64,000 nucleotides of DNA from Rhodomicrobium lacus. GTDB lineage: Bacteria; Pseudomonadota; Alphaproteobacteria; Rhizobiales; Rhodomicrobiaceae. The position numbers were made by a program, and so were the translations under genes. Shown here one piece after another: positions 1-64,000 of this stretch. The stretch covers positions 372,001 through 436,000 of the forward strand of contig NZ_RZNF01000007.1 in the NCBI RefSeq assembly GCF_003992725.1, written 5' to 3'. Below the pieces are notes generated by a model that was not told the origin of the DNA, made no database searches, and saw only the letters and a program-made list of their open reading frames with translations. Within the stretch, counting starts at the first letter, position 1, and every line of letters starts with the position of its first letter.

Positions 1-534
1 CAATCCGAACAGGATGCTCCAGATGTCGTGATCGCCGCCATGATAGCCGGGCGGAAGCGTATCGGGACCGTGCGCGTTCGGGCCGGGCGTGCCGCGCAGC
101 ACGCTCAGTTGCACGAACATGAAGATGGAAAAGCCGGTCAGCACGGCGGCAAGGAAGCCGGACGAGGCAGGCGTTCCCGTGTCGAGCGTATCCGTCATCG
201 GCACAAGCGCCATGGCTATGGAGAAGCCGAAATAAGAATACCAAAGCCAGCGCGGCAAGTTGCGGTCGTGAAGGCGCTTCACGGACAGCGCGCTCATGGG
301 CCAGGCTATGAGGGCGAAATAGCTGAGCCAGACCGGTTCCCACAAGCCCGACTGGTCGGCGGGGCGCTGCCAGACCGCAGGCGCGAGCGGATCGCCGGTC
401 GCGAGCCACGAAAGGAGCGCGGCGAAGGCGAGACCGGCGCCCGTTACCGCGAGACTTCCGCCCCAGTATGTCAGCCGGTTGATGCGGCCGTGAAAGCCGA
501 ACAACACTTCGCCCCAACCCATCGGATTCTCCAT
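1..534 (-). CDS. DUF805 family inner-membrane protein (3' end outside window)
   Basis: Reading leftwards from an ATG at 534 the frame stays open for 178 codons to the window edge, so the C-terminus is missing. The protein opens with a short polar stretch (MENPMGWGEVLFGFHGRIN) followed by RLTYW, the FxGRInRxxyW pattern seen at the start of DUF805 proteins. Hydrophobic segments follow at about residues 28-45, 73-88, 103-118 and 130-147, with the family-typical SVKRLHDRNLPRW loop (arginine, histidine, aspartate) between the second and third. Function of the family is unknown. An alternative ATG lies at 522. No gene occupies the 186 bases between it and dapD. Confidence 0.75.
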   Translation of the reverse strand, partial: MENPMGWGEVLFGFHGRINRLTYWGGSLAVTGAGLAFAALLSWLATGDPLAPAVWQRPADQSGLWEPVWLSYFALIAWPMSALSVKRLHDRNLPRWLWYSYFGFSIAMALVPMTDTLDTGTPASSGFLAAVLTGFSIFMFVQLSVLRGTPGPNAHGPDTLPPGYHGGDHDIWSILFGL

Positions 535-720
535 CGCGCTCCCGGCGCCTTGAGTTTCCCGCATTTCATCGCAGAGCCGGAAGCCCGGTCTGTTGTTGCG
601 GCCTTTTGCGTTTCGCAAGGAAGCGCAGACGGCTCGGTCACCCGTGATTTAACGCCAACACGGCATTTACAAACGCCCGCGACCAGCCCCGTTCAATCGG
701 AACATTCAACGCGCGACACT

Positions 721-1560
721 CTATTCGCGCAGGAGATCGTTGATCGACGTCTTCGAGCGCGTCTTCTCATCGACGCGCTTCACGATCACCGCGCAGTAAA
801 GCGACGGACCCGGCTCGCCTGAAGGCAGGGCCTTGCCCGGCATCGCTCCCGACACGACCACCGAATAAGGCGGCACGCGGCCATAGAAAACCTCGCCCGT
901 CGCGCGATCCACGATTTTCGTCGACTGCCCGAGATAAACGCCCATCGACAGGACCGAGCCTTCGCCCACGATGACGCCCTCGGCCACCTCCGCGCGCGCG
1001 CCGATGAAGCAATTGTCCTCGATGATGACGGGGCCGGCCTGAAGCGGTTCCAGCACGCCGCCGATACCCGCGCCGCCCGAAAGGTGCACGTGTTTGCCGA
1101 TCTGCGCGCAAGAGCCGACGGTCGCCCAGGTGTCGACCATCGTGCCTTCGCCGACATGGGCGCCGACATTCACGAAGGACGGCATCAGCACCACGTTCTT
1201 CTCGATGAAGGCGGAGCGGCGCACGATGGACCCCGGAAGCGCGCGGAAGCCGGCGGCGCGAAAGCGCGCCTCGTCCCAGCCCGCAAACTTCGACGGAACC
1301 TTGTCCCACCACGGCCCCGGCGCTTCGCCGTCGCCGAGAAGTGTGTTGTCGTTCAGGCGGAACGAGAGAAGCACCGCCTTCTTCAGCCACTGGTTCACGA
1401 CCCATTCGCCGCCAACCTTCTCGGCCACGCGAGCCTTGCCCTCGTCGAGAAGCGAAAGTGCCGCTTCGACCGCCTCGGCAATTTCACCTTTCTGCCCGAA
1501 CCGGATGGACTGGCGATCCTCGAACGCGGCGTCGATGACCGCCTTCAAATCATTCGTCAT
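721..1560 (-). CDS. dapD: 2,3,4,5-tetrahydropyridine-2,6-dicarboxylate N-succinyltransferase
   Basis: Transfers a succinyl group from succinyl-CoA to tetrahydrodipicolinate in the succinylase branch of lysine and meso-diaminopimelate synthesis, in the cytoplasm. The 279-residue product has the usual family length. The N-terminal third is helical ([17 protein letters not shown]), and from about residue 95 to 235 it shows the hexapeptide-repeat pattern of a left-handed beta helix ([40 protein letters not shown]). I chose the ATG at 1560; extending upstream adds an arginine-rich segment with no homology character. Other steps of the same pathway are in the window (dapF at 24.1 kb and a DapC-like aminotransferase at 47.2 kb), but dapD is not in an operon with them. 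Confidence 0.95.
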
Positions 1561-1758
1561 GGGTGGAAACCTCCCGCTTTCTTTCCTGCAAGTGCGTGCC
1601 CTCCGGCGACGCCCTCTGTCAAGCCGCTTGGACCGCCTGAAGGATCGCATCCTGCGGCTTAACGCGGTCTTCAGCACACAACCCGAAAGCGCACAGCGCG
1701 GTCGGGCGCATCCGCTATTCTGGCCATGAAGTCCCAGAAAACGCGAGTGAGGGGTCTA

Positions 1759-2283
1759 ATGTCAGGTTTCCCGTCCAGGCGCGCGTCGCTTGCTTGTTGT
1801 GCGATGCTGGTTTTCGCATTCGGCATCGGAGCGGCGACGGCGGCCGGGTTCGAATGCCCGGAGATCGGCAAGGGCGAGGTGCGGATTTCCCCCGTGCAGG
1901 CGAAGGTCTTCACGGACGGCAACTCCGCCGATCTAGCGAACGAGATCACGAGCCTGATCGTAAGCCTCAAGTCCCAGCGGCCCGGCATCGACTATTCGAG
2001 CCTTCTCAACGCAGCGATGGCGGCTTACTGCCCGGTCATCGCGGATGCAAAGAACCTCAGCACGCAGGAGAAGTCGGCCCGCATCTGGAAGTTCGAGGCG
2101 GTGCTGCGCGAGAGACTCGCCGCCCAGATCTCATCGGGTGGCGATTCGTCGATCCTGGCGCAGGTGGACATCTCGCCGACCGTCTACGAGGCGTTGCGCG
2201 AGAAGGCAGCATCGCTCGGCCAAACGCCCTCGAAATACATGGCGTCCATCCTCGACAAGGCGGCATCGGAAGCCGGCCAATAG
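1759..2283 (+). CDS. secreted protein of unknown function
   Basis: A 174-residue protein I do not recognise. From the ATG at 1759, preceded by a good ribosome site (GAGGGG), it starts with a basic n-region and a hydrophobic stretch ending in an Ala-rich cleavage zone (GIGAATAAG), so export to the periplasm is likely. The mature part has two cysteines (FECPEIG and AAYCPVI) that could form a disulfide, and the C-terminus (ISPTVYEALREKAASLGQTP) resembles the short helical tails of small DNA-binding proteins, though on an exported protein that is probably coincidence. An upstream in-frame ATG at 1726 exists but lacks a ribosome site. It stands alone between divergent dapD and the next plus-strand gene. 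Confidence 0.6.
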   Translation: MSGFPSRRASLACCAMLVFAFGIGAATAAGFECPEIGKGEVRISPVQAKVFTDGNSADLANEITSLIVSLKSQRPGIDYSSLLNAAMAAYCPVIADAKNLSTQEKSARIWKFEAVLRERLAAQISSGGDSSILAQVDISPTVYEALREKAASLGQTPSKYMASILDKAASEAGQ

Positions 2284-2415
2284 GTTTGCCTCTGATCCAG
2301 CGCGCCAGATAAACTTTGAGACAATTTTGCGGGGAACCGCATGACATCGGGCGTGTCCACCTCACAAGAGCGCGGCGTAACAGCGACCGCGCCGGATGAG
2401 TGAGGTGTTCACGAC

Positions 2416-2841
2416 ATGACAATCAAAACCATCGCTGGAGCGGCTCTCGTCGCCGCAACACTTGCTCTGCCTGTGCAGTCGGCATCGGCGGCGCCCCTAT
2501 CGTCTTCTGCCGCCGTTCTGACGCAGGCCGCGGCTCAGTCGGGTGTCGAAAAGGTGCACTGGCGCGGCCATCGCGGCTATTACGGCCACCGGAGATGGGG
2601 GCACAGGCACTGGGGCGGCCCTCGCGGACCGTTCTTCGCGCCGTTTGCATATGGTTATTATCCGCGCTATCGGCCCTATCGCTACGGCTACTACCCGCGC
2701 CACAGATACTATCGCTACGGGTATTACGGATATCCGCGCTACTACCGCAGCGGCTATTACGGCGGGTGGGGTGCACCGTACTACGGTTACGGGGGCTACG
2801 GCTGGGGACGCCCCGGCCTGAGCATCGGCTTCGGCTTCTAG
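2416..2841 (+). CDS. secreted Tyr/Gly/Arg-rich repeat protein
   Basis: The 141-residue product starts with a clear signal peptide (MTIKTIAGAALVAATLALP, then an ASA-type cleavage at about residue 25). Residues 48-135 are extremely rich in tyrosine, glycine, arginine and histidine, with irregular repeats of the form YYPRYRPYRYGYYPRH and YYGYPRYYRSGYYG. Short Gly/Tyr-rich secreted proteins of this kind are common in Hyphomicrobiales and mostly uncharacterised. Composition suggests a low-complexity, possibly surface- or polysaccharide-associated protein; that is inference. The start at 2416 follows a GAGTGAGG stretch. A GC-rich hairpin follows the stop codon. Confidence 0.7.
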   Translation: MTIKTIAGAALVAATLALPVQSASAAPLSSSAAVLTQAAAQSGVEKVHWRGHRGYYGHRRWGHRHWGGPRGPFFAPFAYGYYPRYRPYRYGYYPRHRYYRYGYYGYPRYYRSGYYGGWGAPYYGYGGYGWGRPGLSIGFGF

Positions 2842-2851
2842 GTATCAGCGG

Positions 2852-2886
2852 GGCGGGCGTGCCGATCAGGGCGCCCGCCTGCTTTT
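2852..2886 (+). terminator. hairpin terminator shared by convergent genes
   Basis: Perfect 8-base stem GGCGGGCG / CGCCCGCC (2852-2859 with 2872-2879) with a 12-base loop, followed by TGCTTTTCGTTT. It sits 10 bases after the stop of the Tyr-rich gene and about 20 bases before the end of the convergent methyltransferase gene. Confidence 0.6.
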
Positions 2887-2904
2887 CGTTTGAAGCGCGG
2901 CAGT

Positions 2905-3855
2905 CTACTGATTTGACGGGTTTGCTTCGGGCGAGCGGGTATTCAATTCGCTCGAAAACGCGCCGGACGACAGGGGAGCCGCATCGGCCGGTTGCGTCTT
3001 TTCGGGCTCCGCCTTTTCAGACTGAACCTCGTCGGCGCTAATCGTATCGGATGGCGGCTCGTCCGGTGAAAGCGCGTTCGTTGCCGCCTCCTGCGGCGTG
3101 AGTTCGTACAGCAGGAAAGACTCGATATAGATCGACTTTTCCAGCGCCAGCCTTGCCTTGAAGCCCGCTTCAGCGATTTCGCGATCGAAGAAATCGAGAT
3201 CGGAATCGGACGAGATCATGAGATACATCCGGCCGTCCGGTTTCAGCCGCGCACGCGCCTGACGGAAAAGGCCGCGCAGGTTCAGATTATCCGGCCCCGA
3301 ATGCCAACCGGCATCGGCGAGATCGCGCGTCTTGCCTGCATGCTTCGGCGGGCTTGAGAAAATGACGTCGAAGATCGGGCGCGCCGGAATCGCATCCATA
3401 AGATTGCAACACAGACCTTTCACGTTCGGGCCGTAACCGTTCGCCTCCGCGTTCTGGACGGCGGCGTCGGCGGCGTTCGGGTTGATGTCGAGCGCGAGCA
3501 CGAAATCCGCGCCCGCGCGTGCCGCCGCCAGCGCGAGAATGCCCGAGCCGGTGCCGATATCGGCAACCACCTTGCCCCTGAGATCGAGGCCGTCGATGAA
3601 GTGAGCGAAGGTCTCGCTCGAAATGAAATAGCGCGGATGGAAGACGGTCGGCGGCACCTCCAGCATGAAGCCGGCTGCTTTCGCGCGCTGCGTATCATCG
3701 TGGTTCAGCACGAAATGATAGGACAGATAGTGCAGCGTGCTGCGCAGGGCCTTGCGAAACGCCGACTGCGGACGCCCGCGCCTGTCGAGCGCCGAGGGCG
3801 CCGCGCCACCAGCGGCGACCGGATTATGCGAAGCCTGTCCCAATACCTGATCCAT
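2905..3855 (-). CDS. class I SAM-dependent methyltransferase
   Basis: A 316-residue protein with the Rossmann-fold methyltransferase signature: motif I VADIGTGSGILALAAARAG (about residues 97-115), acidic motif LALDINPNA about 20 residues later, and SSPPKHAG near residues 167-174 in the position of the NPPY catalytic motif of HemK/PrmA/RlmG-type enzymes. That motif suggests methylation of an amide or amino nitrogen on protein or nucleic acid, but SSPP is a departure and the substrate cannot be told. After about residue 255 the chain becomes a low-complexity, Ser/Glu/Pro-rich tail. I chose the ATG at 3855 (AGGGGTG upstream); an in-frame ATG at 3915 would overlap the deaminase gene by 37 bases. 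Confidence 0.8.
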   Translation of the reverse strand: MDQVLGQASHNPVAAGGAAPSALDRRGRPQSAFRKALRSTLHYLSYHFVLNHDDTQRAKAAGFMLEVPPTVFHPRYFISSETFAHFIDGLDLRGKVVADIGTGSGILALAAARAGADFVLALDINPNAADAAVQNAEANGYGPNVKGLCCNLMDAIPARPIFDVIFSSPPKHAGKTRDLADAGWHSGPDNLNLRGLFRQARARLKPDGRMYLMISSDSDLDFFDREIAEAGFKARLALEKSIYIESFLLYELTPQEAATNALSPDEPPSDTISADEVQSEKAEPEKTQPADAAPLSSGAFSSELNTRSPEANPSNQ

Positions 3856-3878
3856 GACGAACACCCCTGCGGTTAGCG

Positions 3879-4517
3879 TTAGCGGTCTGAAAGCTGTGCG
3901 TGCTTGTCGCGCCATGCGGCGAGACGAAGGAACGGCAGGACGACGCGCTGCGCCATCGAGGGCCCGCGCGCCGGAAGACGTCGCGGCTCGTCCCGTTGCG
4001 CGGTTTCGTCAGCCAGCGCGCCGCGAAGACGCGCGAGTTCCGTGGCAACGGGGTTCCATTCACGCCAGGCCGCCAGGGCTTCTTCCGCAAGGAGGCCGCT
4101 AACGACTTCGGGCGCGGGGCCGAAGATCGGCAATTGCCGGCCCAGTTCTTCGTCGTGGAGGATCGTCCATTTGGAGACGCCTCCCATCGCGGGCGAGGCG
4201 AGCGCATAGGCGACGCGTCCGACCCAGGCTTCGCGAATGCAGAAGGAGCACATCGCGCACGGTTCGACGGTGGAATAGAGCGTCGACCGGGCAAGTCCCC
4301 CACGGCCAACGGCCTTCAATGCGGCGGCAATTGCGATGATTTCGGCATGACGGGAGAAGTCGGCGTCGCGCATCGCGCGGTTCCCCGCTTCGGCGACGAT
4401 TTCGCCATCGAGCGCAACGAGCGCGCCGAACGGATAATCACCGTCCCGGGTCGCTTCCCGCGAAAGCTCGATGCACCTGAGCATCATCGCCTCGTCGGCC
4501 GCATTCCACCATGCCAT
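3879..4517 (-). CDS. cytidine/deoxycytidylate deaminase family nucleoside deaminase
   Basis: Carries the zinc-dependent deaminase signature: HAE (residues 57-59 from the ATG at 4517) and PCAMC (86-90), giving the zinc ligands His57, Cys87 and Cys90 and the proton shuttle Glu59. The spacing and SRHAEIIAI context fit the guanine deaminase/TadA-like branch rather than classic cytidine deaminase. At 212 residues it is longer than TadA (about 150), with an Arg-rich C-terminal extension of some 50 residues of unknown role. Substrate is therefore uncertain (guanine, an adenosine in tRNA, or another base). It lies 23 bases upstream of the methyltransferase gene on the same strand, so the two are probably co-transcribed. 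The ribosome site is weak; an ATG at 4583 is the alternative start. Confidence 0.8.
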   Translation of the reverse strand: MAWWNAADEAMMLRCIELSREATRDGDYPFGALVALDGEIVAEAGNRAMRDADFSRHAEIIAIAAALKAVGRGGLARSTLYSTVEPCAMCSFCIREAWVGRVAYALASPAMGGVSKWTILHDEELGRQLPIFGPAPEVVSGLLAEEALAAWREWNPVATELARLRGALADETAQRDEPRRLPARGPSMAQRVVLPFLRLAAWRDKHAQLSDR

Positions 4518-4812
4518 GACGCAGACCCTTCCCGCCGCCGCCCCCGACGTCACACGCCGGAAGCACGAAAAACTCTCGACCATTTATAGGGATAATGGCT
4601 TCAGGCTGGCTTAAGCGGGGACGGACAGAATCGTGCGCTGTCTTGTCGATCCGTTTTTCATATCGGTGCGGGACGTTTTGCGGATCGGCTTCGCAACTTC
4701 TGCGGGGCGGCAGGGGTGCCTTAACATCTTTTAATTTGGCGGCAAGTGGTTTGTAATATTCGCCTTCTTATATCAATGAGACGACGTAAATGTTTCAGGG
4801 GACAGCTGACCG

Positions 4813-6408
4813 ATGGCTACAGGACAACTAGAAGATGCGCGGATAGGCAAGCGGGCCTACGGACGCGTGAAGTCAGCGGGCGCCTTTCTCGGCGCAGGGC
4901 TTCTCGGCGCGGGCCTGCTGACGGCGATGCCCGCCGTGCCCTTCCACAGCGGGGCCGCATTTGCGCAGGAAGCAAAGCAGGGGCCGCTGCCCGGCTCGCC
5001 TCCCACATTCGCCGATCTCGCGGACAAGGTCCGTCCGGCCGTGGTGAGCGTGAACGTAAAATCCCGCGGCACCGCCGGCGAAACCTCGCAAAGAGATTTG
5101 CCCGACCTTCCGCCGGACCACCCGCTGCGCGAGTTCTTCGACCAGTTCAAGCATAACCAGCCTGAGCGCCGCCCCTCCCGTGCGCAAGGTTCCGGGTTCC
5201 TCATCTCACCGGACGGCTATGTGGTGACGAACCACCACGTTGCCGACAAGGTGGACGAGATCGAGATCACCTTCGAGAACGAAGAGAAGTACAAGGCGAA
5301 GGTCGTCGGCTCGGATGCGCGCACCGATATCGCGCTGTTGAAAATCGACTCCAAGAAGAAGTTCGACAACTGGCTCGAATTCGAAGACACCCCGCCGCGC
5401 GTCGGCGACTGGGTGCTGGCGGTCGGCAATCCGTTCGGACTCGGCGGCACGGTGACGGCGGGTATCGTCTCGGCGAATGGCCGCGACATCGGCTCCGGTC
5501 CTTATGACTTCCTCCAGATCGACGCGGCGGTAAACCGCGGCAATTCCGGCGGCCCCGCTGTGGACCTCAAGGGCCGTGTCGTCGGCGTGAACACCGCGAT
5601 CTATTCGCCGTCGGGCGGCAGCGTCGGCATCGCGTTCGCCATCCCTGCTTCCACCGCCAAGGACGTCGTCGACAAGCTTCGCGACAAGGGCAAGGTGTCG
5701 AGCGGTTGGCTCGGCGTTCAGATCCAGAATCTCGACGAGAATATTGCCGAGAGCCAGGGGCTGAAGACCGCGAAGGGTGCGCTCGTCGCGAAGATCATCG
5801 CGGATGGCCCCGCCGCGAAATCCGAACTCAAGGCCCGCGACGTGATTCAGCAGGTTAACGGTCGGTCCGTCAGCAACTCGCGCGAACTCGCCCGCACCAT
5901 CGCAGCCCTTCCGCCCGGCGCCGATGCAAAGCTTCGCGTTTTCCGCAATGGCGAAGAACGCGAAGTCACGGTCAAGCTCGGCGAATTCCCCGCTAACGAC
6001 AAGCTTGCCTCTCTTCAGGGCGGAAATGACGACAGCGACAGCAGCGCTTCAGGCAAGGAGCTGGAAGACCTCGGCCTGACGCTCATCCCCGCGCCCGAGT
6101 TTCCCGGCGCCAAGACCAAGGAAGGCGTCGCCATCGTGAACGTCGATCCGAACTCCAAGGCCGCCGACCAGGGTCTGCGCCGCGGCGACGTGATCGTCGA
6201 AGTGAACGGCAAGACGGTCTCCTCGCCCGACGACGTCGTGGACGGCATCCGCGACGCGCGCCAGAAGAACAAGAAAAACGTTCTGCTTCAGGTGAGGAGC
6301 CGCGACCAGCAGCGCTTCATCGGCCTTCCCATCGACAAGTCCGACGAAGACAAGGAAAGCGAAGCCAAGGAGTCTACGGGCTCCGACAAGAACAAGGGCA
6401 AGCGCTAG
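4813..6408 (+). CDS. degP: periplasmic serine protease/chaperone, DegP (Do) family
   Basis: A 531-residue HtrA-type protease that degrades or refolds damaged envelope proteins. A hydrophobic export segment lies at about residues 21-51 after an unusually long charged N-terminus, ending near AAFAQ. The trypsin-like domain shows all three catalytic residues: His142 in VVTNHHVAD, Asp172 in RTDIALLK and Ser245 in GNSGGP. Two PDZ domains follow (about 290-385 and 410-510), the first with the usual GWLGVQIQ entry. The C-terminus is Lys/Glu/Asp-rich. A two-component system follows at once and probably governs or responds to envelope stress; this order ending in glnE recurs in Hyphomicrobiales. The TAG stop codon is also the first bases of a palindromic element. 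Confidence 0.95.
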   Translation: MATGQLEDARIGKRAYGRVKSAGAFLGAGLLGAGLLTAMPAVPFHSGAAFAQEAKQGPLPGSPPTFADLADKVRPAVVSVNVKSRGTAGETSQRDLPDLPPDHPLREFFDQFKHNQPERRPSRAQGSGFLISPDGYVVTNHHVADKVDEIEITFENEEKYKAKVVGSDARTDIALLKIDSKKKFDNWLEFEDTPPRVGDWVLAVGNPFGLGGTVTAGIVSANGRDIGSGPYDFLQIDAAVNRGNSGGPAVDLKGRVVGVNTAIYSPSGGSVGIAFAIPASTAKDVVDKLRDKGKVSSGWLGVQIQNLDENIAESQGLKTAKGALVAKIIADGPAAKSELKARDVIQQVNGRSVSNSRELARTIAALPPGADAKLRVFRNGEEREVTVKLGEFPANDKLASLQGGNDDSDSSASGKELEDLGLTLIPAPEFPGAKTKEGVAIVNVDPNSKAADQGLRRGDVIVEVNGKTVSSPDDVVDGIRDARQKNKKNVLLQVRSRDQQRFIGLPIDKSDEDKESEAKESTGSDKNKGKR

Positions 6409-6501
6409 TGGAGCGAATTTGACATTTGAGTCCCGGTGGCTGCGAGCTCTCGCTAGCAAGCGTGCTGCAAACGGATGCAAATGTCGGAATCGGACCACTA
6501 A
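6405..6501. repeat. CTAG-bounded palindromic element (A/B chimera)
   Basis: A 97-base element beginning CTAGTGGAGC and ending GGACCACTA. Its left half is the reverse complement of the right half of the element at 44188-44265 (shared words GAATTTGACATTTGAG and CCCGGTGGC), while its right half is the reverse complement of the left half of the element at 44098-44174 (shared words CAAACGGATGCAAATGTC and GGACCACTA). The arms GACATTTG / CAAATGTC can pair. Its first bases supply the degP stop codon. This is a dispersed intergenic repeat with at least three copies in the window. Confidence 0.75.
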
Positions 6502-6611
6502 GGCTGGCCGGAAATGCCGCCTCGGGGCGGCATTTCCCATGATGATCGGTGAAGGCCGACGACATCGTCATCGGCCTTCCTCTTGAGCGGCGGACACAAG
6601 CAAGGTGAACC

Positions 6612-7292
6612 ATGCGGGTTCTGATCGTTGAGGATGATCGCACTGCGGCCGATTTTCTGGCCAAGGCGCTCGGTGAGGCCGGATTTCAGACCGAGATCGC
6701 GGGCGACGGCGAGACCGGTTTTGACAGTGCCACATCATCCAAATTCGGCGTTCTGATCGTGGACCGCATGCTGCCGAAGCTCGACGGTCTGACGCTCGTA
6801 GAGCGGCTTCGCGAGCGCGGCGACAGCACGCCGGTGCTGATCCTCTCGGCACTCGGCGCCGTGGACGACCGTGTGAAGGGTCTTCGCGCGGGTGGCGACG
6901 ACTACCTGCCGAAACCGTACAGCCTCGTGGAACTCGTCGCGCGCGTCGAGGCGCTTGCTCGGCGCGGTCCCACCGAACGCGCAGTGACGACCTACACGGT
7001 CGGCGATCTCGTGCTCGACCGCTTGTCTCACAAGGTATCGCGCGGCGGCGAAACCATCGTGCTCCAGCCGCGCGAATATCGGCTGCTCGAATATCTGATG
7101 AAGCATGCCGGGCAGGTGGTGACGCGCACCATGCTGCTCGAAAACGTGTGGGATTATCATTTCGACCCCCAGACGAACGTCATCGACGTGCATATTTCCC
7201 GGCTGCGCAGCAAGATCGACAAGGGGCAAGGCAAGCCGCTTCTGGAAACCGTACGCGGCGCGGGTTACATGATCCGCGATGAGCGTCGCTAA
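6612..7292 (+). CDS. OmpR/PhoB-family response regulator
   Basis: The 226-residue protein has a receiver domain (residues 1-115) with acidic pocket VEDD (7-10), phospho-acceptor Asp51 in LIVDRMLP and Lys in DYLPKPYS, followed by a winged-helix DNA-binding domain (about 128-224; REYRLLEYLMKHAGQVVTR and the recognition region DVHISRLRSKID). Ribosome site AAGGTGA sits just before the ATG. It overlaps the downstream kinase gene by 14 bases, so the pair is one transcription unit. The target genes are not shown by the sequence; position directly after degP suggests a role in envelope stress. Confidence 0.93.
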   Translation: MRVLIVEDDRTAADFLAKALGEAGFQTEIAGDGETGFDSATSSKFGVLIVDRMLPKLDGLTLVERLRERGDSTPVLILSALGAVDDRVKGLRAGGDDYLPKPYSLVELVARVEALARRGPTERAVTTYTVGDLVLDRLSHKVSRGGETIVLQPREYRLLEYLMKHAGQVVTRTMLLENVWDYHFDPQTNVIDVHISRLRSKIDKGQGKPLLETVRGAGYMIRDERR

Positions 7293-8751
7293 TTTCGTAA
7301 AACAGATTCCCCGCCTCGTTCTCGCGACGCCGTTCCGGCTGTTCGCGATCTATGTCTCGCTGTTCTGCGTCGCAGTCGCCGCAGTCTTCATCTATGTGAA
7401 CGTGGCGATGCAGGGATTTCTTGCGCACGAGGCGGAAGCAGCGGTCCAGACCGATTTCGACTTCCTCGCCGCGCGCTACAACGAAGGCGGACCGGCCGCG
7501 CTCGGCCCGGCCATCGCGGAGCGTTCCGCCGCGTCCAACAACGGCCTCTATCTTCTCACCGACGCCAACGGCCGCTGGCTCGCGGGCAATCTCGAAGCCG
7601 TGGCGGCCGATCTCTGGGCGACGCAAGGCGCGGCCCAATTCGCCTATCGCAAGCGCGGCAGCGATGTGCGGCAGCGGCAGGCGTTCGGCGTCGTGACGCG
7701 TCTGCCGAACGACCTCCATCTCATCGTCGCACGCGACATCGAAAACCAGGAGACGCTGAAGCGCCTGCTGCGCACCGCGTTTCTGCTCGGTTATGCGCTG
7801 ATCATCGCCATCGGCGCGGCGGGGGCCGTGATCGTGAGCCGCCGCATGCTGCGCCGCGTGGACGAAGCGTCGAGCACCGCCCGTGCGATCATGCAGGGCA
7901 ATCTCGCGCAGCGCGTTCCCGTGAGGGGGCGCGCCGACGAGTTCGACCGCCTCTCGGAAAATCTGAACGCGATGCTCGACCGCATCCAGGATCTCATGAT
8001 CGGACTGAAGAACGTATCCGACAACATCGCGCACGACCTGAAGACGCCGCTTCATCGCTTGCGCACGCGGGCGGAACGCGCGCTCCAGTCGAGCCCCTCG
8101 CCCGAGAAACTCACCGAAGCGCTGGGCAGCGTCATCGAGGAGGCCGACACCCTGATCCAGACTTTCGACGCGCTGCTCAGCATCGCGCGGCTCGAAGCGG
8201 GCTCGCGGTCGGAGAGCTTCGGGCCGCTGAATGTCTGCGCGCTCCTGAACGACGTCGCCGAGCTTTATGAGCCCGCGGCGGAAGAACAGGGTCTTTCGCT
8301 CGTCACCACCTGCGCCTCCGACGCCGTCATGATCGCGGGCGAGAAGCACCTCATCGTGCAGGCGGTAGCGAACCTGCTCGACAACGCGATGAAGTACGCC
8401 ATCCAGCCCGCCCCCGAGGGTGGGGCAAAACATCCCGCTGTTGAACTCGGCCTTGAGGACCGGGGCGATTTCATCGACATCCTTGTTTCAGACAATGGGC
8501 CGGGCATACCCGAGGCGGACCGCGAACGCGTGCTCCAGCGCTTTGTGCGTCTTCAGCCGAGCCGGTCGATTCCCGGCAGCGGGCTTGGCCTGTCGCTCGT
8601 CGCGGCGGTCGCGCGCCTGCATGAAGGGTCCGTCTCGCTCGAAGACAACGGGCCTGGGCTTCTCGTGCGGCTGCGGCTGAAGAAGAACCTCGTCGCGGCG
8701 TCGCAAAAAGCGCCCGGCGAAGAAGCCGAAATGGTGACGCATGCAGCCTGA
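7279..8751 (+). CDS. membrane sensor histidine kinase
   Basis: Partner of the preceding response regulator. The 490-residue protein has a transmembrane segment at about 20-42, a periplasmic sensor region of about 120 residues (roughly 43-163), a second membrane segment at 166-186, a HAMP linker (187-240), a dimerisation/phosphoacceptor domain with His252 in NIAHDLKTPLHR, and an HATPase domain with N-box NLLDNAMKYA (Asn369), G1 DNGPGIP and G2 GSGLGLSLV. A small spacer rich in Pro/Gly interrupts the ATP-lid region (about 376-390). The signal sensed is unknown. It overlaps glnE by 11 bases (ATG of glnE at 8741), suggesting translational coupling. Confidence 0.93.
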   Translation: MSVANFVKQIPRLVLATPFRLFAIYVSLFCVAVAAVFIYVNVAMQGFLAHEAEAAVQTDFDFLAARYNEGGPAALGPAIAERSAASNNGLYLLTDANGRWLAGNLEAVAADLWATQGAAQFAYRKRGSDVRQRQAFGVVTRLPNDLHLIVARDIENQETLKRLLRTAFLLGYALIIAIGAAGAVIVSRRMLRRVDEASSTARAIMQGNLAQRVPVRGRADEFDRLSENLNAMLDRIQDLMIGLKNVSDNIAHDLKTPLHRLRTRAERALQSSPSPEKLTEALGSVIEEADTLIQTFDALLSIARLEAGSRSESFGPLNVCALLNDVAELYEPAAEEQGLSLVTTCASDAVMIAGEKHLIVQAVANLLDNAMKYAIQPAPEGGAKHPAVELGLEDRGDFIDILVSDNGPGIPEADRERVLQRFVRLQPSRSIPGSGLGLSLVAAVARLHEGSVSLEDNGPGLLVRLRLKKNLVAASQKAPGEEAEMVTHAA

Positions 8752-11638
8752 TCCCGCAGCGCTTCAAAACCGCCTCACGCCAACCCCGCTCGACAACGCG
8801 GAGGGCACCGGGCGTCAAAGGGCGGATCGCGCGATGGCCGCGCTCAAGGCCGTTCGGCCCGAGGCCGCTTTCGACGACAAGACGCTCGCGTTCCTGTCCG
8901 GCGTGTTTGCGGGGTCGGAATTCCTTTTCGGTCTCGCCGAACGCAACCCGGAGCGGCTTTTTGAGACGCTGGAAACCGCGCCCGAAGCGCGCTTCGACGC
9001 CGTGCTGGCCCGCGTCGCGGACGAAGCGGCGACGACAACCAGCCAGCGCGAGCTGATGACCGCGCTTCGCATCGCGAAGGCAGACCTTGCGTTTCTCGTC
9101 GCGCTCGCCGATCTCGGCGAGGTTTGGAGCGTGGACGAAGTCACGCGCCGCCTGACGGATGCAGCCGACGCGCTTGTCGGCCATGCGGTGCGCTTCCTGC
9201 TCGCCCGCGCCATGGAAGTGCGCAAGTTCTTCCCGCCGGACCATACGCGCCCCGAGGAGGGCAGCGGCTTTATCATTCTCGGCATGGGCAAATACGGCGC
9301 GCACGAGCTGAACTATTCGAGCGACATCGACCTCATCATCTTCTATGACCGCGAAACCGCGCCGCTCGGCGACGGCGTCGAGGCGCAGCCCTTCTTCGTG
9401 CGGCTCGTCCGCGACCTCGTCACCATCCTGCAGGAGCGCACGGCGGACGGCTACGTGTTCCGCACCGACCTGCGCCTGCGGCCCGATCCGGGTTCGACGC
9501 AGGCCGCCATCTCCACCGACGCGGCGTTTCGCTATTACGAAAGCCAGGGCCAGAACTGGGAACGCGCCGCCATGATCAAGGCGCGCCCCGTGGCGGGCGA
9601 CATCGCGGCGGGCGATGCGTTTCTGAAGTCGCTCGCGCCTTACGTCTGGCGCAAATATCTCGACTACAACGCGATTTCCGACATTCACGCCATGAAGCGG
9701 CAGATCCACGCCGCGAAGGGGCACGAGAAGATTGCGGTCGCCGGGCACAATCTGAAACTCGGGCGGGGCGGCATCCGCGAGATCGAGTTCTTCGTACAAT
9801 CGCAGCAACTCATCGCGGGTGGCCGCCAGCCGCCGCTGCGCACGCGCCGCACGATCACCGGCCTGAAACTTCTGACGGATTACGAGTGGATCACGCCGCA
9901 AGTTCGCGACGACCTTTCGGACGCCTACCGCACGCTGCGCCGCATGGAGCACCGCCTGCAAATGGTGGCGGACCAGCAGACGCATTCGCTTCCGTCCTCC
10001 CCCACCGAACTCGAACGCTTCACGCGCTTCGCGGGTTATGCGGACGAGGCGCGTTTCGAGCGGGACATGCGCTCCACCATGATGATGGTGCAGGAGCATT
10101 ATGCGGCGCTCTTCGAGAAGACGCCCCAGCTGACCGCGCCGCAAGTCGGCGGTGGAAATCTCGTCTTCGCGGGCGATGTCGAAGATCCCGCCACGCTCAC
10201 CACGCTTGGCGCGATGGGCTTCAGGAACCCATCCGGCGTCATCGCCATGGTGAAGGGCTGGCATTATGGCCGCTATGCCGCCATGCGCAGCGCCCGCGCG
10301 CGCGAGATCCTGACCGAGTTTACGCCCGCGCTCCTCGAATCCTTCGGCAAGACGGGCGACCCCGATCTCGCACTCTCCACCTTCGACAAGTTCCTCGCCG
10401 AGGTGCCGACCGCGCTTCAGCTCTTCTCGATGCTGCGCGCGAACCCGACCTTCCTTCAGCTTCTCGCGCAGATCATGGGGTCCGCGCCGCGTCTCGCCCG
10501 CATCCTCTCGCGCCGCCGCCGCATCATGGAGGCGCTGCTCGACCCGGACGGCTTCGGCGAGGCGCCGACACCGGACGAAGTGCGCAACCACATCCGCCGG
10601 GACATCCTCGCCGCCGAAACTTACGACGACCGCCTCGACCGCGCGCGTGTCGTCGGGCAGGAGCGTATGTTCCTCGCGGGCGTCGAACTTCTTTCAGGCC
10701 GTATCGATCCGCGCGAGGCCGGCGCAACCTACTCACTGATTGCTGAATCGGTCATCGAGGCGCTTCTCGACGCGGTTCAGGAGCGCTACGGCGCAGACAT
10801 GCCCGCCCCTGCGGTTCTCGCGATGGGCAAGCTCGGCGGGCGCGAGACGACGGCCTCATCGGATGTCGATCTCATCGTGGTTTACGATGTTCCGCAGGAC
10901 AAGGCGCAGGCCGCGCCCCAGCATTATGCGCGCCTGACACAACGCCTCATCGCCGCGCTCTCCGCGCCGACGCCCGAGGGCGAGCTTTACGCCGTCGACA
11001 TGCGGCTGCGACCGTCCGGCAAGGCGGGCCCGGTCGCCGTTCGGCTCGATGGCTTCCTGTCATACCAGAAGAACGAGGCCTGGACTTGGGAGCACCTCGC
11101 GCTCACCCGCGCGCGGCCCATCGCGGGCCCGCCTGAGCTTCGCGAGCGGCTTTGCGGCGCGATCCGCGACGTGCTGACGCTGCCGCACGACCGGGCAAAG
11201 ACTGCGGGCGATGTCCTCGAAATGCGCGCGCTCATCGAGAAGGAAAAGGGCACGCGCGACCTCTGGCAGATCAAGACGTTCAACGGCGGCCTGATCGATG
11301 TGGAGTTCATTGCGCAGTTCCTTCAGGTGGCGCATGCGGACCGCCTGCCGGAGATCCTCGACCAGAACACGGAGGCCGCGCTGAAGAAGCTTGTCGCGGC
11401 TGGCGTGCTCGACCCGGAAGACGGCAGCAGGCTGATCCATGCCGCCGAGCTTTTCAACGACGTCTCCCAGATCCTCCGCCTGTGCACGGAAGGCGCTTTC
11501 GACCCGGCCACTGCGCCATGCGACCTCATCGAGGCGTTGCTGCATGTCACCGGTGAGCCGGATGTCGCGCGCCTCGAAGAGCGGCTGCGCGATACCTATG
11601 CCGAGGTTGCCGCCCTGTTCCCGAAGCTCGTCCGTTAA
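8741..11638 (+). CDS. glnE: bifunctional glutamine synthetase adenylyltransferase/deadenylase
   Basis: Adds and removes AMP on glutamine synthetase under control of PII protein, adjusting ammonia assimilation to nitrogen supply. The 965-residue protein has the two tandem nucleotidyltransferase domains of the family: GMGKYGAHELNYSSDIDLI at about 181-199 (deadenylating half) and AMGKLGGRETTASSDVDLI at about 694-712 (adenylating half), each with the paired aspartates of the active site. Length is normal. A PII gene (glnK) sits at 45.0 kb in the same window. The start overlaps the upstream kinase gene by 11 bases. Confidence 0.95.
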   Translation: MQPDPAALQNRLTPTPLDNAEGTGRQRADRAMAALKAVRPEAAFDDKTLAFLSGVFAGSEFLFGLAERNPERLFETLETAPEARFDAVLARVADEAATTTSQRELMTALRIAKADLAFLVALADLGEVWSVDEVTRRLTDAADALVGHAVRFLLARAMEVRKFFPPDHTRPEEGSGFIILGMGKYGAHELNYSSDIDLIIFYDRETAPLGDGVEAQPFFVRLVRDLVTILQERTADGYVFRTDLRLRPDPGSTQAAISTDAAFRYYESQGQNWERAAMIKARPVAGDIAAGDAFLKSLAPYVWRKYLDYNAISDIHAMKRQIHAAKGHEKIAVAGHNLKLGRGGIREIEFFVQSQQLIAGGRQPPLRTRRTITGLKLLTDYEWITPQVRDDLSDAYRTLRRMEHRLQMVADQQTHSLPSSPTELERFTRFAGYADEARFERDMRSTMMMVQEHYAALFEKTPQLTAPQVGGGNLVFAGDVEDPATLTTLGAMGFRNPSGVIAMVKGWHYGRYAAMRSARAREILTEFTPALLESFGKTGDPDLALSTFDKFLAEVPTALQLFSMLRANPTFLQLLAQIMGSAPRLARILSRRRRIMEALLDPDGFGEAPTPDEVRNHIRRDILAAETYDDRLDRARVVGQERMFLAGVELLSGRIDPREAGATYSLIAESVIEALLDAVQERYGADMPAPAVLAMGKLGGRETTASSDVDLIVVYDVPQDKAQAAPQHYARLTQRLIAALSAPTPEGELYAVDMRLRPSGKAGPVAVRLDGFLSYQKNEAWTWEHLALTRARPIAGPPELRERLCGAIRDVLTLPHDRAKTAGDVLEMRALIEKEKGTRDLWQIKTFNGGLIDVEFIAQFLQVAHADRLPEILDQNTEAALKKLVAAGVLDPEDGSRLIHAAELFNDVSQILRLCTEGAFDPATAPCDLIEALLHVTGEPDVARLEERLRDTYAEVAALFPKLVR

Positions 11639-11670
11639 CCGACGCATCAAAGGCGGCGCTTCCAACCGTG

Positions 11671-11739
11671 GATCGTCCGGGCGCTTCCGTTCTGCGACGC
11701 AACAGAAGCCCGGCCGAGGTGTTCTCGCGTCGGACGATC
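11671..11739. repeat. nested inverted repeat between glnE and zwf
   Basis: Perfect 9-base arms GATCGTCCG (11671-11679) and CGGACGATC (11731-11739) enclose a second hairpin, CCGGGCGCTTC with GAAGCCCGG around 11677-11712. It starts about 30 bases after the glnE stop. No T-run follows, so a simple intrinsic terminator is doubtful; it may be a structured 3' end or a decayed palindromic element. Confidence 0.45.
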
Positions 11740-11896
11740 GCCTTCCGTCATGGCGTCTTTGCATCGAACCTTCGGCGAAAAAGCATGCGAATAAGTCGAT
11801 CGTTCACAGAAGCTTAGAATGCTTTTGAAACCGAACGCCCGCACAGTGAGCGCCGCGACAGAACGCAATTCGCGCCATGCGCAACGAGGACGGAAG

Positions 11897-13378
11897 ATGG
11901 CCCGCATCATTGTTGTCGACCCCTTCGATTATGTCGTCTTCGGCGGCACGGGCGATCTCGCCCGGCGCAAGCTTTTCCCGGCGCTCTATCACCGCGACTT
12001 CGACAACCAGCTGCCAGAAACCGCGCGCATTATCGGGGTGGCGCGGCGCGACGAGACGACGGAGAGCTATCGCGCCGATGTGGAAGACGCGATCCGCGCC
12101 TCTCTGCCGGAAGGGGATATCGACGGCGAGACGCTCGGCCGCTTCCTCTCGCGCGTCGTCTATGTGCGCGCCGACGGCATGAGCGACGATGGCTGGGACG
12201 AACTCGCGGGCGTGCTCGAAGAGCGCCGCGATTGCATTCGCGTGTTCTACCTCGCCACCGCCTCGAACCTCTTCGGCCCGCTCTGCCATCGCATCAAGAG
12301 CCATGGCCTCATCACGGACAAGACGCGGCTCGTGCTCGAAAAGCCGTTAGGACACGATCTCGACTCCTCACGCGCCATCAACGAAGCGGTCGGGCAGGAC
12401 TTCCCGGAAGATCGCATCTACCGCATCGACCATTACCTCGGGAAGGAGACGGTGCAGAACCTTATGGCGCTGCGCTTCGCGAACGTGCTGTTCGAGCCGC
12501 TCTGGAACGCCGCGCATATCGATCATGTGCAGATCACCGTCGCCGAGACGCTGGGGCTCGGAAGCCGCGCGAAATACTACGACCAGGCGGGCGCGCTGCG
12601 GGACATGGTGCAGAACCATATGCTGCAGATGCTATGCCTCGTGGCGATGGAGCCGCCGACCTGCATCTGGGCAGACGCTGTCCGCGACGAGAAGCTGAAA
12701 GTGCTGCGCGCGCTGAAGCCCATAGGGGGCCGGGAAGCATTGCACGTTACCGTGCGCGGCCAATATCGCGCGGGCGCGGCGGACGGGCATGCCGTGCCGG
12801 GCTATCAGCAGGAACTCGGGCCGGGCGCGGCGACGAGCCAGGCGGAAACCTTCGTCGCCCTGAAGCTCGAAATCGACAACTGGCGCTGGGCGGGCACGCC
12901 GTTCTACCTGCGCACGGGCAAGCGGCTCCCCGCGCGGGTTTCGGAGATCGTCGTCACGTTTCGCCCGATCCCGCATTCGATCTTCAGCCGCGACGCGGGG
13001 CCGGTGGTGCCGAACCGGCTCGTCATCCGCCTTCAGCCGGACGAAGGCATCAAGCTTTGGCTCATGATCAAGGATCGCGGACCTGGGGGGATGCGGCTTC
13101 GCAACGTGCCGCTCGACATGACCTTCCGCGAGGCTTTCGGCCAGCGGAACCCGGACGCGTATGAACGCCTTTTGCTCGACGTGGTGCGGGGCAACCAGAC
13201 GCTGTTCATGCGCCGCGACGAGGTGGAAGCCGCATGGCGCTGGATCGATCCGATCCTTGCAGCGTGGGACGCGAGCAAGGAGCCCGTGAAGCCCTACACG
13301 GCGGGTTCGTGGGGCCCATCGGCTTCGATTGCGCTGATCGAGCGCGACGGCCGCACCTGGTATGAGGAGGATTCATGA
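11897..13378 (+). CDS. zwf: glucose-6-phosphate 1-dehydrogenase
   Basis: Oxidises glucose-6-phosphate to 6-phosphogluconolactone with NAD(P)+, the entry step of the Entner-Doudoroff and oxidative pentose phosphate routes. From the ATG at 11897 the product is 493 residues, the family norm. The nucleotide-binding motif FGGTGDLARRK is at about residues 14-24 and the substrate-site signature RIDHYLGKE near 176. An upstream in-frame ATG at 11819 would add 26 atypical residues. The stop overlaps the pgl start (ATGA), so the two genes are translationally coupled. Confidence 0.95.
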   Translation: MARIIVVDPFDYVVFGGTGDLARRKLFPALYHRDFDNQLPETARIIGVARRDETTESYRADVEDAIRASLPEGDIDGETLGRFLSRVVYVRADGMSDDGWDELAGVLEERRDCIRVFYLATASNLFGPLCHRIKSHGLITDKTRLVLEKPLGHDLDSSRAINEAVGQDFPEDRIYRIDHYLGKETVQNLMALRFANVLFEPLWNAAHIDHVQITVAETLGLGSRAKYYDQAGALRDMVQNHMLQMLCLVAMEPPTCIWADAVRDEKLKVLRALKPIGGREALHVTVRGQYRAGAADGHAVPGYQQELGPGAATSQAETFVALKLEIDNWRWAGTPFYLRTGKRLPARVSEIVVTFRPIPHSIFSRDAGPVVPNRLVIRLQPDEGIKLWLMIKDRGPGGMRLRNVPLDMTFREAFGQRNPDAYERLLLDVVRGNQTLFMRRDEVEAAWRWIDPILAAWDASKEPVKPYTAGSWGPSASIALIERDGRTWYEEDS

Positions 13379-14079
13379 GCGCGATCATCGAGCGGCATGA
13401 TTTCACGGACGGCGGCGCGCTCGCGGAAGCACTGGCGCAACGGGTGGCGGACGCGCTAGAGGCCCGCATCGGCGAATTCGACCGCGCGTCGATTGCCTTG
13501 TCGGGCGGGCGCACGCCCCCCGCCTTTCTTGACGCGTTGTCACGCAAAGTGCTGCCATGGGATCGCGTGTGGATCACGCTCGTCGATGAGCGCTGGGTGC
13601 CCGAAAGTTCGGATCGCTCGAACGCGGGGCTCGTGCGCGCACATCTTCTACAAAACGAGGCCGCGGCTGCGCATTTCGTGCCGCTCGTGAACGAGGCGCC
13701 GACCCCGGAAGCGGGGCTGGAAAAAGCCGAGGCGCTTCTGGAGCCGTTGCCATGGCCGCTGGCGGTTTGCGTGCTTGGCATGGGTGGCGACGGACACACG
13801 GCATCGTTTTTCCCGCACGCTGCGGGCCTCGACGCCGCGCTCTCGCCGCAGCCCGGTGCGCGCCTCGCCGCCACGTCCGCTGACGCCGCCGGAGAGCCGC
13901 GCATTACCCTGACGTTGCCGGTCATTCTGGACGCCTCGCTGATCGCGCTCCACATAGAGGGCATAGCCAAATTGCGGGTTCTGGACACGGCGCGTGCCGC
14001 TGGCCCGGTCGAAGACATGCCCGTCCGCGGCGTGCTTCGGGCGTCGCTCCGGCCGGTCGAAGTGTTCTGGAGTCCGTAG
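13375..14079 (+). CDS. pgl: 6-phosphogluconolactonase
   Basis: Hydrolyses 6-phosphogluconolactone to 6-phosphogluconate, the step after Zwf. The 234-residue product shows family motifs: IALSGGRTPPAFLDAL (about 40-56), VDERWVP (about 66-72) and GMGGDGHTASFFP (about 138-150). Its ATG overlaps the zwf stop codon. A hairpin lies 7 bases after its stop and edd begins about 140 bases further on, so zwf-pgl and edd-eda look like two adjacent units of one pathway. Confidence 0.93.
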   Translation: MSAIIERHDFTDGGALAEALAQRVADALEARIGEFDRASIALSGGRTPPAFLDALSRKVLPWDRVWITLVDERWVPESSDRSNAGLVRAHLLQNEAAAAHFVPLVNEAPTPEAGLEKAEALLEPLPWPLAVCVLGMGGDGHTASFFPHAAGLDAALSPQPGARLAATSADAAGEPRITLTLPVILDASLIALHIEGIAKLRVLDTARAAGPVEDMPVRGVLRASLRPVEVFWSP

Positions 14080-14085
14080 AGCGTT

Positions 14086-14111
14086 TCCGCCTTTGATGGA
14101 TCGAAGGCGGA
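14086..14111. repeat. perfect hairpin after pgl
   Basis: TCCGCCTT (14086-14093) pairs perfectly with AAGGCGGA (14104-14111), with a further GAT/ATC match inside the loop. A pyrimidine-rich tract with TTTT follows. It probably terminates the zwf-pgl transcript, or is a dispersed palindrome. The remaining bases to edd show nothing else I can name. Confidence 0.55.
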
Positions 14112-14217
14112 TTCTATCTCTCTCGTTTTAGAGTGCGTCTTGTCGGAGAACCGCTTCAACTTGAAGGCACTCGCCCGAAACAGATCCATGAGGCGCTGAA
14201 GCCGAAAGGAGATTGTC

Positions 14218-16047
14218 GTGTCCATCAATTCCACCGTCGGCGAAGTCACCGAACGCATCGTCAAGCGCAGCCATGACAAGCGCGCGCGCTATCTCGACCG
14301 CATCGCGAAAGCCGCCGAGCGGAAGCCCGAGCGCACGCATCTCGGCTGCGCGAACCAGGCGCACGGGTTCGCCGCATGCGGCCCCATCGACAAGGAGCGA
14401 CTGCGCGCGGGACGCACGCCGAACCTCGGCATCGTGACGGCTTATAACGACATGCTGTCGGCGCATCAGCCCTATGAGCGCTTTCCGCCGCTGATCCGCG
14501 AGGCGGCGCGCGAGGCGGGCGCGACGGCGCAGGTCGCGGGCGGCACACCCGCCATGTGCGACGGCATCACGCAAGGCTTCGAGGGCATGGAGATCGGCCT
14601 GTTCTCGCGCGAGGTCATTGCGCTGTCGACGGCGGTCGCGCTTTCGCACCAGACTTTCGACGCCGCCGTCATGCTCGGAATCTGCGACAAGATCGTGCCG
14701 GGCCTGTTCATCGGCGCGGCGTCGTTCGGGCATCTGCCTGTCGTGTTTATCCCCAGCGGCCCGATGACGTCCGGCCTGCCGAACCCGGAGAAGTCGCGCA
14801 TCAGGCAGCTCTACGCGGAAGGCAAGGTGAGCCGGGACGAGCTTCTCGCGGCGGAGGCGGCATCCTACCACGCGCCCGGCACCTGCACCTTCTACGGCAC
14901 GGCGAACACGAACCAGATGGTCATGGAAATGATGGGCGTGCACCTGCCCGGCGCGTCCTTCGTGAACGCCAACACGCCGCTGCGGGACGAGCTGACACGC
15001 GAAGGCGTGCGCCGCGCGCTCGCCATGACGGCGCTCGGCAATGAATACACGCCGTTCGGGGCGATGGTGGACGAGCGCTCCTTCGTGAACGCCATCGCGG
15101 GCGTGCTCGCCACGGGCGGCTCGACGAACCACACGCTGCATCTTCTCGCCATGTCGGCGGCGATGGGGATCACGCTGACCTGGGACGATTTCGAAGTGCT
15201 CTCGAATGTCGTGCCGCTGGTCGCGCATGTCTATCCGAGCGGCAGCGCGGACGTAAACCAGTTCGCGGCGGCTGGGGGCGTGCCCTTCGTCATCCGCGAG
15301 CTTCTGGCGGCGGGCCTGCTCCACGGCGACATCAAGACCGTATGGGGCACAACGCTCGACGCCTATGCCATCGAGCCGGGGCTCGACGAAGAGGGTCATC
15401 TCGTCTGGCGCGACGCGGCGGAGAAAACCGGTGATGAGAGGATTCTGCGGAGCGTCGATCAGCCCTTCAGCGTCGAAGGCGGTATCCGCGTGCTCGACGG
15501 CAATATCGGACGCGCGGTGATGAAAACCTCGGCTCTGGCGCCCGAGCGCCTCACGATCGAGGGGCCCGCCCGCATCTTTCATTCGCAAGAGGCCTTGCAG
15601 GAGGCCTTCAAGGCGGGAGCGCTGACTGGCGATTTCGTCGCCGTGGTGCGTTTCCAGGGGCCTAAGGCGAACGGCATGCCGGAGTTGCACAAGCTCTTGC
15701 CGCCGCTCGGTGTGCTTCAGGATCGCGGCCAGCGCGTGGCGCTTGTCACCGACGGGCGCATGTCGGGCGCATCCGGCAAGGTGCCGTCGGCGATCCACGT
15801 TACACCCGAGGCTGTGGCGGGTGGCCCCATCGCGCGAATTCGCGACGGTGATATAATCCGGATCGATGCCGTGTCCGGCACGCTGGCGGCGCTTGTCGAC
15901 GAGAAAGAATGGGCGGCGCGCGAACCGGCAACCGCAGATCTTTCCGCGTCGCATGAGGGCGTTGGCCGCGAGTTGTTCGCGCCGTTCCGTGCGGCTGTGG
16001 GCGAAGCCGACACGGGAGCCACGATCTTTTTCAGGAGCGCCGCATGA
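14218..16047 (+). CDS. edd: phosphogluconate dehydratase
   Basis: Dehydrates 6-phosphogluconate to 2-keto-3-deoxy-6-phosphogluconate in the Entner-Doudoroff pathway. The 609-residue length and the cysteine-bearing motifs [22 protein letters not shown] and [11 protein letters not shown] mark an IlvD/Edd Fe-S dehydratase. Other family blocks include [27 protein letters not shown] and [17 protein letters not shown]. The start is a GTG with a strong AAAGGAG ribosome site seven bases upstream. The stop overlaps the eda start (ATGA). Confidence 0.95.
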
Positions 16048-16697
16048 CTGCATCTGCACAGGCCGGTCTCGAGTCCATACTAAGCCGCGCTGCCGTGATC
16101 CCGGTGGTCGTTATCGACAAGGCTGAGGACGGGGTTCCGCTGGCGCGCGCGCTGCTTGCGGGCGGCCTCCCGGTGATCGAAATCACGCTTCGCACAGGTG
16201 CTGCGCTCGATGCGATCCGCGCCATTGCCAACGAGGTGCCCGAGGCGGTCGTCGGAGCGGGCACCGTGCTCGACGGGGCGCTTTTGAAGGCGGCGCGGGA
16301 ATCAGGCGCGCGCTTCGCCGTGTCGCCGGGCGCGACGCCGCGCCTGCTCGACGCCGCCGATTCAGAAGGTGTGCCGCTTCTTCCGGGCATCGGAACGGCG
16401 TCGGAGGCGATGGCACTCATCGAACGGGGCTATCGCTTCGCGAAGTTCTTCCCGGCGGAAGCATCGGGCGGCCCTGCACTGCTGGCAAGCCTCGCCTCGC
16501 CTCTGCCCCAGCTCAAGTTCTGTCCGACCGGTGGCATCACGCACGACAACGCGCCGCGTTACCTCAAGCTGCCGAACGTGATCTGCGTGGGCGGCTCCTG
16601 GATGGTGAATCGGGCGCGGATCGCGGAAGGGGACTGGCCGTCGATTTCAGCGCTCGCGAAGGCAGCGGCGGCTCTTCATACGGCGCCGGTCATTTGA
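16044..16697 (+). CDS. eda: 2-dehydro-3-deoxy-phosphogluconate aldolase
   Basis: Cleaves KDPG to pyruvate and glyceraldehyde-3-phosphate, completing the Entner-Doudoroff pathway. The 217-residue class I aldolase shows the catalytic glutamate in [11 protein letters not shown] (about 42-52), the GAGTVLDG block and the Schiff-base lysine in RFAKFFPAE (about 131-139). It is translationally coupled to edd by the ATGA overlap and converges with the isochorismatase-like gene, overlapping it by 8 bases at the 3' ends. Confidence 0.95.
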
Positions 16698-17220
16698 TCA
16701 ACGCCGCCGCCTCGCGGAAGCGGGGATGTTCCGCCGTCCGAAGCCATTCGAAGACGACCATCTCCGCCGTCACGATCTCCGCGCCGTGTCGCTCCATCCG
16801 CCGGATAGCGGTCTCCTTGCTTTCAGCGCGGCGCGATCCGATGGCATCGCGAACCACGAAAACGCGGCGTCCGCCTTCGAGAAGGCTAAGCACCGTCTGC
16901 AACACACAGATATGAGCCTCGCAGCCCGTCACGACGAGGTCTTTGCCCGCGCCCAGGCGGTCGAGAAATCCGGTGCTCCCGCAGGCATCGAACGTCATCT
17001 TCTGGAACGCATCTTCCATCGGCGCCAGGTCTTCCACCGTGGCGCCAAGGCCTTTTGCATATTGCTCGGTAAAGAGGGTCGGCACGCCTAGCAGGGAAGC
17101 CGCGGCCCGGAGCCTCTTCGCATGAGCGACAACGGCGGCGGCATCCTCGATGACAGCCATCAGACGCGGCTGAAAGTCGATGGCGAGAAGCAGGCTGTTT
17201 TCCGGGGAGAGCGTGGGCAT
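16690..17220 (-). CDS. isochorismatase-family cysteine hydrolase
   Basis: A 176-residue alpha/beta hydrolase of the isochorismatase/nicotinamidase superfamily. The catalytic aspartate is in LLLAIDFQPRL, the lysine most likely in EQYAKGLG, and the nucleophilic cysteine in VVTGCEAHICVLQT; the classic pattern is GxETHxCV, so here EAH replaces ETH. It is closest to the YcaC-like group, whose natural substrates are largely unknown. I chose the ATG at 17220; a TTG at 17256 is possible. It stands alone, with its end overlapping eda. Confidence 0.85.
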   Translation of the reverse strand: MPTLSPENSLLLAIDFQPRLMAVIEDAAAVVAHAKRLRAAASLLGVPTLFTEQYAKGLGATVEDLAPMEDAFQKMTFDACGSTGFLDRLGAGKDLVVTGCEAHICVLQTVLSLLEGGRRVFVVRDAIGSRRAESKETAIRRMERHGAEIVTAEMVVFEWLRTAEHPRFREAAALIK

Positions 17221-17344
17221 GAGTGAGTTCCGATCTGCTCGATGAGGGATGTTCAATTTCGCCCATGCCCGTCGCGTTCGTCCATCGAACTCTTTTCCGG
17301 TTCAGGGGTTTTCCCTTTATACAGACGACAAGAGGAGTATCGAA

Positions 17345-17518
17345 GTGGACAAGGATCGTGTGGAAGGAAGCGCCAAGCAGGTCAAAGGTTCGATCAAGGA
17401 AGTGGCCGGAAAAATAACCGGAGATACGAAAACCGAAACTGAGGGCAAGGCTGACAAAGCTGAAGGTAAGATCCAGAACACTTACGGCGGCTTGAAGGAT
17501 AGCCTTCGCGGGAAGTAA
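17345..17518 (+). CDS. CsbD-family stress protein
   Basis: A 57-residue, highly charged protein starting at GTG 17345 with an AGAGGAG ribosome site. The opening (DKDRVEGSAKQVKGSIKEVA) and the KADKAEGKIQN block are diagnostic of the CsbD/YjbJ family, abundant small proteins induced by general stress and entry to stationary phase. The family's biochemical role is not known. A strong hairpin follows the stop. I looked for an EcfG-type general-stress promoter upstream and found no convincing match. Confidence 0.88.
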   Translation: MDKDRVEGSAKQVKGSIKEVAGKITGDTKTETEGKADKAEGKIQNTYGGLKDSLRGK

Positions 17519-17535
17519 AACGAATTCCACCATGC

Positions 17536-17567
17536 GCCAGACCCCCGCCGACCGACGGGGGTCTGGC
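17536..17567 (+). terminator. hairpin terminator of the csbD-like gene
   Basis: Twelve-base perfect stem GCCAGACCCCCG / CGGGGGTCTGGC with an 8-base loop, 17 bases past the stop codon. The downstream tract is only weakly U-rich (TGTCGTG), so efficiency is uncertain. Confidence 0.75.
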
Positions 17568-17644
17568 TGTCGTGTGCAAAAAGTCACGGAATATTAAATT
17601 TTCTTTTGTGGCCTATAAGGCGTGGTTCGGGTTAATCCCTTTGT

Positions 17645-18583
17645 ATGAATATTTCACTGAGACTCTTGCGGTATGTCACCGCCGCCGCCGATAGCGGGAA
17701 TGTCACTGAAGCTGCACGCAAACTTCAGGTGTCCCAGCCATCCGTATCCGCCGCCATCGCGGAGCTGGAGCAAATGCTCGGCATCGCCATATTCGTGCGC
17801 CATCATGCGAAGGGCGTCACGCTGACGCCGGCAGGGCAAAAGCTCATCGCGGAAGCCCGCCTGCTTCTGAAGCACGCCGACGAATTCTCGAAGTCGGCGG
17901 AATCGCTTGGCGATACCGAGCGCGGCGAGGTGACTGTCGGCTGCTTCCCGACGCTGGCCGCATGTTACATGCCGGCGATCATGACCGACTTCTCGAAGCG
18001 GTACCCCCTGATCCAGCTTCGGCTGGCCGAAGGCGATCAGGAGCGGCTGCTTGCGGATGTCGTCAACGGGCGCGTGGAACTGGCGTTCACCTTCAACCAT
18101 GCCGTTCCGCAGACCCTCGACTCGACGGTGCTGATGAAGCTGCCGTTCGTCGTCTCTCTTCCGGCTGACCATCGGCTTGCGAAAGCGCCGGATGTAAGCC
18201 TGCATGACCTGAAGGACGATCCGATGATCTTCTTCGGCGATCAACTTATCAGCGGCTATATCGCACAGGTTTTCGAAGCTGCGGGCGTTTCGCCTGTCGT
18301 GCGGCAGCGTATCGTCACTTTCGAGGTCATGCGCGGCCTTGTGGCGCGCGGGCACGGCTATTCCGTGCACGTCGCAACGCCCTCGTCCAGCACCTCATAC
18401 GACGGCGGCAAGGTCGTTGTGAAGCCCATACGCGACGATGTACCGAAAGCGGAAATCGCGTGCATCGCTCCGGGGGTGCAACTGATGCGCCCCGCCGTCA
18501 AACTGTTCGCGGATTTTCTCGCGGATGCCCTTGGTCAGACGGTGGAAAAAGAGCGGCAGCCCATGGCCGTGGCCGCCGAGTAG
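17645..18583 (+). CDS. LysR-type transcriptional regulator
   Basis: A 312-residue LysR regulator: N-terminal winged helix (residues 1-60; LRYVTAAADSGNVTEAARKL then VSQPSVSAAIAELE) and a periplasmic-binding-like effector domain from about 92 (GEVTVGCFPTLAACYMPAIM). The ligand and targets are unknown. LysR regulators often control a divergent neighbour, but the gene upstream is a plus-strand csbD-like gene ending in a terminator, so autoregulation or a distant target is more likely. znuA follows about 105 bases downstream with its own putative operator. Confidence 0.9.
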   Translation: MNISLRLLRYVTAAADSGNVTEAARKLQVSQPSVSAAIAELEQMLGIAIFVRHHAKGVTLTPAGQKLIAEARLLLKHADEFSKSAESLGDTERGEVTVGCFPTLAACYMPAIMTDFSKRYPLIQLRLAEGDQERLLADVVNGRVELAFTFNHAVPQTLDSTVLMKLPFVVSLPADHRLAKAPDVSLHDLKDDPMIFFGDQLISGYIAQVFEAAGVSPVVRQRIVTFEVMRGLVARGHGYSVHVATPSSSTSYDGGKVVVKPIRDDVPKAEIACIAPGVQLMRPAVKLFADFLADALGQTVEKERQPMAVAAE

Positions 18584-18649
18584 ATGCAGCGGGGGATTTC
18601 GGGGCCTTCATCGCGAAGGCTCTCATTTCCCTGTTGTGTTCCACGGCAA

Positions 18650-18675
18650 TGTAACGATATATCATCACGTAATGT
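18650..18675. promoter_or_regulatory. candidate Zur-type operator upstream of znuA
   Basis: An imperfect palindrome centred on GATATATC (18657-18664), with flanks TGTAAC on the left and ATCACGTAAT on the right, lies 14 bases before the chosen znuA start. Position and AT-rich palindromic character fit Zur repression of a zinc-uptake gene. The match is by eye and imperfect. Confidence 0.4.
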
Positions 18676-18688
18676 TTTCCGGAAGCGG

Positions 18689-19654
18689 ATGAAAATCATG
18701 ATGACCCGCTTACCGGGTTTCCTCGGGTTGGCGCGGTGGTGGCCTTTCCCCATGGCCCGGCGCTGGAAGCGTTGCGCCTTCCTTTTCGCTGCGCTCGCTG
18801 TGGCGACTCCATCGCTTTCGGCGCCCGCCGTGGTGGCGACCATCAAGCCGATCCACTCGCTCACCGCCGCGGTCATGTCCGGCGTGGCTGAACCAAAGCT
18901 GCTTCTCGGCGGCGCGGCCTCTCCCCATTCCTACGCCCTGAAGCCTTCCGATGCGCGCGCTCTTGACGGCGCCGATCTCGTCATCCGCGTCTCACCGCAT
19001 CTCGAGGTGTTTCTGGACAAGGCGCTGACGTCGCTTTCCGCAAAGGCGCGCGTTGTCGATCTCGACAGGGCCGCCGGGCTGAACCTTCTCGCCGCAAGAG
19101 CTTCGCATGGCACATCCTCAGCCGCAGCCTCGCCCGATGAGGCCGACGTGCATTTCTGGCTCGATCCCTCGAATGCCGTAGCGTTGGCAAGAGAGATTGC
19201 GCGCCAGCTCTCCTCTATCGATCCGGAAAACGCGGCGCGCTATCGCGCCAACGCCGACGCGCTTGAAGCCAGGCTTCTCGCGCTTGATGGCGAATTGCGA
19301 AAGACGCTCGCCGGTCTTTCGACGCGGCCGTTCGTGGTCTTTCACGATGTGACGCAATATCTCGAACGTCGCTACGACCTGAACAGTCTGGGCACGGTGA
19401 CGCCGAGCCCGGAACGCTCCCCCGGCGCGGGCAGTGTCGCCGCCCTGCGCGACGCCATCCGCGAAAAAGGCGCGGTGTGCATTTTTGCCGAACCCCAGTT
19501 TTCGCCGAGGCTGATCGACATGCTCGTGGAGGGCACAAACGCGAAGCGCGGCGTTCTCGACGAAATCGGCGTCAGGATCGAAGCGGGGCCGGACCAATAT
19601 TTCGAGCTGATGCGCGCCAACGCGCACAGTATCGCCGATTGCCTGAGGCACTGA
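18689..19654 (+). CDS. znuA: zinc ABC transporter substrate-binding protein
   Basis: Periplasmic zinc-binding subunit of a ZnuABC importer. A signal peptide is clear (ARRWKRCAFLFAALAVATPS, cleavage near LSA), and the mature protein has the three conserved histidines in family context: IKPIHSLTAAVM, SPHSYALKPSDA and VVFHDVTQYLERRY. The His/Asp-rich loop typical of ZnuA is short (ASHGTSS...). From the ATG at 18689 the product is 321 residues; ATGs at 18698, 18701 or 18752 would shorten the pre-sequence. No znuB or znuC gene is in the window, so the permease and ATPase must be elsewhere. Confidence 0.88.
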   Translation: MKIMMTRLPGFLGLARWWPFPMARRWKRCAFLFAALAVATPSLSAPAVVATIKPIHSLTAAVMSGVAEPKLLLGGAASPHSYALKPSDARALDGADLVIRVSPHLEVFLDKALTSLSAKARVVDLDRAAGLNLLAARASHGTSSAAASPDEADVHFWLDPSNAVALAREIARQLSSIDPENAARYRANADALEARLLALDGELRKTLAGLSTRPFVVFHDVTQYLERRYDLNSLGTVTPSPERSPGAGSVAALRDAIREKGAVCIFAEPQFSPRLIDMLVEGTNAKRGVLDEIGVRIEAGPDQYFELMRANAHSIADCLRH

Positions 19655-19740
19655 ACGCACGCCAGCAAGCACGGGGCCGAAGCGCCCCAAATCATTTCGC
19701 AAATGCGTCGATCCGATAACGATTTCGGCGCAGGGCTGAT

Positions 19741-20271
19741 CTACGCCTTCGACGACTTCACGTTCACACCCCATGCGAACGCCACGCGCGTCAGCGAAAC
19801 ATCGCCGTAGCGCTCGGGGGTGGCCGCCACGATGGAGCCACCGAGCCCGCCGTAGAAGGCACAGGCCGTCTCGTTGTCCTTCAGCGCCCACACGACGAGG
19901 CGCTTCAAACCCTGCTGCTTGAGTGCGTCCTTCACGGTGGCGAAAAGGCGCGTGCCGAGGCCGATGCCTTGAAAGGAGGGGGTTACGTAAAGCTCGAAGA
20001 TCTCGCCTGCCTCCCAAGGCCAGGTGCCGCGCGCCGAACCCCATGTGGCGTAACCTTGCGGCACGCCATCGAACGTAAGGAGCGTCACGTTCGCGCCGCG
20101 TTGGATCTGCTGTTGCCACCAGAGCGGGCCACGCCGCGCAATCTGACGTTCGAGGTGGAGATGCGGGATGATGCCTTGATAGGTCGAGCGCCAGGCAGCG
20201 TCGTGGATGGCAGCCACAGCGTTGGCGTCTTTCGGCGAAGCCGGCCTGAAACTGATGAAGTTCGCGCCCAT
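19741..20271 (-). CDS. GNAT-family N-acetyltransferase
   Basis: A 176-residue acetyl-CoA-dependent acetyltransferase. Motif A reads ELYVTPSFQGIGLGTRLF (Q/RxxGxG pyrophosphate-binding loop), followed by VVWALKDNETACAFYGGLGG, the usual NxxAxxFYxxxGF end of the fold. The start (FISFRPASPKDANAVAAIHDAAW) is typical of the branch acting on small molecules or protein N-termini. Substrate unknown. It precedes nothing in operon; a MarR regulator gene lies 52 bases upstream on the same strand and may be co-transcribed. Confidence 0.87.
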   Translation of the reverse strand: MGANFISFRPASPKDANAVAAIHDAAWRSTYQGIIPHLHLERQIARRGPLWWQQQIQRGANVTLLTFDGVPQGYATWGSARGTWPWEAGEIFELYVTPSFQGIGLGTRLFATVKDALKQQGLKRLVVWALKDNETACAFYGGLGGSIVAATPERYGDVSLTRVAFAWGVNVKSSKA

Positions 20272-20323
20272 CCCAATACTCTACATCCAACTTTTTCGGT
20301 TGGCGAGATCGTTCGCGTGCAAC

Positions 20324-20854
20324 CTAACGCGCTGGTTTCATAAAAACGTCATCGGAGTCTTCGTCGCCTTTACGCAGCAGGCGGGACAGGATTTGCGCAA
20401 CGAGCTTGCCGTCTTCCTCGCCAAGACATCCCATGACGAGCCGGTCCGCGCGGCGCGCGATCGGCTTGATCGAGTCGAGCAGCTCCCGCCCCTCGGCCGA
20501 CAGACTTACGGCATAGGTGCGCCCGTCTCGCATGGTGCGCTCGCGCTCGATGATCCCGCGCTTCAGAAGTCGCTGCACCACATCGGCCAGAGTCGAGCGG
20601 TCGATGCCGGTCAGGCGGACAAGATCGGTCTGGCTCAGGCCTTCATGCCTCGCCACGGTTGTCACGACCGCGTATTGTCGGGCGGTCAGATCGAAATCGC
20701 GCGTCTCCTGCGCAAAGATCTCGGAAGCCCTCTGGCTCGCGCGGTGGAGGAGATGAATGATCGATGAGTCTATGGCGGGGGCGCGGCTTGCGGAGGTCTT
20801 TTTCCGACGTCTGCCCGTTTGCCCCGTTCCTGATTTTGTGTCCAGCATTGTCAT
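20324..20854 (-). CDS. MarR-family transcriptional regulator
   Basis: A 176-residue winged-helix regulator with a basic N-terminal tail (GRRRKKTSASR) and the MarR core: LTARQYAVVTTVARHEGLSQ, the recognition helix region TGIDRSTLADVVQRLLKRG and wing RERTMRDGRTYAVSLSAEG. It most likely represses one or more nearby or distant genes in response to a phenolic-type ligand, but nothing in the sequence names it. The GNAT gene downstream (52-base gap) is the simplest co-transcribed partner. Confidence 0.9.
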   Translation of the reverse strand: MTMLDTKSGTGQTGRRRKKTSASRAPAIDSSIIHLLHRASQRASEIFAQETRDFDLTARQYAVVTTVARHEGLSQTDLVRLTGIDRSTLADVVQRLLKRGIIERERTMRDGRTYAVSLSAEGRELLDSIKPIARRADRLVMGCLGEEDGKLVAQILSRLLRKGDEDSDDVFMKPAR

Positions 20855-20949
20855 CCGGCACTCGGGTTAAGCTCTAAGCCTAACACGAGAAATGGATACG
20901 GCAACCGGAGGTTCCATGCAGCGCACGGAAAGAATTTTTTCCGACGTCC

Positions 20950-21609
20950 CTAATTTTTGGCGTCGGAAGCCTCCGGCTCGGCATCGGGAATCTGATAGCG
21001 CATGATGAGCGTCACCTGGGACAGCATGAACGCGAAGGTCAGCGGCATGATGCCGAACGACTTGAAGGTGACCCATGTGTCGGTCGAGAAGTTGCGCCAC
21101 ATGATCTCGTTCAACACCGCAAGGACGGCGAAGAATCCCATCCACCGCACGGTAAGAATGCGCCAGCCCTCTTCCTCCATCTTGAAAACCTCGCCCAGAG
21201 CGAGTTTCAGGAGCGGGCGGCGGAAGTAAAGCCCAGTGGCGAGGATGACGACGAACAGGCAGTTCACGATGGTCGGCTTGATCTTGATGAAGGTTTCGTC
21301 ATGCAGCCAGATGGTGAGAGCACCGAAGACCATGACGAACACGCCCGTGACCAGCGCGATGACGGGAATGCGCTTGAAAAGGAGGCGGCTTGCGACAAGC
21401 GAAATCAAGGTCGCGACCATGAACGCGCCCGTGGCGTAGAAAATGCCAGCCCGTCCGTTCATGATGAAGAAGATCGCGAGCGGCCCGACATCAAGCAGCA
21501 GTTTCAAGATGGAGTTCTTGTCGACCGGATTCGCCGCTTCGGTCTTCGTCTTGATCGCCTCGGACTTCATCGCTTCCAAACCTGCCACTACCGAACCCTC
21601 CGACTTCAA
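20950..21609 (-). CDS. yciB: inner-membrane septation protein A family (YciB)
   Basis: A 219-residue polytopic inner-membrane protein. About five to six hydrophobic segments follow a charged N-terminus, and the family blocks LLLDVGPLAIFFIMNGRAGI, ATGLYFRRPLLKL, WRILTVRWMGFF and LNEIMWRN are all recognisable. YciB/IspZ influences septum formation and envelope synthesis in enterobacteria; the mechanism is unclear. It is the last gene of dapF-mtaB-ftsY-yciB, overlapping the ftsY stop by 4 bases. Confidence 0.93.
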   Translation of the reverse strand: MKSEGSVVAGLEAMKSEAIKTKTEAANPVDKNSILKLLLDVGPLAIFFIMNGRAGIFYATGAFMVATLISLVASRLLFKRIPVIALVTGVFVMVFGALTIWLHDETFIKIKPTIVNCLFVVILATGLYFRRPLLKLALGEVFKMEEEGWRILTVRWMGFFAVLAVLNEIMWRNFSTDTWVTFKSFGIMPLTFAFMLSQVTLIMRYQIPDAEPEASDAKN

Positions 21610-22829
21610 CTCACGCCCGCGATCGCGCGTGCAAAATCCTGCGCAGAGAAAGCTTGCAAATCGCTTGCGCCCTCGCCGACGCCGATCGCGTGCACCGGCA
21701 GCCGGTGCTTCGCCGCGATGGCAACGAGGATACCGCCGCGCGCGGTGCCGTCGAGCTTCGTCATGATCAGGCCCGTGACGCCAGCGGTCTTGCCGAAAAT
21801 CTCGACCTGCGAAAGGGCGTTCTGGCCCGTTGTCGCGTCGAGTGTCAGCAGAACCGAATGCGGGGCCTCCGGGTCCACCTTGCGGATCACGCGGATGACC
21901 TTTTCAAGCTCGGCCATGAGGCCAGCCTTGTTCTGAAGGCGGCCCGCCGTGTCGATGATGAGAAGGTCGGCGCCCTCCTTCTTCGCGCGGGTCAGTGCGT
22001 CGAACGCAAGGCCCGCGGCGTCGGCTCCTTGCGCGCCGGACACCACGGGCGCCCCCGTGCGTTCGCCCCACACCTTGAGCTGTTCGATGGCCGCCGCGCG
22101 GAACGTGTCGCCCGCCGCGAGCATGACCTTCAGCCCCTGCTCGGTGTATTGCTTCGCATATTTGCCGATGGTCGTCGTCTTGCCGGTGCCGTTCACGCCG
22201 ACCATGAGGATGACATAGGGCTTCTTCGCCGTGTCGATTTCGAGCGGCTGCGCAACGGGGCCCAGCACCTTCTCCACCTCGGCGGCGAGGATTGCGCGCA
22301 CTTCGTCCGGCGAGATATCGCTGTTGTAACGCGCCTTCTTCAGCGCAGCGATCACGCGGGCCGAAACGTCGAGCCCGAGGTCGGCCTGAATCAGCAGGTC
22401 TTCAAGCTCTTCGAGCGTATCGTCGTCGAGCTTGCGCTTGGTGAAGACGCCGCTAATGCCTTCCGTGAGCTTCGACGAGGTCTTCGTCAGCCCCTGCTTG
22501 AGGCGCTGGAACCAGCCGGCGCGCGGCTTTTCTTCGGCTGCGGGTGCGGCGGCTGGCACCGGCTGGACCGGCGCGGGCGATGGCTCTGCGGGAGCCTCTA
22601 AAACGTCGACGACCGCATCGGTCCGCGGCTCGTCCACGATCTCGAAGTCTTTCCAGCTTTCCGCAGCGGCGGGCGCTTCAGCAAGTGCGACGGAGTCGGA
22701 GTCCGTCGCACCTGTGCTTTCCTCCGCCTCCGGCTGCGGAGCCTCCGGCTTCTGCTGGTCCTTCTTGCCGATGCCGAACATGCGGACCGACCCGAACAGG
22801 CCGCGCTTCTCTTCGCTCATGCCAGGCAC
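21606..22829 (-). CDS. ftsY: signal recognition particle receptor
   Basis: GTPase that docks the SRP-ribosome complex at the membrane for co-translational insertion. The 407-residue protein has an acidic/Ala-Pro-Glu-rich A domain (about 1-110) and the NG domain: GVNGTGKTTTIGKYA (near 208), DTAGRLQNKAGLM and TKLDGTARGGI. It overlaps mtaB by 13 bases and yciB by 4 bases, implying tight translational coupling within the operon. Confidence 0.95.
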   Translation of the reverse strand: MPGMSEEKRGLFGSVRMFGIGKKDQQKPEAPQPEAEESTGATDSDSVALAEAPAAAESWKDFEIVDEPRTDAVVDVLEAPAEPSPAPVQPVPAAAPAAEEKPRAGWFQRLKQGLTKTSSKLTEGISGVFTKRKLDDDTLEELEDLLIQADLGLDVSARVIAALKKARYNSDISPDEVRAILAAEVEKVLGPVAQPLEIDTAKKPYVILMVGVNGTGKTTTIGKYAKQYTEQGLKVMLAAGDTFRAAAIEQLKVWGERTGAPVVSGAQGADAAGLAFDALTRAKKEGADLLIIDTAGRLQNKAGLMAELEKVIRVIRKVDPEAPHSVLLTLDATTGQNALSQVEIFGKTAGVTGLIMTKLDGTARGGILVAIAAKHRLPVHAIGVGEGASDLQAFSAQDFARAIAGVS

Positions 22830-24070
22830 TCCCCGATGAGGTGGCGCTTGTCGTGGCCGGTGGCGCGTGCGCGCACGATGCCGCCGCGTTCCGCGCCGCC
22901 TGCAATTTCAATTTCCGTAAAGCCGGGTGTCCGGCCGACGCGCTCGCGCTCCATAAGCACTTCGAACACCTTGCCGCGCTCGCCTTCGAGGTGCGCGCCG
23001 AGGCGCTCGCCTGCCTTCTCGCGAAGCCGCGCGGCGCGTTCCTTCACAAGCGCGCGGTCGAGTTGCGGCATGCGCGCAGCGGGCGTCTTCGGGCGCGGCG
23101 AATAGGGAAACACGTGCATGAAGGAGAGGCCGCATTCGTCGGCAAGCCGCATGGTGTTCGCGAACATGGTTTCGTCTTCGGTGGGAAACCCCGCGATGAA
23201 GTCGGCGCCGAACACCATGTCCGGGCGGATCTCGCGCATCTCGCGGCAAAAACTGATCACGTCCTCGCGGGCGTGGCGGCGCCTCATGCGCTTCAGGATG
23301 AGGTTATCGCCCGATTGCAGCGACAGATGCAGATGCGGCATCAGCCGCTCTTCCTCCGCAAAGGCGTCGATGAGCGCTTCGTCCGCTTCCATGGTGTCGA
23401 TGGAGGAGATGCGCAGGCGAGGCAATTCCGGCACGAGGCGCAGCACGGTGCGCACGAGGCGGCCGAGCTTCATTTCGCCCGGCAGATCCGCACCGTAGGA
23501 GGTGAGGTCCACGCCGGTCAGAACCACCTCGCGATATCCTTCCTCGACGAGCGCGCGGATCTGGCGGACAACTTCTCCCGCAGCGACGGAGCGCGATGGT
23601 CCCCGTCCGAAAGGGATCACGCAGAAGGTGCAGCGGTGGTCGCAGCCGTTCTGCACCTCAACATAGGCGCGGGCGCGGCTGCCGAAACCCGAGATCATAT
23701 GCGGCGCGGTCTCGCGGACGCTCGCGATGTCGTTCACGCGCACGCGAGCAAGGTCGCCCGCCGCCAGGCTCAGGAACGTCGCGGCGCTTGTCTTCTCGCC
23801 ATTACCGATGACGTGATCGGCTTCCTCCATGTCGGCGAAGGTTTCCGGCTCGATCTGCGCGGCGCATCCCGTGACGATGATCTTCGCGCCGGGCCGCTCG
23901 CGGCGAAGCTTGCGGATCGCCTGCCGCGCCTGCCGCACCGCCTCGCCCGTCACCGCGCAGGTGTTGACGATCACGGCGTCGGTCACGCCTGCGTCCTGAG
24001 CGTGCTTCTTCGCCACTTCGCTTTCGTAAGTGTTGAGGCGGCAGCCGAAGGTGATGACGTCGACGGTCAT
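22817..24070 (-). CDS. mtaB: tRNA (N6-threonylcarbamoyladenosine-37-C2) methylthiotransferase
   Basis: Radical-SAM enzyme converting t6A37 to ms2t6A37 in ANN-decoding tRNAs. The MTTase domain has Cys10 (FGCRLNTYESE), Cys38 (NTCAV) and Cys69 (TGCAA) for one cluster; the radical-SAM cluster is Cys143/147/150 in GCDHRCTFCVIP. A TRAM domain closes the 417-residue protein (GKVFEVLMERERVGRTPGF...). It overlaps dapF by 4 bases and ftsY by 13. The RimO/MiaB alternatives are less likely given the CX3CX2C context GCDHRC and the fit to the MtaB-type ending. Confidence 0.92.
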   Translation of the reverse strand: MTVDVITFGCRLNTYESEVAKKHAQDAGVTDAVIVNTCAVTGEAVRQARQAIRKLRRERPGAKIIVTGCAAQIEPETFADMEEADHVIGNGEKTSAATFLSLAAGDLARVRVNDIASVRETAPHMISGFGSRARAYVEVQNGCDHRCTFCVIPFGRGPSRSVAAGEVVRQIRALVEEGYREVVLTGVDLTSYGADLPGEMKLGRLVRTVLRLVPELPRLRISSIDTMEADEALIDAFAEEERLMPHLHLSLQSGDNLILKRMRRRHAREDVISFCREMREIRPDMVFGADFIAGFPTEDETMFANTMRLADECGLSFMHVFPYSPRPKTPAARMPQLDRALVKERAARLREKAGERLGAHLEGERGKVFEVLMERERVGRTPGFTEIEIAGGAERGGIVRARATGHDKRHLIGECLA

Positions 24071-24942
24071 GACGCGCGCGCTACCTTTACCGCGCCGCCG
24101 GAAAGCGTCAGCGTGCCTTCAAACTCGTGTGCGACGGGGCCCGTCATGAGGATGTGATCATCGGCCGCGCGCCATTCGATGCCGATGACGCCGCCCGGCA
24201 GGCGGATTTCGACGGTGCGGCCAGTCCGGCCCGTGCGCGCGGCTGAAACGGCGGTGGCGCAGGCGGCGGTGCCGCAGGCTTGCGTGATGCCGGCGCCGCG
24301 CTCCCAGACGCGCAGCTTCACCGTGCGATCGTCGAGCACCTCGGCGAGCGAGATATTCGCGCGCTCCGGGAAGATGGGATCGTATTCGAGGGCGCGCCCG
24401 AACAGGGAAAGGTCGTAGGCGTTGACGTCGCTTACCCAGAAGATGGCGTGCGGGTTGCCGACATTGGCGACGCTCGGCCCTTCCAGCACGCGGCCGTCGG
24501 GAAGCGTGATCGCGAGCGAAATGGCGCGCGTGTCCGGCGCCTCCTTCGCGAGCGGAATGTCGCGCCAGCCGAAATGCGGCGTGCCCATGTCCACCGTCAC
24601 GAAGCCATCGCCCTCGACGCGAGCGGCGAGTACGCCCACCGCCGTTTCGATAGTGACGTGTTCGCTTTCGAGTTCCGCACCTACCAACGCGCCAACGCAG
24701 CGGCTTGCATTGCCGCACGCGCCCACCTCGGAACCGTCCGCGTTGAGGATGCGCATGAAGACATCGGCGCGGGCCGACCGCTCCAGCACGATCACCTGAT
24801 CGCATCCGACGCCCGTCTCGCGATTGGCGATGGCGCTCGCCTCGTCGGCTGTCAGCCGGAAGCCGTCCCCGCGCGCGTCGAGCAGGGCGAAGTCGTTGCC
24901 GAGGCCGTTCATCTTCTTGAATGATATGTGCGAGAGAGCCAT
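24067..24942 (-). CDS. dapF: diaminopimelate epimerase
   Basis: Interconverts LL- and meso-diaminopimelate without a cofactor, supplying lysine and peptidoglycan. The two catalytic cysteines are visible: Cys76 in GACGNASRC and a second near residue 226 in TQACGTAACA. The N-terminal block FKKMNGLGNDF is typical. From the ATG at 24942 it has 291 residues; GTG codons at 24948 and 24954 are alternatives. It heads the operon dapF-mtaB-ftsY-yciB behind a promoter-like sequence. Confidence 0.94.
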   Translation of the reverse strand: MALSHISFKKMNGLGNDFALLDARGDGFRLTADEASAIANRETGVGCDQVIVLERSARADVFMRILNADGSEVGACGNASRCVGALVGAELESEHVTIETAVGVLAARVEGDGFVTVDMGTPHFGWRDIPLAKEAPDTRAISLAITLPDGRVLEGPSVANVGNPHAIFWVSDVNAYDLSLFGRALEYDPIFPERANISLAEVLDDRTVKLRVWERGAGITQACGTAACATAVSAARTGRTGRTVEIRLPGGVIGIEWRAADDHILMTGPVAHEFEGTLTLSGGAVKVARAS

Positions 24943-24977
24943 CCGCACGCGCACCTTTCAGGGAAATCGGTCCGCGT

Positions 24978-25006
24978 TATATAGACGGCGCGCAGGCGCT
25001 TTGCAA
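24978..25006 (-). promoter_or_regulatory. sigma-70 type promoter for dapF-mtaB-ftsY-yciB
   Basis: On the minus strand TTGCAA (25006-25001) and TATATA (24983-24978) are separated by exactly 17 bases, about 35 bases before the dapF start. The -35 box lies in a short perfect palindrome, GCTTTGCAAAGC. Confidence 0.5.
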
Positions 25007-25032
25007 AGCAGGTTGTGGGATTTGGCCGCGTA

Positions 25033-25443
25033 TCAAAGCGTCTGATGGCGCGCGCGCGCGGCGCGCTCGATGGCCACGCACACGAGCTTGTCGAGGTGCA
25101 GCGCGTCGCGGATGAGTTCGAGCAGGCGGATTTCCTCGTCCGGCACCTTGAGGTCCGCCGCCGCAACCTCCACCGCCAGCGCATAGGCCGTCTCGTGAAG
25201 CTTCTTCGGCAGGGCATCGCGAACGAGTTCGAGCAGATGTTCGAGACCTTCGTCCTCGCTCAGCATGTCGCCGCAGCGCTCAGCGGTTTTCGCGAGCGTG
25301 TTCTCGTCAAAGCCGAGAAAGACGGGCAGATGCTTCACGATCTGCGCGATGCGATCCAGCTCCCGGTCGGATATCTGCCGGTCCGCTGCCGACATCGTGA
25401 TCATGACATAGACGAGAGCTTCGGTCGGGGTGATCTTCGGCAT
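25033..25443 (-). CDS. TerB-like helical protein
   Basis: A 136-residue all-helical, acidic protein. The pattern EALVYVMITMSAADRQISDRE, then RIAQIVKHLPVFLGFD and a second half VEVAAADLKVPDEEIRLLEL, is that of TerB/tellurite-resistance fold proteins: two repeats each carrying an acidic AxADxxxxxxE motif that can bind metal. Many such genes are not linked to tellurite. The start at 25443 lacks a strong ribosome site; the frame is open further upstream but the extension has no protein-like character. It lies just upstream of the dapF promoter on the same strand. Confidence 0.75.
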   Translation of the reverse strand: MPKITPTEALVYVMITMSAADRQISDRELDRIAQIVKHLPVFLGFDENTLAKTAERCGDMLSEDEGLEHLLELVRDALPKKLHETAYALAVEVAAADLKVPDEEIRLLELIRDALHLDKLVCVAIERAARARHQTL

Positions 25444-25662
25444 GGCGCGGGTCCGTTGGTCAGAGCGCTCCGTCTGAAACGGTTCGATGAAGCGCTTGAT
25501 ACTTCCTCCAGTATCGCGATTTCGACGGAAAACAGCTTCCCACTTCCTCGAACGGCGATAACGGCTCAGATTTAGGTTGCCGCGCGAAGCGGCGCAAGCC
25601 GTGATCGTACGAGACTCGAGCCGCTTCTCCAAGCGGATGTGCGCGCCTGCATAAACGCAAAT

Positions 25663-25682
25663 CGGGGGCGAACCCGCCCCCG
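25663..25682 (-). terminator. hairpin downstream of the second degP-type gene
   Basis: Perfect 8-base stem CGGGGGCG / CGCCCCCG with a 4-base loop, about 23 bases past the protease stop codon. On the minus strand it is followed by ATTTGCGTTT, a modest U-rich tract. Confidence 0.6.
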
Positions 25683-25705
25683 ACCCGCCCCTCAACTTTT
25701 TCCCG

Positions 25706-27274
25706 TCAGCTTGCGCCGGTCGGCAGCGCAACGAAGACCTGCGTCGCACCGCGCTGGACGAGCGTCAGCGCGTGGCGCTTGCCGATGGCTCGGGCATTGC
25801 GGAGCGCCGCCTCCAGCGCGTCCGGCGTGAACAGATCCGAGCCGTTCGCGGCGAGGATCACGTCGCCCTGCACGAGGCCGACATCGGCGGCCCTGCCGTC
25901 CGGGCGGATCTCCACGATGGCAAGGCCGGGCGCGCCGCCCGGGCCGCTCACCATGGGTGCGACCGCGATGCCGAGACCGCCGATTTCCGACTGCAGCGCG
26001 GGGCCGCTCCTGCCGCCCGGCAGCTTGGATTCATCCTTGAGTTCCGTCAGCTTCACGGCGAGGGCTTCGCGCCTGCCGTTGCGGAAGATCGCGAGGCGGA
26101 CAGCGGTCTGCGGCGGGATGACCGCAATCCGGCGCGCGAGGTCGCGGCTATCCTTCACGTCGCCTTCATTGATCTTGAGCACGACATCGCCGCGCAGCAG
26201 GCCGCCCTTGTCGGCCGGGCTGCCCTGCATGAGCGAGGTCACGAGCGCCCCTTGAGCGTCGCGAAGGCCCAGGCTGTCGGCGAGTTCCGGCGTTACGGGC
26301 TGCACCTCGACGCCGAGCCAGCCGCGCGTCACGCGGCCTTTCTCCTTCAGCTGGGCGACGATGGTTTCCACCGTCTTGGCGGGGACGGCGAAAGCGATGC
26401 CGACCGAACCGCCTGACGGCGAAAAGATGGCGGTGTTGACGCCGATAACCTCGCCCGACTGATTGAAGGTCGGGCCGCCGGAATTGCCCTGGTTCACCGA
26501 AGCATCGATCTGGATGAAGTTGTCGTAGGCGCCCATGCCGATGTCGCGGCCGCGCGCCGATACGATGCCCGCCGTGACCGTGCCGTCGAGGCCGAAGGGG
26601 TTGCCGAGCGCGATCACCCATTCGCCGACCTTGACCTCACCCTTGCTGAACGTGACCGCCGGGAAATTGCGCCCGTCCACCTTCAGAAGCGCGAGGTCGG
26701 TCCCCGCATCGGTGCCGATGATCCGGGCAGGCAGCGCTCGCCCGTCGGTCGTAAGCACCTCGACTTTCATCGCACCTTCCACGACGTGGTTGTTGGTGAC
26801 GATGTATCCGTCCTGCGAGATGAAGAAGCCGGATCCCTGTCCGAGGACGGGCGCGCCGGGCGATCCGCCCTTCTTGTCCTTGCCCTTGGGATCTGGAGGC
26901 ATGAGGCCTTTCGGCCCGGCGAAGAAGCGCTCTAGCGGCGTGCCGCTGAAGGGATTTTCCTTGTTGCCGTCGGGCGAGCGCTCGTCCCCCGCGCCGCCGT
27001 CCTGCGACGCGACGAGACGCGGATCGGCCTTCACCCGCACCGACACGACGGACGGCAAAACACGTTCCGCAAGCGTTGTGAAGCTGGGCAGTTGGCTCGT
27101 CGTCTCGCTTTGCGGCGCGACGACGGGAGCAGCCCGTAATTGGTTGGCCCCGGCACCTGCGATCACGCAGAGGGCAACCGCGGAGGCGCCGACAAGATTG
27201 CGGCTGACCAGCGACAGGGGCAAGCGACGCGATATCTTGGTCGAAGCTGGGTCTTTGGCAGGCTTATTCGGCAT
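25706..27274 (-). CDS. second periplasmic DegP/HtrA-type serine protease
   Basis: A 522-residue paralogue of the DegP at 4.8 kb. A basic N-terminus and hydrophobic segment (about 20-48) act as signal or anchor. Catalytic residues are intact: His163 (YIVTNNHVV), Asp193 (GTDLALLK) and Ser265 (GNSGGP). A Gly/Lys/Pro-rich insertion (about 93-142) precedes the His, longer than in the first copy. Two PDZ domains follow (about 300-395 and 420-515). It is divergent from a Spy/CpxP-like gene, a chaperone also tied to envelope stress, across a 405-base AT-rich gap that probably holds both promoters. Confidence 0.93.
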   Translation of the reverse strand: MPNKPAKDPASTKISRRLPLSLVSRNLVGASAVALCVIAGAGANQLRAAPVVAPQSETTSQLPSFTTLAERVLPSVVSVRVKADPRLVASQDGGAGDERSPDGNKENPFSGTPLERFFAGPKGLMPPDPKGKDKKGGSPGAPVLGQGSGFFISQDGYIVTNNHVVEGAMKVEVLTTDGRALPARIIGTDAGTDLALLKVDGRNFPAVTFSKGEVKVGEWVIALGNPFGLDGTVTAGIVSARGRDIGMGAYDNFIQIDASVNQGNSGGPTFNQSGEVIGVNTAIFSPSGGSVGIAFAVPAKTVETIVAQLKEKGRVTRGWLGVEVQPVTPELADSLGLRDAQGALVTSLMQGSPADKGGLLRGDVVLKINEGDVKDSRDLARRIAVIPPQTAVRLAIFRNGRREALAVKLTELKDESKLPGGRSGPALQSEIGGLGIAVAPMVSGPGGAPGLAIVEIRPDGRAADVGLVQGDVILAANGSDLFTPDALEAALRNARAIGKRHALTLVQRGATQVFVALPTGAS

Positions 27275-27679
27275 GAACTTCCCGTATATTGAAGCAATGG
27301 ACGCGTCAGCGAATGGTTCGCTGCCGCCTAGTTCAAGATGAGGCTAAGGTAAAGGAATTGTTTAAGGAATGACGATGTGAATCTATGGTAAACTTATAAA
27401 GTTTTCGCCAAAATATGTTTTAACAGCATTAATTGTGCGATAACCCGACGAGTGCACCTTGATTGATCGGCAATCGCATTGGCGAAATTACGGCAAACCG
27501 AGAAACCTGATTGTATCTTAGCATTTCGGAATATTCGCATTCTGAATATGAGGCGTCGCATGACGCCGCCATATGCGCGTTTTAATGTACTGTTATTGCT
27601 CCGATCAGGAACTAACTTGACGACAGTCTCCACCGCCACCTTATCAAAAACAGAGTTTTCGCTAGTGGAGGAAGTCCCC
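27275..27679. other. 405-base AT-rich divergent intergenic region
   Basis: Separates the DegP-type gene (minus) from the Spy-like gene (plus) and is clearly AT-richer than its surroundings. It holds a perfect short hairpin GGCGTC-GCAT-GACGCC (27552-27567) and a possible -35/-10 pair for the Spy-like gene (TTGACG near 27616, TATCAA about 19 bases later), which is weak. I find no small gene or RNA in it. Confidence 0.5.
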
Positions 27680-28204
27680 ATGAACAAGTCGATTGTCGCG
27701 GGCGTGATGGCGCTCGCGCTTCTGGGACCGTCGTGCGTCTACGCGCAACGGGCCGATGTCGAGGATAACGGCGCGCAAGGCACTCAGGCACAACCGCAGC
27801 AGCGCCAGACGGAGCAGAAGAAGTTCCGCTTCGGTCGGGACGACATGAAGGCTTTCGCGGATGCGCGCATCGCCGGTCTGAAGGCGGGGCTCAAGCTCTC
27901 GCCCGATCAGGAGAAGAATTGGCCGCCGGTCGAGCAGGCTTTGCGCGACATCATGCAGAAGCGCATGGATCAGAGGCTGGCGAAGCGCGATCGGCAAAAG
28001 CCCGAAGACGCCATTCAGGCGATCAAGGAGCGCGCCGAACAGCTTGAGGAACGCGGTGGGTCGCTGAAGAAGCTCGCGGACGCGGCCGAGCCGCTTTACC
28101 AATCGCTGAGCGAGGCGCAGAAGCGCAGGCTCGTGGCGTTGCTCAAGGCGGGCGACGAAGGGCTGGGCCGCGTCGCGAAACGTCGTGGAGGCGGGCGCGG
28201 CTGA
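27680..28204 (+). CDS. Spy/CpxP-like periplasmic protein (LTxxQ family)
   Basis: A 174-residue exported protein: signal peptide NKSIVAGVMALALLGPSCVYA, then a Gln-rich linker and a long helical body. The LKLSPDQEKNWPPVEQALRDI segment (about 72-92) matches the LTxxQ motif of the Spy/CpxP family, ATP-independent periplasmic chaperones or inhibitors of stress sensors. A second helical copy occurs near LYQSLSEAQKRRLVALL. The C-terminus ends in a basic RRGGGRG tail. The ATG at 27680 has GAGGAAG before it. Divergence from a DegP-type protease supports an envelope quality-control role. Confidence 0.8.
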   Translation: MNKSIVAGVMALALLGPSCVYAQRADVEDNGAQGTQAQPQQRQTEQKKFRFGRDDMKAFADARIAGLKAGLKLSPDQEKNWPPVEQALRDIMQKRMDQRLAKRDRQKPEDAIQAIKERAEQLEERGGSLKKLADAAEPLYQSLSEAQKRRLVALLKAGDEGLGRVAKRRGGGRG

Positions 28205-28318
28205 CGGCTGACGGGTCATTGACAGAGGGCGACGCCATGCCGCCCTCTCGACCAGGTGAAGGAGGAGCGGCTTCGGCTGCCGGGCGCGTCCCGCCCGTAC
28301 CGATGGCCCGTATGTCGA

Positions 28319-28579
28319 TTATTCCTTTTCGCGGGGATTATCGAGCGGCTGGAGCCGGATCGGTTTTCCGCTGTCGACCTTCGCCGCTGCCGTCACGATG
28401 TCGCCGGCCTTGATGATCAGGTCGCGAACCGCAGCGACGCTTTCGCCCACTTGCACCCAGCCATCCAACTCGTTCATAAAGATGTCGGAGCCGCCATGGG
28501 CGCCCTTGCGCACGCGCTGGATATCCTCCACGCAAATCAGCGTAAGATTGCCATTGGTGTCGTGAAGTTCGATGAACAT
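28319..28579 (-). CDS. small protein, FlbD-like pattern
   Basis: An 86-residue protein I cannot name with confidence. The sequence FIELHDTNGNLTLICVEDIQ...DGWVQVGESVAAVRDLIIKA has the strand-turn-strand then V-x-E-S pattern of the small FlbD-like proteins found in flagellar operons, but there is no flagellar gene nearby, so this is only a resemblance. The ATG at 28579 has GGGAGG 12 bases upstream. It converges on the Spy-like gene and stands alone. Confidence 0.6.
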   Translation of the reverse strand: MFIELHDTNGNLTLICVEDIQRVRKGAHGGSDIFMNELDGWVQVGESVAAVRDLIIKAGDIVTAAAKVDSGKPIRLQPLDNPREKE

Positions 28580-29020
28580 AGACCTTGATCCTCCCGAGCA
28601 GGGATAACGGCTCGCCTGTCCGCATCGCAGCCGCCAGACAACTATATCACCGGGGTTGGAAAGCGAACGTTCTAATTTAGGAAGCTTGCGAGCGAGTACC
28701 AGCCCGAAGGGCCAGAGCGGCGATCCGCCACGGCCCGGTGTCGCAAGTGAATCCGGCGCATCCCGCCGCCGCTTGGTGTCGATCAGGTTCGATTTCCCGA
28801 CTTCCCGGAGAGAATTGCAAGCATTCCTCGGCACTCGATATTCTGATTAGAACAACTCTAATTTTAAGAGATAAATATTGCGCCTTCGTCTGTCGCGCTT
28901 TACACGATGGCACTACGCGCCTTTTCAATTTTTGCGCCGGTTCGCTTGAGATCTGCACATCGTGTCTTGTAAATCGGGCGCGATCGGCAGGGTCATGCGC
29001 GTTCGGTTCAGGAGCCTTGC
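28580..29020. other. 441-base intergenic region upstream of the FTR1 gene
   Basis: No convincing coding frame. The right part (28835-28905) is AT-rich and carries the Irr-type palindrome listed separately, so it is probably the promoter of the iron permease gene. A half-site-like AACGTTCTAATTT lies near 28668 towards the other, divergent gene. Confidence 0.55.
28846..28862. promoter_or_regulatory. candidate iron control element (Irr-type box)
   Basis: ATTAGA-ACAAC-TCTAAT is a perfect 6+5+6 inverted repeat. Its core TTAGAAcaaCTCTAA is one base from TTAGAA-N3-TTCTAA, the form I recall for alphaproteobacterial Irr sites. It lies 159 bases upstream of a gene for a high-affinity iron permease. 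Confidence 0.5.
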
Positions 29021-29878
29021 ATGCTTGCCGCCGCCATCATCGTTTTCCGGGAAGTCATCGAGGCCGGGCTGATCGTCGGGATCGTGCTGGCGGCGACGAA
29101 GGGCGTGCCGTCGCGCGGCTGGTTCGTGGCGGGCGGCATCGCTGCTGGGCTGATCGGTGCGGCTTTGCTTGCGATCTTCGCGGGCAGCCTGTCGGAGGCG
29201 CTCGACGGCGAAGGGCAGAAGGTGTTCAACGCGGGCGTGCTCGCGCTCGCGGTGTTGATGCTGACCTGGCATAACGTCTGGATGGCGAGCCACGGCAAAC
29301 AGATGGCCGCCGAGCTATCGGCCGCTGGCGCCGCCGTGGCGGAGGGTACGAAGTCGCTGATGGCGCTGGCCATCGTGGTTGCGGTCGCGGTGCTGCGCGA
29401 AGGCGCGGAAGTGGTGCTGTTCCTCTACGGCAATGCGATCGCGTCGCGCGAAAGCGGCTCCATGATGCTCGCTGGCGGCATGCTGGGACTCGGCGGAGGG
29501 ATCGCGCTCACCGGCTTGACCTATGCAGGGCTCGTCCGTATTCCGCCGCGCTACCTTTTCTCCGTGACGAGCGTCTTGATTGCGCTTCTCGCGGCGGGCA
29601 TGGCCTCGCAATGCGTCAGGATTCTTCAGGACGCCGACATCGTATCCATCTGGGTGGACACAGCCTGGAATACGTCGGGCTTCCTGTCGACGAACACGCT
29701 TTTCGGCGTGATGATGCAAACCCTGGTCGGTTATGATGATCGTCCGTCGTGGCTTCAGGTCGCTGTCTATCTCACAACGCTGTTCGTGATCTTTGGATTG
29801 ATGCGGGTCAGTCATATCCGCCATGCGAGGCGGCGGGGCGCGCATCGTCGCCCTGATGTCTCGCCCGCCCGCGGCTAG
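29021..29878 (+). CDS. FTR1-family high-affinity iron permease
   Basis: A 285-residue membrane protein with seven probable transmembrane segments. The two REXXE iron-passage motifs are present: REVIE (10-14, in the first helix) and REGAE (126-130). This is the permease part of EfeU/FTR1-type ferrous-to-ferric uptake. EfeO/EfeB or cupredoxin partner genes are absent from the flanks, so it may act alone or with distant partners. An Irr-like palindrome upstream suggests induction at low iron. Confidence 0.9.
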   Translation: MLAAAIIVFREVIEAGLIVGIVLAATKGVPSRGWFVAGGIAAGLIGAALLAIFAGSLSEALDGEGQKVFNAGVLALAVLMLTWHNVWMASHGKQMAAELSAAGAAVAEGTKSLMALAIVVAVAVLREGAEVVLFLYGNAIASRESGSMMLAGGMLGLGGGIALTGLTYAGLVRIPPRYLFSVTSVLIALLAAGMASQCVRILQDADIVSIWVDTAWNTSGFLSTNTLFGVMMQTLVGYDDRPSWLQVAVYLTTLFVIFGLMRVSHIRHARRRGAHRRPDVSPARG

Positions 29879-30113
29879 ATCAATCTGCGTCCAATCGGTA
29901 TCGCACTGGTCCACACAAGCTGTCGACACTGCAAATCGACGGGCGTCGTGCCGCGTCCGAAGCTGTCGTGCGGCCGATCTGACGCGCAGCCGAATGCGTA
30001 AAGACGCCCGCGTGTTTCGGCTATCACGGCATCCCCGCGCTTCTGGGGCGCCGCTTGCTTCCGAACGCGTATTTGCTTGGCGGTCGACGCGCCGACGCGA
30101 TAATGTCGCACCC

Positions 30114-31310
30114 GTGACCGCCAGCGAAGCCCCCGCCTCAGTTTCCGAAGCCGCCGCGCCTCCCTGGATGGTTCGGCTGTTCGCGCTCGCCTGCGGCATC
30201 CTCGTCGCCAACATTTACTATGCGCAACCCCTCGCCGGGCCGATTGGCGCTGAACTCGGCCTGCCCGCCACGGCAACCGGCCTCATCGTGACCATGACGC
30301 AGGTTGGTTATGGGCTGGGGTTGTTGCTGATCGTGCCGCTGGGCGATCTCGTCGAAAACCGCCGCCTGATCGTGAGCGTGATTGCGCTCGACGTGCTTGC
30401 GATTCTCGGCATCGCCGCAGCGGGCGCACCGGGACCGTTCCTCGCGGCCGCCTTTCTCGTGGGGCTCTTTTCGGTCGTCGCGCAGATCATCGTGCCGCTC
30501 GCCGCACAGCTCTCGCCGGATGCGACGCGCGGGCAGACGGTCGGCAATGTCATGAGCGGGCTACTTTTGGGCATCATGCTTGCGCGGCCCGTGTCGAGCT
30601 TCGTTACCGAACTCTCATCGTGGCATGTGATCTTCATCGCGTCGGCGGTCGCGATGACTGCTCTCGCGGTCGCGTTGCGCGTTTGGTTGCCGGAGCGGCG
30701 GCCTGCGTCGGGGCTTTCGTATGGCGGTCTGCTGCTTTCGCTCGCGCGGCTCTTCGCGGAGACCCCCGTTCTAAGGCGGCGCGCCTTCTACCACGCGCTG
30801 ATGTTCGCGGCCTTCAGCCTGTTCTGGACGGCGACGCCGCTGCTTCTAGCCGGACCGCTCTATGGGCTATCGCAAGGCGGCATTGCGCTTTTCGCCTTCG
30901 CAGGCGTTGCCGGAGCCGTGGCCGCTCCGCTCGCCGGCCGGCTCGCCGATCGGGGACGGACGCGGATGGCGACAGCGGCGGCGATGGCATGCGCCGCGCT
31001 CGCCTTCCCGATGACTTTCGCGGCGGAACCGGGCTCGGCGCTCGCGCTCGGCCTTCTCGTCGCTGCGGGCATCCTGCTCGACTTCGGCGTATCGGCCAAC
31101 CTTGTCCTCGGACAGCGCGCGATCTTCTCGCTGGCGGCAGCCTATCGCAGCCGCCTGAACGGGCTTTACATGGCGATCTTCTTTGCGGGCGGCGCGATCG
31201 GTTCGGCTGCCGGGGCGTGGGCTTTCGCGAGCGGGGGCTGGCCGCTTTGCGCCGCCACAGGCTTTGCATTTCCGATAGCGGCGCTTATCTATTTCGCGAC
31301 GGAACGCTAA
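30114..31310 (+). CDS. MFS transporter
   Basis: A 398-residue major facilitator with about 12 hydrophobic segments. The loop between helices 2 and 3 reads GDLVENRRLIV, the GxLaDRxGRR-type motif, and a second copy GRLADRGRTRM occurs in the C-terminal half. The opening ANIYYAQPLAGPIGAELGL is typical of the family of AraJ/YgaY-like putative sugar or drug exporters. The likely start is GTG 30114; the frame remains open upstream but that stretch is Arg/Ser-rich and not membrane-like. mutM begins 4 bases after its stop, so the two may be co-transcribed. Confidence 0.85.
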   Translation: MTASEAPASVSEAAAPPWMVRLFALACGILVANIYYAQPLAGPIGAELGLPATATGLIVTMTQVGYGLGLLLIVPLGDLVENRRLIVSVIALDVLAILGIAAAGAPGPFLAAAFLVGLFSVVAQIIVPLAAQLSPDATRGQTVGNVMSGLLLGIMLARPVSSFVTELSSWHVIFIASAVAMTALAVALRVWLPERRPASGLSYGGLLLSLARLFAETPVLRRRAFYHALMFAAFSLFWTATPLLLAGPLYGLSQGGIALFAFAGVAGAVAAPLAGRLADRGRTRMATAAAMACAALAFPMTFAAEPGSALALGLLVAAGILLDFGVSANLVLGQRAIFSLAAAYRSRLNGLYMAIFFAGGAIGSAAGAWAFASGGWPLCAATGFAFPIAALIYFATER

Positions 31311-31314
31311 GCCC

Positions 31315-32202
31315 ATGCCCGAATTGCCCGAAGTCGAGATCGTCCGGCGCGGCCTCGCTCCTGCGATGGAGGGCGCCGCGTTCTCCGCCGTGACGCTCAA
31401 CCGCGCCGACCTTCGCTTTCCCTTCGTGCCGCATTTCGCCGAGCGCCTGCGCGGGCAGCGCATAGCGCGTCTCGCGCGTCGGGCGAAGTACATCGTGGCG
31501 GAAACCGACAGCGGCCTCTGCCTCGCAATGCATCTCGGCATGACGGGTCGCTTCACCATTGAGCGCCATTTCGACGGCGCAGGGGTTACGCCCGGCTCGT
31601 TTTACTACGAGCATCCATCCGATGCGCGCCACGACCACGTCGTTTTCGCGATGAGCAACGGTGAAGTGATCCGTTACAACGACCCGCGCCGCTTCGGTTA
31701 CATGACACTGTTCGACGCGGGCGAGATGGCGGCGCATCCCCTCTTTCGCGGGCTTGGGATCGAGCCGCTGTCCGATGCGCTGACGCCGGACTATCTCGCT
31801 GCGCGCGCGGCGGGAAAGGCACAGGCGCTGAAGGCCTTCCTCCTCGACCAGCGCATCATCGCGGGGCTTGGCAACATCTATGTGTGCGAGGCGCTGTTTC
31901 GGGCGGGGCTGCCGCCCGATGCGGAGGCGGGGGCGCTCGGCGTCGGCAGGCGAGGCAAGGCGGCCGCCGCTCGGCTCTGCGCGGCGATCAAGGCCGTACT
32001 CGGAGACGCGCTCCTGGCGGGTGGTTCCTCGATCCGCGATTACCGCCACGCCGACGGCGACGGCGGCCATTTTCAGGAGAAGTTCGACGTCTATGGGCGC
32101 GGCGGCGAGCCGTGTCATAATGGCTGCGGCTCCGACATCGTAAGAAAAGCCCAACAGGGACGCTCGACCTTTTTCTGCCCGCGCTGTCAGGCAAAAATCT
32201 GA
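31315..32202 (+). CDS. mutM: formamidopyrimidine-DNA glycosylase
   Basis: Removes 8-oxoguanine and ring-opened purines from DNA and nicks the abasic site. The catalytic N-terminus PELPEVE (Pro2 nucleophile, Glu3) is intact, Lys58 lies in LARRAKYIV, and the C-terminal zinc finger is seen as CHNGCG...FFCPRCQ in the last 35 residues. The 295-residue length is normal. An enoyl-CoA hydratase gene starts 13 bases after it, a frequent arrangement in Hyphomicrobiales. Confidence 0.96.
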
Positions 32203-32215
32203 AAGGAAACACCGG

Positions 32216-33019
32216 ATGACTTCCAATATCGCGTCTTCCGAAACCGCTTCTCTTGAAACAGTGCTGTTCGAGAAAAAGGGCAGGGTCGGCCTCATCACGC
32301 TCAACCGGCCCAAGGCGCTGAACGCGCTCAACGCGCAACTCATCGCGGAACTCAATCAGGTGCTCGACGCCGTCGAGGCGGATGCCGACATCGGGGCCAT
32401 CGTTCTCACGGGCTCGGAGAAAGCGTTCGCGGCGGGCGCGGACATCAAGGAGATGAAGGACAAGACCTTCGGCGACGTCATCCTGCACGATTTCATCGCG
32501 CCCTGGGAACGCATCACCCGCGTTCGCAAGCCGGTGATCGCGGCCGTATCGGGTTTTGCGCTCGGCGGTGGGTGCGAACTCGCCATGATGGCCGACTTCA
32601 TCATCGCATCCGACACGGCGAAATTCGGCCAGCCGGAAATCACCCTCGGCGTGATCCCCGGGGCAGGCGGCACGCAGCGTCTTGCGCGCGCGGTCGGCAA
32701 GGCGAAGGCGATGGACCTCATCCTCACGGGGCGGCTCATGAACGCGGCCGAGGCCGAGCGCGCAGGGCTCGTGGCGCGCGTCGTTCCCGCCGCCGATCTC
32801 GTCGCGGAGGCGCTGAAAGCAGCCGAAAAGATCGCGAACTTCTCGCTTCCCTCGGTCATGCTGGCCAAGGAAGCGGTCAATCGCGCTTTTGAGACGACCC
32901 TTTCCGAGGGCGTGCGGTTCGAGCGCCATGCCTTCCATGCGCTGTTCGCGACGGAGGACCAGAAAGAGGGCATGGCGGCCTTCGCAGAGAAACGGCCTCC
33001 GCAGTTCAAGCACGGCTAG
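32216..33019 (+). CDS. enoyl-CoA hydratase
   Basis: A 267-residue crotonase-fold enzyme that hydrates trans-2-enoyl-CoA in beta-oxidation. Both catalytic glutamates are seen: [12 protein letters not shown] and [20 protein letters not shown]. The oxyanion-hole segment [11 protein letters not shown] is also present. Ribosome site GAAAGGAAA sits upstream. No other fatty-acid gene is near; the gene is placed by its conserved partnership with mutM rather than by pathway. Confidence 0.93.
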
Positions 33020-33111
33020 CGGAGCGACGACCAGCTTTTGTGATCGCCATGCATTGGACAGACACGGGTTCTCACGCTACGATAACGGTAACGTGAAGGA
33101 AGGCATCTCGC

Positions 33112-33906
33112 TTGAAAAGCATGTCCAACCCCGTGGCGGAACGCTCCCACTTCAACGCCAGCCGCTGCGAAGCGTGCTTCATCCGGCATCGTGGGATCTG
33201 TCAGGCTCTATCGATGGAGCAACTCGAACGGCTGAGTTCGATCGCCCGTCGCCGCGTCATTCCGGCGAACCAATACATCTTCCGAGACGGTGACGAAGCC
33301 ATCTCCTTCGCGGCCGTCAATTCGGGTGTTGTGAAGCTTATCAAGACGACCTCGGAAGGCGAGCGCCACGTGATCGGCCTCGTCTACGCGCCTGAATTTC
33401 TGGGCCACACCTTCGCGGAGACGCACAAGTTTTCCGCAGCCGCCGCGACCGATGTCGACATCTGCACATTCCCGCGGCAGGCGTTCAACCGCCTGCTGCT
33501 CGAATATCCGGACATGCAGCGCTGGCTGTTCGAGTTCACGGTGCGGGAACTGGACGTCACGCGCGAGTGGACGCTCATGCTCGGGCGCAAATCCTCTTAC
33601 GAGCGCGTGGCGAGCCTGCTTCTCATCACGGCGCGGCGGACCCGCAATGCCGGGAGCCAGCATGTTCAGGAAAACAGCGCCGAGTTCGAGCTTCCGATCA
33701 CGCGCTCCGAGCTGGCGGATTACCTTGGCCTTACGCTCGAAACGGTGAGCCGTAAGGTCAGCCAATTGAAGCAGGAAGGACTGATCGAGCTTCGTTCGAC
33801 CCGCGACATTTTCGTTCCGAACATCGAAAAGCTTGCCGAGGCAGCAAGCATGGATGACCACCGCGAGTCTGCGAAGGCGGCGAAAATTGCCGCCTTTCCG
33901 GCCTGA
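33112..33906 (+). CDS. FNR/FnrL-type oxygen-sensing regulator
   Basis: A 264-residue Crp/Fnr regulator. Cysteines at 19, 22 and 30 (CEACFIRHRGIC) and 118 (DICTFP) are the four ligands expected for an oxygen-labile [4Fe-4S] cluster. The cNMP-like sensor fold spans about 40-150 and the helix-turn-helix is ITRSELADYLGLTLETVSRK, with the E..SR recognition residues that read TTGAT-N4-ATCAA sites. TTG at 33112 is eight bases after AAGGAAGG and is better placed than ATG 33121. A c-type cytochrome gene lies next door, consistent with redox control. A perfect hairpin CTGACGC / GCGTCAG overlaps the stop codon. Confidence 0.92.
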   Translation: MKSMSNPVAERSHFNASRCEACFIRHRGICQALSMEQLERLSSIARRRVIPANQYIFRDGDEAISFAAVNSGVVKLIKTTSEGERHVIGLVYAPEFLGHTFAETHKFSAAAATDVDICTFPRQAFNRLLLEYPDMQRWLFEFTVRELDVTREWTLMLGRKSSYERVASLLLITARRTRNAGSQHVQENSAEFELPITRSELADYLGLTLETVSRKVSQLKQEGLIELRSTRDIFVPNIEKLAEAASMDDHRESAKAAKIAAFPA

Positions 33907-34049
33907 CGCAATGCGCGGCGTCAGCCCGGACGAAGCCAACGTCGTAGATTGATTTTGTCGAGCAGCTTGTCTGCGTCAAGATCCGATGCCGACGCGAGGT
34001 GATGTTCGCATGGCTTAACGCGCCGTGGCACCATGAACCCGTTTGGCGG

Positions 34050-34472
34050 CTACTTCGCCTGAATGCCTTTGACGTACATGCCAAGTTCCGTCACCGCGCG
34101 GCTTGCCGAAGCCGGCCCGCACTCGTCGGAAAAGATCGATGTCCAGTTCGGCATGCCCCCATGCGACTTGCCGCTTTCGCCTTTCAGAAGTTTGAAAACG
34201 TATTCCGTCGGAAACGAGCCGTTCGAACGCTCCGCCAGCGTCGTCAGGTCCGGCGGCGTGAGCTTCAGTTCCTTTGCGAGGATGCCGCCGCCCTTGCCGT
34301 CCGGGCCGTGACAATAGGTGCAGTTTTCGGCGAAGAGCTTGGAGCCGGGGAGCACTTCCATCCGCGCGCATGGGTCGATTCCGCTCCCCGTTTGCGCCGC
34401 GCAGGGTAGGATGAACATCGATAGCGCGAGCGCTACGGCGGCGCGGACTTTGTTTCGTGGAGTTCCGCGCAT
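34050..34472 (-). CDS. monohaem c-type cytochrome
   Basis: A 140-residue exported protein with a signal peptide (about 9-26), haem-binding CTYCH (Cys51, Cys54, His55) and a probable distal ligand Met107 in HGGMPNW. It carries extra cysteines at about 24, 35 and 118. The small class I fold suggests an electron carrier or the haem domain of a respiratory complex, but no oxidase genes flank it. It lies head-to-head with yqeY and converges with the FNR-type gene, making oxygen-responsive control plausible though no FNR site was found upstream of it. Confidence 0.88.
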   Translation of the reverse strand: MRGTPRNKVRAAVALALSMFILPCAAQTGSGIDPCARMEVLPGSKLFAENCTYCHGPDGKGGGILAKELKLTPPDLTTLAERSNGSFPTEYVFKLLKGESGKSHGGMPNWTSIFSDECGPASASRAVTELGMYVKGIQAK

Positions 34473-34661
34473 GGTGCAGTCCTTACCCTCGGTCAGCCTT
34501 ACTCGAAACGATTCTCACAGGGAAGCCAACCGCATGCATGCGGTTTCCACCGCAAGATCGGCCCGATCGGTATCGTGTCGGAATACGAAGAGGCCACCGG
34601 CATGCGTTGTCGAGCGCCACTCGAAGCGCTAAATCTTCTCATCAAGGAAAGGAATGCGGCC

Positions 34662-35123
34662 ATGATTCGCCAAAAAATCTCCGAGACTCTGAAAGACGCC
34701 ATGCGGTCGAAAGACGAGGTGAAAACGACGACGCTGCGCATGGTGAACGCTGCGATCAAGCAGAAGGACATCGACGTGGCGCGCGGTCGCGGCGATGAGC
34801 ACATCGGAGAGGACGAGGTGCTGAATCTGCTGCAAAGCCTGATCAAGTCTCGTCGCGAGTCCGTCGAGCTTTACAGGAAGGGCGACCGGCCCGACCTGGC
34901 CGCGAAGGAAGAGGCCGAGATCGCGATCATTTCGGACTTTCTGCCGAAGCAGATGGGCGAGGATGAGCTGAAGGCTGCGGTGAAGGAACTGGTGGGCTCG
35001 ATCGGCGCGACGAGCGTCAAGGACATGGGCAAGGTCATGGCTGCGCTGAAGGCGAATTACGCGGGCCAACTCGACATGACGAAGGCAAGTGCCGTCGTCA
35101 AGGACGTGCTCGCCGGGAAATGA
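34662..35123 (+). CDS. GatB/YqeY domain protein
   Basis: A 153-residue protein with the YqeY pattern: IRQKISETLKDAMRSKDEVK at the N-terminus, the RRESVELYRKGDRPDL segment and FLPKQMGEDELKAAV towards the end. It resembles the tRNA-binding tail domain of GatB; free-standing YqeY proteins have no settled function. The ATG at 34662 has AAGGAAA upstream. A good intrinsic terminator follows. Confidence 0.9.
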   Translation: MIRQKISETLKDAMRSKDEVKTTTLRMVNAAIKQKDIDVARGRGDEHIGEDEVLNLLQSLIKSRRESVELYRKGDRPDLAAKEEAEIAIISDFLPKQMGEDELKAAVKELVGSIGATSVKDMGKVMAALKANYAGQLDMTKASAVVKDVLAGK

Positions 35124-35150
35124 CCGGCAATTCCCGGCTTTATGATGGAT

Positions 35151-35194
35151 CAGGGCGCGCGGCCTCAGTGTGAGGGCACGCGCCTGTATTTTTT
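35151..35194 (+). terminator. intrinsic terminator of yqeY
   Basis: CAGGGCGCG pairs with CGCGCCTG around an inner CCTCA-GTG-TGAGG stem, followed by TATTTTTT at 35187-35194. It is 27 bases past the stop. Confidence 0.8.
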
Positions 35195-35336
35195 GCGCAG
35201 AGTTTCCGCGGAAGCCGTACGCGAGCGTCCGGCTTGCGCTATGGCGTCGTGCCGTAACCAGGACGCAGCACGCACTGAGCCGTGATTGGCCTATCAGTTC
35301 CCGGCGTCAAAGCGTCTGATCCAACCGCAGGACGAC

Positions 35337-35576
35337 CTAATGCAGGTTGGCGAGCCCCGTGTGCGAAAAGCGATCCTGACGCGTGGTCAATACCTTCGGC
35401 ATCCGGGACACCAGCTCGATAAGCAGCAGAAGCTCCTGCCTGACGTGGTGATCCTCGATACGGCTGAACGCCGTAACCAGTTGACGCGACTGCTCGACAG
35501 CACCGTTTTTCGTGTCGACCGTAGTGCCGACCCCATCGAGCAAGGAACGGAACAACTCGTCCATGTCCTGTTTCAT
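35337..35576 (-). CDS. small helical hypothetical protein
   Basis: A 79-residue frame from ATG 35576 with GGAG nine bases upstream. Composition looks protein-like (helical, leucine-rich: MDELFRSLLDGVGTTV, then VRQELLLLIELVSRMPKVL) and unlike the opposite-strand reading. I recognise no family. It sits alone between the yqeY terminator and the pirin gene. Confidence 0.5.
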   Translation of the reverse strand: MKQDMDELFRSLLDGVGTTVDTKNGAVEQSRQLVTAFSRIEDHHVRQELLLLIELVSRMPKVLTTRQDRFSHTGLANLH

Positions 35577-35707
35577 CACTACCGACTCCAACTCAACCTT
35601 ACGCCAAGGTGACTGCCCAAGCGACCAACAATGGTGTACGCAACAATTATTGCAACTTTAAGTCAAGGCGTGCCGTTGTCACGTCACAGGTTTGTCAACG
35701 GATCGCG

Positions 35708-35759
35708 CCTTGCGTGAAGATGATCTGCGCGGTCATTTTCCACCCAGTTCCACGCAAGG
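35708..35759. repeat. inverted repeat downstream of the pirin gene
   Basis: CCTTGCGTG (35708-35716) and CACGCAAGG (35751-35759) are perfect 9-base arms with a 34-base spacer, 10 bases past the pirin stop on the minus strand. A long-loop terminator or a protein-binding site is possible. Confidence 0.35.
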
Positions 35760-35768
35760 TTTACCTTG

Positions 35769-36479
35769 CTAAACGGACACTCTCATGTCGAAGAGAAGCA
35801 CCTCCGCCTTTTCCACAGCTTCGATGCAGATATCCTCTTCCGAAATGGTGCCAGCGCCATCGCCCGCGTCGAGGCGCTCGCCATTTGCCGTCACCGAACC
35901 TCGAACGACTTGAACCCACCGCGCGCGTCCATCTGCGACCCGATGCTCGACGGGTTCGCCCGGTTCGAGAATCGTCGCGTAGATATCCACATCGCGGTTG
36001 ATCGCAATGGAACCGTCGCGACCGTCTCCCGACACAACAAGCCGAAGCCGCCCGGACTTCCCGGGCACGGAAAATGTCTTCTGGTTGTAGCCCGGTGTGG
36101 CACCATCGCGTTCAGGCAAGACCCAGATTTGCAGGAAATGCACTGGCTCCGTATCCGATGCATTGAACTCGCTGTGACGAACGCCCGTGCCCGCCGACAT
36201 GTGCTGCACATCGCCCGGGCGGATGACCGACCCGTTTCCCATGCTGTCCTTGTGCTGAAGCTCTCCCTCGATCACGTAGGAGATGATTTCCATGTCGCGA
36301 TGGGCGTGGGTGGGGAAGCCGCCCCCAGGCGCGACGCGATCCTCATTGATGACCCGGAGGGGCCCAAAGCCCATGCGCTTCGGGTCGTAATACTCGCCGA
36401 ACGAGAAGGTGTGGCGACTGTCGAGCCAATCGATCTGAGTGCGGCCCCTGTCTTCGGACCTGATAACAACCATGGCCAT
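35769..36479 (-). CDS. pirin-family cupin protein
   Basis: A 236-residue bicupin. The N-terminal cupin has the metal ligands His58 and His60 (FPTHAHRDMEI) and His102/Glu104 (VRHSEFN), as in YhaK/YhhW-type pirins, some of which have quercetin 2,3-dioxygenase activity in vitro. WLDSRHTFSFGEYYDPKRMGF is the usual start. The physiological role of bacterial pirins is poorly known. It stands alone. Confidence 0.9.
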   Translation of the reverse strand: MAMVVIRSEDRGRTQIDWLDSRHTFSFGEYYDPKRMGFGPLRVINEDRVAPGGGFPTHAHRDMEIISYVIEGELQHKDSMGNGSVIRPGDVQHMSAGTGVRHSEFNASDTEPVHFLQIWVLPERDGATPGYNQKTFSVPGKSGRLRLVVSGDGRDGSIAINRDVDIYATILEPGEPVEHRVADGRARWVQVVRGSVTANGERLDAGDGAGTISEEDICIEAVEKAEVLLFDMRVSV

Positions 36480-36570
36480 CCGATTTTCCTTCGCTAAGCT
36501 GCCTGGCCGTCACATGCGTATCGGTAGACCGGCCGCCAAGAGCAAAGGGAAATCACAAGCGCGTAAGCGA

Positions 36571-36975
36571 TCAGGGCCGCGTGTCGGCCGCCACCGCCGC
36601 AGCCAGCGCATAGCCGAGCGCTACAGCCGCGAGGCACATGAGCACCGAGATGCCGACATTCGCGAGGGCTGCCCACGGCTTGCCATCGCGCAGCAGGTCG
36701 AAGGTTTGCAGGCTGAACGAGGAAAAGGTGGTGTAGCCGCCGCAGATGCCGATCATCACGAAGGCGCGGGCGTCGCCGTGCAAACCGTATCGGCTGCCCG
36801 ACACCGAGAGCGCCGCGAAGAGTCCTATGATGAAAGAGCCGGTGATGTTGATGAGGATCGTGCCCCACGGAAAAAACGGTCCGGTGAGGCGCACCATGGC
36901 GTCGGAGACGGCGGCGCGCGCCACGCTTCCGATGGCTCCGCCGAGCGCGATGAAAAGGTAAGTCCACAAGGACAT
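36571..36975 (-). CDS. crcB: fluoride channel CrcB/Fluc
   Basis: A 134-residue four-helix membrane protein that exports fluoride as an antiparallel dimer. The N-terminal FIALGGAIGSVARAAV, the pore asparagine in NITGSFIIGLF and the GGYTTFSSFSLQT block with the phenylalanine box are all present. I searched the upstream 240 bases on the minus strand for the fluoride riboswitch consensus and did not find it, so the mode of control is open. Confidence 0.93.
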   Translation of the reverse strand: MSLWTYLFIALGGAIGSVARAAVSDAMVRLTGPFFPWGTILINITGSFIIGLFAALSVSGSRYGLHGDARAFVMIGICGGYTTFSSFSLQTFDLLRDGKPWAALANVGISVLMCLAAVALGYALAAAVAADTRP

Positions 36976-37051
36976 GCGTCTGCTCGCGTGGATCGAGGGC
37001 GCTGAGGCGTCGCGCCGACGGCCGATAAAGGAATGCCCGCCTGGAACCCGT

Positions 37052-37080
37052 CCGATCCGATTGAATCGAAATCAGATCGG
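37052..37080. repeat. inverted repeat upstream of crcB
   Basis: CCGATCCGATT (37052-37062) and AATCAGATCGG (37070-37080) pair with one mismatch around a 7-base loop, about 80 bases before the crcB start. Further GATCGG words follow. It may be a dispersed palindrome or an operator. Confidence 0.4.
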
Positions 37081-37219
37081 TACAACGGAAGCGATCGGAT
37101 TTGATCAACCTGATCGGCTCCGCCTCTCGGGCGACGAGCAAGATTTATACTAGGTCGGGGCGCGTTATAAGTCCGTCATCGAGCATCCACAAGGCAGCAT
37201 GCCATCCGGCGGCGCGGTT

Positions 37220-37879
37220 TCAGGCTGGCGCGTTTTCACCGAGGCCGACAGGGCAGGAAACGCCGGTCCCGCCGAGGCCGCAATAACCGCCGGGGTTTTT
37301 CGCAAGATATTGCTGATGATAGCCCTCCGCGAAATAGAACTCGCCAGCGGGTGCGATTTCGGTCGTGATCGCGCCATGGCCTTTTGCGGAAAGCGCCTTT
37401 TGATATGCGTCCTTCGACGCGAGCGCTTCGCGTGCCTGCTTCTCGTTCGTGGTGTAAATCGCCGAGCGGTATTGCGTGCCGACATCGTTGCCCTGCCTCA
37501 TGCCTTGCGTGGGATCATGAGCCTCCCAGAAAGCTTTCAGCAGCTCGCCATAGCTGACCTTCTTCGGGTCGAACACGACGAGAACCGCCTCGGTGTGGCC
37601 GGTGCCGCCGGAGCAAACCTCCTCATAGGTCGGGTTCGGCGTGAAGCTGCCCGAGTAACCGACGGCGGTCACGATGACGCCGGGAATCTGCCAGAAGCGG
37701 CGTTCCGCGCCCCAGAAGCAGCCCAGCCCGAAGATCGCGATTTCGCTGCCTTCGGGATAGGGCGGCTTCAGCGCGGCGCCGTTCACGATATTGGTATCGG
37801 TGGTTGGAATCGGCGCGTCGCGGCCGGGAAGTGCGGTCGCGGCGTCCGGCATCTTGGTCTTCTTGCTGAACGAAAACAT
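37220..37879 (-). CDS. msrA: peptide methionine sulfoxide reductase A
   Basis: Reduces S-methionine sulfoxide in proteins. Catalytic Cys54 is in [12 protein letters not shown]. Recycling cysteines are probably those in [16 protein letters not shown] near the C-terminus. The [21 protein letters not shown] block is family-typical. The 219 residues include a 40-residue N-terminal extension of polar sequence. I chose ATG 37879, five bases after AGAGG; the GTG at 37885 is the alternative. A tiny membrane protein gene lies about 100 bases upstream. Confidence 0.94.
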
Positions 37880-37986
37880 GGGCACCTCTTTCTGTCGCGC
37901 TCGATATGGGGACGCACAGGCGGAGAGAAAAAGGCCCGCGCCGGAATTTCCGGCGCTGGTTCACGCAGACTTGCGCGCAGTCGGCG

Positions 37987-38109
37987 CTAGTTGACGCGAA
38001 CGTCAGGGATCGTCGGCTTCTCGACGCTGATCGTATTCTTGTCGTAGATGTAGAAAGCTGCGAGTGCGGCAAGCGCGACGACAAGCGCGCCGATAAGAAA
38101 ATTCCGCAT
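37987..38109 (-). CDS. 40-residue single-pass membrane microprotein
   Basis: ATG 38109 with GGAG eight bases upstream opens a 40-codon frame. The product begins MRNFLIGALVVALAALAAFY and continues with a polar tail ending in DVRVN. Residues 4-22 form one strong hydrophobic helix, leaving an 18-residue charged end. The strong ribosome site and clean hydrophobic/charged division favour a real gene. No family recognised. It may share a transcript with msrA. Confidence 0.65.
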   Translation of the reverse strand: MRNFLIGALVVALAALAAFYIYDKNTISVEKPTIPDVRVN

Positions 38110-38194
38110 TTTCAGTGCTCCTTCCAGCTGAACGTCATTCAGCAAACGGAAGAGAAGCGGGCAATGTTCCGTATTTGCGAGCCCCCACTTTTCG

Positions 38195-39646
38195 CTATTT
38201 CTTCACGAACGCGAAGGCGGCGAGCGCTCTTGCCCGCGCCGCCGTGTGCTCGACGATGGGGTGCGGCCAGGTTTCGCCGAGAGTGACGCCGGCTTCACGC
38301 AGCGCCGTCGCGCTCGCCGTCCATGGTTTATGGACAAGCGAGGCGGGAAGCCTGGCGAGTTCGGGCACGAAGGCGCGCACGTATTCGCCGTGCGCGTCGA
38401 ATTTCTCGCCCTGAAGCACGGGATTGAAGATGCGGAAATAGGGCGCGGCGTCCGCGCCGGACCCCGCCACCCACTGCCAGCTTGCGGCGTTGTTCGCGAG
38501 ATCCGCGTCGACGAGCGTATCCCAGAACCAGTCCTCGCCGGTCTGCCACGGCAGAAGCAGATGCTTGATGAGGAATGAGGCGACGACCATCCGCACGCGG
38601 TTGTGCATCCACCCGGTCTGCCAGAGTTGGCGCATTCCGGCGTCCACGATGGGAAATCCCGTCCGCCCGCGCCGCCACGCCTCAAGCGCATCGATGTCGT
38701 CACGCCATGGGAAGGCGGCAAACTCTGCGCGGAACGGCTCGTCGGGCAGATGCGGGAAGTGGAACAGCAGGTGATACGAAAACTCCCGCCAGCCGACTTC
38801 GCGCAGATACGCCTCGGCTCCCGCCTCATCGCCGTCCGCTTCCGCCGCCGCTTTCACAGCGTGCCAGATCTGGCGCGGCCCGATCTCGCCGAACGCCAGA
38901 TGGGGCGACAGGCGCGATGTACCATCTGTGCCGGGTTGGTCGCGCCGTGCTGGATAGGACGGCAGCGCAGTTTCTATGAAAAGGGCGAGCCGATCCCGCG
39001 CCGCCGTTTCGCCGGGCGCCCACGCGGCGCGCAGGCCGCCTGCCCAGTCTGGCTTCGTCGGTTCAAGGGACCAGCTTTCCAGGACATCGGAGCGGGGCCA
39101 GCGCTCTGGCGCGGCGAGTGTATCCGGCGGAAGCAGCGGCGTTGAAGGTGCGCCGCGCTGCGACAGGGCGCGGAAGAATGGGGTGAACAAGCGAAACGGC
39201 TCGCCCGAGAGATTCGCGAGGCTTTCCGGCTCGACAAGGATCTGCCCGCCGAAACGCCGCAACGAAACCCCGCGCGCTTCGAGCGACGATTTCAGTCGCC
39301 CTTCCATCGCACGCTGAAAAGGCTCGTAGCCACGCGTGAAAAAAACGGAGCGCGCGCCGGTTTCCTCGATCAGGTCGAGCAGCGCGCGCTCGGTATCCCC
39401 GCGCCGTAGCACCAGCCGCGAACCGCGCGCTTCAAGATCCGACGCAAGGGACCTGAGCGACTGATGAAGCCACCAGCGGCTCGCACCGCCAGGGCGCCAG
39501 CGGCCCGGCGTCTCATTATCCAGAATGTAGACAGGGATGACCGGCGCACCCGTATCGGCCGCAGCCGAGAGGGCAGGATGATCGGCAAGGCGCAAGTCGC
39601 GCCGGAAAAGAACGAGGGCCGGGGCGGAACGCGATGAAGCGGTCAT
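38195..39646 (-). CDS. phrB: deoxyribodipyrimidine photolyase
   Basis: Light-driven repair of cyclobutane pyrimidine dimers. The 483-residue protein starts with the antenna domain (ALVLFRRDLRLADHPALSAA) and contains the FAD-binding block with the tryptophan relay: DAGMRQLWQTGWMHNRVRMV, then LADADL-type WFWDTLVDADLANNAASWQW and YFRIFNP. Length and motifs fit class I CPD photolyase. It is divergent from the N-formylglutamate amidohydrolase gene. Confidence 0.94.
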   Translation of the reverse strand: MTASSRSAPALVLFRRDLRLADHPALSAAADTGAPVIPVYILDNETPGRWRPGGASRWWLHQSLRSLASDLEARGSRLVLRRGDTERALLDLIEETGARSVFFTRGYEPFQRAMEGRLKSSLEARGVSLRRFGGQILVEPESLANLSGEPFRLFTPFFRALSQRGAPSTPLLPPDTLAAPERWPRSDVLESWSLEPTKPDWAGGLRAAWAPGETAARDRLALFIETALPSYPARRDQPGTDGTSRLSPHLAFGEIGPRQIWHAVKAAAEADGDEAGAEAYLREVGWREFSYHLLFHFPHLPDEPFRAEFAAFPWRDDIDALEAWRRGRTGFPIVDAGMRQLWQTGWMHNRVRMVVASFLIKHLLLPWQTGEDWFWDTLVDADLANNAASWQWVAGSGADAAPYFRIFNPVLQGEKFDAHGEYVRAFVPELARLPASLVHKPWTASATALREAGVTLGETWPHPIVEHTAARARALAAFAFVKK

Positions 39647-39795
39647 TGTCGGCGTTTCTCCTCATCTTGCGCGGCAAAGGCGCGGCTCCCCCGGAAGTTG
39701 CATCTAGATGGACAGATCGCAATTGCGTTCGGGCCGCGTTTTTGAGACAGTTGTCGAAGCAATCCGATCCGGCCCTGGCACTCGCAAACGGTTTC

Positions 39796-40692
39796 ATGCC
39801 GCAAGACGAAGCCCTGTGTATCGCGGCGGAACTCGATCCGCCTTTTACAATCCTCGGTGCGCAAAGCCAGCGCGTCCCGATCGTCTTCAATTCGCCTCAC
39901 AGTGGACGGGTTTATCCCTCGGTCTTCCTCGCTGCGTCGCGGCTTTCCGCGCAGGCGCTTCGCAAGTCCGAGGATGCGTATGTCGAACAGCTTCTGAACG
40001 CCGTGCCAGCGCATGGCGCCGTGCTGATGCATGCCCACTTTCCGCGCGCCTACGTGGACATAAACCGAGAGCCTTATGAACTCGATCCGTTGCTTTTCAG
40101 CGGACGGCTGCCCGATTTCGTCAACAGCCAGTCTCTGCGCGCCATCGGCGGCCTCGGCACCATCGCCCGTATCGTGAACGAGAAGGAGGAGATTTATCCC
40201 GGACCGCTGGCGCTCGACACGGCCCTCGTGCGGATCGAAAACCTCTACAAGCCCTATCATGCAGCGCTCGGCGATTTGTTGCAGGCATCGCGGGCGCGCT
40301 TCGGCGCGGCCTTTCTGTTCGACTGCCATTCGATGCCGTCGCAGCAGGCGGAGCGCGGCGGCTGGCCGGATTTCGTACTCGGGGATCGCTTCGGCGCATC
40401 CTGCGCGCCGGAAATCACGCGCCTCGTCATGGCGCTTCTGAAGGGACTGGGCTATCGCGTCGGCCTCAACAAGCCGTATGCCGGCGGCTACATCACCGAG
40501 CATTTCGGCAAGCCGCAACAGGGCGTTCACGCGCTCCAGATCGAGGTCGACCGCAGCATCTACATGAATGAGGAAACCTTCGAGAAGACGCCCGCCTTCG
40601 AGGGCCTGCAGCGCGACATGTCGCACCTCGTGTCCGCGCTGGTGCAGGAGTTGCCGCGCTGGAGCGGAGGCTATAAGGTCGCCGCTGAGTGA
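39796..40692 (+). CDS. N-formylglutamate amidohydrolase
   Basis: A 298-residue zinc hydrolase of the HutG/N-formylglutamate deformylase family. Diagnostic blocks are VPIVFNSPHSGRVYP near the N-terminus, AHFPRAYVDINREPYELDP and LFDCHSMPS. From ATG 39796 the length is normal; the frame extends upstream but that part overlaps photolyase's 5' end and lacks family character. The next gene is hisN, also histidine-linked, though one is catabolic and the other biosynthetic. Confidence 0.9.
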   Translation: MPQDEALCIAAELDPPFTILGAQSQRVPIVFNSPHSGRVYPSVFLAASRLSAQALRKSEDAYVEQLLNAVPAHGAVLMHAHFPRAYVDINREPYELDPLLFSGRLPDFVNSQSLRAIGGLGTIARIVNEKEEIYPGPLALDTALVRIENLYKPYHAALGDLLQASRARFGAAFLFDCHSMPSQQAERGGWPDFVLGDRFGASCAPEITRLVMALLKGLGYRVGLNKPYAGGYITEHFGKPQQGVHALQIEVDRSIYMNEETFEKTPAFEGLQRDMSHLVSALVQELPRWSGGYKVAAE

Positions 40693-41026
40693 CGGATGGT
40701 GTGCAGCGTAAGCCCTCGACTTGGATGCCCTATCAGGTTTTGGCGAACCCCGGCCTCGGGCCGACAAAAAAAGAGGCCATCCAAAATGATTGAACGGCCC
40801 CAAGTCTAGGGAGGAAACGCCCAAGGAGGGCAGCGACACGCGTAATGAACGCATATCGCACCGCAGTAATATCGCATTGCAGCGCACAAAATACAAGAGA
40901 CAGTTGTGATGTGCACCGCGTTGCTCGTTTCCGCAACAAATCGTCCGCCAAATAAGCCTGTGCGAAACATCTGCCAAGTTGCATACGATTTCACGCAGTA
41001 TGTCGACAAAACGGGGAGTGTCCGAC
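40693..41026. other. 334-base gap upstream of hisN
   Basis: No protein-coding frame. The left half carries the minus-strand terminator and hairpins listed as a candidate small RNA. The right half (40900-41026) must hold the hisN promoter, but I see no clear -35/-10 pair. Confidence 0.5.
40766..40850 (-). ncRNA. candidate small RNA with orphan intrinsic terminator
   Basis: Reading leftwards: hairpin GCCC-TCCTT-GGGC (40831-40819), then GTTTCCTCCCTAGAC, then a stem GGGGCC / GGCCTC (40801-40796 with 40778-40773) followed by seven Us (40772-40766). The terminator has no gene upstream of it on its own strand and both neighbouring genes run the other way. Loops rich in CCUCC could pair with ribosome binding sites. 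The 5' end is a guess; no firm promoter was found. Confidence 0.45.
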
Positions 41027-41812
41027 GTGCCGATTGCCTTTGATTCGCTGCTTGAAACAGCGCACAAGCTCGCCAATGCCGCGAGTAGCGTCACTTTGTC
41101 GCACTTCCGCAAGGGAACAAACGCCGATCATAAGGGCGGCACGTCCTTCGATCCCGTGACTGTCGCCGACAAGGGCGCGGAAGAGGCGATGCGCGCCATT
41201 CTGCTGCGTGATTTCCCGGATCATGGCATCGCCGGGGAAGAGTTCGCTCCCGTGAACGAAGGCGCGGATTATGTCTGGAGCCTCGATCCCATCGACGGCA
41301 CGCGCTCCTATATCATCGGTCTGCCGATCTGGGGCACGCTGATCGGCGTTCTTTACAAGGGCAAGCCCATCCTCGGCGTCATGGATCAGCCTTTCATCGG
41401 CGAGCGTTTCTGGAGCGATGAGCATGCCGCCTGGTATCGCGGACCGAATGGGCTCAGGCGCTGCAAGACGAGGACGTGCGCGAATCTCGGCGACGCGTTG
41501 CTGACGGCAACGACGCCGGACATGTTCGAGGGCGAGGATGCGACGCAATTCGATCGGCTTGCCGGTTCCGTGCGCATGCGCCGCTTCGGCGGAGACTGCT
41601 ACGCCTACGGCATGCTGGCCCTCGGCCAGATCGACATCGTGGCGGAAGCGTGCCTGAAGCCGTTCGATATCGTTGCGCTGATCCCTATCGTTGAGAAGGC
41701 GGGCGGTGCGGTGAAAACCTGGGACGGCGGCGAACCGCAGGCAGCCGGGCGGTGCATTGCTGTTGGCGACCCCGCCTTGCTGGACATCGCGCTCGACCGA
41801 TTGCGAGGCTGA
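41027..41812 (+). CDS. hisN: histidinol-phosphatase, inositol monophosphatase family
   Basis: A 261-residue Mg-dependent phosphatase. Metal-binding motifs are GEEF (70-73), DPIDGTRSY (87-95) and a C-terminal aspartate in CLKPFDIVALIP. The FGGDCYAYGMLALGQIDIV block is the form seen in HisN-type histidinol-phosphate phosphatases rather than SuhB. I chose the GTG at 41027, seven bases after GGGGAG, because it gives the normal length; ATG 41000 would add nine residues. Confidence 0.87.
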   Translation: MPIAFDSLLETAHKLANAASSVTLSHFRKGTNADHKGGTSFDPVTVADKGAEEAMRAILLRDFPDHGIAGEEFAPVNEGADYVWSLDPIDGTRSYIIGLPIWGTLIGVLYKGKPILGVMDQPFIGERFWSDEHAAWYRGPNGLRRCKTRTCANLGDALLTATTPDMFEGEDATQFDRLAGSVRMRRFGGDCYAYGMLALGQIDIVAEACLKPFDIVALIPIVEKAGGAVKTWDGGEPQAAGRCIAVGDPALLDIALDRLRG

Positions 41813-41913
41813 GCAAGGCGTGAAGGCGCGCGGGCCTTAATAGCGGTTCCCCTCCATCGCTTGAACGCACTCCCAAAGGCGCGCGCGTTCTTCCGTGGGC
41901 CGCTACCCGACGC

Positions 41914-42618
41914 TTATCCGCTCTTTCCGGGCTTCTGGAAAATGATCCAGAGATCCTCGCGGTAAGCGTAGAGCTGGATCGTCTCCGAGGAGGCTTCACC
42001 CCAGTAGTCGGTACCGTGCGAAGATCTGTCGGGCTTGCCGAATAAAGTCAAAAAGGCCGGCCTGAGGCTCTGCGCGGTGGCATAGGGGTTGTCTTTGGGC
42101 GACAGGATCGCTGTGATCTTGGACGCCGTCATATAGTCTTCGGGGTTCACATCCTGCGGTTCGAATTCGACGCTGAGGGTAAAGCTGCCGTTGTTTAGAT
42201 GAAGCCGTTGCTGGCATTGTTTTCGTCCGTTACGGCAGGTTTCATGGAGCGTAGCCGGCTCCTTGAAGAAGCCCGATCCGTCGATCGTGCGCTTCACGGC
42301 TTCAAAACTGTCGCCGAGCTTGATGCCGAACACGCTGCATCCCGAAATGTCGGAGACTTTTTTCTCTCTGACCGCGCACGGCTTCGTGCCCGAGAAGAGG
42401 AGGCGGCGGAAGTTTTCCTTAACGGCATCGCGATCGAGGAGCGCGCCGCCGGATGTGGCCGCATAGGATTGCACCGTTTCGGGCGTCGGGCTCTTTTTGC
42501 CGGTTAACGAACTCCACGCCAGCCACACCGAAAAGCCGACAAGCCCCAAGATGCCAAGCGCGTACAGCGTGGAAAGGAGCACTCGCTCCCAGAGATTATG
42601 AAACGCCTTGTCATCCAT
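41914..42618 (-). CDS. membrane-anchored protein of unknown function
   Basis: A 234-residue protein with one transmembrane helix near the N-terminus (about 13-35, LLSTLYALGILGLVGFSVWL) and a soluble, presumably periplasmic domain with six cysteines, including CAVREKKVSDISGC and CRNGRKQC, suggesting disulfides. Pattern FGIKLGDSFEAVKRTI resembles the repeated units of small periplasmic proteins of unknown fold. I recognise no family. It converges with hisN. Confidence 0.6.
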   Translation of the reverse strand: MDDKAFHNLWERVLLSTLYALGILGLVGFSVWLAWSSLTGKKSPTPETVQSYAATSGGALLDRDAVKENFRRLLFSGTKPCAVREKKVSDISGCSVFGIKLGDSFEAVKRTIDGSGFFKEPATLHETCRNGRKQCQQRLHLNNGSFTLSVEFEPQDVNPEDYMTASKITAILSPKDNPYATAQSLRPAFLTLFGKPDRSSHGTDYWGEASSETIQLYAYREDLWIIFQKPGKSG

Positions 42619-42849
42619 CGATCTGGCCACTCACACGAAAAACGCGACACGTATTTTATGAAACTTTTATCTTTCGCCAGGCATGCCGCATAGGCCGTAG
42701 ACGCAGCGATGCACAGCTTAGGCCACGGCACATCGAGCGTGGCGAGCCGGAACGGGCGCACCGTCATCTTGTTGAATTCCAAAAGGCGCGAGCAAGCGGG
42801 GCGCGAATGAGCGTCTCCGTCTCGCGGTTGGAAGCGGAAGGAGATCCAG

Positions 42850-43329
42850 GTGGATACGCATCAGCAGGGGTTCGCAAAGCTCGTCGCGATGATAGACGCC
42901 ATTGAGGTCGGCATGCTCACCACAGCCGACGAAAGCGGCCATCTGCGGGCGAGGCCCATGGCAACGCAGCGTGCGGAGGATGGCTGTCTGTGGTTTTTCA
43001 CGGCTCGCGACTCGCCGAAGATCGAGGAAATTCGCAAGGACCATCAGGTGGTTGTCACTTACAGCGACCCCGCGAACCAGGTTTTCATCTCGGTTTCGGG
43101 TGTCGCGCGTACGCTCAGGGACGAGGCCAAAATTCGCGAGCTTTGGACGGGGCAGGCCCAGCGATGGTTCCCCGAAGGCCCTGAGGATCCGCGCATTGCG
43201 CTGCTCTCGGTTGAAATCACGGCGGCGGAATTCTGGGACGTGGACGCGTGCAATATGCGCGAACTGATGAACTCGAACGCTTCACCCGAACAGCTCGCCG
43301 CCGCGACCGATCACAAGGCTATTTCCTGA
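42850..43329 (+). CDS. pyridoxamine 5'-phosphate oxidase-fold stress protein
   Basis: A 159-residue flavin-binding split-barrel protein like general stress protein 26. IEVGMLTTADESGHLRARPM opens the fold, then LWFFTARDSPKIEEI and VVVTYSDPANQVFISVSG, and the end EFWDV is typical. These proteins bind FMN or F420 and are linked to oxidative stress, with unknown reactions. The start is GTG 42850 preceded by GGAAGGAGA, an unusually strong site. Confidence 0.86.
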   Translation: MDTHQQGFAKLVAMIDAIEVGMLTTADESGHLRARPMATQRAEDGCLWFFTARDSPKIEEIRKDHQVVVTYSDPANQVFISVSGVARTLRDEAKIRELWTGQAQRWFPEGPEDPRIALLSVEITAAEFWDVDACNMRELMNSNASPEQLAAATDHKAIS

Positions 43330-43516
43330 TCCAAGACAGCCGGTGAGCGCGACGTGTGGCCCGTCAGGTCATTTCGAGGGAATGCTGTTCTTGGTCGACC
43401 ACAAAACATGAAAAAATTGAAATACTAAATCACGGACTCGTCAATAAGTTGCCATCTCTTGGCCCCGAAGCCCGCTTGTTGTGGGCCTCATACGGTTAAA
43501 CAGGACGGAGATCGGC

Positions 43517-44101
43517 ATGTCGTTGCGCAGGATTCTTATTGCTTCCATTCCCGCATTTTTCGCGGCAACCACCATCGCATCCGCTGAGCCTGTCGCCTAT
43601 TCGTTTGATCCCGGTCATACGACGGTTCGCTTCTGCTGGAACCATCTCGGCATCAGCCGCCAGTGTGCCCAGTTCAAGACCTACGAGGGCGAAGTGCTTT
43701 ACGACGCGGCCAAGCCGGAGAACAGCAAGGTCGGAATCACCTTCAAGACCGACAGTATCGAGACGCTCGTACCGGTGTTCAACGACCACATGAAGGGCGA
43801 CAAGCTGTTCGATACGAAGGCTTTCCCCGAGGCAACCTTCAAGAGCACAAAGTTTGAACGGACCGGCGAGAAAAGCGGGAAAGTTACCGGCGACCTGACG
43901 ATCAAAGGCGTGACGAAGCCTGTGGTGCTCGATGTCACCCTCAATTTCGAGGGCTCGCACCCGATGTCGAAGAAGCCGACGCTCGGCATCGGCGCCAATA
44001 CAACGATCAAGCGCACGGAATTTGGCGTTTCGCAGGCTGCGCCCTTCGTTTCCGACGAAGTGACGATCGACATCCAGACGGAACTGAACAAGAAAATCTA
44101 G
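43517..44101 (+). CDS. YceI-family periplasmic lipid-binding-fold protein
   Basis: A 194-residue exported protein: signal peptide to ASA-EP near residue 23, then the YceI beta-barrel (YSFDPGHTTVRFCWNHLG, FNDHMKGDKLFDTKAFPEAT, GDLTIKGVTKPVVLDVTLN, GVSQAAPFVSDEVTI). Family members bind isoprenoid or amphiphilic lipids. Its TAG stop codon forms part of the CTAG that opens a palindromic element, as at degP. Confidence 0.9.
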   Translation: MSLRRILIASIPAFFAATTIASAEPVAYSFDPGHTTVRFCWNHLGISRQCAQFKTYEGEVLYDAAKPENSKVGITFKTDSIETLVPVFNDHMKGDKLFDTKAFPEATFKSTKFERTGEKSGKVTGDLTIKGVTKPVVLDVTLNFEGSHPMSKKPTLGIGANTTIKRTEFGVSQAAPFVSDEVTIDIQTELNKKI

Positions 44102-44174
44102 TGGTCCGATTCCGACATTTGCATCCGTTTGCAGCACGCTTGCGAGCAAATGTCGAAATCGAAAGGACCACTAG
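44098..44174. repeat. palindromic element A
   Basis: 77 bases with perfect 10-base terminal inverted repeats CTAGTGGTCC / GGACCACTAG and inner arms GATTCCGACATTTGC / GCAAATGTCGAAATC (one mismatch). The left terminus supplies the yceI stop codon. Confidence 0.8.
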
Positions 44175-44187
44175 CAACATCATGATT

Positions 44188-44265
44188 CTAGTGGAGCTTT
44201 TGAATTTGACATTTGAGCGAGAACTCGCTGCCACCGGGACTCAAATGTCAAATTCGCTCCACCAG
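44188..44265. repeat. palindromic element B
   Basis: 78 bases with terminal arms CTAGTGGAGC / GCTCCACCAG (one mismatch) and a perfect 16-base inner stem GAATTTGACATTTGAG / CTCAAATGTCAAATTC. It lies 13 bases after element A and shares the CTAGTGG ends and GACATTTG core with it. Confidence 0.8.
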
Positions 44266-44313
44266 GTAGTCCGCGTCAAACCGGACTCGATACGACGCGG
44301 CATCCATCCGAAA

Positions 44314-44352
44314 CATAAAGCATTGTGCCCTTTTGCGGCGCAGTGCTTTATG
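44314..44352. repeat. palindromic element C
   Basis: CATAAAGCA / TGCTTTATG perfect arms continue inward as TTGTGCC with GGCGCAG (G-U pairs), leaving a 7-base loop: a 16-pair hairpin. It differs in sequence from A and B. Confidence 0.65.
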
Positions 44353-44768
44353 TGCGTCTTTACAATGCGAAGCCTCAGATTTCCTCAAAGTGCGATTTCT
44401 CGACGGCAGACACGATCTGGCGCGGGAACACCGGGCGCGCCCGCAATCGCCTGGCGAACAGCCGCGACGACCGGCATTCGCCATCCCTGAACAACCTGCT
44501 TTCTGTTCGATAGCCAGCGCTCTTCATCCTTGAGCCTATCCCGCCATTACCTCGATGTGTCGGGAAGCGCCGCCCGTTTCGTCTACGGCGTCCAACCACA
44601 AAGCGGACGGAAGTCGCGGCACAGTAAATTCGTCTCGTCGATCAGCTCGTCTTCATCAAATCGATGCGAGAAACGCAGGCGGTCTGCCGAGACTGGGACG
44701 CCAACCTGTTGTGGTTATAAACACGGCATATTGCCTAATTATTAAGCGAAATATTGCGAGTGCTTTAG

Positions 44769-44784
44769 AAATGAGCGCTCATTT
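44769..44784. promoter_or_regulatory. perfect 16-base palindrome, possible operator
   Basis: AAATGAGCGCTCATTT is a perfect palindrome, about 80 bases upstream of the glnK promoter. TGAGCGCTCA cores are typical of TetR-type operators; it does not resemble an NtrC site. Confidence 0.45.
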
Positions 44785-44788
44785 TTAG

Positions 44789-45313
<525 letters not shown>

Positions 45314-45329
45314 TAAGAAGGGAAAATCA

Positions 45330-46862
45330 ATGACACCTGTCTGGCGTAATCTAGCTCTTCTAGGGGCAACGGCCCTGGGAGCGATGGCTCTCATCGATCC
45401 ATCGCTCGCCCAGGAAGCCGCGACTGCGGCAACCGACGCCGCGGCTGCGGCGCCGGAAGCTGCCGCCGAAGCCGCGACCGCTGCCGCTGCAACGGCCGCG
45501 AAGGCTCCCGAACTCGTTGTTGCCAAGGCCGACGACGCATGGATGATGACGTCATCGCTGCTCGTCCTCCTGATGACGGTTCCCGGCGTTGCGCTCTTCT
45601 ATGGCGGCATGGTCCGCACGAAGAACATGCTTTCCATTCTGACGCAGGTCTTCGCGATCCAGTGTATCGTCTGCGTGATCTGGTTCATCTACGGCTACAG
45701 CCTGGCATTCGGCAGCGCGGAAGGCGCGCTTGCTCCGTTCATCGGTAATTTCTCGCGACTTTTCTTGCACGGCATCGATTCATCGACCGTGGCTGCGACC
45801 TTCACCCCGGGCGTTGGCATCCACGAACTGGTGTTCGTGAGCTTCCAGATGACCTTTGCGGCGATCACCACCGCGCTGGCCGTGGGCGGTTTTGCCGAGC
45901 GCATGAAGTTCTCTGCGGTCGTCCTTTTCGCGATCCTCTGGCCGACGATCGTCTATTTCCCGATCGCGCACATGGTCTGGGCCAACCCTGGACCGGCCGA
46001 ACTCGCCCTTAACAATGAAGCTGCCGTTGCAGCCTCGGGCTTCGGTTTCCAGATGGGTGCCCTCGACTTCGCCGGCGGCACCGTCGTTCACATCAACGCG
46101 GGCCTCGCCGGCCTGATCGGCGCGCTGCTCGTCGGCCGTCGTCTTGGCTACGGCAAGGAGCCGATGCCGCCGCACTCGCTCACGCTGACGATGGTCGGCG
46201 CTGCGCTGCTGTGGGTCGGCTGGTTCGGCTTCAACGCGGGCTCCGCGCTGGAAGCGAGCGGCACCGCCGTTCTCGCGATGGCCAACACCTTTGTGGCGAC
46301 AGCCGCTGCGGGCATTTCCTGGCTCGTGGTGGAGTGGCTTTTCAAGGGTAAGCCAAGCCTCCTTGGTCTTGCTTCCGGCGTCGTCGCCGGTCTCGTCGCG
46401 GTAACGCCTGCGGCCGGTTTTGCCGGAACCAACGGCGCGCTGGTGCTCGGCCTCGTCGCGGGCGCGGTTTGCTTCTTCTTCTGCACCGCAGTGAAGAGCG
46501 CTCTCCGCTATGACGATACGCTCGACGTCTTCGGCGTCCATGCCGTCGGCGGCATCATCGGCGCCATCGGCACGGGCATCGTCGCCGCGCCGGTCTATGG
46601 CGGCACGGGCGTGACGGACTACACCAAGTGCGAAATCGTCAACGGCGTTCTGACTGCGACTTGCCCGATCGGCGAATATGACGTCGCCGCGCAGGTTCTG
46701 ATCCAGCTCAAGAACATCGCGGTCACGGGCGCCTGGTGCATCGTCGGCAGCACGATCGTCTTCCTTCTTATCTCTTTCGTCGTCGGCCTGCGTGCCTCGG
46801 CCGAGAAGGAGCGCGAAGGTCTCGACATTTCCGAACACGGCGAACGCGCTTACAACCTGTAA
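45330..46862 (+). CDS. amtB: ammonium transporter
   Basis: A 510-residue Amt/Rh channel. After a signal peptide (to SLAQ, about residue 28) comes an unusual Ala/Glu/Thr-rich linker (29-60) before the first core helix DAWMMTSSLLVLLMTVPGVALFYGG. Twin pore histidines are expected in the DFAGGTVVHINAG and FGVHAVGGIIGAIGTG segments, both present. The C-terminus ends with a GlnK-binding tail (GLDISEHGERAYNL). Co-transcribed with glnK. Confidence 0.96.
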   Translation: MTPVWRNLALLGATALGAMALIDPSLAQEAATAATDAAAAAPEAAAEAATAAAATAAKAPELVVAKADDAWMMTSSLLVLLMTVPGVALFYGGMVRTKNMLSILTQVFAIQCIVCVIWFIYGYSLAFGSAEGALAPFIGNFSRLFLHGIDSSTVAATFTPGVGIHELVFVSFQMTFAAITTALAVGGFAERMKFSAVVLFAILWPTIVYFPIAHMVWANPGPAELALNNEAAVAASGFGFQMGALDFAGGTVVHINAGLAGLIGALLVGRRLGYGKEPMPPHSLTLTMVGAALLWVGWFGFNAGSALEASGTAVLAMANTFVATAAAGISWLVVEWLFKGKPSLLGLASGVVAGLVAVTPAAGFAGTNGALVLGLVAGAVCFFFCTAVKSALRYDDTLDVFGVHAVGGIIGAIGTGIVAAPVYGGTGVTDYTKCEIVNGVLTATCPIGEYDVAAQVLIQLKNIAVTGAWCIVGSTIVFLLISFVVGLRASAEKEREGLDISEHGERAYNL

Positions 46863-47240
46863 AAACGGCGGACGGCAAGACGCCGTCCCCGACTTCCAGT
46901 TCCAGGCAGCCCTTTCGCTGCTTCCTGCCGGGCCTTTCGTTTTCTTCGGACAGCGAAAGGCTTCCTCTCCTTTACCGATGCGCCTCACGCGAAACGGCAT
47001 CGACGTCACTTGATGGCGCTCTCTCTGTGCTGAACGCTCCCTCCGATGGATGGCGCGGAGGCAAGGGTAAGCCCGGGATCCCATCTCCCGGGCTTTTCTC
47101 ATGACGGCCTCAAGTAGGCCGATTGGCCTGAACGCGGGGACCATGCGCGAAGGTCTTGCGATGCCGGTTTCTCAAGGGTTTTGCCTTCGGGCACACAGTG
47201 CTAGACTCCGCGCCCTCTGCTGAAGCAACCCGGTGCGCCC
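46863..47240 (+). other. 378-base structured region after amtB
   Basis: Starts with a perfect GGACGGC-AAGAC-GCCGTCC hairpin (46870-46888), contains GCCTTTCG / CGAAAGGC arms near 46939-46968 and a CCTCCG / CGGAGG hairpin (47040-47061), and ends in the terminator at 47070. No coding frame is convincing. It may be a long structured amtB 3' end or hold a small RNA. Confidence 0.4.
47070..47100 (+). terminator. intrinsic terminator 210 bases after amtB
   Basis: AGCCCGGGA (47070-47078) pairs perfectly with TCCCGGGCT (47086-47094) and is followed by TTTCTC. Unusually far from the amtB stop. Confidence 0.75.
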
Positions 47241-48428
47241 GTGTCCGAAACCTCGCTCTCTACGATCCAGTCGCCGTTCCCGCGCCTTCGCGACCTCATC
47301 GAAGGACTGAAGCCCGGCGGCTCTCCCATCGACATGACCATCGGCGAACCTCGCCACGGGGTGCCTTCGTTCGCGGCGGATGTCATAGCCGAACATTCGC
47401 GGAGTTTCTCAAAATATCCGCCGATCAACGGCATCCCGGAGCTGCGTCAGGCCATAGCGGCATGGCTCAAGCGCCGCTATGCGCTCGGGCCGGGCGTCGT
47501 CGATCCCGAAAGGCACGTCCTGCCCCTGTGCGGCACGCGCGAGGGTCTCGTTTCGGCCATGACACTGGCGGCAGCGAAGAAGAGCGTGCGCGGCGCGGCC
47601 GTTCTCATGCCGAACCCGTTCTATCAGGCTTACTACGCGGGCGCGCTCACGGCGGGCTGTCATGCGGTGATGCTTCCTGCAACGGCTGCTGGCGGCTTTC
47701 TGCCGGACCTCGATGCGCTCGATCCCGCGCTTCTCGACCGCACGGCGGCCTTCTACATTGCCTCGCCCGCAAATCCACAGGGTGTCGTCGCCAGCCCCGC
47801 CTATTTCGAGCGGCTGATCGCTCTTGCCCGCCGCCACGATTTCTATGTTTTTTCTGACGAATGTTATTCGGAGATTTACCAGAACGAGCCGCCGGCAAGC
47901 GCGCTGCAAGTGGCCGCGCGGACGGGCGATGTTAACCGGGTGCTCGTCTTCAATTCGCTGTCGAAACGCTCGAATGCACCAGGGCTTCGCTCGGGCTTCA
48001 TCGCGGGCGACGCGGGCTTTCTGAAGGACTATCTGCAATATCGAAACGTCGCATCGCCGCAGGTGCCGATCCCCATCCAGCAAGCCTCCGTGGCGCTCTG
48101 GTCTGACGACGCGCATGCCGCCGAAAGCCGCGCGCTCTATCAGGCGAAGTTCGCCGCCGCGAGTGAAAGGCTCGGCGATCTTCCGAATTATTACGAGCCG
48201 GGAGGCGGCATGTTTCTTTGGCTCGATCTCTCGCATTTAGGCGGAGGTGTCGAGGCCGCGAAAACGATTTGGAAAGGATGCGGTGTCAAAGTGCTGCCTG
48301 GGGCCTTTCTGGCGCAACCGGACGAGCGCGGTTTCAATCCGGGGGACGATTACGTCCGGCTCGCGCTGGTGGACCCGCTCGACGTGACGCGCGACGCGGT
48401 GGACCGCCTCGCGTCGATGCTGTTGTGA
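47241..48428 (+). CDS. PLP-dependent aminotransferase, DapC-like
   Basis: A 395-residue class I/II aminotransferase. The cofactor lysine is Lys242 (NSLSKRSNAPGLRSG), with Asp206 (FSDECYSEIY) and ASPANPQG in place. In other Hyphomicrobiales the homologue beside ftsK/lolA is annotated as N-succinyldiaminopimelate aminotransferase, which would link it to dapD and dapF, but substrate cannot be read from sequence. Start is GTG 47241. Confidence 0.85.
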   Translation: MSETSLSTIQSPFPRLRDLIEGLKPGGSPIDMTIGEPRHGVPSFAADVIAEHSRSFSKYPPINGIPELRQAIAAWLKRRYALGPGVVDPERHVLPLCGTREGLVSAMTLAAAKKSVRGAAVLMPNPFYQAYYAGALTAGCHAVMLPATAAGGFLPDLDALDPALLDRTAAFYIASPANPQGVVASPAYFERLIALARRHDFYVFSDECYSEIYQNEPPASALQVAARTGDVNRVLVFNSLSKRSNAPGLRSGFIAGDAGFLKDYLQYRNVASPQVPIPIQQASVALWSDDAHAAESRALYQAKFAAASERLGDLPNYYEPGGGMFLWLDLSHLGGGVEAAKTIWKGCGVKVLPGAFLAQPDERGFNPGDDYVRLALVDPLDVTRDAVDRLASMLL

Positions 48429-48489
48429 CATGGCCGCGCGTTCGGCCGTCCGGTAAGTCTGCGGTATTTTCGTGGGGTGGCGTGCGCGC

Positions 48490-51201
48490 ATGGAGTCGAC
48501 GCAAAGGTTTTTGCCGAAAGCGCTTGCGGCCGAGTTGCGGCGTCTGCCTTGGCGCGTGCTGGGCTTCTCTCTCGTCGCAATCGCGGCCGCGATCTGGCTC
48601 GCGCTCATAAGCTGGTCTTACGGCGACCCGAGCCCGAGCTACGCCACTACATCGCAGCCGCATAACTGGCTCGGCCATCGCGGCGCGAGCGTGGCGGACG
48701 CGATGATGCAGGCTTTCGGACTGGCATCCCCCTTTCTCGTGTTCCCGGTATCGGTGTTCGGCTTTCGCATTTCGGGCGGCAATATCCCCTCGCGCCCGCG
48801 CCTGCGCCTCGCCTATTGGGCGGGGGCGGCCTTGCTCGTACCCGCGTTCTTCGCCATGTTTCCGACGCCGAAGAGCTGGGTGCTCGATACCGGCCTTGGC
48901 GGCATCGCGGGCGACTTCGCCGCCGCGCTTGCGGCTAAGGCGACGTCGGCGATAGCGCCCTGGCTCCTGTGGCCGCTGCTCGGTCTGATCCTTCTCCCCG
49001 CTGGCGGCTGGTGCCTCCTTCGCGCGTGCGGGCTGAATTCCAAGGTCCTCCCCGCAGCGTTCCAGATGGGCGGCGAAGCTCCTGCGCGGGGCAAGGGCAA
49101 GGCCAAAGGCAAAGCGAACGCGGAAGAACCGCTTTTCGACAAGGCGGCGAACTGGGCGAAGCGTGTTTCCCGGCAGGGCAGCGGTGCGCTCGCGGCATTC
49201 GCGCACCCCGGCGACTACTGGCTCGCGCGTGTTCGCGAGGAGACGCCACCCGCTCCGGCCTCATCGCCCGCGCCCGCGAAAGCGCCAAGGGGGGCCGCGC
49301 CGAAGGCCGTGGAGCCTTCGCCCTTTTCGGACTGGGGCAGCCGCCCCACGCCTTCGCTTGGCGGTTCGGACACCCGCCGTGTCGAAGCCGAATCGGACGG
49401 CCTATTCGAGGATGTGCGCATCGAGCCGTTCTTCGGCGTCCGCCGTGAGCCGAATGCCTCCGCAGACGCACCGGCGGCCAGCAAAAAGCCCGACGATGAC
49501 GGCGAGCCTGTTTCGCCGATCCGCCGCCTGACGGGCAAGGCCATGGAAACGGCGATGAACGGCGCACACAAGATCATCGAGACGAGCGCGGCAGCCGCCG
49601 CTGCCGTCAAGCGCCAGAAGCCGCTCATTTACGTGAAGCCCGCCAACGACGAGCCGGCTCTTCGCACTGATGACGACGTGCTCGAACACTTCACCTCCGC
49701 ACTGCCGCCGCTCTCGTTGCTGGCGCCTCCGCCCGTGGCCTCGGAGCGGCCCGGAGCGCACGATCCCGTGCTGATGCAACGCGCATCCGCGCTGATGGGC
49801 GTGCTGGGAGATTTCGGGGTGAAGGGGAAGATGTCGGGCATCTATCCGGGCCCGGTCATCACGCTGTTCGAGCTTGAGCCAGCGCGCGGCACGAAGTCCT
49901 CGCGGGTGGTGGGCCTCGCGGACGATATCGCGCGGTCCATGAGTGCCGTCTCGGCGCGCGTCGCCGTCGTGCCCGGCCGCGACGCCATCGGCATCGAGCT
50001 GCCCAACCCGAAGCGCGAAATGGTCTCTCTTCGCGGCATCCTCGAATCGAACGCGTTTCAGGATGGGCAGGCCGCGCTGCCGCTCGCGCTCGGCAAGTCC
50101 ATCGGCGGCGAGCCGATCGTGGTGGATCTCGCCCGCATGCCGCATCTTCTCATCGCGGGCACGACGGGGTCCGGCAAGTCGGTCGGCATCAACACGATGA
50201 TCCTGTCGCTGCTCTATCGTCTGCCGCCGAGCCAGTGCAACTTCATCATGATCGACCCGAAGATGCTGGAGTTGTCCGTGTACGACGGCATCCCGCATCT
50301 GCTCGCGCCCGTCGTTACCGACCCGAAAAAGGCGGTGGCCGCGTTGAAGTGGACCGTCAAGGAGATGAACACGCGCTACGAGAAGATGTCGAAGCTCGGC
50401 GTGCGCAACATTACGAGCTACAATTCCAAGGTCGCGGCGGCGCAGCTTCGCGGGCAGCCGTTGAAGCGCGTCATTCAGACAGGGTTCGATCCCGATACCG
50501 ACGAGCCGATCGAGGAAGAAGAAATCTTCGATCCGGTGCCGATGACCTACATCGTGGTGGTCATCGACGAGATGGCCGACCTGATGATGGTGGCGGGCAA
50601 GGACATCGAATTCGCCGTGCAGCGCCTGTCGCAGATGGCGCGCGCGGCGGGTATCCATCTCATCATGGCGACGCAGCGCCCGAGCGTCGACGTGGTGACG
50701 GGCACGATCAAGGCGAACTTCCCGAGCCGCATCAGCTTTCAGGTGACGTCGAAGATCGACAGCCGCACCATCATCGGCGAGCAGGGAGCGGAACAGCTTC
50801 TCGGCGCGGGCGACATGCTCTACATGGCGGCGGGCGGCCGCATCATCCGCGCGCATGGGCCGTTCGTGTCTGACGAGGAAGTCGAGCACGTCGCGGCGCA
50901 TCTCAAGGCGCAGGGCTTCCCGAACTACCGCGACGACATCCTCGAAGACCCGGACGCCGAAGACGAGGCCCCGCGCAAGGGTGGCGGCGGCGGAGACAGC
51001 GGCGATCTTTATGCATCCGCCGTCGACATCGTGCTGAAGGACCGGAAGCCAACGACAAGCTATCTCCAGCGCCGCCTCGGCATCGGCTACAATCGCGCGG
51101 CATCGCTCATCGAGCGGATGGAGCAGGAAGGCATCGTCGGCGCGCCGGGCCGCACCGGGCGACGGGAAATCCTGATCGAGGAGCGCCACAGGGCGAGTTA
51201 G
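48490..51201 (+). CDS. ftsK: DNA translocase FtsK
   Basis: Septal double-stranded DNA pump that clears the chromosome termini at division. The 903-residue protein has about four membrane helices in the first 190 residues, a charged/Pro-rich linker to about 430, and the motor domain with Walker [14 protein letters not shown] (near 556), Walker B-like [12 protein letters not shown] and the RecA-like core [20 protein letters not shown]. The C-terminal gamma winged helix ([20 protein letters not shown]) reads KOPS sites. A GTG at 48472 is an alternative start. Confidence 0.95.
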
Positions 51202-51376
51202 CGGGGATGGTGCTCGCCCTGACGGCGGGGAGAGTGGCGCCGCGCTTCACTTTTGCACTGGCGTGGCTTTCTCGGCGACGATTCTGGGTCGGCCGCGCCC
51301 TCTCGCCGCGAATTTGACGCTTTCTTGCAAATTCATAACCGCAAAATTCCAAGGTTTTCATAGGGGCCACCGGAGC

Positions 51377-52252
51377 ATGAGCAAGCGCGTCTTTTCGAGC
51401 TTAAGGGGATCAGGGGCGCGGGTCGCGCTTGGCGCGCTGCTGGCGACCGGCACCGTGACCGCGGTTTTCGCGCAGGGCGGTCAGACGGAAGTCCACAAAA
51501 CGTATCCCGCTCCTTCCGCCACGCCCGCTCCGGTTGCTCCAGCGCCAAAGCAGCCGCTCCCGGTTCCGACCGAAGCCCCGGCTCCCGCTGCCAAGCCGAC
51601 AAGCCCCATCGGCGGAACGGCATCAACAGCGGCGCCAGGCTGGCAGACTGACCTCGACCTCGCGCAGCAGCCGCAGGCGATCCCCGAAACGGCTGCGGCG
51701 CCCATCCAGGAAAGCGACCTCGAAGTCGTCGCCAAGATCAACGATTATTTCAACAAGCTGACATTTCTGCAGGGCGTGTTCGTGCAGACAGATCCCGACA
51801 CCAAGCAGAAGCGTGGCAAGTTCTACCTCGCGCGCGGCGGCAAGGTGCGGTTCGACTATGGCGCGCCGAGCAAGCTCAAGATCATCGCCGATGGCAAATA
51901 TCTGGCGATCGAGGATCACGACCTCAACACCTCGGACCGCTATCCTCTGGAGATAACGCCCTTCCGCCTCCTGCTCTCGGAGCACGTCGATCTCATCAAC
52001 GACGCCAATATTCTCGGTGTCGAACAGGGCCCGGACACAATCGTTCTCACCGTCGAGGACAAGAAAGGCGATGGCTCGGGCCGCATCCGTCTCATGTTCT
52101 CGAAGCCGGACATGACGCTGAAGGAATGGATCATCACCGATGCGCAGGGCTTGAACACCAAGATCGAGGTCGCCAATCTCGAGGAAAATAAAGAGCCCGC
52201 GCCCGATATTTTCCAGTTTTCCCAGACGATTGGCTTCAAGTCCTCGAATTGA
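51377..52252 (+). CDS. lolA: outer-membrane lipoprotein carrier LolA
   Basis: A 291-residue periplasmic carrier for lipoproteins. Signal peptide to AVFAQG (near residue 33), a 60-residue Pro/Ala-rich linker, and the LolA fold: INDYFNKLTFLQGVFVQTDP, KFYLARGGKVRFDYGAPSKL and FDLSDR-like DHDLNTSDRYPLEITPFRLLL. The linker makes it longer than E. coli LolA (about 200). It is the third gene of the aminotransferase-ftsK-lolA row and ends just before a small RNA locus. Confidence 0.88.
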   Translation: MSKRVFSSLRGSGARVALGALLATGTVTAVFAQGGQTEVHKTYPAPSATPAPVAPAPKQPLPVPTEAPAPAAKPTSPIGGTASTAAPGWQTDLDLAQQPQAIPETAAAPIQESDLEVVAKINDYFNKLTFLQGVFVQTDPDTKQKRGKFYLARGGKVRFDYGAPSKLKIIADGKYLAIEDHDLNTSDRYPLEITPFRLLLSEHVDLINDANILGVEQGPDTIVLTVEDKKGDGSGRIRLMFSKPDMTLKEWIITDAQGLNTKIEVANLEENKEPAPDIFQFSQTIGFKSSN

Positions 52253-52309
52253 CAAGCTAGCGATGCGACAGATTCGTCACTGTCAAGGTGCGAATTGCCG
52301 ATTTTTCAT

Positions 52310-52337
52310 TTGCAATCGGTGGGGGGCGTGCTATCTT
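52310..52337 (+). promoter_or_regulatory. sigma-70 type promoter of the lolA-xth intergenic RNA
   Basis: TTGCAA (52310-52315) and TATCTT (52332-52337) with a 16-base spacer rich in G. Transcription would begin near 52344, exactly where the first hairpin starts. Confidence 0.6.
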
Positions 52338-52344
52338 ACCTTGC

Positions 52345-52488
52345 ATAGAGAGATTGATGCCAGTCACCATCGGTAGTGCCCCCCCGTCTAGCCGAAGGCA
52401 TTAATCTCTCAGCGTCGGCTTCCCTCCCGACGCATGCGTGAAAACGCAAAAGCGCCCAACCTTCGCCGGAGTTGGGCGCTTTTTTTTG
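52345..52488 (+). ncRNA. candidate trans-acting small RNA with C-rich loops
   Basis: About 144 nt in four stem-loops. Stem 1: 52348-52361 with 52397-52410, 14 positions, one mismatch, extended inwards by TCGG-TAG / CTAgCCGA to an 11-base loop with seven Cs (52379-52385). Stem 2: GCGTCGG / CCGACGC (52412-52418, 52427-52433) with loop CTTCCCTC. Stem 3: TGCGT-GAAA-ACGCA with a GNRA loop. Stem 4: terminator with eight Us. C-rich exposed loops are the hallmark of alphaproteobacterial RNAs that bind Shine-Dalgarno sequences (NfeR1/alpha-r14, CcsR-like), but I cannot assign a family. Confidence 0.7.
52451..52487 (+). terminator. strong intrinsic terminator, 7 bases before the xth start
   Basis: AGCGCCCAAC / GTTGGGCGCT (52451-52460 and 52471-52480), loop of 10, then a run of Ts to 52487. 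It ends the small RNA and abuts the xth ATG at 52494. Confidence 0.9.
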
Positions 52489-52493
52489 TGCCC

Positions 52494-53300
52494 ATGACAC
52501 TCCGCATCAGCACCTGGAATATCAATTCCGTCCGCCTCCGCTTCGATCTCGTCGCCCGCTTCGTGCGCGAGACGGAGCCCGATATCCTCTGCCTTCAGGA
52601 AATCAAATGCCGCGACGAGCTTTTCCCGGCCGACGGCTTCCGCGAGCTTGGCTTCGAGCACATCGCGATCTGCGGGCAGGCGGGCTATCACGGCGTGGCG
52701 ACGCTGTCGAAGCTGCCGCTCGAACCGCTGCCGCGTCAGAGTTTCTGCGGCACGGAAGAAGCGCGCCATCTCGGCGCCAAGGTCGCGCTGCCGGGCGGCG
52801 GCTCGCTCGCGGTGCATAACATATACGTGCCCGCTGGAGGCGACATCCCGGACCCGGAGCTGAACCCGAAATTCAGGCAGAAGCTCGCCTATCTGGCAGC
52901 GCTGGCGAAGTGGGAGCGCGGCTGGGCGGACGATGCGAATGCCGTGCTCGTCGGCGACTTCAACGTCGCGCCGCTCGAAACCGACGTCTGGTCGCACAAG
53001 CAGCTTCTGAAGGTGGTCAGCCACACGCCCGTCGAGGTGGAGGCGCTGGAGAAGGTCCGCGAGGATGGCCGTTGGGTCGATCTCGTCCGCCGCGTCATCC
53101 CGCCCGAGCAGAAGATCTACAGCTGGTGGAGCTATCGCGCGCGGGACTGGGCGGCAGCGGATCGCGGGCGGCGGCTCGATCACATCTGGGGCAGTGCCGC
53201 GATGGCCGAGCGGACGCGCGGCGTCAGCGTGCTGAAGGAGGCGCGCGGCTGGCCGGGCCCGTCCGACCACGTGCCGGTCACGCTTGAGTTTGAAGGTTAG
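52494..53300 (+). CDS. xthA: exodeoxyribonuclease III
   Basis: A 268-residue AP endonuclease/3'-5' exonuclease for base-excision repair. Active-site blocks are LQEIKCRDELFP (catalytic Glu), VLVGDFNVAP and the C-terminal RLDHIW...GPSDHVPVTLEF with the catalytic His. The start ATG 52494 has no proper ribosome site: the preceding bases are the U-run of a terminator. GTG 52488 is a possible alternative start. Expression may depend on read-through of that terminator. Confidence 0.94.
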   Translation: MTLRISTWNINSVRLRFDLVARFVRETEPDILCLQEIKCRDELFPADGFRELGFEHIAICGQAGYHGVATLSKLPLEPLPRQSFCGTEEARHLGAKVALPGGGSLAVHNIYVPAGGDIPDPELNPKFRQKLAYLAALAKWERGWADDANAVLVGDFNVAPLETDVWSHKQLLKVVSHTPVEVEALEKVREDGRWVDLVRRVIPPEQKIYSWWSYRARDWAAADRGRRLDHIWGSAAMAERTRGVSVLKEARGWPGPSDHVPVTLEFEG

Positions 53301-53333
53301 CCGCACGGCCTTTGCGAGCGGCTCACTCTGCCA

Positions 53334-54539
53334 TCAGCCGAGCACGCGCGCGAGGTCGACAATCAGATCGTCAGCGTCTTCCAGCCCCACCGAAAGGCGG
53401 AACACACCCTCCCCCGCCGCAGCCCGATAATCGGCTTCGGCCTGCCCTTCCAGCCGGAAGGCGGAGCGCAACAGGTCGTCGGTCGGGATGTAGAACAGCA
53501 GGCTCACCGTCTTGCCGAGCGACACGGCGTAGGAAATCACCTGAAGCTCGCGCGCGAACCGCGAGGCGAGCGCCTTGCCGTCGCCCTTCACCGTGAACGA
53601 CAGAAGGCCCGAGAAGTTCTTCATCTGCTTGCGCGCGATTTCCGCCTGCGGATGGCTTTCGAGACCGGGCCAGAGCACGCTTGCAACGGCGGGGTGGCCT
53701 TCGAGATAGCGGGCAACGGCGCGCGCGTTCTCCTCGTGGATGCGCATGCGCGCTGGCAGGGTCTCGATGCCGCGCAGGATCAGCCACGCCGCGAAAGGCG
53801 AAAGCACCGCGCCGAAATGGATCAGCGGACCGGCGCGCAAGGCGGTGGCCCTTTCCGCGTCGCGAACGGTGATCGAGCCGCCGAGCGCATCGCCGTGCCC
53901 GACAAGATATTTCGTGAGCGAGTGCACGACGTAATCAGCGCCGAGCGACAGCGGCTGCGTGGCGACGGGCGTTGCGATGGTCGAGTCGACGGAGAATTCC
54001 GCGCCCGCCTCGTGCGCGATCTCGGCGATGGCGGCGATGTCGCTTACGCGCAGGATCGGGTTTGCGGGCGTCTCGATATGGACGAGCCGCGTCTTTCCGG
54101 GCCGGATCGCGGCGGCGACGGCCTCGGTCTTCGAGGTGTCCACACGCGTCACCTCGATGCCGTAGCCGGGCAGGATGTCCTGCACGAGTTCGGCGGCGCC
54201 CGCATAGCACACGTTCGACAGCAGGAGATGGTCGCCTGCCTTCAGGCGCGAGAGGAAGAGCGCGGAAATCGCCGCCATGCCGCTGCCGAAAACGATGGAG
54301 CCCGATCCGCCTTCAAGGGCGGTGAGGCGGTCTTCGAGGAGCGTCAGCGTGGGGTTGCCCCAGCGGGTGTAAAAGGGCGGCGGAGAGCCGTTCAGTTCGT
54401 TCGCGGAAAAGCCGACGCCTTCCGCGTCGGCGTAGAAGCTCGATCCGGGCACGATGTCCGGTGTGACGGAAACGCCGGGCTCCCGTGCGTTGATGCCGCC
54501 GCGAAGAGCGAGCGTCGCCTGTTTCAGTCCCTCGGTCAT
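53334..54539 (-). CDS. trans-sulfuration PLP enzyme (cystathionine gamma-synthase/lyase family)
   Basis: A 401-residue Cys/Met-metabolism enzyme. PLP lysine is Lys210 in VHSLTKYLVGHGDALGG, with Asp185 (FSVDSTIATP) and the YTRWGNPT and GSGMAAIS blocks. Members act as cystathionine gamma-synthase, beta/gamma-lyase, methionine gamma-lyase or O-acyl-homoserine sulfhydrylase; the sequence alone does not decide. No SAM-II riboswitch was recognised upstream. Adjacent genes are unrelated. Confidence 0.9.
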   Translation of the reverse strand: MTEGLKQATLALRGGINAREPGVSVTPDIVPGSSFYADAEGVGFSANELNGSPPPFYTRWGNPTLTLLEDRLTALEGGSGSIVFGSGMAAISALFLSRLKAGDHLLLSNVCYAGAAELVQDILPGYGIEVTRVDTSKTEAVAAAIRPGKTRLVHIETPANPILRVSDIAAIAEIAHEAGAEFSVDSTIATPVATQPLSLGADYVVHSLTKYLVGHGDALGGSITVRDAERATALRAGPLIHFGAVLSPFAAWLILRGIETLPARMRIHEENARAVARYLEGHPAVASVLWPGLESHPQAEIARKQMKNFSGLLSFTVKGDGKALASRFARELQVISYAVSLGKTVSLLFYIPTDDLLRSAFRLEGQAEADYRAAAGEGVFRLSVGLEDADDLIVDLARVLG

Positions 54540-54738
54540 GGTAAGTACGAGCCGCGCTAATGAGTTTTACAAGGCGCCACTTTAGGTCAAAACCATTGAA
54601 ATTGCTATGCTTTCAGCGCATTTGCTGCGATGCGTGGGATTTCGGAGAAGCCGTTTCGCGGATCGGGCGGATAGCGCCATGAACGCCCGCTCGATGATGG
54701 CCGCGAAGAAAAACGCTCCCACTGCCAGCCCGCAGCGA

Positions 54739-55560
54739 TCACTCGCGCACGGTGCGGCTTTCCTTGACGGCGAGCGGCGGTTCGTCAATCGCGGGCTCAA
54801 GGCCAAGCGCCTCAAGCTCACGGCGCGCTTCGAGACGCAAACGCTCCGACGCCGTTTCGATCTCGGTCTCAAGCCGCTGCATGAACTCCTGCTTCGGCAG
54901 TCCCGGCGGGATCGGATCGAGAAATTCCACCACGATCGTGCCGGGATAGCGCAGGAAGGAATGACGCGGCCAGAACATGCCGGAGTTGAGCGCCATGGGG
55001 CACACGGGCACTTTCAGATCCTGATAAAGAAAGATGATGCCGGGCTTGTAGTCTGGAGCGGCGCCCGGCTCGGCGCGCGTGCCCTCGGGAAAAATCACGA
55101 TCTCGCGGCCCTCGGCGGCGCGGCTCCGCGCTTCGCGCACCATCTGGCGCAACGCAGCCGGGCCAAGCTCTCGCTGGATCGGTATGAGTTCGAATTTCCG
55201 GCAGAAGCGCCCATAAAGCGGGATCGACAGCAGTTCCGCCTTCATTACGAGCGCCGGATCGCGCATGAGCGAAAGCGGCGCGAAGGTGTCCCATGTGGCC
55301 TGATGCTTGGCTGCTACGATACACGGCCCCGGAAGAAGCTTCTCTCGTCCGCGAACCTCCATTTTCGTGCCGCAGATCACCCGCAGCAGGCCCTGTGTGA
55401 CATCGCCATGGAGTTTCAGCGCCGCCATAGCCCACCGGCGGGGCACGATCGGCAGAAGCAGCCAGCTTCCAAGGATCAGGAAGACCGCCCAGGTGAGGTA
55501 GAGGATGGGAATGAAGAGCGCGGATCGAAAGAAGAGGAGGGCTTTAGCTGGCGCGCGCAT
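54739..55560 (-). CDS. plsC: 1-acyl-glycerol-3-phosphate acyltransferase
   Basis: Adds the second acyl chain to lysophosphatidic acid at the inner membrane. A membrane segment spans about 12-38. The HX4D catalytic motif is KHQATWDT (His86, Asp91) and the substrate motif is IVIFPEGTRAEPG (about 152-164). Length of 273 is normal. Its start overlaps the end of the upstream ydcF-like gene by 17 bases, so the pair is translated together. Confidence 0.93.
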   Translation of the reverse strand: MRAPAKALLFFRSALFIPILYLTWAVFLILGSWLLLPIVPRRWAMAALKLHGDVTQGLLRVICGTKMEVRGREKLLPGPCIVAAKHQATWDTFAPLSLMRDPALVMKAELLSIPLYGRFCRKFELIPIQRELGPAALRQMVREARSRAAEGREIVIFPEGTRAEPGAAPDYKPGIIFLYQDLKVPVCPMALNSGMFWPRHSFLRYPGTIVVEFLDPIPPGLPKQEFMQRLETEIETASERLRLEARRELEALGLEPAIDEPPLAVKESRTVRE

Positions 55561-56239
55561 TGATCAACTGTGGCTCGTGTTCGTTCCTGGCGGAGGCGTT
55601 GGAGATGGAGTTCGCGCCGTAGCGCGCCATCGCCGTGATATACTTCATGTACTCCTTCCAGAGAACCCACGCAGTGCGCGAATCGCGCCACCAGCGTTCG
55701 TCGAGGCGCGGCGCCCTGACCGGGTAAGGCACAAGCTCGACGTCCCGCATCGCCTGATGAAGTTCAATCAACGCGCGCGGCATGTGGTAAGTGGATGTGA
55801 CGACGATGATCGACCGGTATCCGCGTTTTCGTACCCAGTTCGTGGTCTCGGCCGCGTTGGCTTCGGTGTTGTGGGCATTGTCGATGTCGACGCAGCAGGA
55901 AAACAGCGACCAGCTTCGCGACCCGCGAGACGTAGTAAGGCTCATGATCTGCGGCGCGCGTGTCGTCTTGTGTACGCCCGAAATAAGGAGTCGGCGTGCC
56001 TTGCCCTCGGACAGAAGGCGCACGGCGGCGGCGATGCGCTCCTCGTCACCCGTGAGCGCGACGATGGCGTCTGCGTCCTTGAGCCTCGCCGACGGCATGA
56101 TGCTGACCGAATAGGCGAAGATAAAAAAGCCGCACATGATCGCGAAGGAAAAAAGAGCGGTTATGCGCACCGCACGCCGGAGGATCGCTCTGGGAGCGAG
56201 CAGATTACGCGGGCAAGTCTTGTCGCCGTCGGTGCTCAT
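55544..56239 (-). CDS. DUF218 (YdcF/SanA/ElyC-like) membrane protein
   Basis: A 231-residue protein with one N-terminal membrane helix (about 25-47) and a cytoplasmic or periplasmic alpha/beta domain: ADAIVALTGDEERIAAAVRLL, KARRLLISGVHK and the block YRSIIVVTSTYHMPRALIELH with the conserved His of DUF218. ElyC and SanA affect envelope integrity in E. coli; the enzymatic role is unknown. Located between ftsX and plsC on the same strand. Start ATG 56239. Confidence 0.87.
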   Translation of the reverse strand: MSTDGDKTCPRNLLAPRAILRRAVRITALFSFAIMCGFFIFAYSVSIMPSARLKDADAIVALTGDEERIAAAVRLLSEGKARRLLISGVHKTTRAPQIMSLTTSRGSRSWSLFSCCVDIDNAHNTEANAAETTNWVRKRGYRSIIVVTSTYHMPRALIELHQAMRDVELVPYPVRAPRLDERWWRDSRTAWVLWKEYMKYITAMARYGANSISNASARNEHEPQLINARAS

Positions 56240-56310
56240 TGCTCGGCCAATATAACGCCGACCTACGGAATTGCCTATATTTTTCGGACCGTGGTCCTCT
56301 GCCATTAACC

Positions 56311-57288
56311 CTAACTGTTCTGATGGTTGAGGATTCTGCGCACACCATAGCGCGAGGTGAGCTTGCAGATGAGCGCGACAGCCACAACCACGACCACCAG
56401 CACCGCGTATCCGCCGATGTCGAGCGTGCCCGCGCCGACGAGGCGGCGAATCTCGGCTGCCGATGTCGCGGACGTGCTGATCCCTTCCGTGATGTAAGGC
56501 AGGCAAAGGAACAGGAGACCCGCGAGGCCCGCGCCGAATATCCCCGCCTTCACGCCAACCTTGAGGAAATGTGTCTCGAATTGACGGGCGATAAATTTCT
56601 CTTCCGCGCCCACAAGGTTCAGCACGGACACGATCTCGCGGTTGGAAGCGAGGGCGCTCGTCGCGGCCGCCACGATCACCGCCGCTGTCGCCATCGCCAT
56701 CAGGAACAGCATGCCGATGCCGCCGATTTCGAGGAGTCTCGTCAGGCGGCGTATCTCATTGCGCCAAAGCCCATGGTCGTCGAGAAGCGCACCCGGAAAC
56801 TTCGATTCGAGCACAGTCTTCAGCGTGGCTATGTCCGGCGGGCTCGACGTGTCGATCTGCACCGCGATGAGCTTCGGGATCGCGAAGCTCTTCAGCACCT
56901 CGGAGCGGCCGATCCATGGCTCGACGAGCTTCAAGGATTGTTCCTGGGAGAACGGCGTGACGCGAGCGATGCCGTTCTGGTCCTTCAGGAACTGGACGAT
57001 TTCGGCGGTTCGGTCTTCTCCCGACGTGTCGGCGCGCGGCTGGATCTGAACGGTGATCTCGGCCGAGATGCGGTTCGTCCACACATTGGCGGCATTGAAG
57101 ACCACGTAGACGCCGCAAGCCGTGATCGAGGCGAGGAAGCCCATGATCGCGATCACCAGCGCGAGCGAGCGCCCCGTGACCGATCCCGGCGGCACGATGG
57201 GGGCGTTCGGCCGGGCATATTTGGGCTGAGCCTGCTTGCGTGCCTTGTACGGCACCGGAAGCGCGGACGCGGGTTCGACGGCACTCAT
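56311..57288 (-). CDS. ftsX: cell-division ABC transporter membrane subunit FtsX
   Basis: A 325-residue permease-like protein with four membrane helices (about 43-68, 195-220, 246-266 and 286-308) and the FtsX periplasmic domain between the first two. With FtsE it transmits division signals to peptidoglycan hydrolases. The start lies in a tandem array of three near-identical 16-17 base units that each contain ATGAGT; only the third copy reads into ftsX. There is no clear ribosome site before it. ftsE ends 43 bases upstream. Confidence 0.92.
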   Translation of the reverse strand: MSAVEPASALPVPYKARKQAQPKYARPNAPIVPPGSVTGRSLALVIAIMGFLASITACGVYVVFNAANVWTNRISAEITVQIQPRADTSGEDRTAEIVQFLKDQNGIARVTPFSQEQSLKLVEPWIGRSEVLKSFAIPKLIAVQIDTSSPPDIATLKTVLESKFPGALLDDHGLWRNEIRRLTRLLEIGGIGMLFLMAMATAAVIVAAATSALASNREIVSVLNLVGAEEKFIARQFETHFLKVGVKAGIFGAGLAGLLFLCLPYITEGISTSATSAAEIRRLVGAGTLDIGGYAVLVVVVVAVALICKLTSRYGVRRILNHQNS

Positions 57289-57321
57289 GATTCAACGGTA
57301 CTCATGATTCGACGTACTCAT
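57283..57321 (-). repeat. triplicated ftsX start region
   Basis: On the minus strand three units follow one another: ATGAGTACGTCGAATC (from 57321), ATGAGTACCGTTGAATC (from 57305) and ATGAGTGCCGTCGAACC (from 57288, the real start). The first two open 9- and 6-codon frames that stop before or just inside ftsX. Confidence 0.8.
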
Positions 57322-57331
57322 GGCCACATCG

Positions 57332-58009
57332 CTACTCGTGCATTTCCAACCGGCCGTTCTCAAGCTGCATGCGCGCCGCCGGGAACTGCGACATGAGCTG
57401 ATAATCGTGGGTCGCGATGATGATCGACGTGCCTAGTCGGTTCAACTCGATGAACAGGCGAAGAAGGCGGCGCGCCATCTGAGGGTCGACGTTGCCGGTC
57501 GGCTCGTCGGCGAGGAGAAGTTCAGGCTTCGCGATCACCGCCCGCGCGATGGCCGCGCGCTGCTTCTCACCGCCCGATAAAACCGCCGGAAAGGCATGCA
57601 TGCGGTCGCCGAGGCCCACCCAGCGCAAAAGCTCTGTCACATCGTCCTGATAGTCGCTCTGCTTGCGGCCCATCACGCGAAGCGGGAGCGCCACATTCTC
57701 CCACGTGGTCAGATGGTCCAGCAGGCGGAAGTCCTGAAAGACGATGCCGATGCGCCGCCTGAGGTCCGCGCGCTGACTCGTCGTATTCTTGGCGATATTT
57801 CGTCCGAAAAGATAGACGAGGCCGCGCGTTGGCCTGAGCGACATGAACAGCATGCGCAGAAGCGTCGTCTTTCCCGCGCCGGACGCTCCGGTGAGGAAGT
57901 GAAACGAGCCGGGATGCAGGTGAAAATTTACGTCGCGCAGGACTTCCTGGCCAGCCCCGTAACGGAGACCGACATTCTCGAATCGAATAAGAGCATGACC
58001 GGTATTCAC
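57332..58009 (-). CDS. ftsE: cell-division ABC transporter ATP-binding subunit FtsE
   Basis: A 225-residue ABC ATPase. Walker [13 protein letters not shown] (41-52), signature [14 protein letters not shown] (near 139) and Walker [13 protein letters not shown] are intact, with the H-loop in IIIATHDY. Partner of FtsX. Upstream, a divergent 118-base region carries the promoters for this cluster and the zinc-ribbon gene. Confidence 0.95.
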
Positions 58010-58127
58010 AACCTCAACCCTGCTGTTCGCTCCCGAGGCGATTTATGATAAGCCCGAGGCGATCTAGCAATGGATTTCGACAAAGCCGAGACGGCGGTAG
58101 CGGAAAACGAAGAACAGAGTTGATCCG

Positions 58128-60002
58128 ATGATCATCGAATGCCCGGCATGCACGACGCGCTATGAAATCAAGGCCACGCTGCCGCCGGAAGGCCGCTCCG
58201 TCCGTTGTGCCAAATGCGGCACGGTCTGGCGCGCACTGCCCGACGTTGCTGATGAGCCTCAGGACAGTCAGCCGCAGGAGATCGAAGCCGCAACGCGGCA
58301 GCACGCCTTAGAGGAAGAGTCCGCCGTGTCCGAGGTTGAACGTCAGAAGCGCGACCTTGCCGCGGAACTTCGGCGGCAATGGGGTGCCGACGCAATTCCG
58401 AAGGCCGAGAGCGACGAAGCGGGGACGGATGCCGTCGGCGTCGCATCCGCGAGTCATGTCGCTGATGAGCCTGTGCATGCCGACGAGAATGCGCCCGGAT
58501 CGCGTTTCGCCTCGTTCAACGAAGAATGGCGCCGCGATGACGCCGATTTTCACCACGAAACCGCCCCTGTCGCCGGAGCGGAGACGAATGTCGGCGCCGC
58601 AGCCTCGCCGAAAGACGAGCAGATTGCACGGGAGCTTTCCATTGAAGAGCCCGTTGCGGAGCCGTTTGCCGGTGGCGAGGCCGGCAGCGAACAGTCCGCC
58701 CCGCGCGAAGATGGAAAGGTGAGCTGGTTCGGCAGCTTCCGCCGTCGCCGCAAGCAAAAGGAAACCGAAGCCTCCGCGGCGGGCGAAGAGGCGGCAGCTT
58801 CGCCCCAGATCGCCGAAACGATCCCGTTTCCTCGTCAGCAGCACGGCGCGGACGCAGCCGCTCCTGATGCCGGCCCCGATCTACGCACGCTGGAAGAGGC
58901 GCGCGAAGCGGTTCGTGGGGTGTTTTCGAGCCTCGGTGACGGTCGCCCGTCCCTTCCTGGCCATAGCTTCGCCTCGCCCATGACCGCGCCCGTCAGCGAG
59001 ACGGGGCGCGACATCCCCCCGGCCGGAGCGCGCGCGCTTTTTCGGGGCGAGGCTGAAAGCGGTCACGATGAGGGCGCGCCCGCAAGCCACGCTTCCGGTG
59101 AGCAGCGAGACGCCAAGTATGATCGCACCCTGTGGCGCGTTCCCGAAGACGAGAACGCAGAGGAGGGCGCTTCGACGGATGCCGGGCGCTCCGATTCCAC
59201 CGTCGACCCGCGTTGGCACCCGAGCCTGGAGCAAGCCGCGACGCCGGGCGATCCCGACGCCGCGCTGCGAAAAGCGATGCAGTCGCAATACTCGGATGCT
59301 TCCGAAGACAAGGAACTTGCCGACGAGTTGGAAAGCCATCTCCGCGCCGCGTCGGGACCACGTCAGGAAGGGCGTCTCGAAGACGATCTTCAGGGCGATC
59401 TCGCGGCCATCTGGAAGCGCCCGCAGGTACGCGCGCCGGTCGTTCCGGCCGAGGATTCCGCGCCTCTGGCCGATGACGCCGATGAGGCCGGTTTCGATCC
59501 CCGCCTTGCTCGCGAAATCGAGGCGACGCAGGAGTCGTCAGGCGTGCCACGCCGCGGCGTCGGCAGCCTTGCCGTTGCGGCGGGGTGGGGCCTCTTTTTG
59601 ACCGTGGCTGCCGGGCTTGTGGTCGGCTTGCTGGCTTTTCGCGATATCGTCGCCTTCTCGGCGCCGGGCCTTGCGCCGCTCTACAGCGCCTTAGGAATGC
59701 CCGTCACGGTGCAGCCGCTCACGTTCGATACCGTCACTTACAAATGGACGATTACGGACGGCAAGCCTACCCTTCTCGTCAGCGGAGCCATTTACAACAC
59801 ATCGAAACGCAAGGTGAAAGTGCCCGATTTCACGATCACGATCAGGGATCGCGATCCGGCGCTCGACCGCGAATATTCCGCCGCGCTGCGAAGCGGAGCA
59901 ACCAAGATCAGGTCGAGGCAGCGCGAAGATTTCGATATCGAACTGGTTTCGCCCAGCCCAACCCTGTCGTCCATCGAACTCGCGCTCAAGAAAGTCCGTT
60001 AG
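58128..60002 (+). CDS. zinc-ribbon membrane protein with DUF3426-like C-terminus
   Basis: A 624-residue protein with an MJ0042-type zinc ribbon at the very N-terminus (Cys5, Cys8, Cys27, Cys30: IECPACTTRYEI...VRCAKCGTVW), a very long, acidic, Ala/Glu/Pro-rich disordered middle (about 45-475), one membrane helix (about 482-505) and a C-terminal beta domain (TYKWTITDGKPTLLVSGAIYNTS...) like DUF3426. The linker is longer than in most homologues. Function unknown; proximity to ftsEX and zapE hints at division or polar roles, but that is speculation. zapE starts 6 bases after its stop. Confidence 0.8.
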   Translation: MIIECPACTTRYEIKATLPPEGRSVRCAKCGTVWRALPDVADEPQDSQPQEIEAATRQHALEEESAVSEVERQKRDLAAELRRQWGADAIPKAESDEAGTDAVGVASASHVADEPVHADENAPGSRFASFNEEWRRDDADFHHETAPVAGAETNVGAAASPKDEQIARELSIEEPVAEPFAGGEAGSEQSAPREDGKVSWFGSFRRRRKQKETEASAAGEEAAASPQIAETIPFPRQQHGADAAAPDAGPDLRTLEEAREAVRGVFSSLGDGRPSLPGHSFASPMTAPVSETGRDIPPAGARALFRGEAESGHDEGAPASHASGEQRDAKYDRTLWRVPEDENAEEGASTDAGRSDSTVDPRWHPSLEQAATPGDPDAALRKAMQSQYSDASEDKELADELESHLRAASGPRQEGRLEDDLQGDLAAIWKRPQVRAPVVPAEDSAPLADDADEAGFDPRLAREIEATQESSGVPRRGVGSLAVAAGWGLFLTVAAGLVVGLLAFRDIVAFSAPGLAPLYSALGMPVTVQPLTFDTVTYKWTITDGKPTLLVSGAIYNTSKRKVKVPDFTITIRDRDPALDREYSAALRSGATKIRSRQREDFDIELVSPSPTLSSIELALKKVR

Positions 60003-60008
60003 CCAATA

Positions 60009-61133
60009 ATGACAGCCGGTCTCCTGGAACGTTACCGTCGCCTTCTGGCCGACGGCAAGATTTCGCCTGACCCCGCGCAGGCGCTCGCCGTCGAAAAACT
60101 GCAAATCCTAACAAACCGGCTCGCGCTTTATGTTGCGCCAGCGAAGACGGACTTCTTCTCCTTCTTCACGCGCAAGCGGGGCGAGGTGCCGAAAGGGCTC
60201 TACGTCTACGGCGCGGTCGGCCGCGGCAAGACGATGCTCATGGATCTGTTCTTTCAGGAAGCGCCGGTCGAGAAGAAGCGTCGGGCGCATTTCCATGAAT
60301 TCATGGCCGATGTTCACGCCGCGCTGACCGTTGCGCGGCGCGAGGCGAAAGACGACCCTATCGTGTCCGTGGCGAAGTCGATCGCGGCGGGGGCGCGGCT
60401 TCTGTGCCTCGACGAGCTGTTCGTGACCGACATCGCCGACGCGACCATCGTAAGTCGCCTGTTCGCCACGCTGTTCGATGCCGGAACGGTTGTCGTCTTC
60501 ACCTCGAATGCGCACCCGACGCAGCTTTACAAGAACGGGCGCAACCGCGACCAGTTCGTGCCGTTCATCCATCTGATCGAAAACACGCTGGAAGTGCTGC
60601 AACTCGAGTCCGCGCAGGATTACCGCCTGCAGCACCTCACTCACGGCGCGCTGTATTTCTCGCCCGCCGATGCCTCCGCCAAGGCCGCGATGGATGAGCT
60701 TTGGAAGAAGCTCACCTTCGGCGAACCCTGCGCGCCGGAAGTCATCCCTGTGCTTGGCCGCGAGCTTCACGTGCCCCGCGCATGCCTCGGCGCGGCGCGG
60801 TTCACCTTCGCGGAGCTGTTCGAGCAGCCGACTGCCGCCGCCGACTATCTGGCGCTCGTCCGCCACTATCACACGATCTTCGTGGATGGAATCCCGGTTC
60901 TGACCCCTGCCGACCGCAACGCCGCGCGCCGTTTCATCACGTTCATCGACTCGCTCTACGACGCGCGCACGGGCTTCGTCGCTTCCGCGGATGCGCAGCC
61001 CGACGATCTCTACAAGGCGGGCGACGGCTCGGAGCTTTTCGAGCGCACGGCGTCGCGTCTCATCGAGATGCGCTCGCCCGACTATTTCACGAAGGCGGCG
61101 GCGAGCCGGGAAGCGGATGCGCCGGAAGGATAG
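60009..61133 (+). CDS. zapE: cell-division ATPase ZapE (AFG1 family)
   Basis: A 374-residue AAA-type ATPase that in E. coli associates with the Z-ring and is needed under low oxygen. P-loop GAVGRGKTMLMD (68-79), Walker B LLCLDELFVTDIADA, arginine-rich sensor region (FTSNAHPTQLYKNGRNRD) are visible. The spacing to the zinc-ribbon gene (6 bases) implies co-transcription. It converges on the soxYZ-like gene. Confidence 0.92.
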   Translation: MTAGLLERYRRLLADGKISPDPAQALAVEKLQILTNRLALYVAPAKTDFFSFFTRKRGEVPKGLYVYGAVGRGKTMLMDLFFQEAPVEKKRRAHFHEFMADVHAALTVARREAKDDPIVSVAKSIAAGARLLCLDELFVTDIADATIVSRLFATLFDAGTVVVFTSNAHPTQLYKNGRNRDQFVPFIHLIENTLEVLQLESAQDYRLQHLTHGALYFSPADASAKAAMDELWKKLTFGEPCAPEVIPVLGRELHVPRACLGAARFTFAELFEQPTAAADYLALVRHYHTIFVDGIPVLTPADRNAARRFITFIDSLYDARTGFVASADAQPDDLYKAGDGSELFERTASRLIEMRSPDYFTKAAASREADAPEG

Positions 61134-61151
61134 ATGCCCGCCGGATCGCCG

Positions 61152-61967
61152 CTACGAAACGAGAATCGCGACGCTTTTCTCGGCGGTGGTTCCCGTGTCC
61201 TCGGTCCAGCGCAGTGCCAGCGTTCCGCTGGCCGGCGGCGTCAGGAAAAAGCGTAAGTAGGGGTTGGCCGCCAACGAGCGATGGAATTCCACCGTCAGCA
61301 CGCGGTGGCCGTCGAGGGTGGCATCGAGCCGCTCGACGAGACGCTTCGGCAGCACGCGCCCGCTCGCATCCTTTCGCAGCCCGGTCTCCTGGGGATGGCT
61401 GATGATGGTCAGCACTTCCCCGGGCTTGCCCGGCGTGAATATTTTCGGCACGCGTACGCGGGTTTCCAGCAGGGATTCGCTGTAATCGGCGTCGATGACC
61501 ATCAGGCAGCCCGAAGCGGTAATGCGCACATCGCGTTCGGCGACGAGCACGGCACCCGAGGCGAGGCGCGCGACCGCGATCACGGTCTGGCTTTCGTTGA
61601 GGCGGATGCGTGTCGCGATCTCGCCGCGTCCCGTGAGGGCCGTCAGCCGGAGCGTGGCCACGAGCGGGTAGGGGTTCGAGGGCGCGAACAGGTCGAGCGT
61701 CTCGATGAAGTCGTCCGGCGCAAGCGTTTCGGGGCGGATCAGCACCGGCACCGACGCCCCGTTTTCCGAGAGCAGCGGCACATCGAGGGCGAGGCCGTCG
61801 AGCGAGGGCGTGGCGTCTCCCACGGCGGCGCGCGCACCTTCGAGCCGAGACCATGCCCCGCGAGCGCAGGCGCGTTCAGGGCCAATCGCCCACGCGACAG
61901 CGGATACGGCTGTCACCATGAGTAACGACCGACGCCTCATCCTCGGTCTCGTCAGCGCATCATTCAT
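61152..61967 (-). CDS. SoxY-SoxZ fusion, sulfur-compound carrier
   Basis: A 271-residue protein with a Tat-type signal (RMRRRSLLMV). Residues about 45-155 read as SoxY and 165-270 as SoxZ (VRVPKIFTPGKPGEVLTIIS, ANPYLRFFLTPPASGTLALRW). In two-subunit SoxYZ, SoxY ends in a mobile GGCGG arm whose Cys carries the sulfur substrate. Here the only candidate is Cys154 in TASGCLMV, internal and lacking the glycines. This is the architecture of the quinoprotein-associated SoxYZ-like carriers. Last gene of fccB-yedE-soxYZ, 21 bases after yedE, with GGAGG six bases before its ATG. Confidence 0.85.
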   Translation of the reverse strand: MNDALTRPRMRRRSLLMVTAVSAVAWAIGPERACARGAWSRLEGARAAVGDATPSLDGLALDVPLLSENGASVPVLIRPETLAPDDFIETLDLFAPSNPYPLVATLRLTALTGRGEIATRIRLNESQTVIAVARLASGAVLVAERDVRITASGCLMVIDADYSESLLETRVRVPKIFTPGKPGEVLTIISHPQETGLRKDASGRVLPKRLVERLDATLDGHRVLTVEFHRSLAANPYLRFFLTPPASGTLALRWTEDTGTTAEKSVAILVS

Positions 61968-61988
61968 CCTCGCCTCCCCGGGAAAATT

Positions 61989-63047
61989 TCATGGCTTCAC
62001 CGGCGCAAGGTGCAACGGGCCGTGCAGACCGAGAGCGGCCCCGCCAAGGATGCTCGCCGCCGCGATAAAGGATGCGAGCGAGAGCGTGGAGAGGCCCGTC
62101 AGTCCGTGGCCGATGGAGCAGCCCAGCGCCAGCGCGCCGCCCGCGCCCATGAGCACCCCGCCCGCGATATAACGCAGCATGGATCGCGGAGAGGTAAAGC
62201 TTTCGAGCTGGACCCGACGCCGCGCGAGCGCGGTCGCCAGCGAGCCGACGAAAACCCCTGTCACGACGCATACGCCGAACGACGCCTTGATGCCGGTCGC
62301 GAGCATGGAATACTGGATCGTGTCGCCGATGGGACCGATGAAGGTCAACGAGGTCAGCGGCGCCGGATTGAAGTCGTCGTCGCCCAGATAGCCGGTCACG
62401 AACCAGCCGAGCGGGATAAGCGCGCCGATCACGAGCGCGGCGACAATCTGAGTTGCATCGCGACGGAAGGGCCGGTGGCTGAAGGCGAAGGGTGTGAGCA
62501 CCGCTGCCAGCAAGCCCACGACGAGCCACCGTGCTGGCTCTTTCTCAAGCCATAGCATGCCGGCGAGCCCCGACAATGTCGGCGGAGATACGCCCGGCGC
62601 GACGGTTATGGCGCTCGCGGCGGCAACGCGCAGCGGCGCGATCAGCCCCGTCAGCGTCATATGCGCCGCGATGCCAATGCAGAGGAGCACGACGAACGAC
62701 CGCAGGTTGCCGCCCCCGAGAAGAACGAGGGAGCGCGCGCCGCAGCCGTTCGCCATGACCATTCCATATCCGAACAGAACCCCGCCCGACACCAGCGTGA
62801 CGAGCGAGAGCGTCGGCTGTGCGTATGCCGACCGGGCAAGCGAGACGTAGCCCGCCGCGTCCAGTAACTGGCTGAGGACGACGGCTACGGCGAGAGCGAG
62901 AGCGAATGCACGAATTTTCCGCCCGTCGCCCCCGGACCACCAGCCGCGCAGTCCGCTCAGAAGGCAAAAGCCACTCACCTGTCCGGCGACGCCGAAGGCG
63001 GTTCCGATGAGGAAGGCCGCCCACGGCAAGAGTTCGACAGCGGTCAA
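61989..63047 (-). CDS. YeeE/YedE-family sulfur-compound transporter
   Basis: A 352-residue membrane protein with about ten hydrophobic segments. It has the paired conserved cysteine motifs of the TsuA-type thiosulfate uptake channels: GQVSGFCLLSG near the N-terminus, MANGCGARSLVLLG and ALGCSIGHGLTGLS. Start is TTG 63047 with GGAGG five bases upstream, and the ribosome site lies inside a hairpin spanning the fccB stop. Its place between a sulfide dehydrogenase and a SoxYZ carrier supports a role in moving sulfur compounds across the inner membrane. Confidence 0.85.
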   Translation of the reverse strand: MTAVELLPWAAFLIGTAFGVAGQVSGFCLLSGLRGWWSGGDGRKIRAFALALAVAVVLSQLLDAAGYVSLARSAYAQPTLSLVTLVSGGVLFGYGMVMANGCGARSLVLLGGGNLRSFVVLLCIGIAAHMTLTGLIAPLRVAAASAITVAPGVSPPTLSGLAGMLWLEKEPARWLVVGLLAAVLTPFAFSHRPFRRDATQIVAALVIGALIPLGWFVTGYLGDDDFNPAPLTSLTFIGPIGDTIQYSMLATGIKASFGVCVVTGVFVGSLATALARRRVQLESFTSPRSMLRYIAGGVLMGAGGALALGCSIGHGLTGLSTLSLASFIAAASILGGAALGLHGPLHLAPVKP

Positions 63048-63073
63048 GACCGCCTCCGTTGTTCTAGGCGGTC
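63048..63073 (-). promoter_or_regulatory. coupling hairpin between fccB stop and yedE start
   Basis: Perfect 8-base stem GACCGCCT / AGGCGGTC with a 10-base loop. The first arm overlaps the fccB TGA; the second includes part of the GGAGG ribosome site and touches the TTG start of yedE. Ribosomes ending fccB would melt it. Confidence 0.6.
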
Positions 63074-64000
63074 AGGCGCGAAGCGCTGTTCCCCAGGTGT
63101 CGTTGGTGATCGCCTGATACCAAGCGTTGGCGTAAAGTGCCTCACGTTTGCGGAAATCGGGGGCCGCGGCCGCCGGGCTCACGCCGCCCGACCCATCGAC
63201 CGAAATGATCTTGCCGTCCGCGACCTTGTAGACGCCCGCGACAGTGATGCCGTATTCCGGCCCGATGAGGCTGTAGCAGGTGTTGACCCACGACGGGTTC
63301 GGCGTGGTCCGCCCCTGCAACGACGCCACGATGGCGGCGGCGGCCACCTTGCCCTGTGCATTCGCGCAGAAGCCGGATTTCGGCATCGGGGCGGCGATGG
63401 TCGCATCGCCGACGACGTGGATATCCGCCACCTGCTGGGACTCGAAGGTTTCCGGCTTGATCGGCACCCAGCCGGCCTTGTTGGTAACGCCGGCCCGCTC
63501 GGCGATGAGGCCCGCCTTCTGCGGCGGGATGACGTTCAGAACGCCGGCCTTGTGCGTTGTGCCGAATTCGGTTTCGACCGTGAGCGACTTGGCATCGACC
63601 TTGACCACCTTGCCATCTTTCGACAGCGGAACCCATTCGATCAGGTCGCCATACTCCTGCTTCCACCCGGCAAGGAAAAGACCCTGCTTCGAGAAGGCGT
63701 CCTTCGAGTCGAGGATAAGAATCTTCGACTTGGGCTTCTTTGCTTTCAGGTAGCTGGCGATAAGGCCCGCGCGCTCGTAAGGTCCGGGCGGGCAGCGGTA
63801 CGGGTCGGCGGGCGCGACGAGGATGAACACGCCGCCATCGTCGAGCGCTTCGAGCTGCTTGCGGAGCAGGCGCGTCTGATCACCGGCCTTCCACGAATGA
63901 GGCGCGAGGAGCGAGGCCGCTTCGTCATAGCCCTGAAGACCGTTCCAGTTGAAGTCGATGCCCGGCGAAAGCACGAGCTTGTCGTAGGAAAGCTTCTCGC
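63072..64000 (-). CDS. fccB: flavocytochrome c sulfide dehydrogenase, flavoprotein subunit (5' end outside window)
   Basis: FAD-linked sulfide dehydrogenase of the periplasm. The frame runs to the right edge, so the N-terminus with the first FAD motif is missing. Present are DKLVLSPGIDFNW, the redox-active cysteines in YRCPPGPYERA and NTCYSLIGPEYGI, the FAD-binding IHVVGDATIAAPMPKSGFCANAQG and the C-terminal FCSD flavin-binding domain (YANAWYQAITNDTWG). The haem subunit fccA, if present, would lie beyond the edge. Operon with yedE and soxYZ. Confidence 0.88.
   Translation of the reverse strand, partial: EKLSYDKLVLSPGIDFNWNGLQGYDEAASLLAPHSWKAGDQTRLLRKQLEALDDGGVFILVAPADPYRCPPGPYERAGLIASYLKAKKPKSKILILDSKDAFSKQGLFLAGWKQEYGDLIEWVPLSKDGKVVKVDAKSLTVETEFGTTHKAGVLNVIPPQKAGLIAERAGVTNKAGWVPIKPETFESQQVADIHVVGDATIAAPMPKSGFCANAQGKVAAAAIVASLQGRTTPNPSWVNTCYSLIGPEYGITVAGVYKVADGKIISVDGSGGVSPAAAAPDFRKREALYANAWYQAITNDTWGTALRA

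Follow-up and report, generated by a model that had tools for sequence, protein, structure and literature searches.

What occupies the interval between lolA and xth in Rhodomicrobium lacus? The interval lies in a 64,000-nt stretch of DNA (the window), where ftsK (48472–51201, recognized by its FtsK domains), lolA (51377–52252; PF03548, 114 bits) and an exonuclease III family gene (52494–53300; PF03372, 89 bits), which from family knowledge we take to be xth, all lie on the plus strand. A preliminary description, drawn from the sequence alone, had proposed a probably new, free-standing sRNA gene between lolA and xth, with C-rich loops acting on ribosome binding sites. The question is whether the interval holds such a gene or instead a tail of lolA, a leader of xth or chance hairpins in GC-rich DNA and, if it holds a gene, of what kind.

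Promoter, fold and terminator

From the fold, covariation and our models, we place a lolA-downstream (RusT-type) sRNA of ∼143 nt on the plus strand at 52345–52487, with both ends predicted. Upstream of it are a −35 element, TTTGCAA (read as TTTGCA or TTGCAA; 52309–52315), and a −10 element, TATCTT (52332–52337), separated by a spacer of 16–17; relatives carry TTGA at the same distance, and the −10 element is also seen when they are aligned. Transcription is predicted to start at about A52345, three bases 5′ of stem 1, which begins at G52348. Stem 1 pairs a 5′ arm (52348–52361) with a 3′ arm (52397–52410) over 14 bp and is capped by an apical hairpin, TCGGTAGTGCCCCCC(C)GTCTAGCCGA (52370–52395), that is near-invariant in alignment A3 and presents the seven-C run of loop 1 (52379–52385). 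Stem-loop 2 (52412–52433), supported by pairing, covariation and loop conservation, exposes the loop CUUCCCUC at 52419–52426 (also read as CTTCCCTC). It is followed by stem-loop 3, a small GC hairpin with a GAAA loop (52435–52448) that is paired in 88% of alignment cells, and by stem-loop 4, an intrinsic terminator backed by pairing and covariation (52449–52487). The terminator hairpin (52449–52482) runs into the eight Ts at 52480–52487; its loop in the window (CTTCGCCGGA) is not C-rich, whereas that of many relatives is. The −35/−10 pair, the four stem-loops and the eight-T terminator of the preliminary description are thus all present in the sequence where it had placed them.

The minimum free energy of the fold is −67.2 kcal/mol (z = −8.6 against dinucleotide shuffles), and none of 200 shuffles was equally stable. 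The minus strand likewise folds well, as expected from palindromic stems; the long T run after the last hairpin (eight Ts in the window and T-rich tails in most relatives) and the conserved upstream TTGA/TAT promoter are found on the plus strand only. A generic scanner called neither promoter nor terminator, because the hexamers match the consensus poorly and the terminator has a 10-nt loop. The claim of a promoter therefore rests on comparison with relatives. Among 100 unique relatives, 85 have TTGA 52–62 nt 5′ of a conserved CGG, whereas shuffles gave 5.7 (maximum 10); as the relatives are not independent, the count measures conservation rather than probability. A 15-codon open reading frame over loop 1 (ATG at 52357, or nearby GTG-type starts) was rejected as coding, because the C run varies in length and so shifts the frame: 84 of 102 unique relatives have six Cs, 17 have seven and one has nine.

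Covariation was scored for 38 base pairs in an ordinary MAFFT alignment of 22 relatives, made without structure fitting. Here, 95.3% of cells pair, compared with only 35–42% for slid partners, and 22 of the 38 pairs show two-sided compensatory change (97 cells vs. 32 expected by shuffling). Most of the change falls in stem 1, with 11 of its 12 modelled pairs two-sided; hairpin 2 and the terminator are paired in 100% of cells, with two-sided change in 4 of 7 and 6 of 10 pairs, respectively. Compensatory change thus gives strong backing to three of the structures (stem 1, hairpin 2 and the terminator) and weak backing to hairpin 3. The 22-relative set says little about the apical hairpin round the C run, because that hairpin hardly varies there; it covaries in a wider set of 48 more divergent sequences aligned to fit the structure, where 35 of 37 pairs are two-sided. 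The sequence of stem 1 drifts with its pairing maintained, whereas both C-rich loops are conserved. The alignment of lolA–xth regions that the preliminary description had suggested as a check accordingly gave fixed loops and compensated stems, the opposite of the random drift that would have spoken against its proposal. The structured RNA is genuine, and its stems are held by compensatory change in more than 100 related bacteria. Apart from the weak consensus match of the promoter, nothing favors chance hairpins in GC-rich DNA, and the z score of −8.6, covariation against both controls and conservation at the locus all oppose them; covariation refutes this explanation, which we give practically no weight. 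In one divergent group of loci (L019, L031, L045, L049, L092 and L114), hairpins 1 and 2 are kept, and a simple search 3′ of the RNA found no T-run terminator.

Distribution and gene order

At the DNA level, a search through 61 related genomes recovered the RNA from close relatives and from many others of the order; for the same RNA core, the nearest named records are Rhodomicrobium udaipurense and other Rhodomicrobium. The exact pattern of hairpin 1 occurs in 103 stretches among genome contigs, mostly labelled Hyphomicrobiales or one of its genera, the remainder carrying broad metagenome-assembled genome labels apart from one Hyphomonadaceae. Across 397 genomes of the order, 151 were positive with model R1 and 169 with model R2 (window copy, 121.6 and 120.5 bits, respectively), nearly all with a single copy. 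The genome of the window itself has one strong copy, its sole other match being the same place on the opposite strand (E = 0.66). Weaker relatives of the RNA extend across Alphaproteobacteria: R2 matches 48 of 385 genomes in a class-wide sample, 45 of them outside the order. In a phylum-wide sample, just two genomes outside the class match R2, at E values of 0.002–0.003, a noise level that makes class matches weaker than ∼1e-3 doubtful. Matches at two further loci (L203 and L204) look spurious, having no syntenic gene. Just 3′ of one RNA copy, at 3402–3485 on the plus strand of L170, lies a match to the Rfam DUF3800-VII RNA (41 bits; cut-off 36).

The order ftsK–lolA–RNA, on one strand, is kept in nearly all of ∼120 loci, with xth beyond the RNA where it is present, and at least one of the three genes is retained at 15 of 20 divergent loci in the order and at 15 of 20 in the class. 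Such linkage is what a stable 3′-UTR fragment or terminator of lolA, with no separate gene, would lead one to expect, the RNA being nearly always directly 3′ of lolA on the same strand. Against it, the RNA has its own conserved promoter at a fixed distance, and compensatory change extends well past the terminator. Moreover, a Rhodomicrobium species (L005/L111; L111 6660–6860) has no lolA between ftsK and the RNA, and both promoter and RNA are intact; in two members of another family (L180/L184), the RNA is flanked by leuB-like and leuC-like genes in place of lolA and xth. In a third genome, its neighbors are an ammonium transporter and a gene of the pyruvate carboxylase type. We regard a lolA tail as very unlikely.

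A cis-acting leader or attenuator of xth would fit the tight spacing in the window, where xth starts 7 nt past the T run (52487–52494), leaving scant room for another leader. With such a gap, either xth here has no leader, or its transcription passes through the terminator, or it starts elsewhere. The RNA is retained, however, in many relatives where xth lies hundreds of bases away or was not detected downstream; in Hyphomicrobium loci, where it was not detected, other genes follow. No alternative antiterminator pairing was seen, short of a systematic search. A role as xth leader is extremely unlikely in our estimate. Because the RNA survives without lolA, without xth and between leuB-like and leuC-like genes, we read it as an independent gene, and comparison thus bears out the proposal of a free-standing sRNA gene that has a promoter and a terminator of its own.

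Relation to RusT and other C-rich-loop sRNAs

The window RNA has no match among the 4227 families of Rfam 15, at gathering or at permissive thresholds, as the preliminary description had anticipated in recognizing no exact family. Gathering thresholds gave no family for the RNA at 32 relatives' loci either, and a literature text search for the loop sequence found no match. The closest described sRNA is RusT (CCNA_R0199) of Caulobacter crescentus, which is 118 nt long, lies in the lolA–xth interval and has four stem-loops (PMC11005374). RusT contacts Hfq in stem-loop 3 and regulates in an Hfq-dependent manner; it recognizes targets by a conserved cytosine that stem-loop 2 presents in its loop (seed, nucleotides 45–57) and acts on outer-membrane transporter and other mRNAs (PMC11005374). 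NtrX represses it, iron starvation or zinc induces it, and NtrX binding, CtrA half-sites and DnaA sites are reported at its promoter (PMC11005374). Its authors, who described it in 2024, reported homologs in Caulobacteraceae only (PMC11005374).

The window RNA shares with RusT the lolA–xth interval, the strand of lolA, four stem-loops of which the third is small and the last an intrinsic terminator, and a conserved C-containing loop in stem-loop 2. Its stem-loop 3 corresponds to the Hfq contact of RusT by position only. In contrast to RusT, it is ∼143 nt long, carries the near-invariant poly-C hairpin 1 and has different upstream elements. Six class-level relatives, 117–124 nt as folded, have four stem-loops and a TCCCCT-type second loop at about nucleotides 44–54; four of them adjoin lolA or xth and a fifth ftsK. 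Class relatives with this RusT-like geometry match R2 at E values of 8e-8 to 4e-5, and the poly-C of hairpin 1 is absent from these shorter forms. These relatives of 117–124 nt bridge the description of RusT and the longer Hyphomicrobiales form. From locus, architecture and intermediates, with RusT compared by its description, we infer that the two are probably orthologous. Since RusT shares both the interval and the four-stem-loop plan (PMC11005374), the new sRNA of the preliminary description becomes a RusT-type sRNA: it is newly recognized far outside Caulobacteraceae and has a precedent within them. Pending sequence comparison, it is best filed as a Hyphomicrobiales variant with an extra near-invariant poly-C hairpin.

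The likeness to alphaproteobacterial sRNAs with C-rich loops that had been noted also stands, and several of these were weighed as identities. The alphaR8/MmgR/SisA–D family (RF00519; PMC12559287) shares a short C/U-rich anti-Shine-Dalgarno-like segment (UUUCCUCCCU) and an intrinsic terminator; it differs in locus, in having one weak hairpin and in its single-stranded seed. The RF00519 model matches the window only at 40760–40838 on the minus strand (70.8 bits), a separate alphaR8/MmgR (suhB) sRNA with the UUUCCUCCCU segment, and does not match the lolA–xth RNA; the window thus holds two sRNAs with C/U-rich loops. GsrN of Caulobacter likewise has an exposed 5′ C-rich loop, which pairs with G-rich leaders, but it has its own locus and a general-stress sigma factor promoter (PMC5869019). 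It was set aside, the sigma-EcfG promoter GGAAC-N16-18-GTT occurring in none of 100 upstream regions. PmaR of Agrobacterium, which binds targets through an accessible C-rich loop on a long stem, was also set aside; it is a single spoon-like hairpin reported only from Agrobacterium and a close Rhizobium (PMC6234868). EcpR1 (SmelC291) of Rhizobiales resembles the RNA in being an order-wide sRNA with an invariant loop but differs in its divK–pleD/rpmG locus and its loop UCCGCCGCAUCU (PMC4414408). The window RNA has neither that location nor that loop, and this identity too was dropped. Rfam CC2171 (RF01867), Caulobacter-only among control genomes, matched 84 of the 385 class genomes at E ≤ 0.001, 13 of them over the cut-off, and was of no use as a marker for Caulobacter genomes.

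Loops, targets and upstream regulation

Complementarity of the loops to ribosome sites was scored in 800 kb plus the window (∼22% of the genome), with custom gene calls for 417 genes. Loop 2 reached −12 kcal/mol or better in 26 ribosome-site windows, compared with 4 and 1 inside genes; shuffled C/U loops match ribosome sites just as often. By this calculation, loop 2 can suit anti-Shine-Dalgarno pairing, generically rather than specifically. Loop 1 showed no bias at −12 kcal/mol (112 ribosome-site windows vs. 112 and 108), and the complement of its 11-mer showed no excess genome-wide (83 vs. 99 for a reversed control pattern). The anti-Shine-Dalgarno design attributed to both C-rich loops therefore fits loop 2 only in that generic sense and lacks support for the seven-C loop, since ribosome sites are not enriched in its complement.

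Taken together, we think it probable, with good though not full confidence, that this is an independent, single-copy, trans-acting sRNA gene, the Hyphomicrobiales version of the lolA–xth sRNA known as RusT in Caulobacter, bound by Hfq and pairing through loop 2. By analogy with RusT, Hfq, whose gene is present in the genome, would bind the sRNA. The exposed CUUCCCUC loop of stem-loop 2 would then pair with a set of mRNAs at their purine-rich ribosome binding sites and lower their translation or stability. Control of many mRNAs through exposed C-rich loops is probable because the RNA occupies the position of RusT. With less support, and again by analogy, the targets may include outer-membrane transport genes and transcription may respond to metal or envelope stress.

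The near-invariant poly-C hairpin 1 may be an added docking module. Tentatively, and as a rather doubtful proposal, the hairpin CGGUAGUG-C6-7-GUCUNRCCG could be a distinct module that an ancient RusT-type sRNA acquired in Hyphomicrobiales; by docking a single dedicated partner, either a protein that binds poly-C or one G-rich RNA, it would give the sRNA a second function besides anti-Shine-Dalgarno pairing. A more far-reaching alternative holds that the RNA acts mainly by sequestering or docking a protein, or one specific RNA, at hairpin 1 rather than by pairing with many ribosome sites. The conservation of loop 1 exceeds what a multi-target anti-Shine-Dalgarno seed needs, and the complement of loop 1 is enriched neither at ribosome sites nor genome-wide. 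Yet strong conservation also suits a multi-target seed, the loop of EcpR1 being similarly fixed (PMC4414408), the poly-C of hairpin 1 is missing from the shorter class-level relatives, and the target test covered just ∼22% of the genome. We consider docking as the main activity unlikely and retain the RusT-type regulator pairing through loop 2 as the preferred reading.

Among 100 unique regions upstream of the RNA, 42 contain the inverted repeat T[CA]AC-N6-GTGA, compared with 0.2 in shuffles. The repeat lies nearly always 88–91 nt 5′ of CGG (for example, in L022, L035 and L048) and hardly at other spacings; it is absent from the window and from Rhodomicrobium. CenR was rejected as its regulator, the CenR motif being a direct repeat (TGA-N8-TGA) and not an inverted one. 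CAA-N3-5-TTG, which we take to be the NtrX motif, was not enriched upstream of the RNA (21 vs. 18.1 in shuffles). DnaA-box-like sites (ATCCACA/TGTGGAT) occur in 14 of 100 upstream regions against 1.7, which is suggestive only as regards regulation.

The kind of sRNA is not itself new; its breadth, its absence from Rfam and the added poly-C hairpin are. The findings suggest that the lolA–xth locus has carried a structured sRNA with C-rich loops through much of the class. If so, this would rank among the more broadly conserved alphaproteobacterial sRNA genes that Rfam does not yet include, and the study of a RusT-type regulator would extend to many methylotrophic and environmental genera. A family can be defined directly from the models and alignments, and two fixed features, the poly-C hairpin and the inverted repeat upstream, offer concrete, testable targets.
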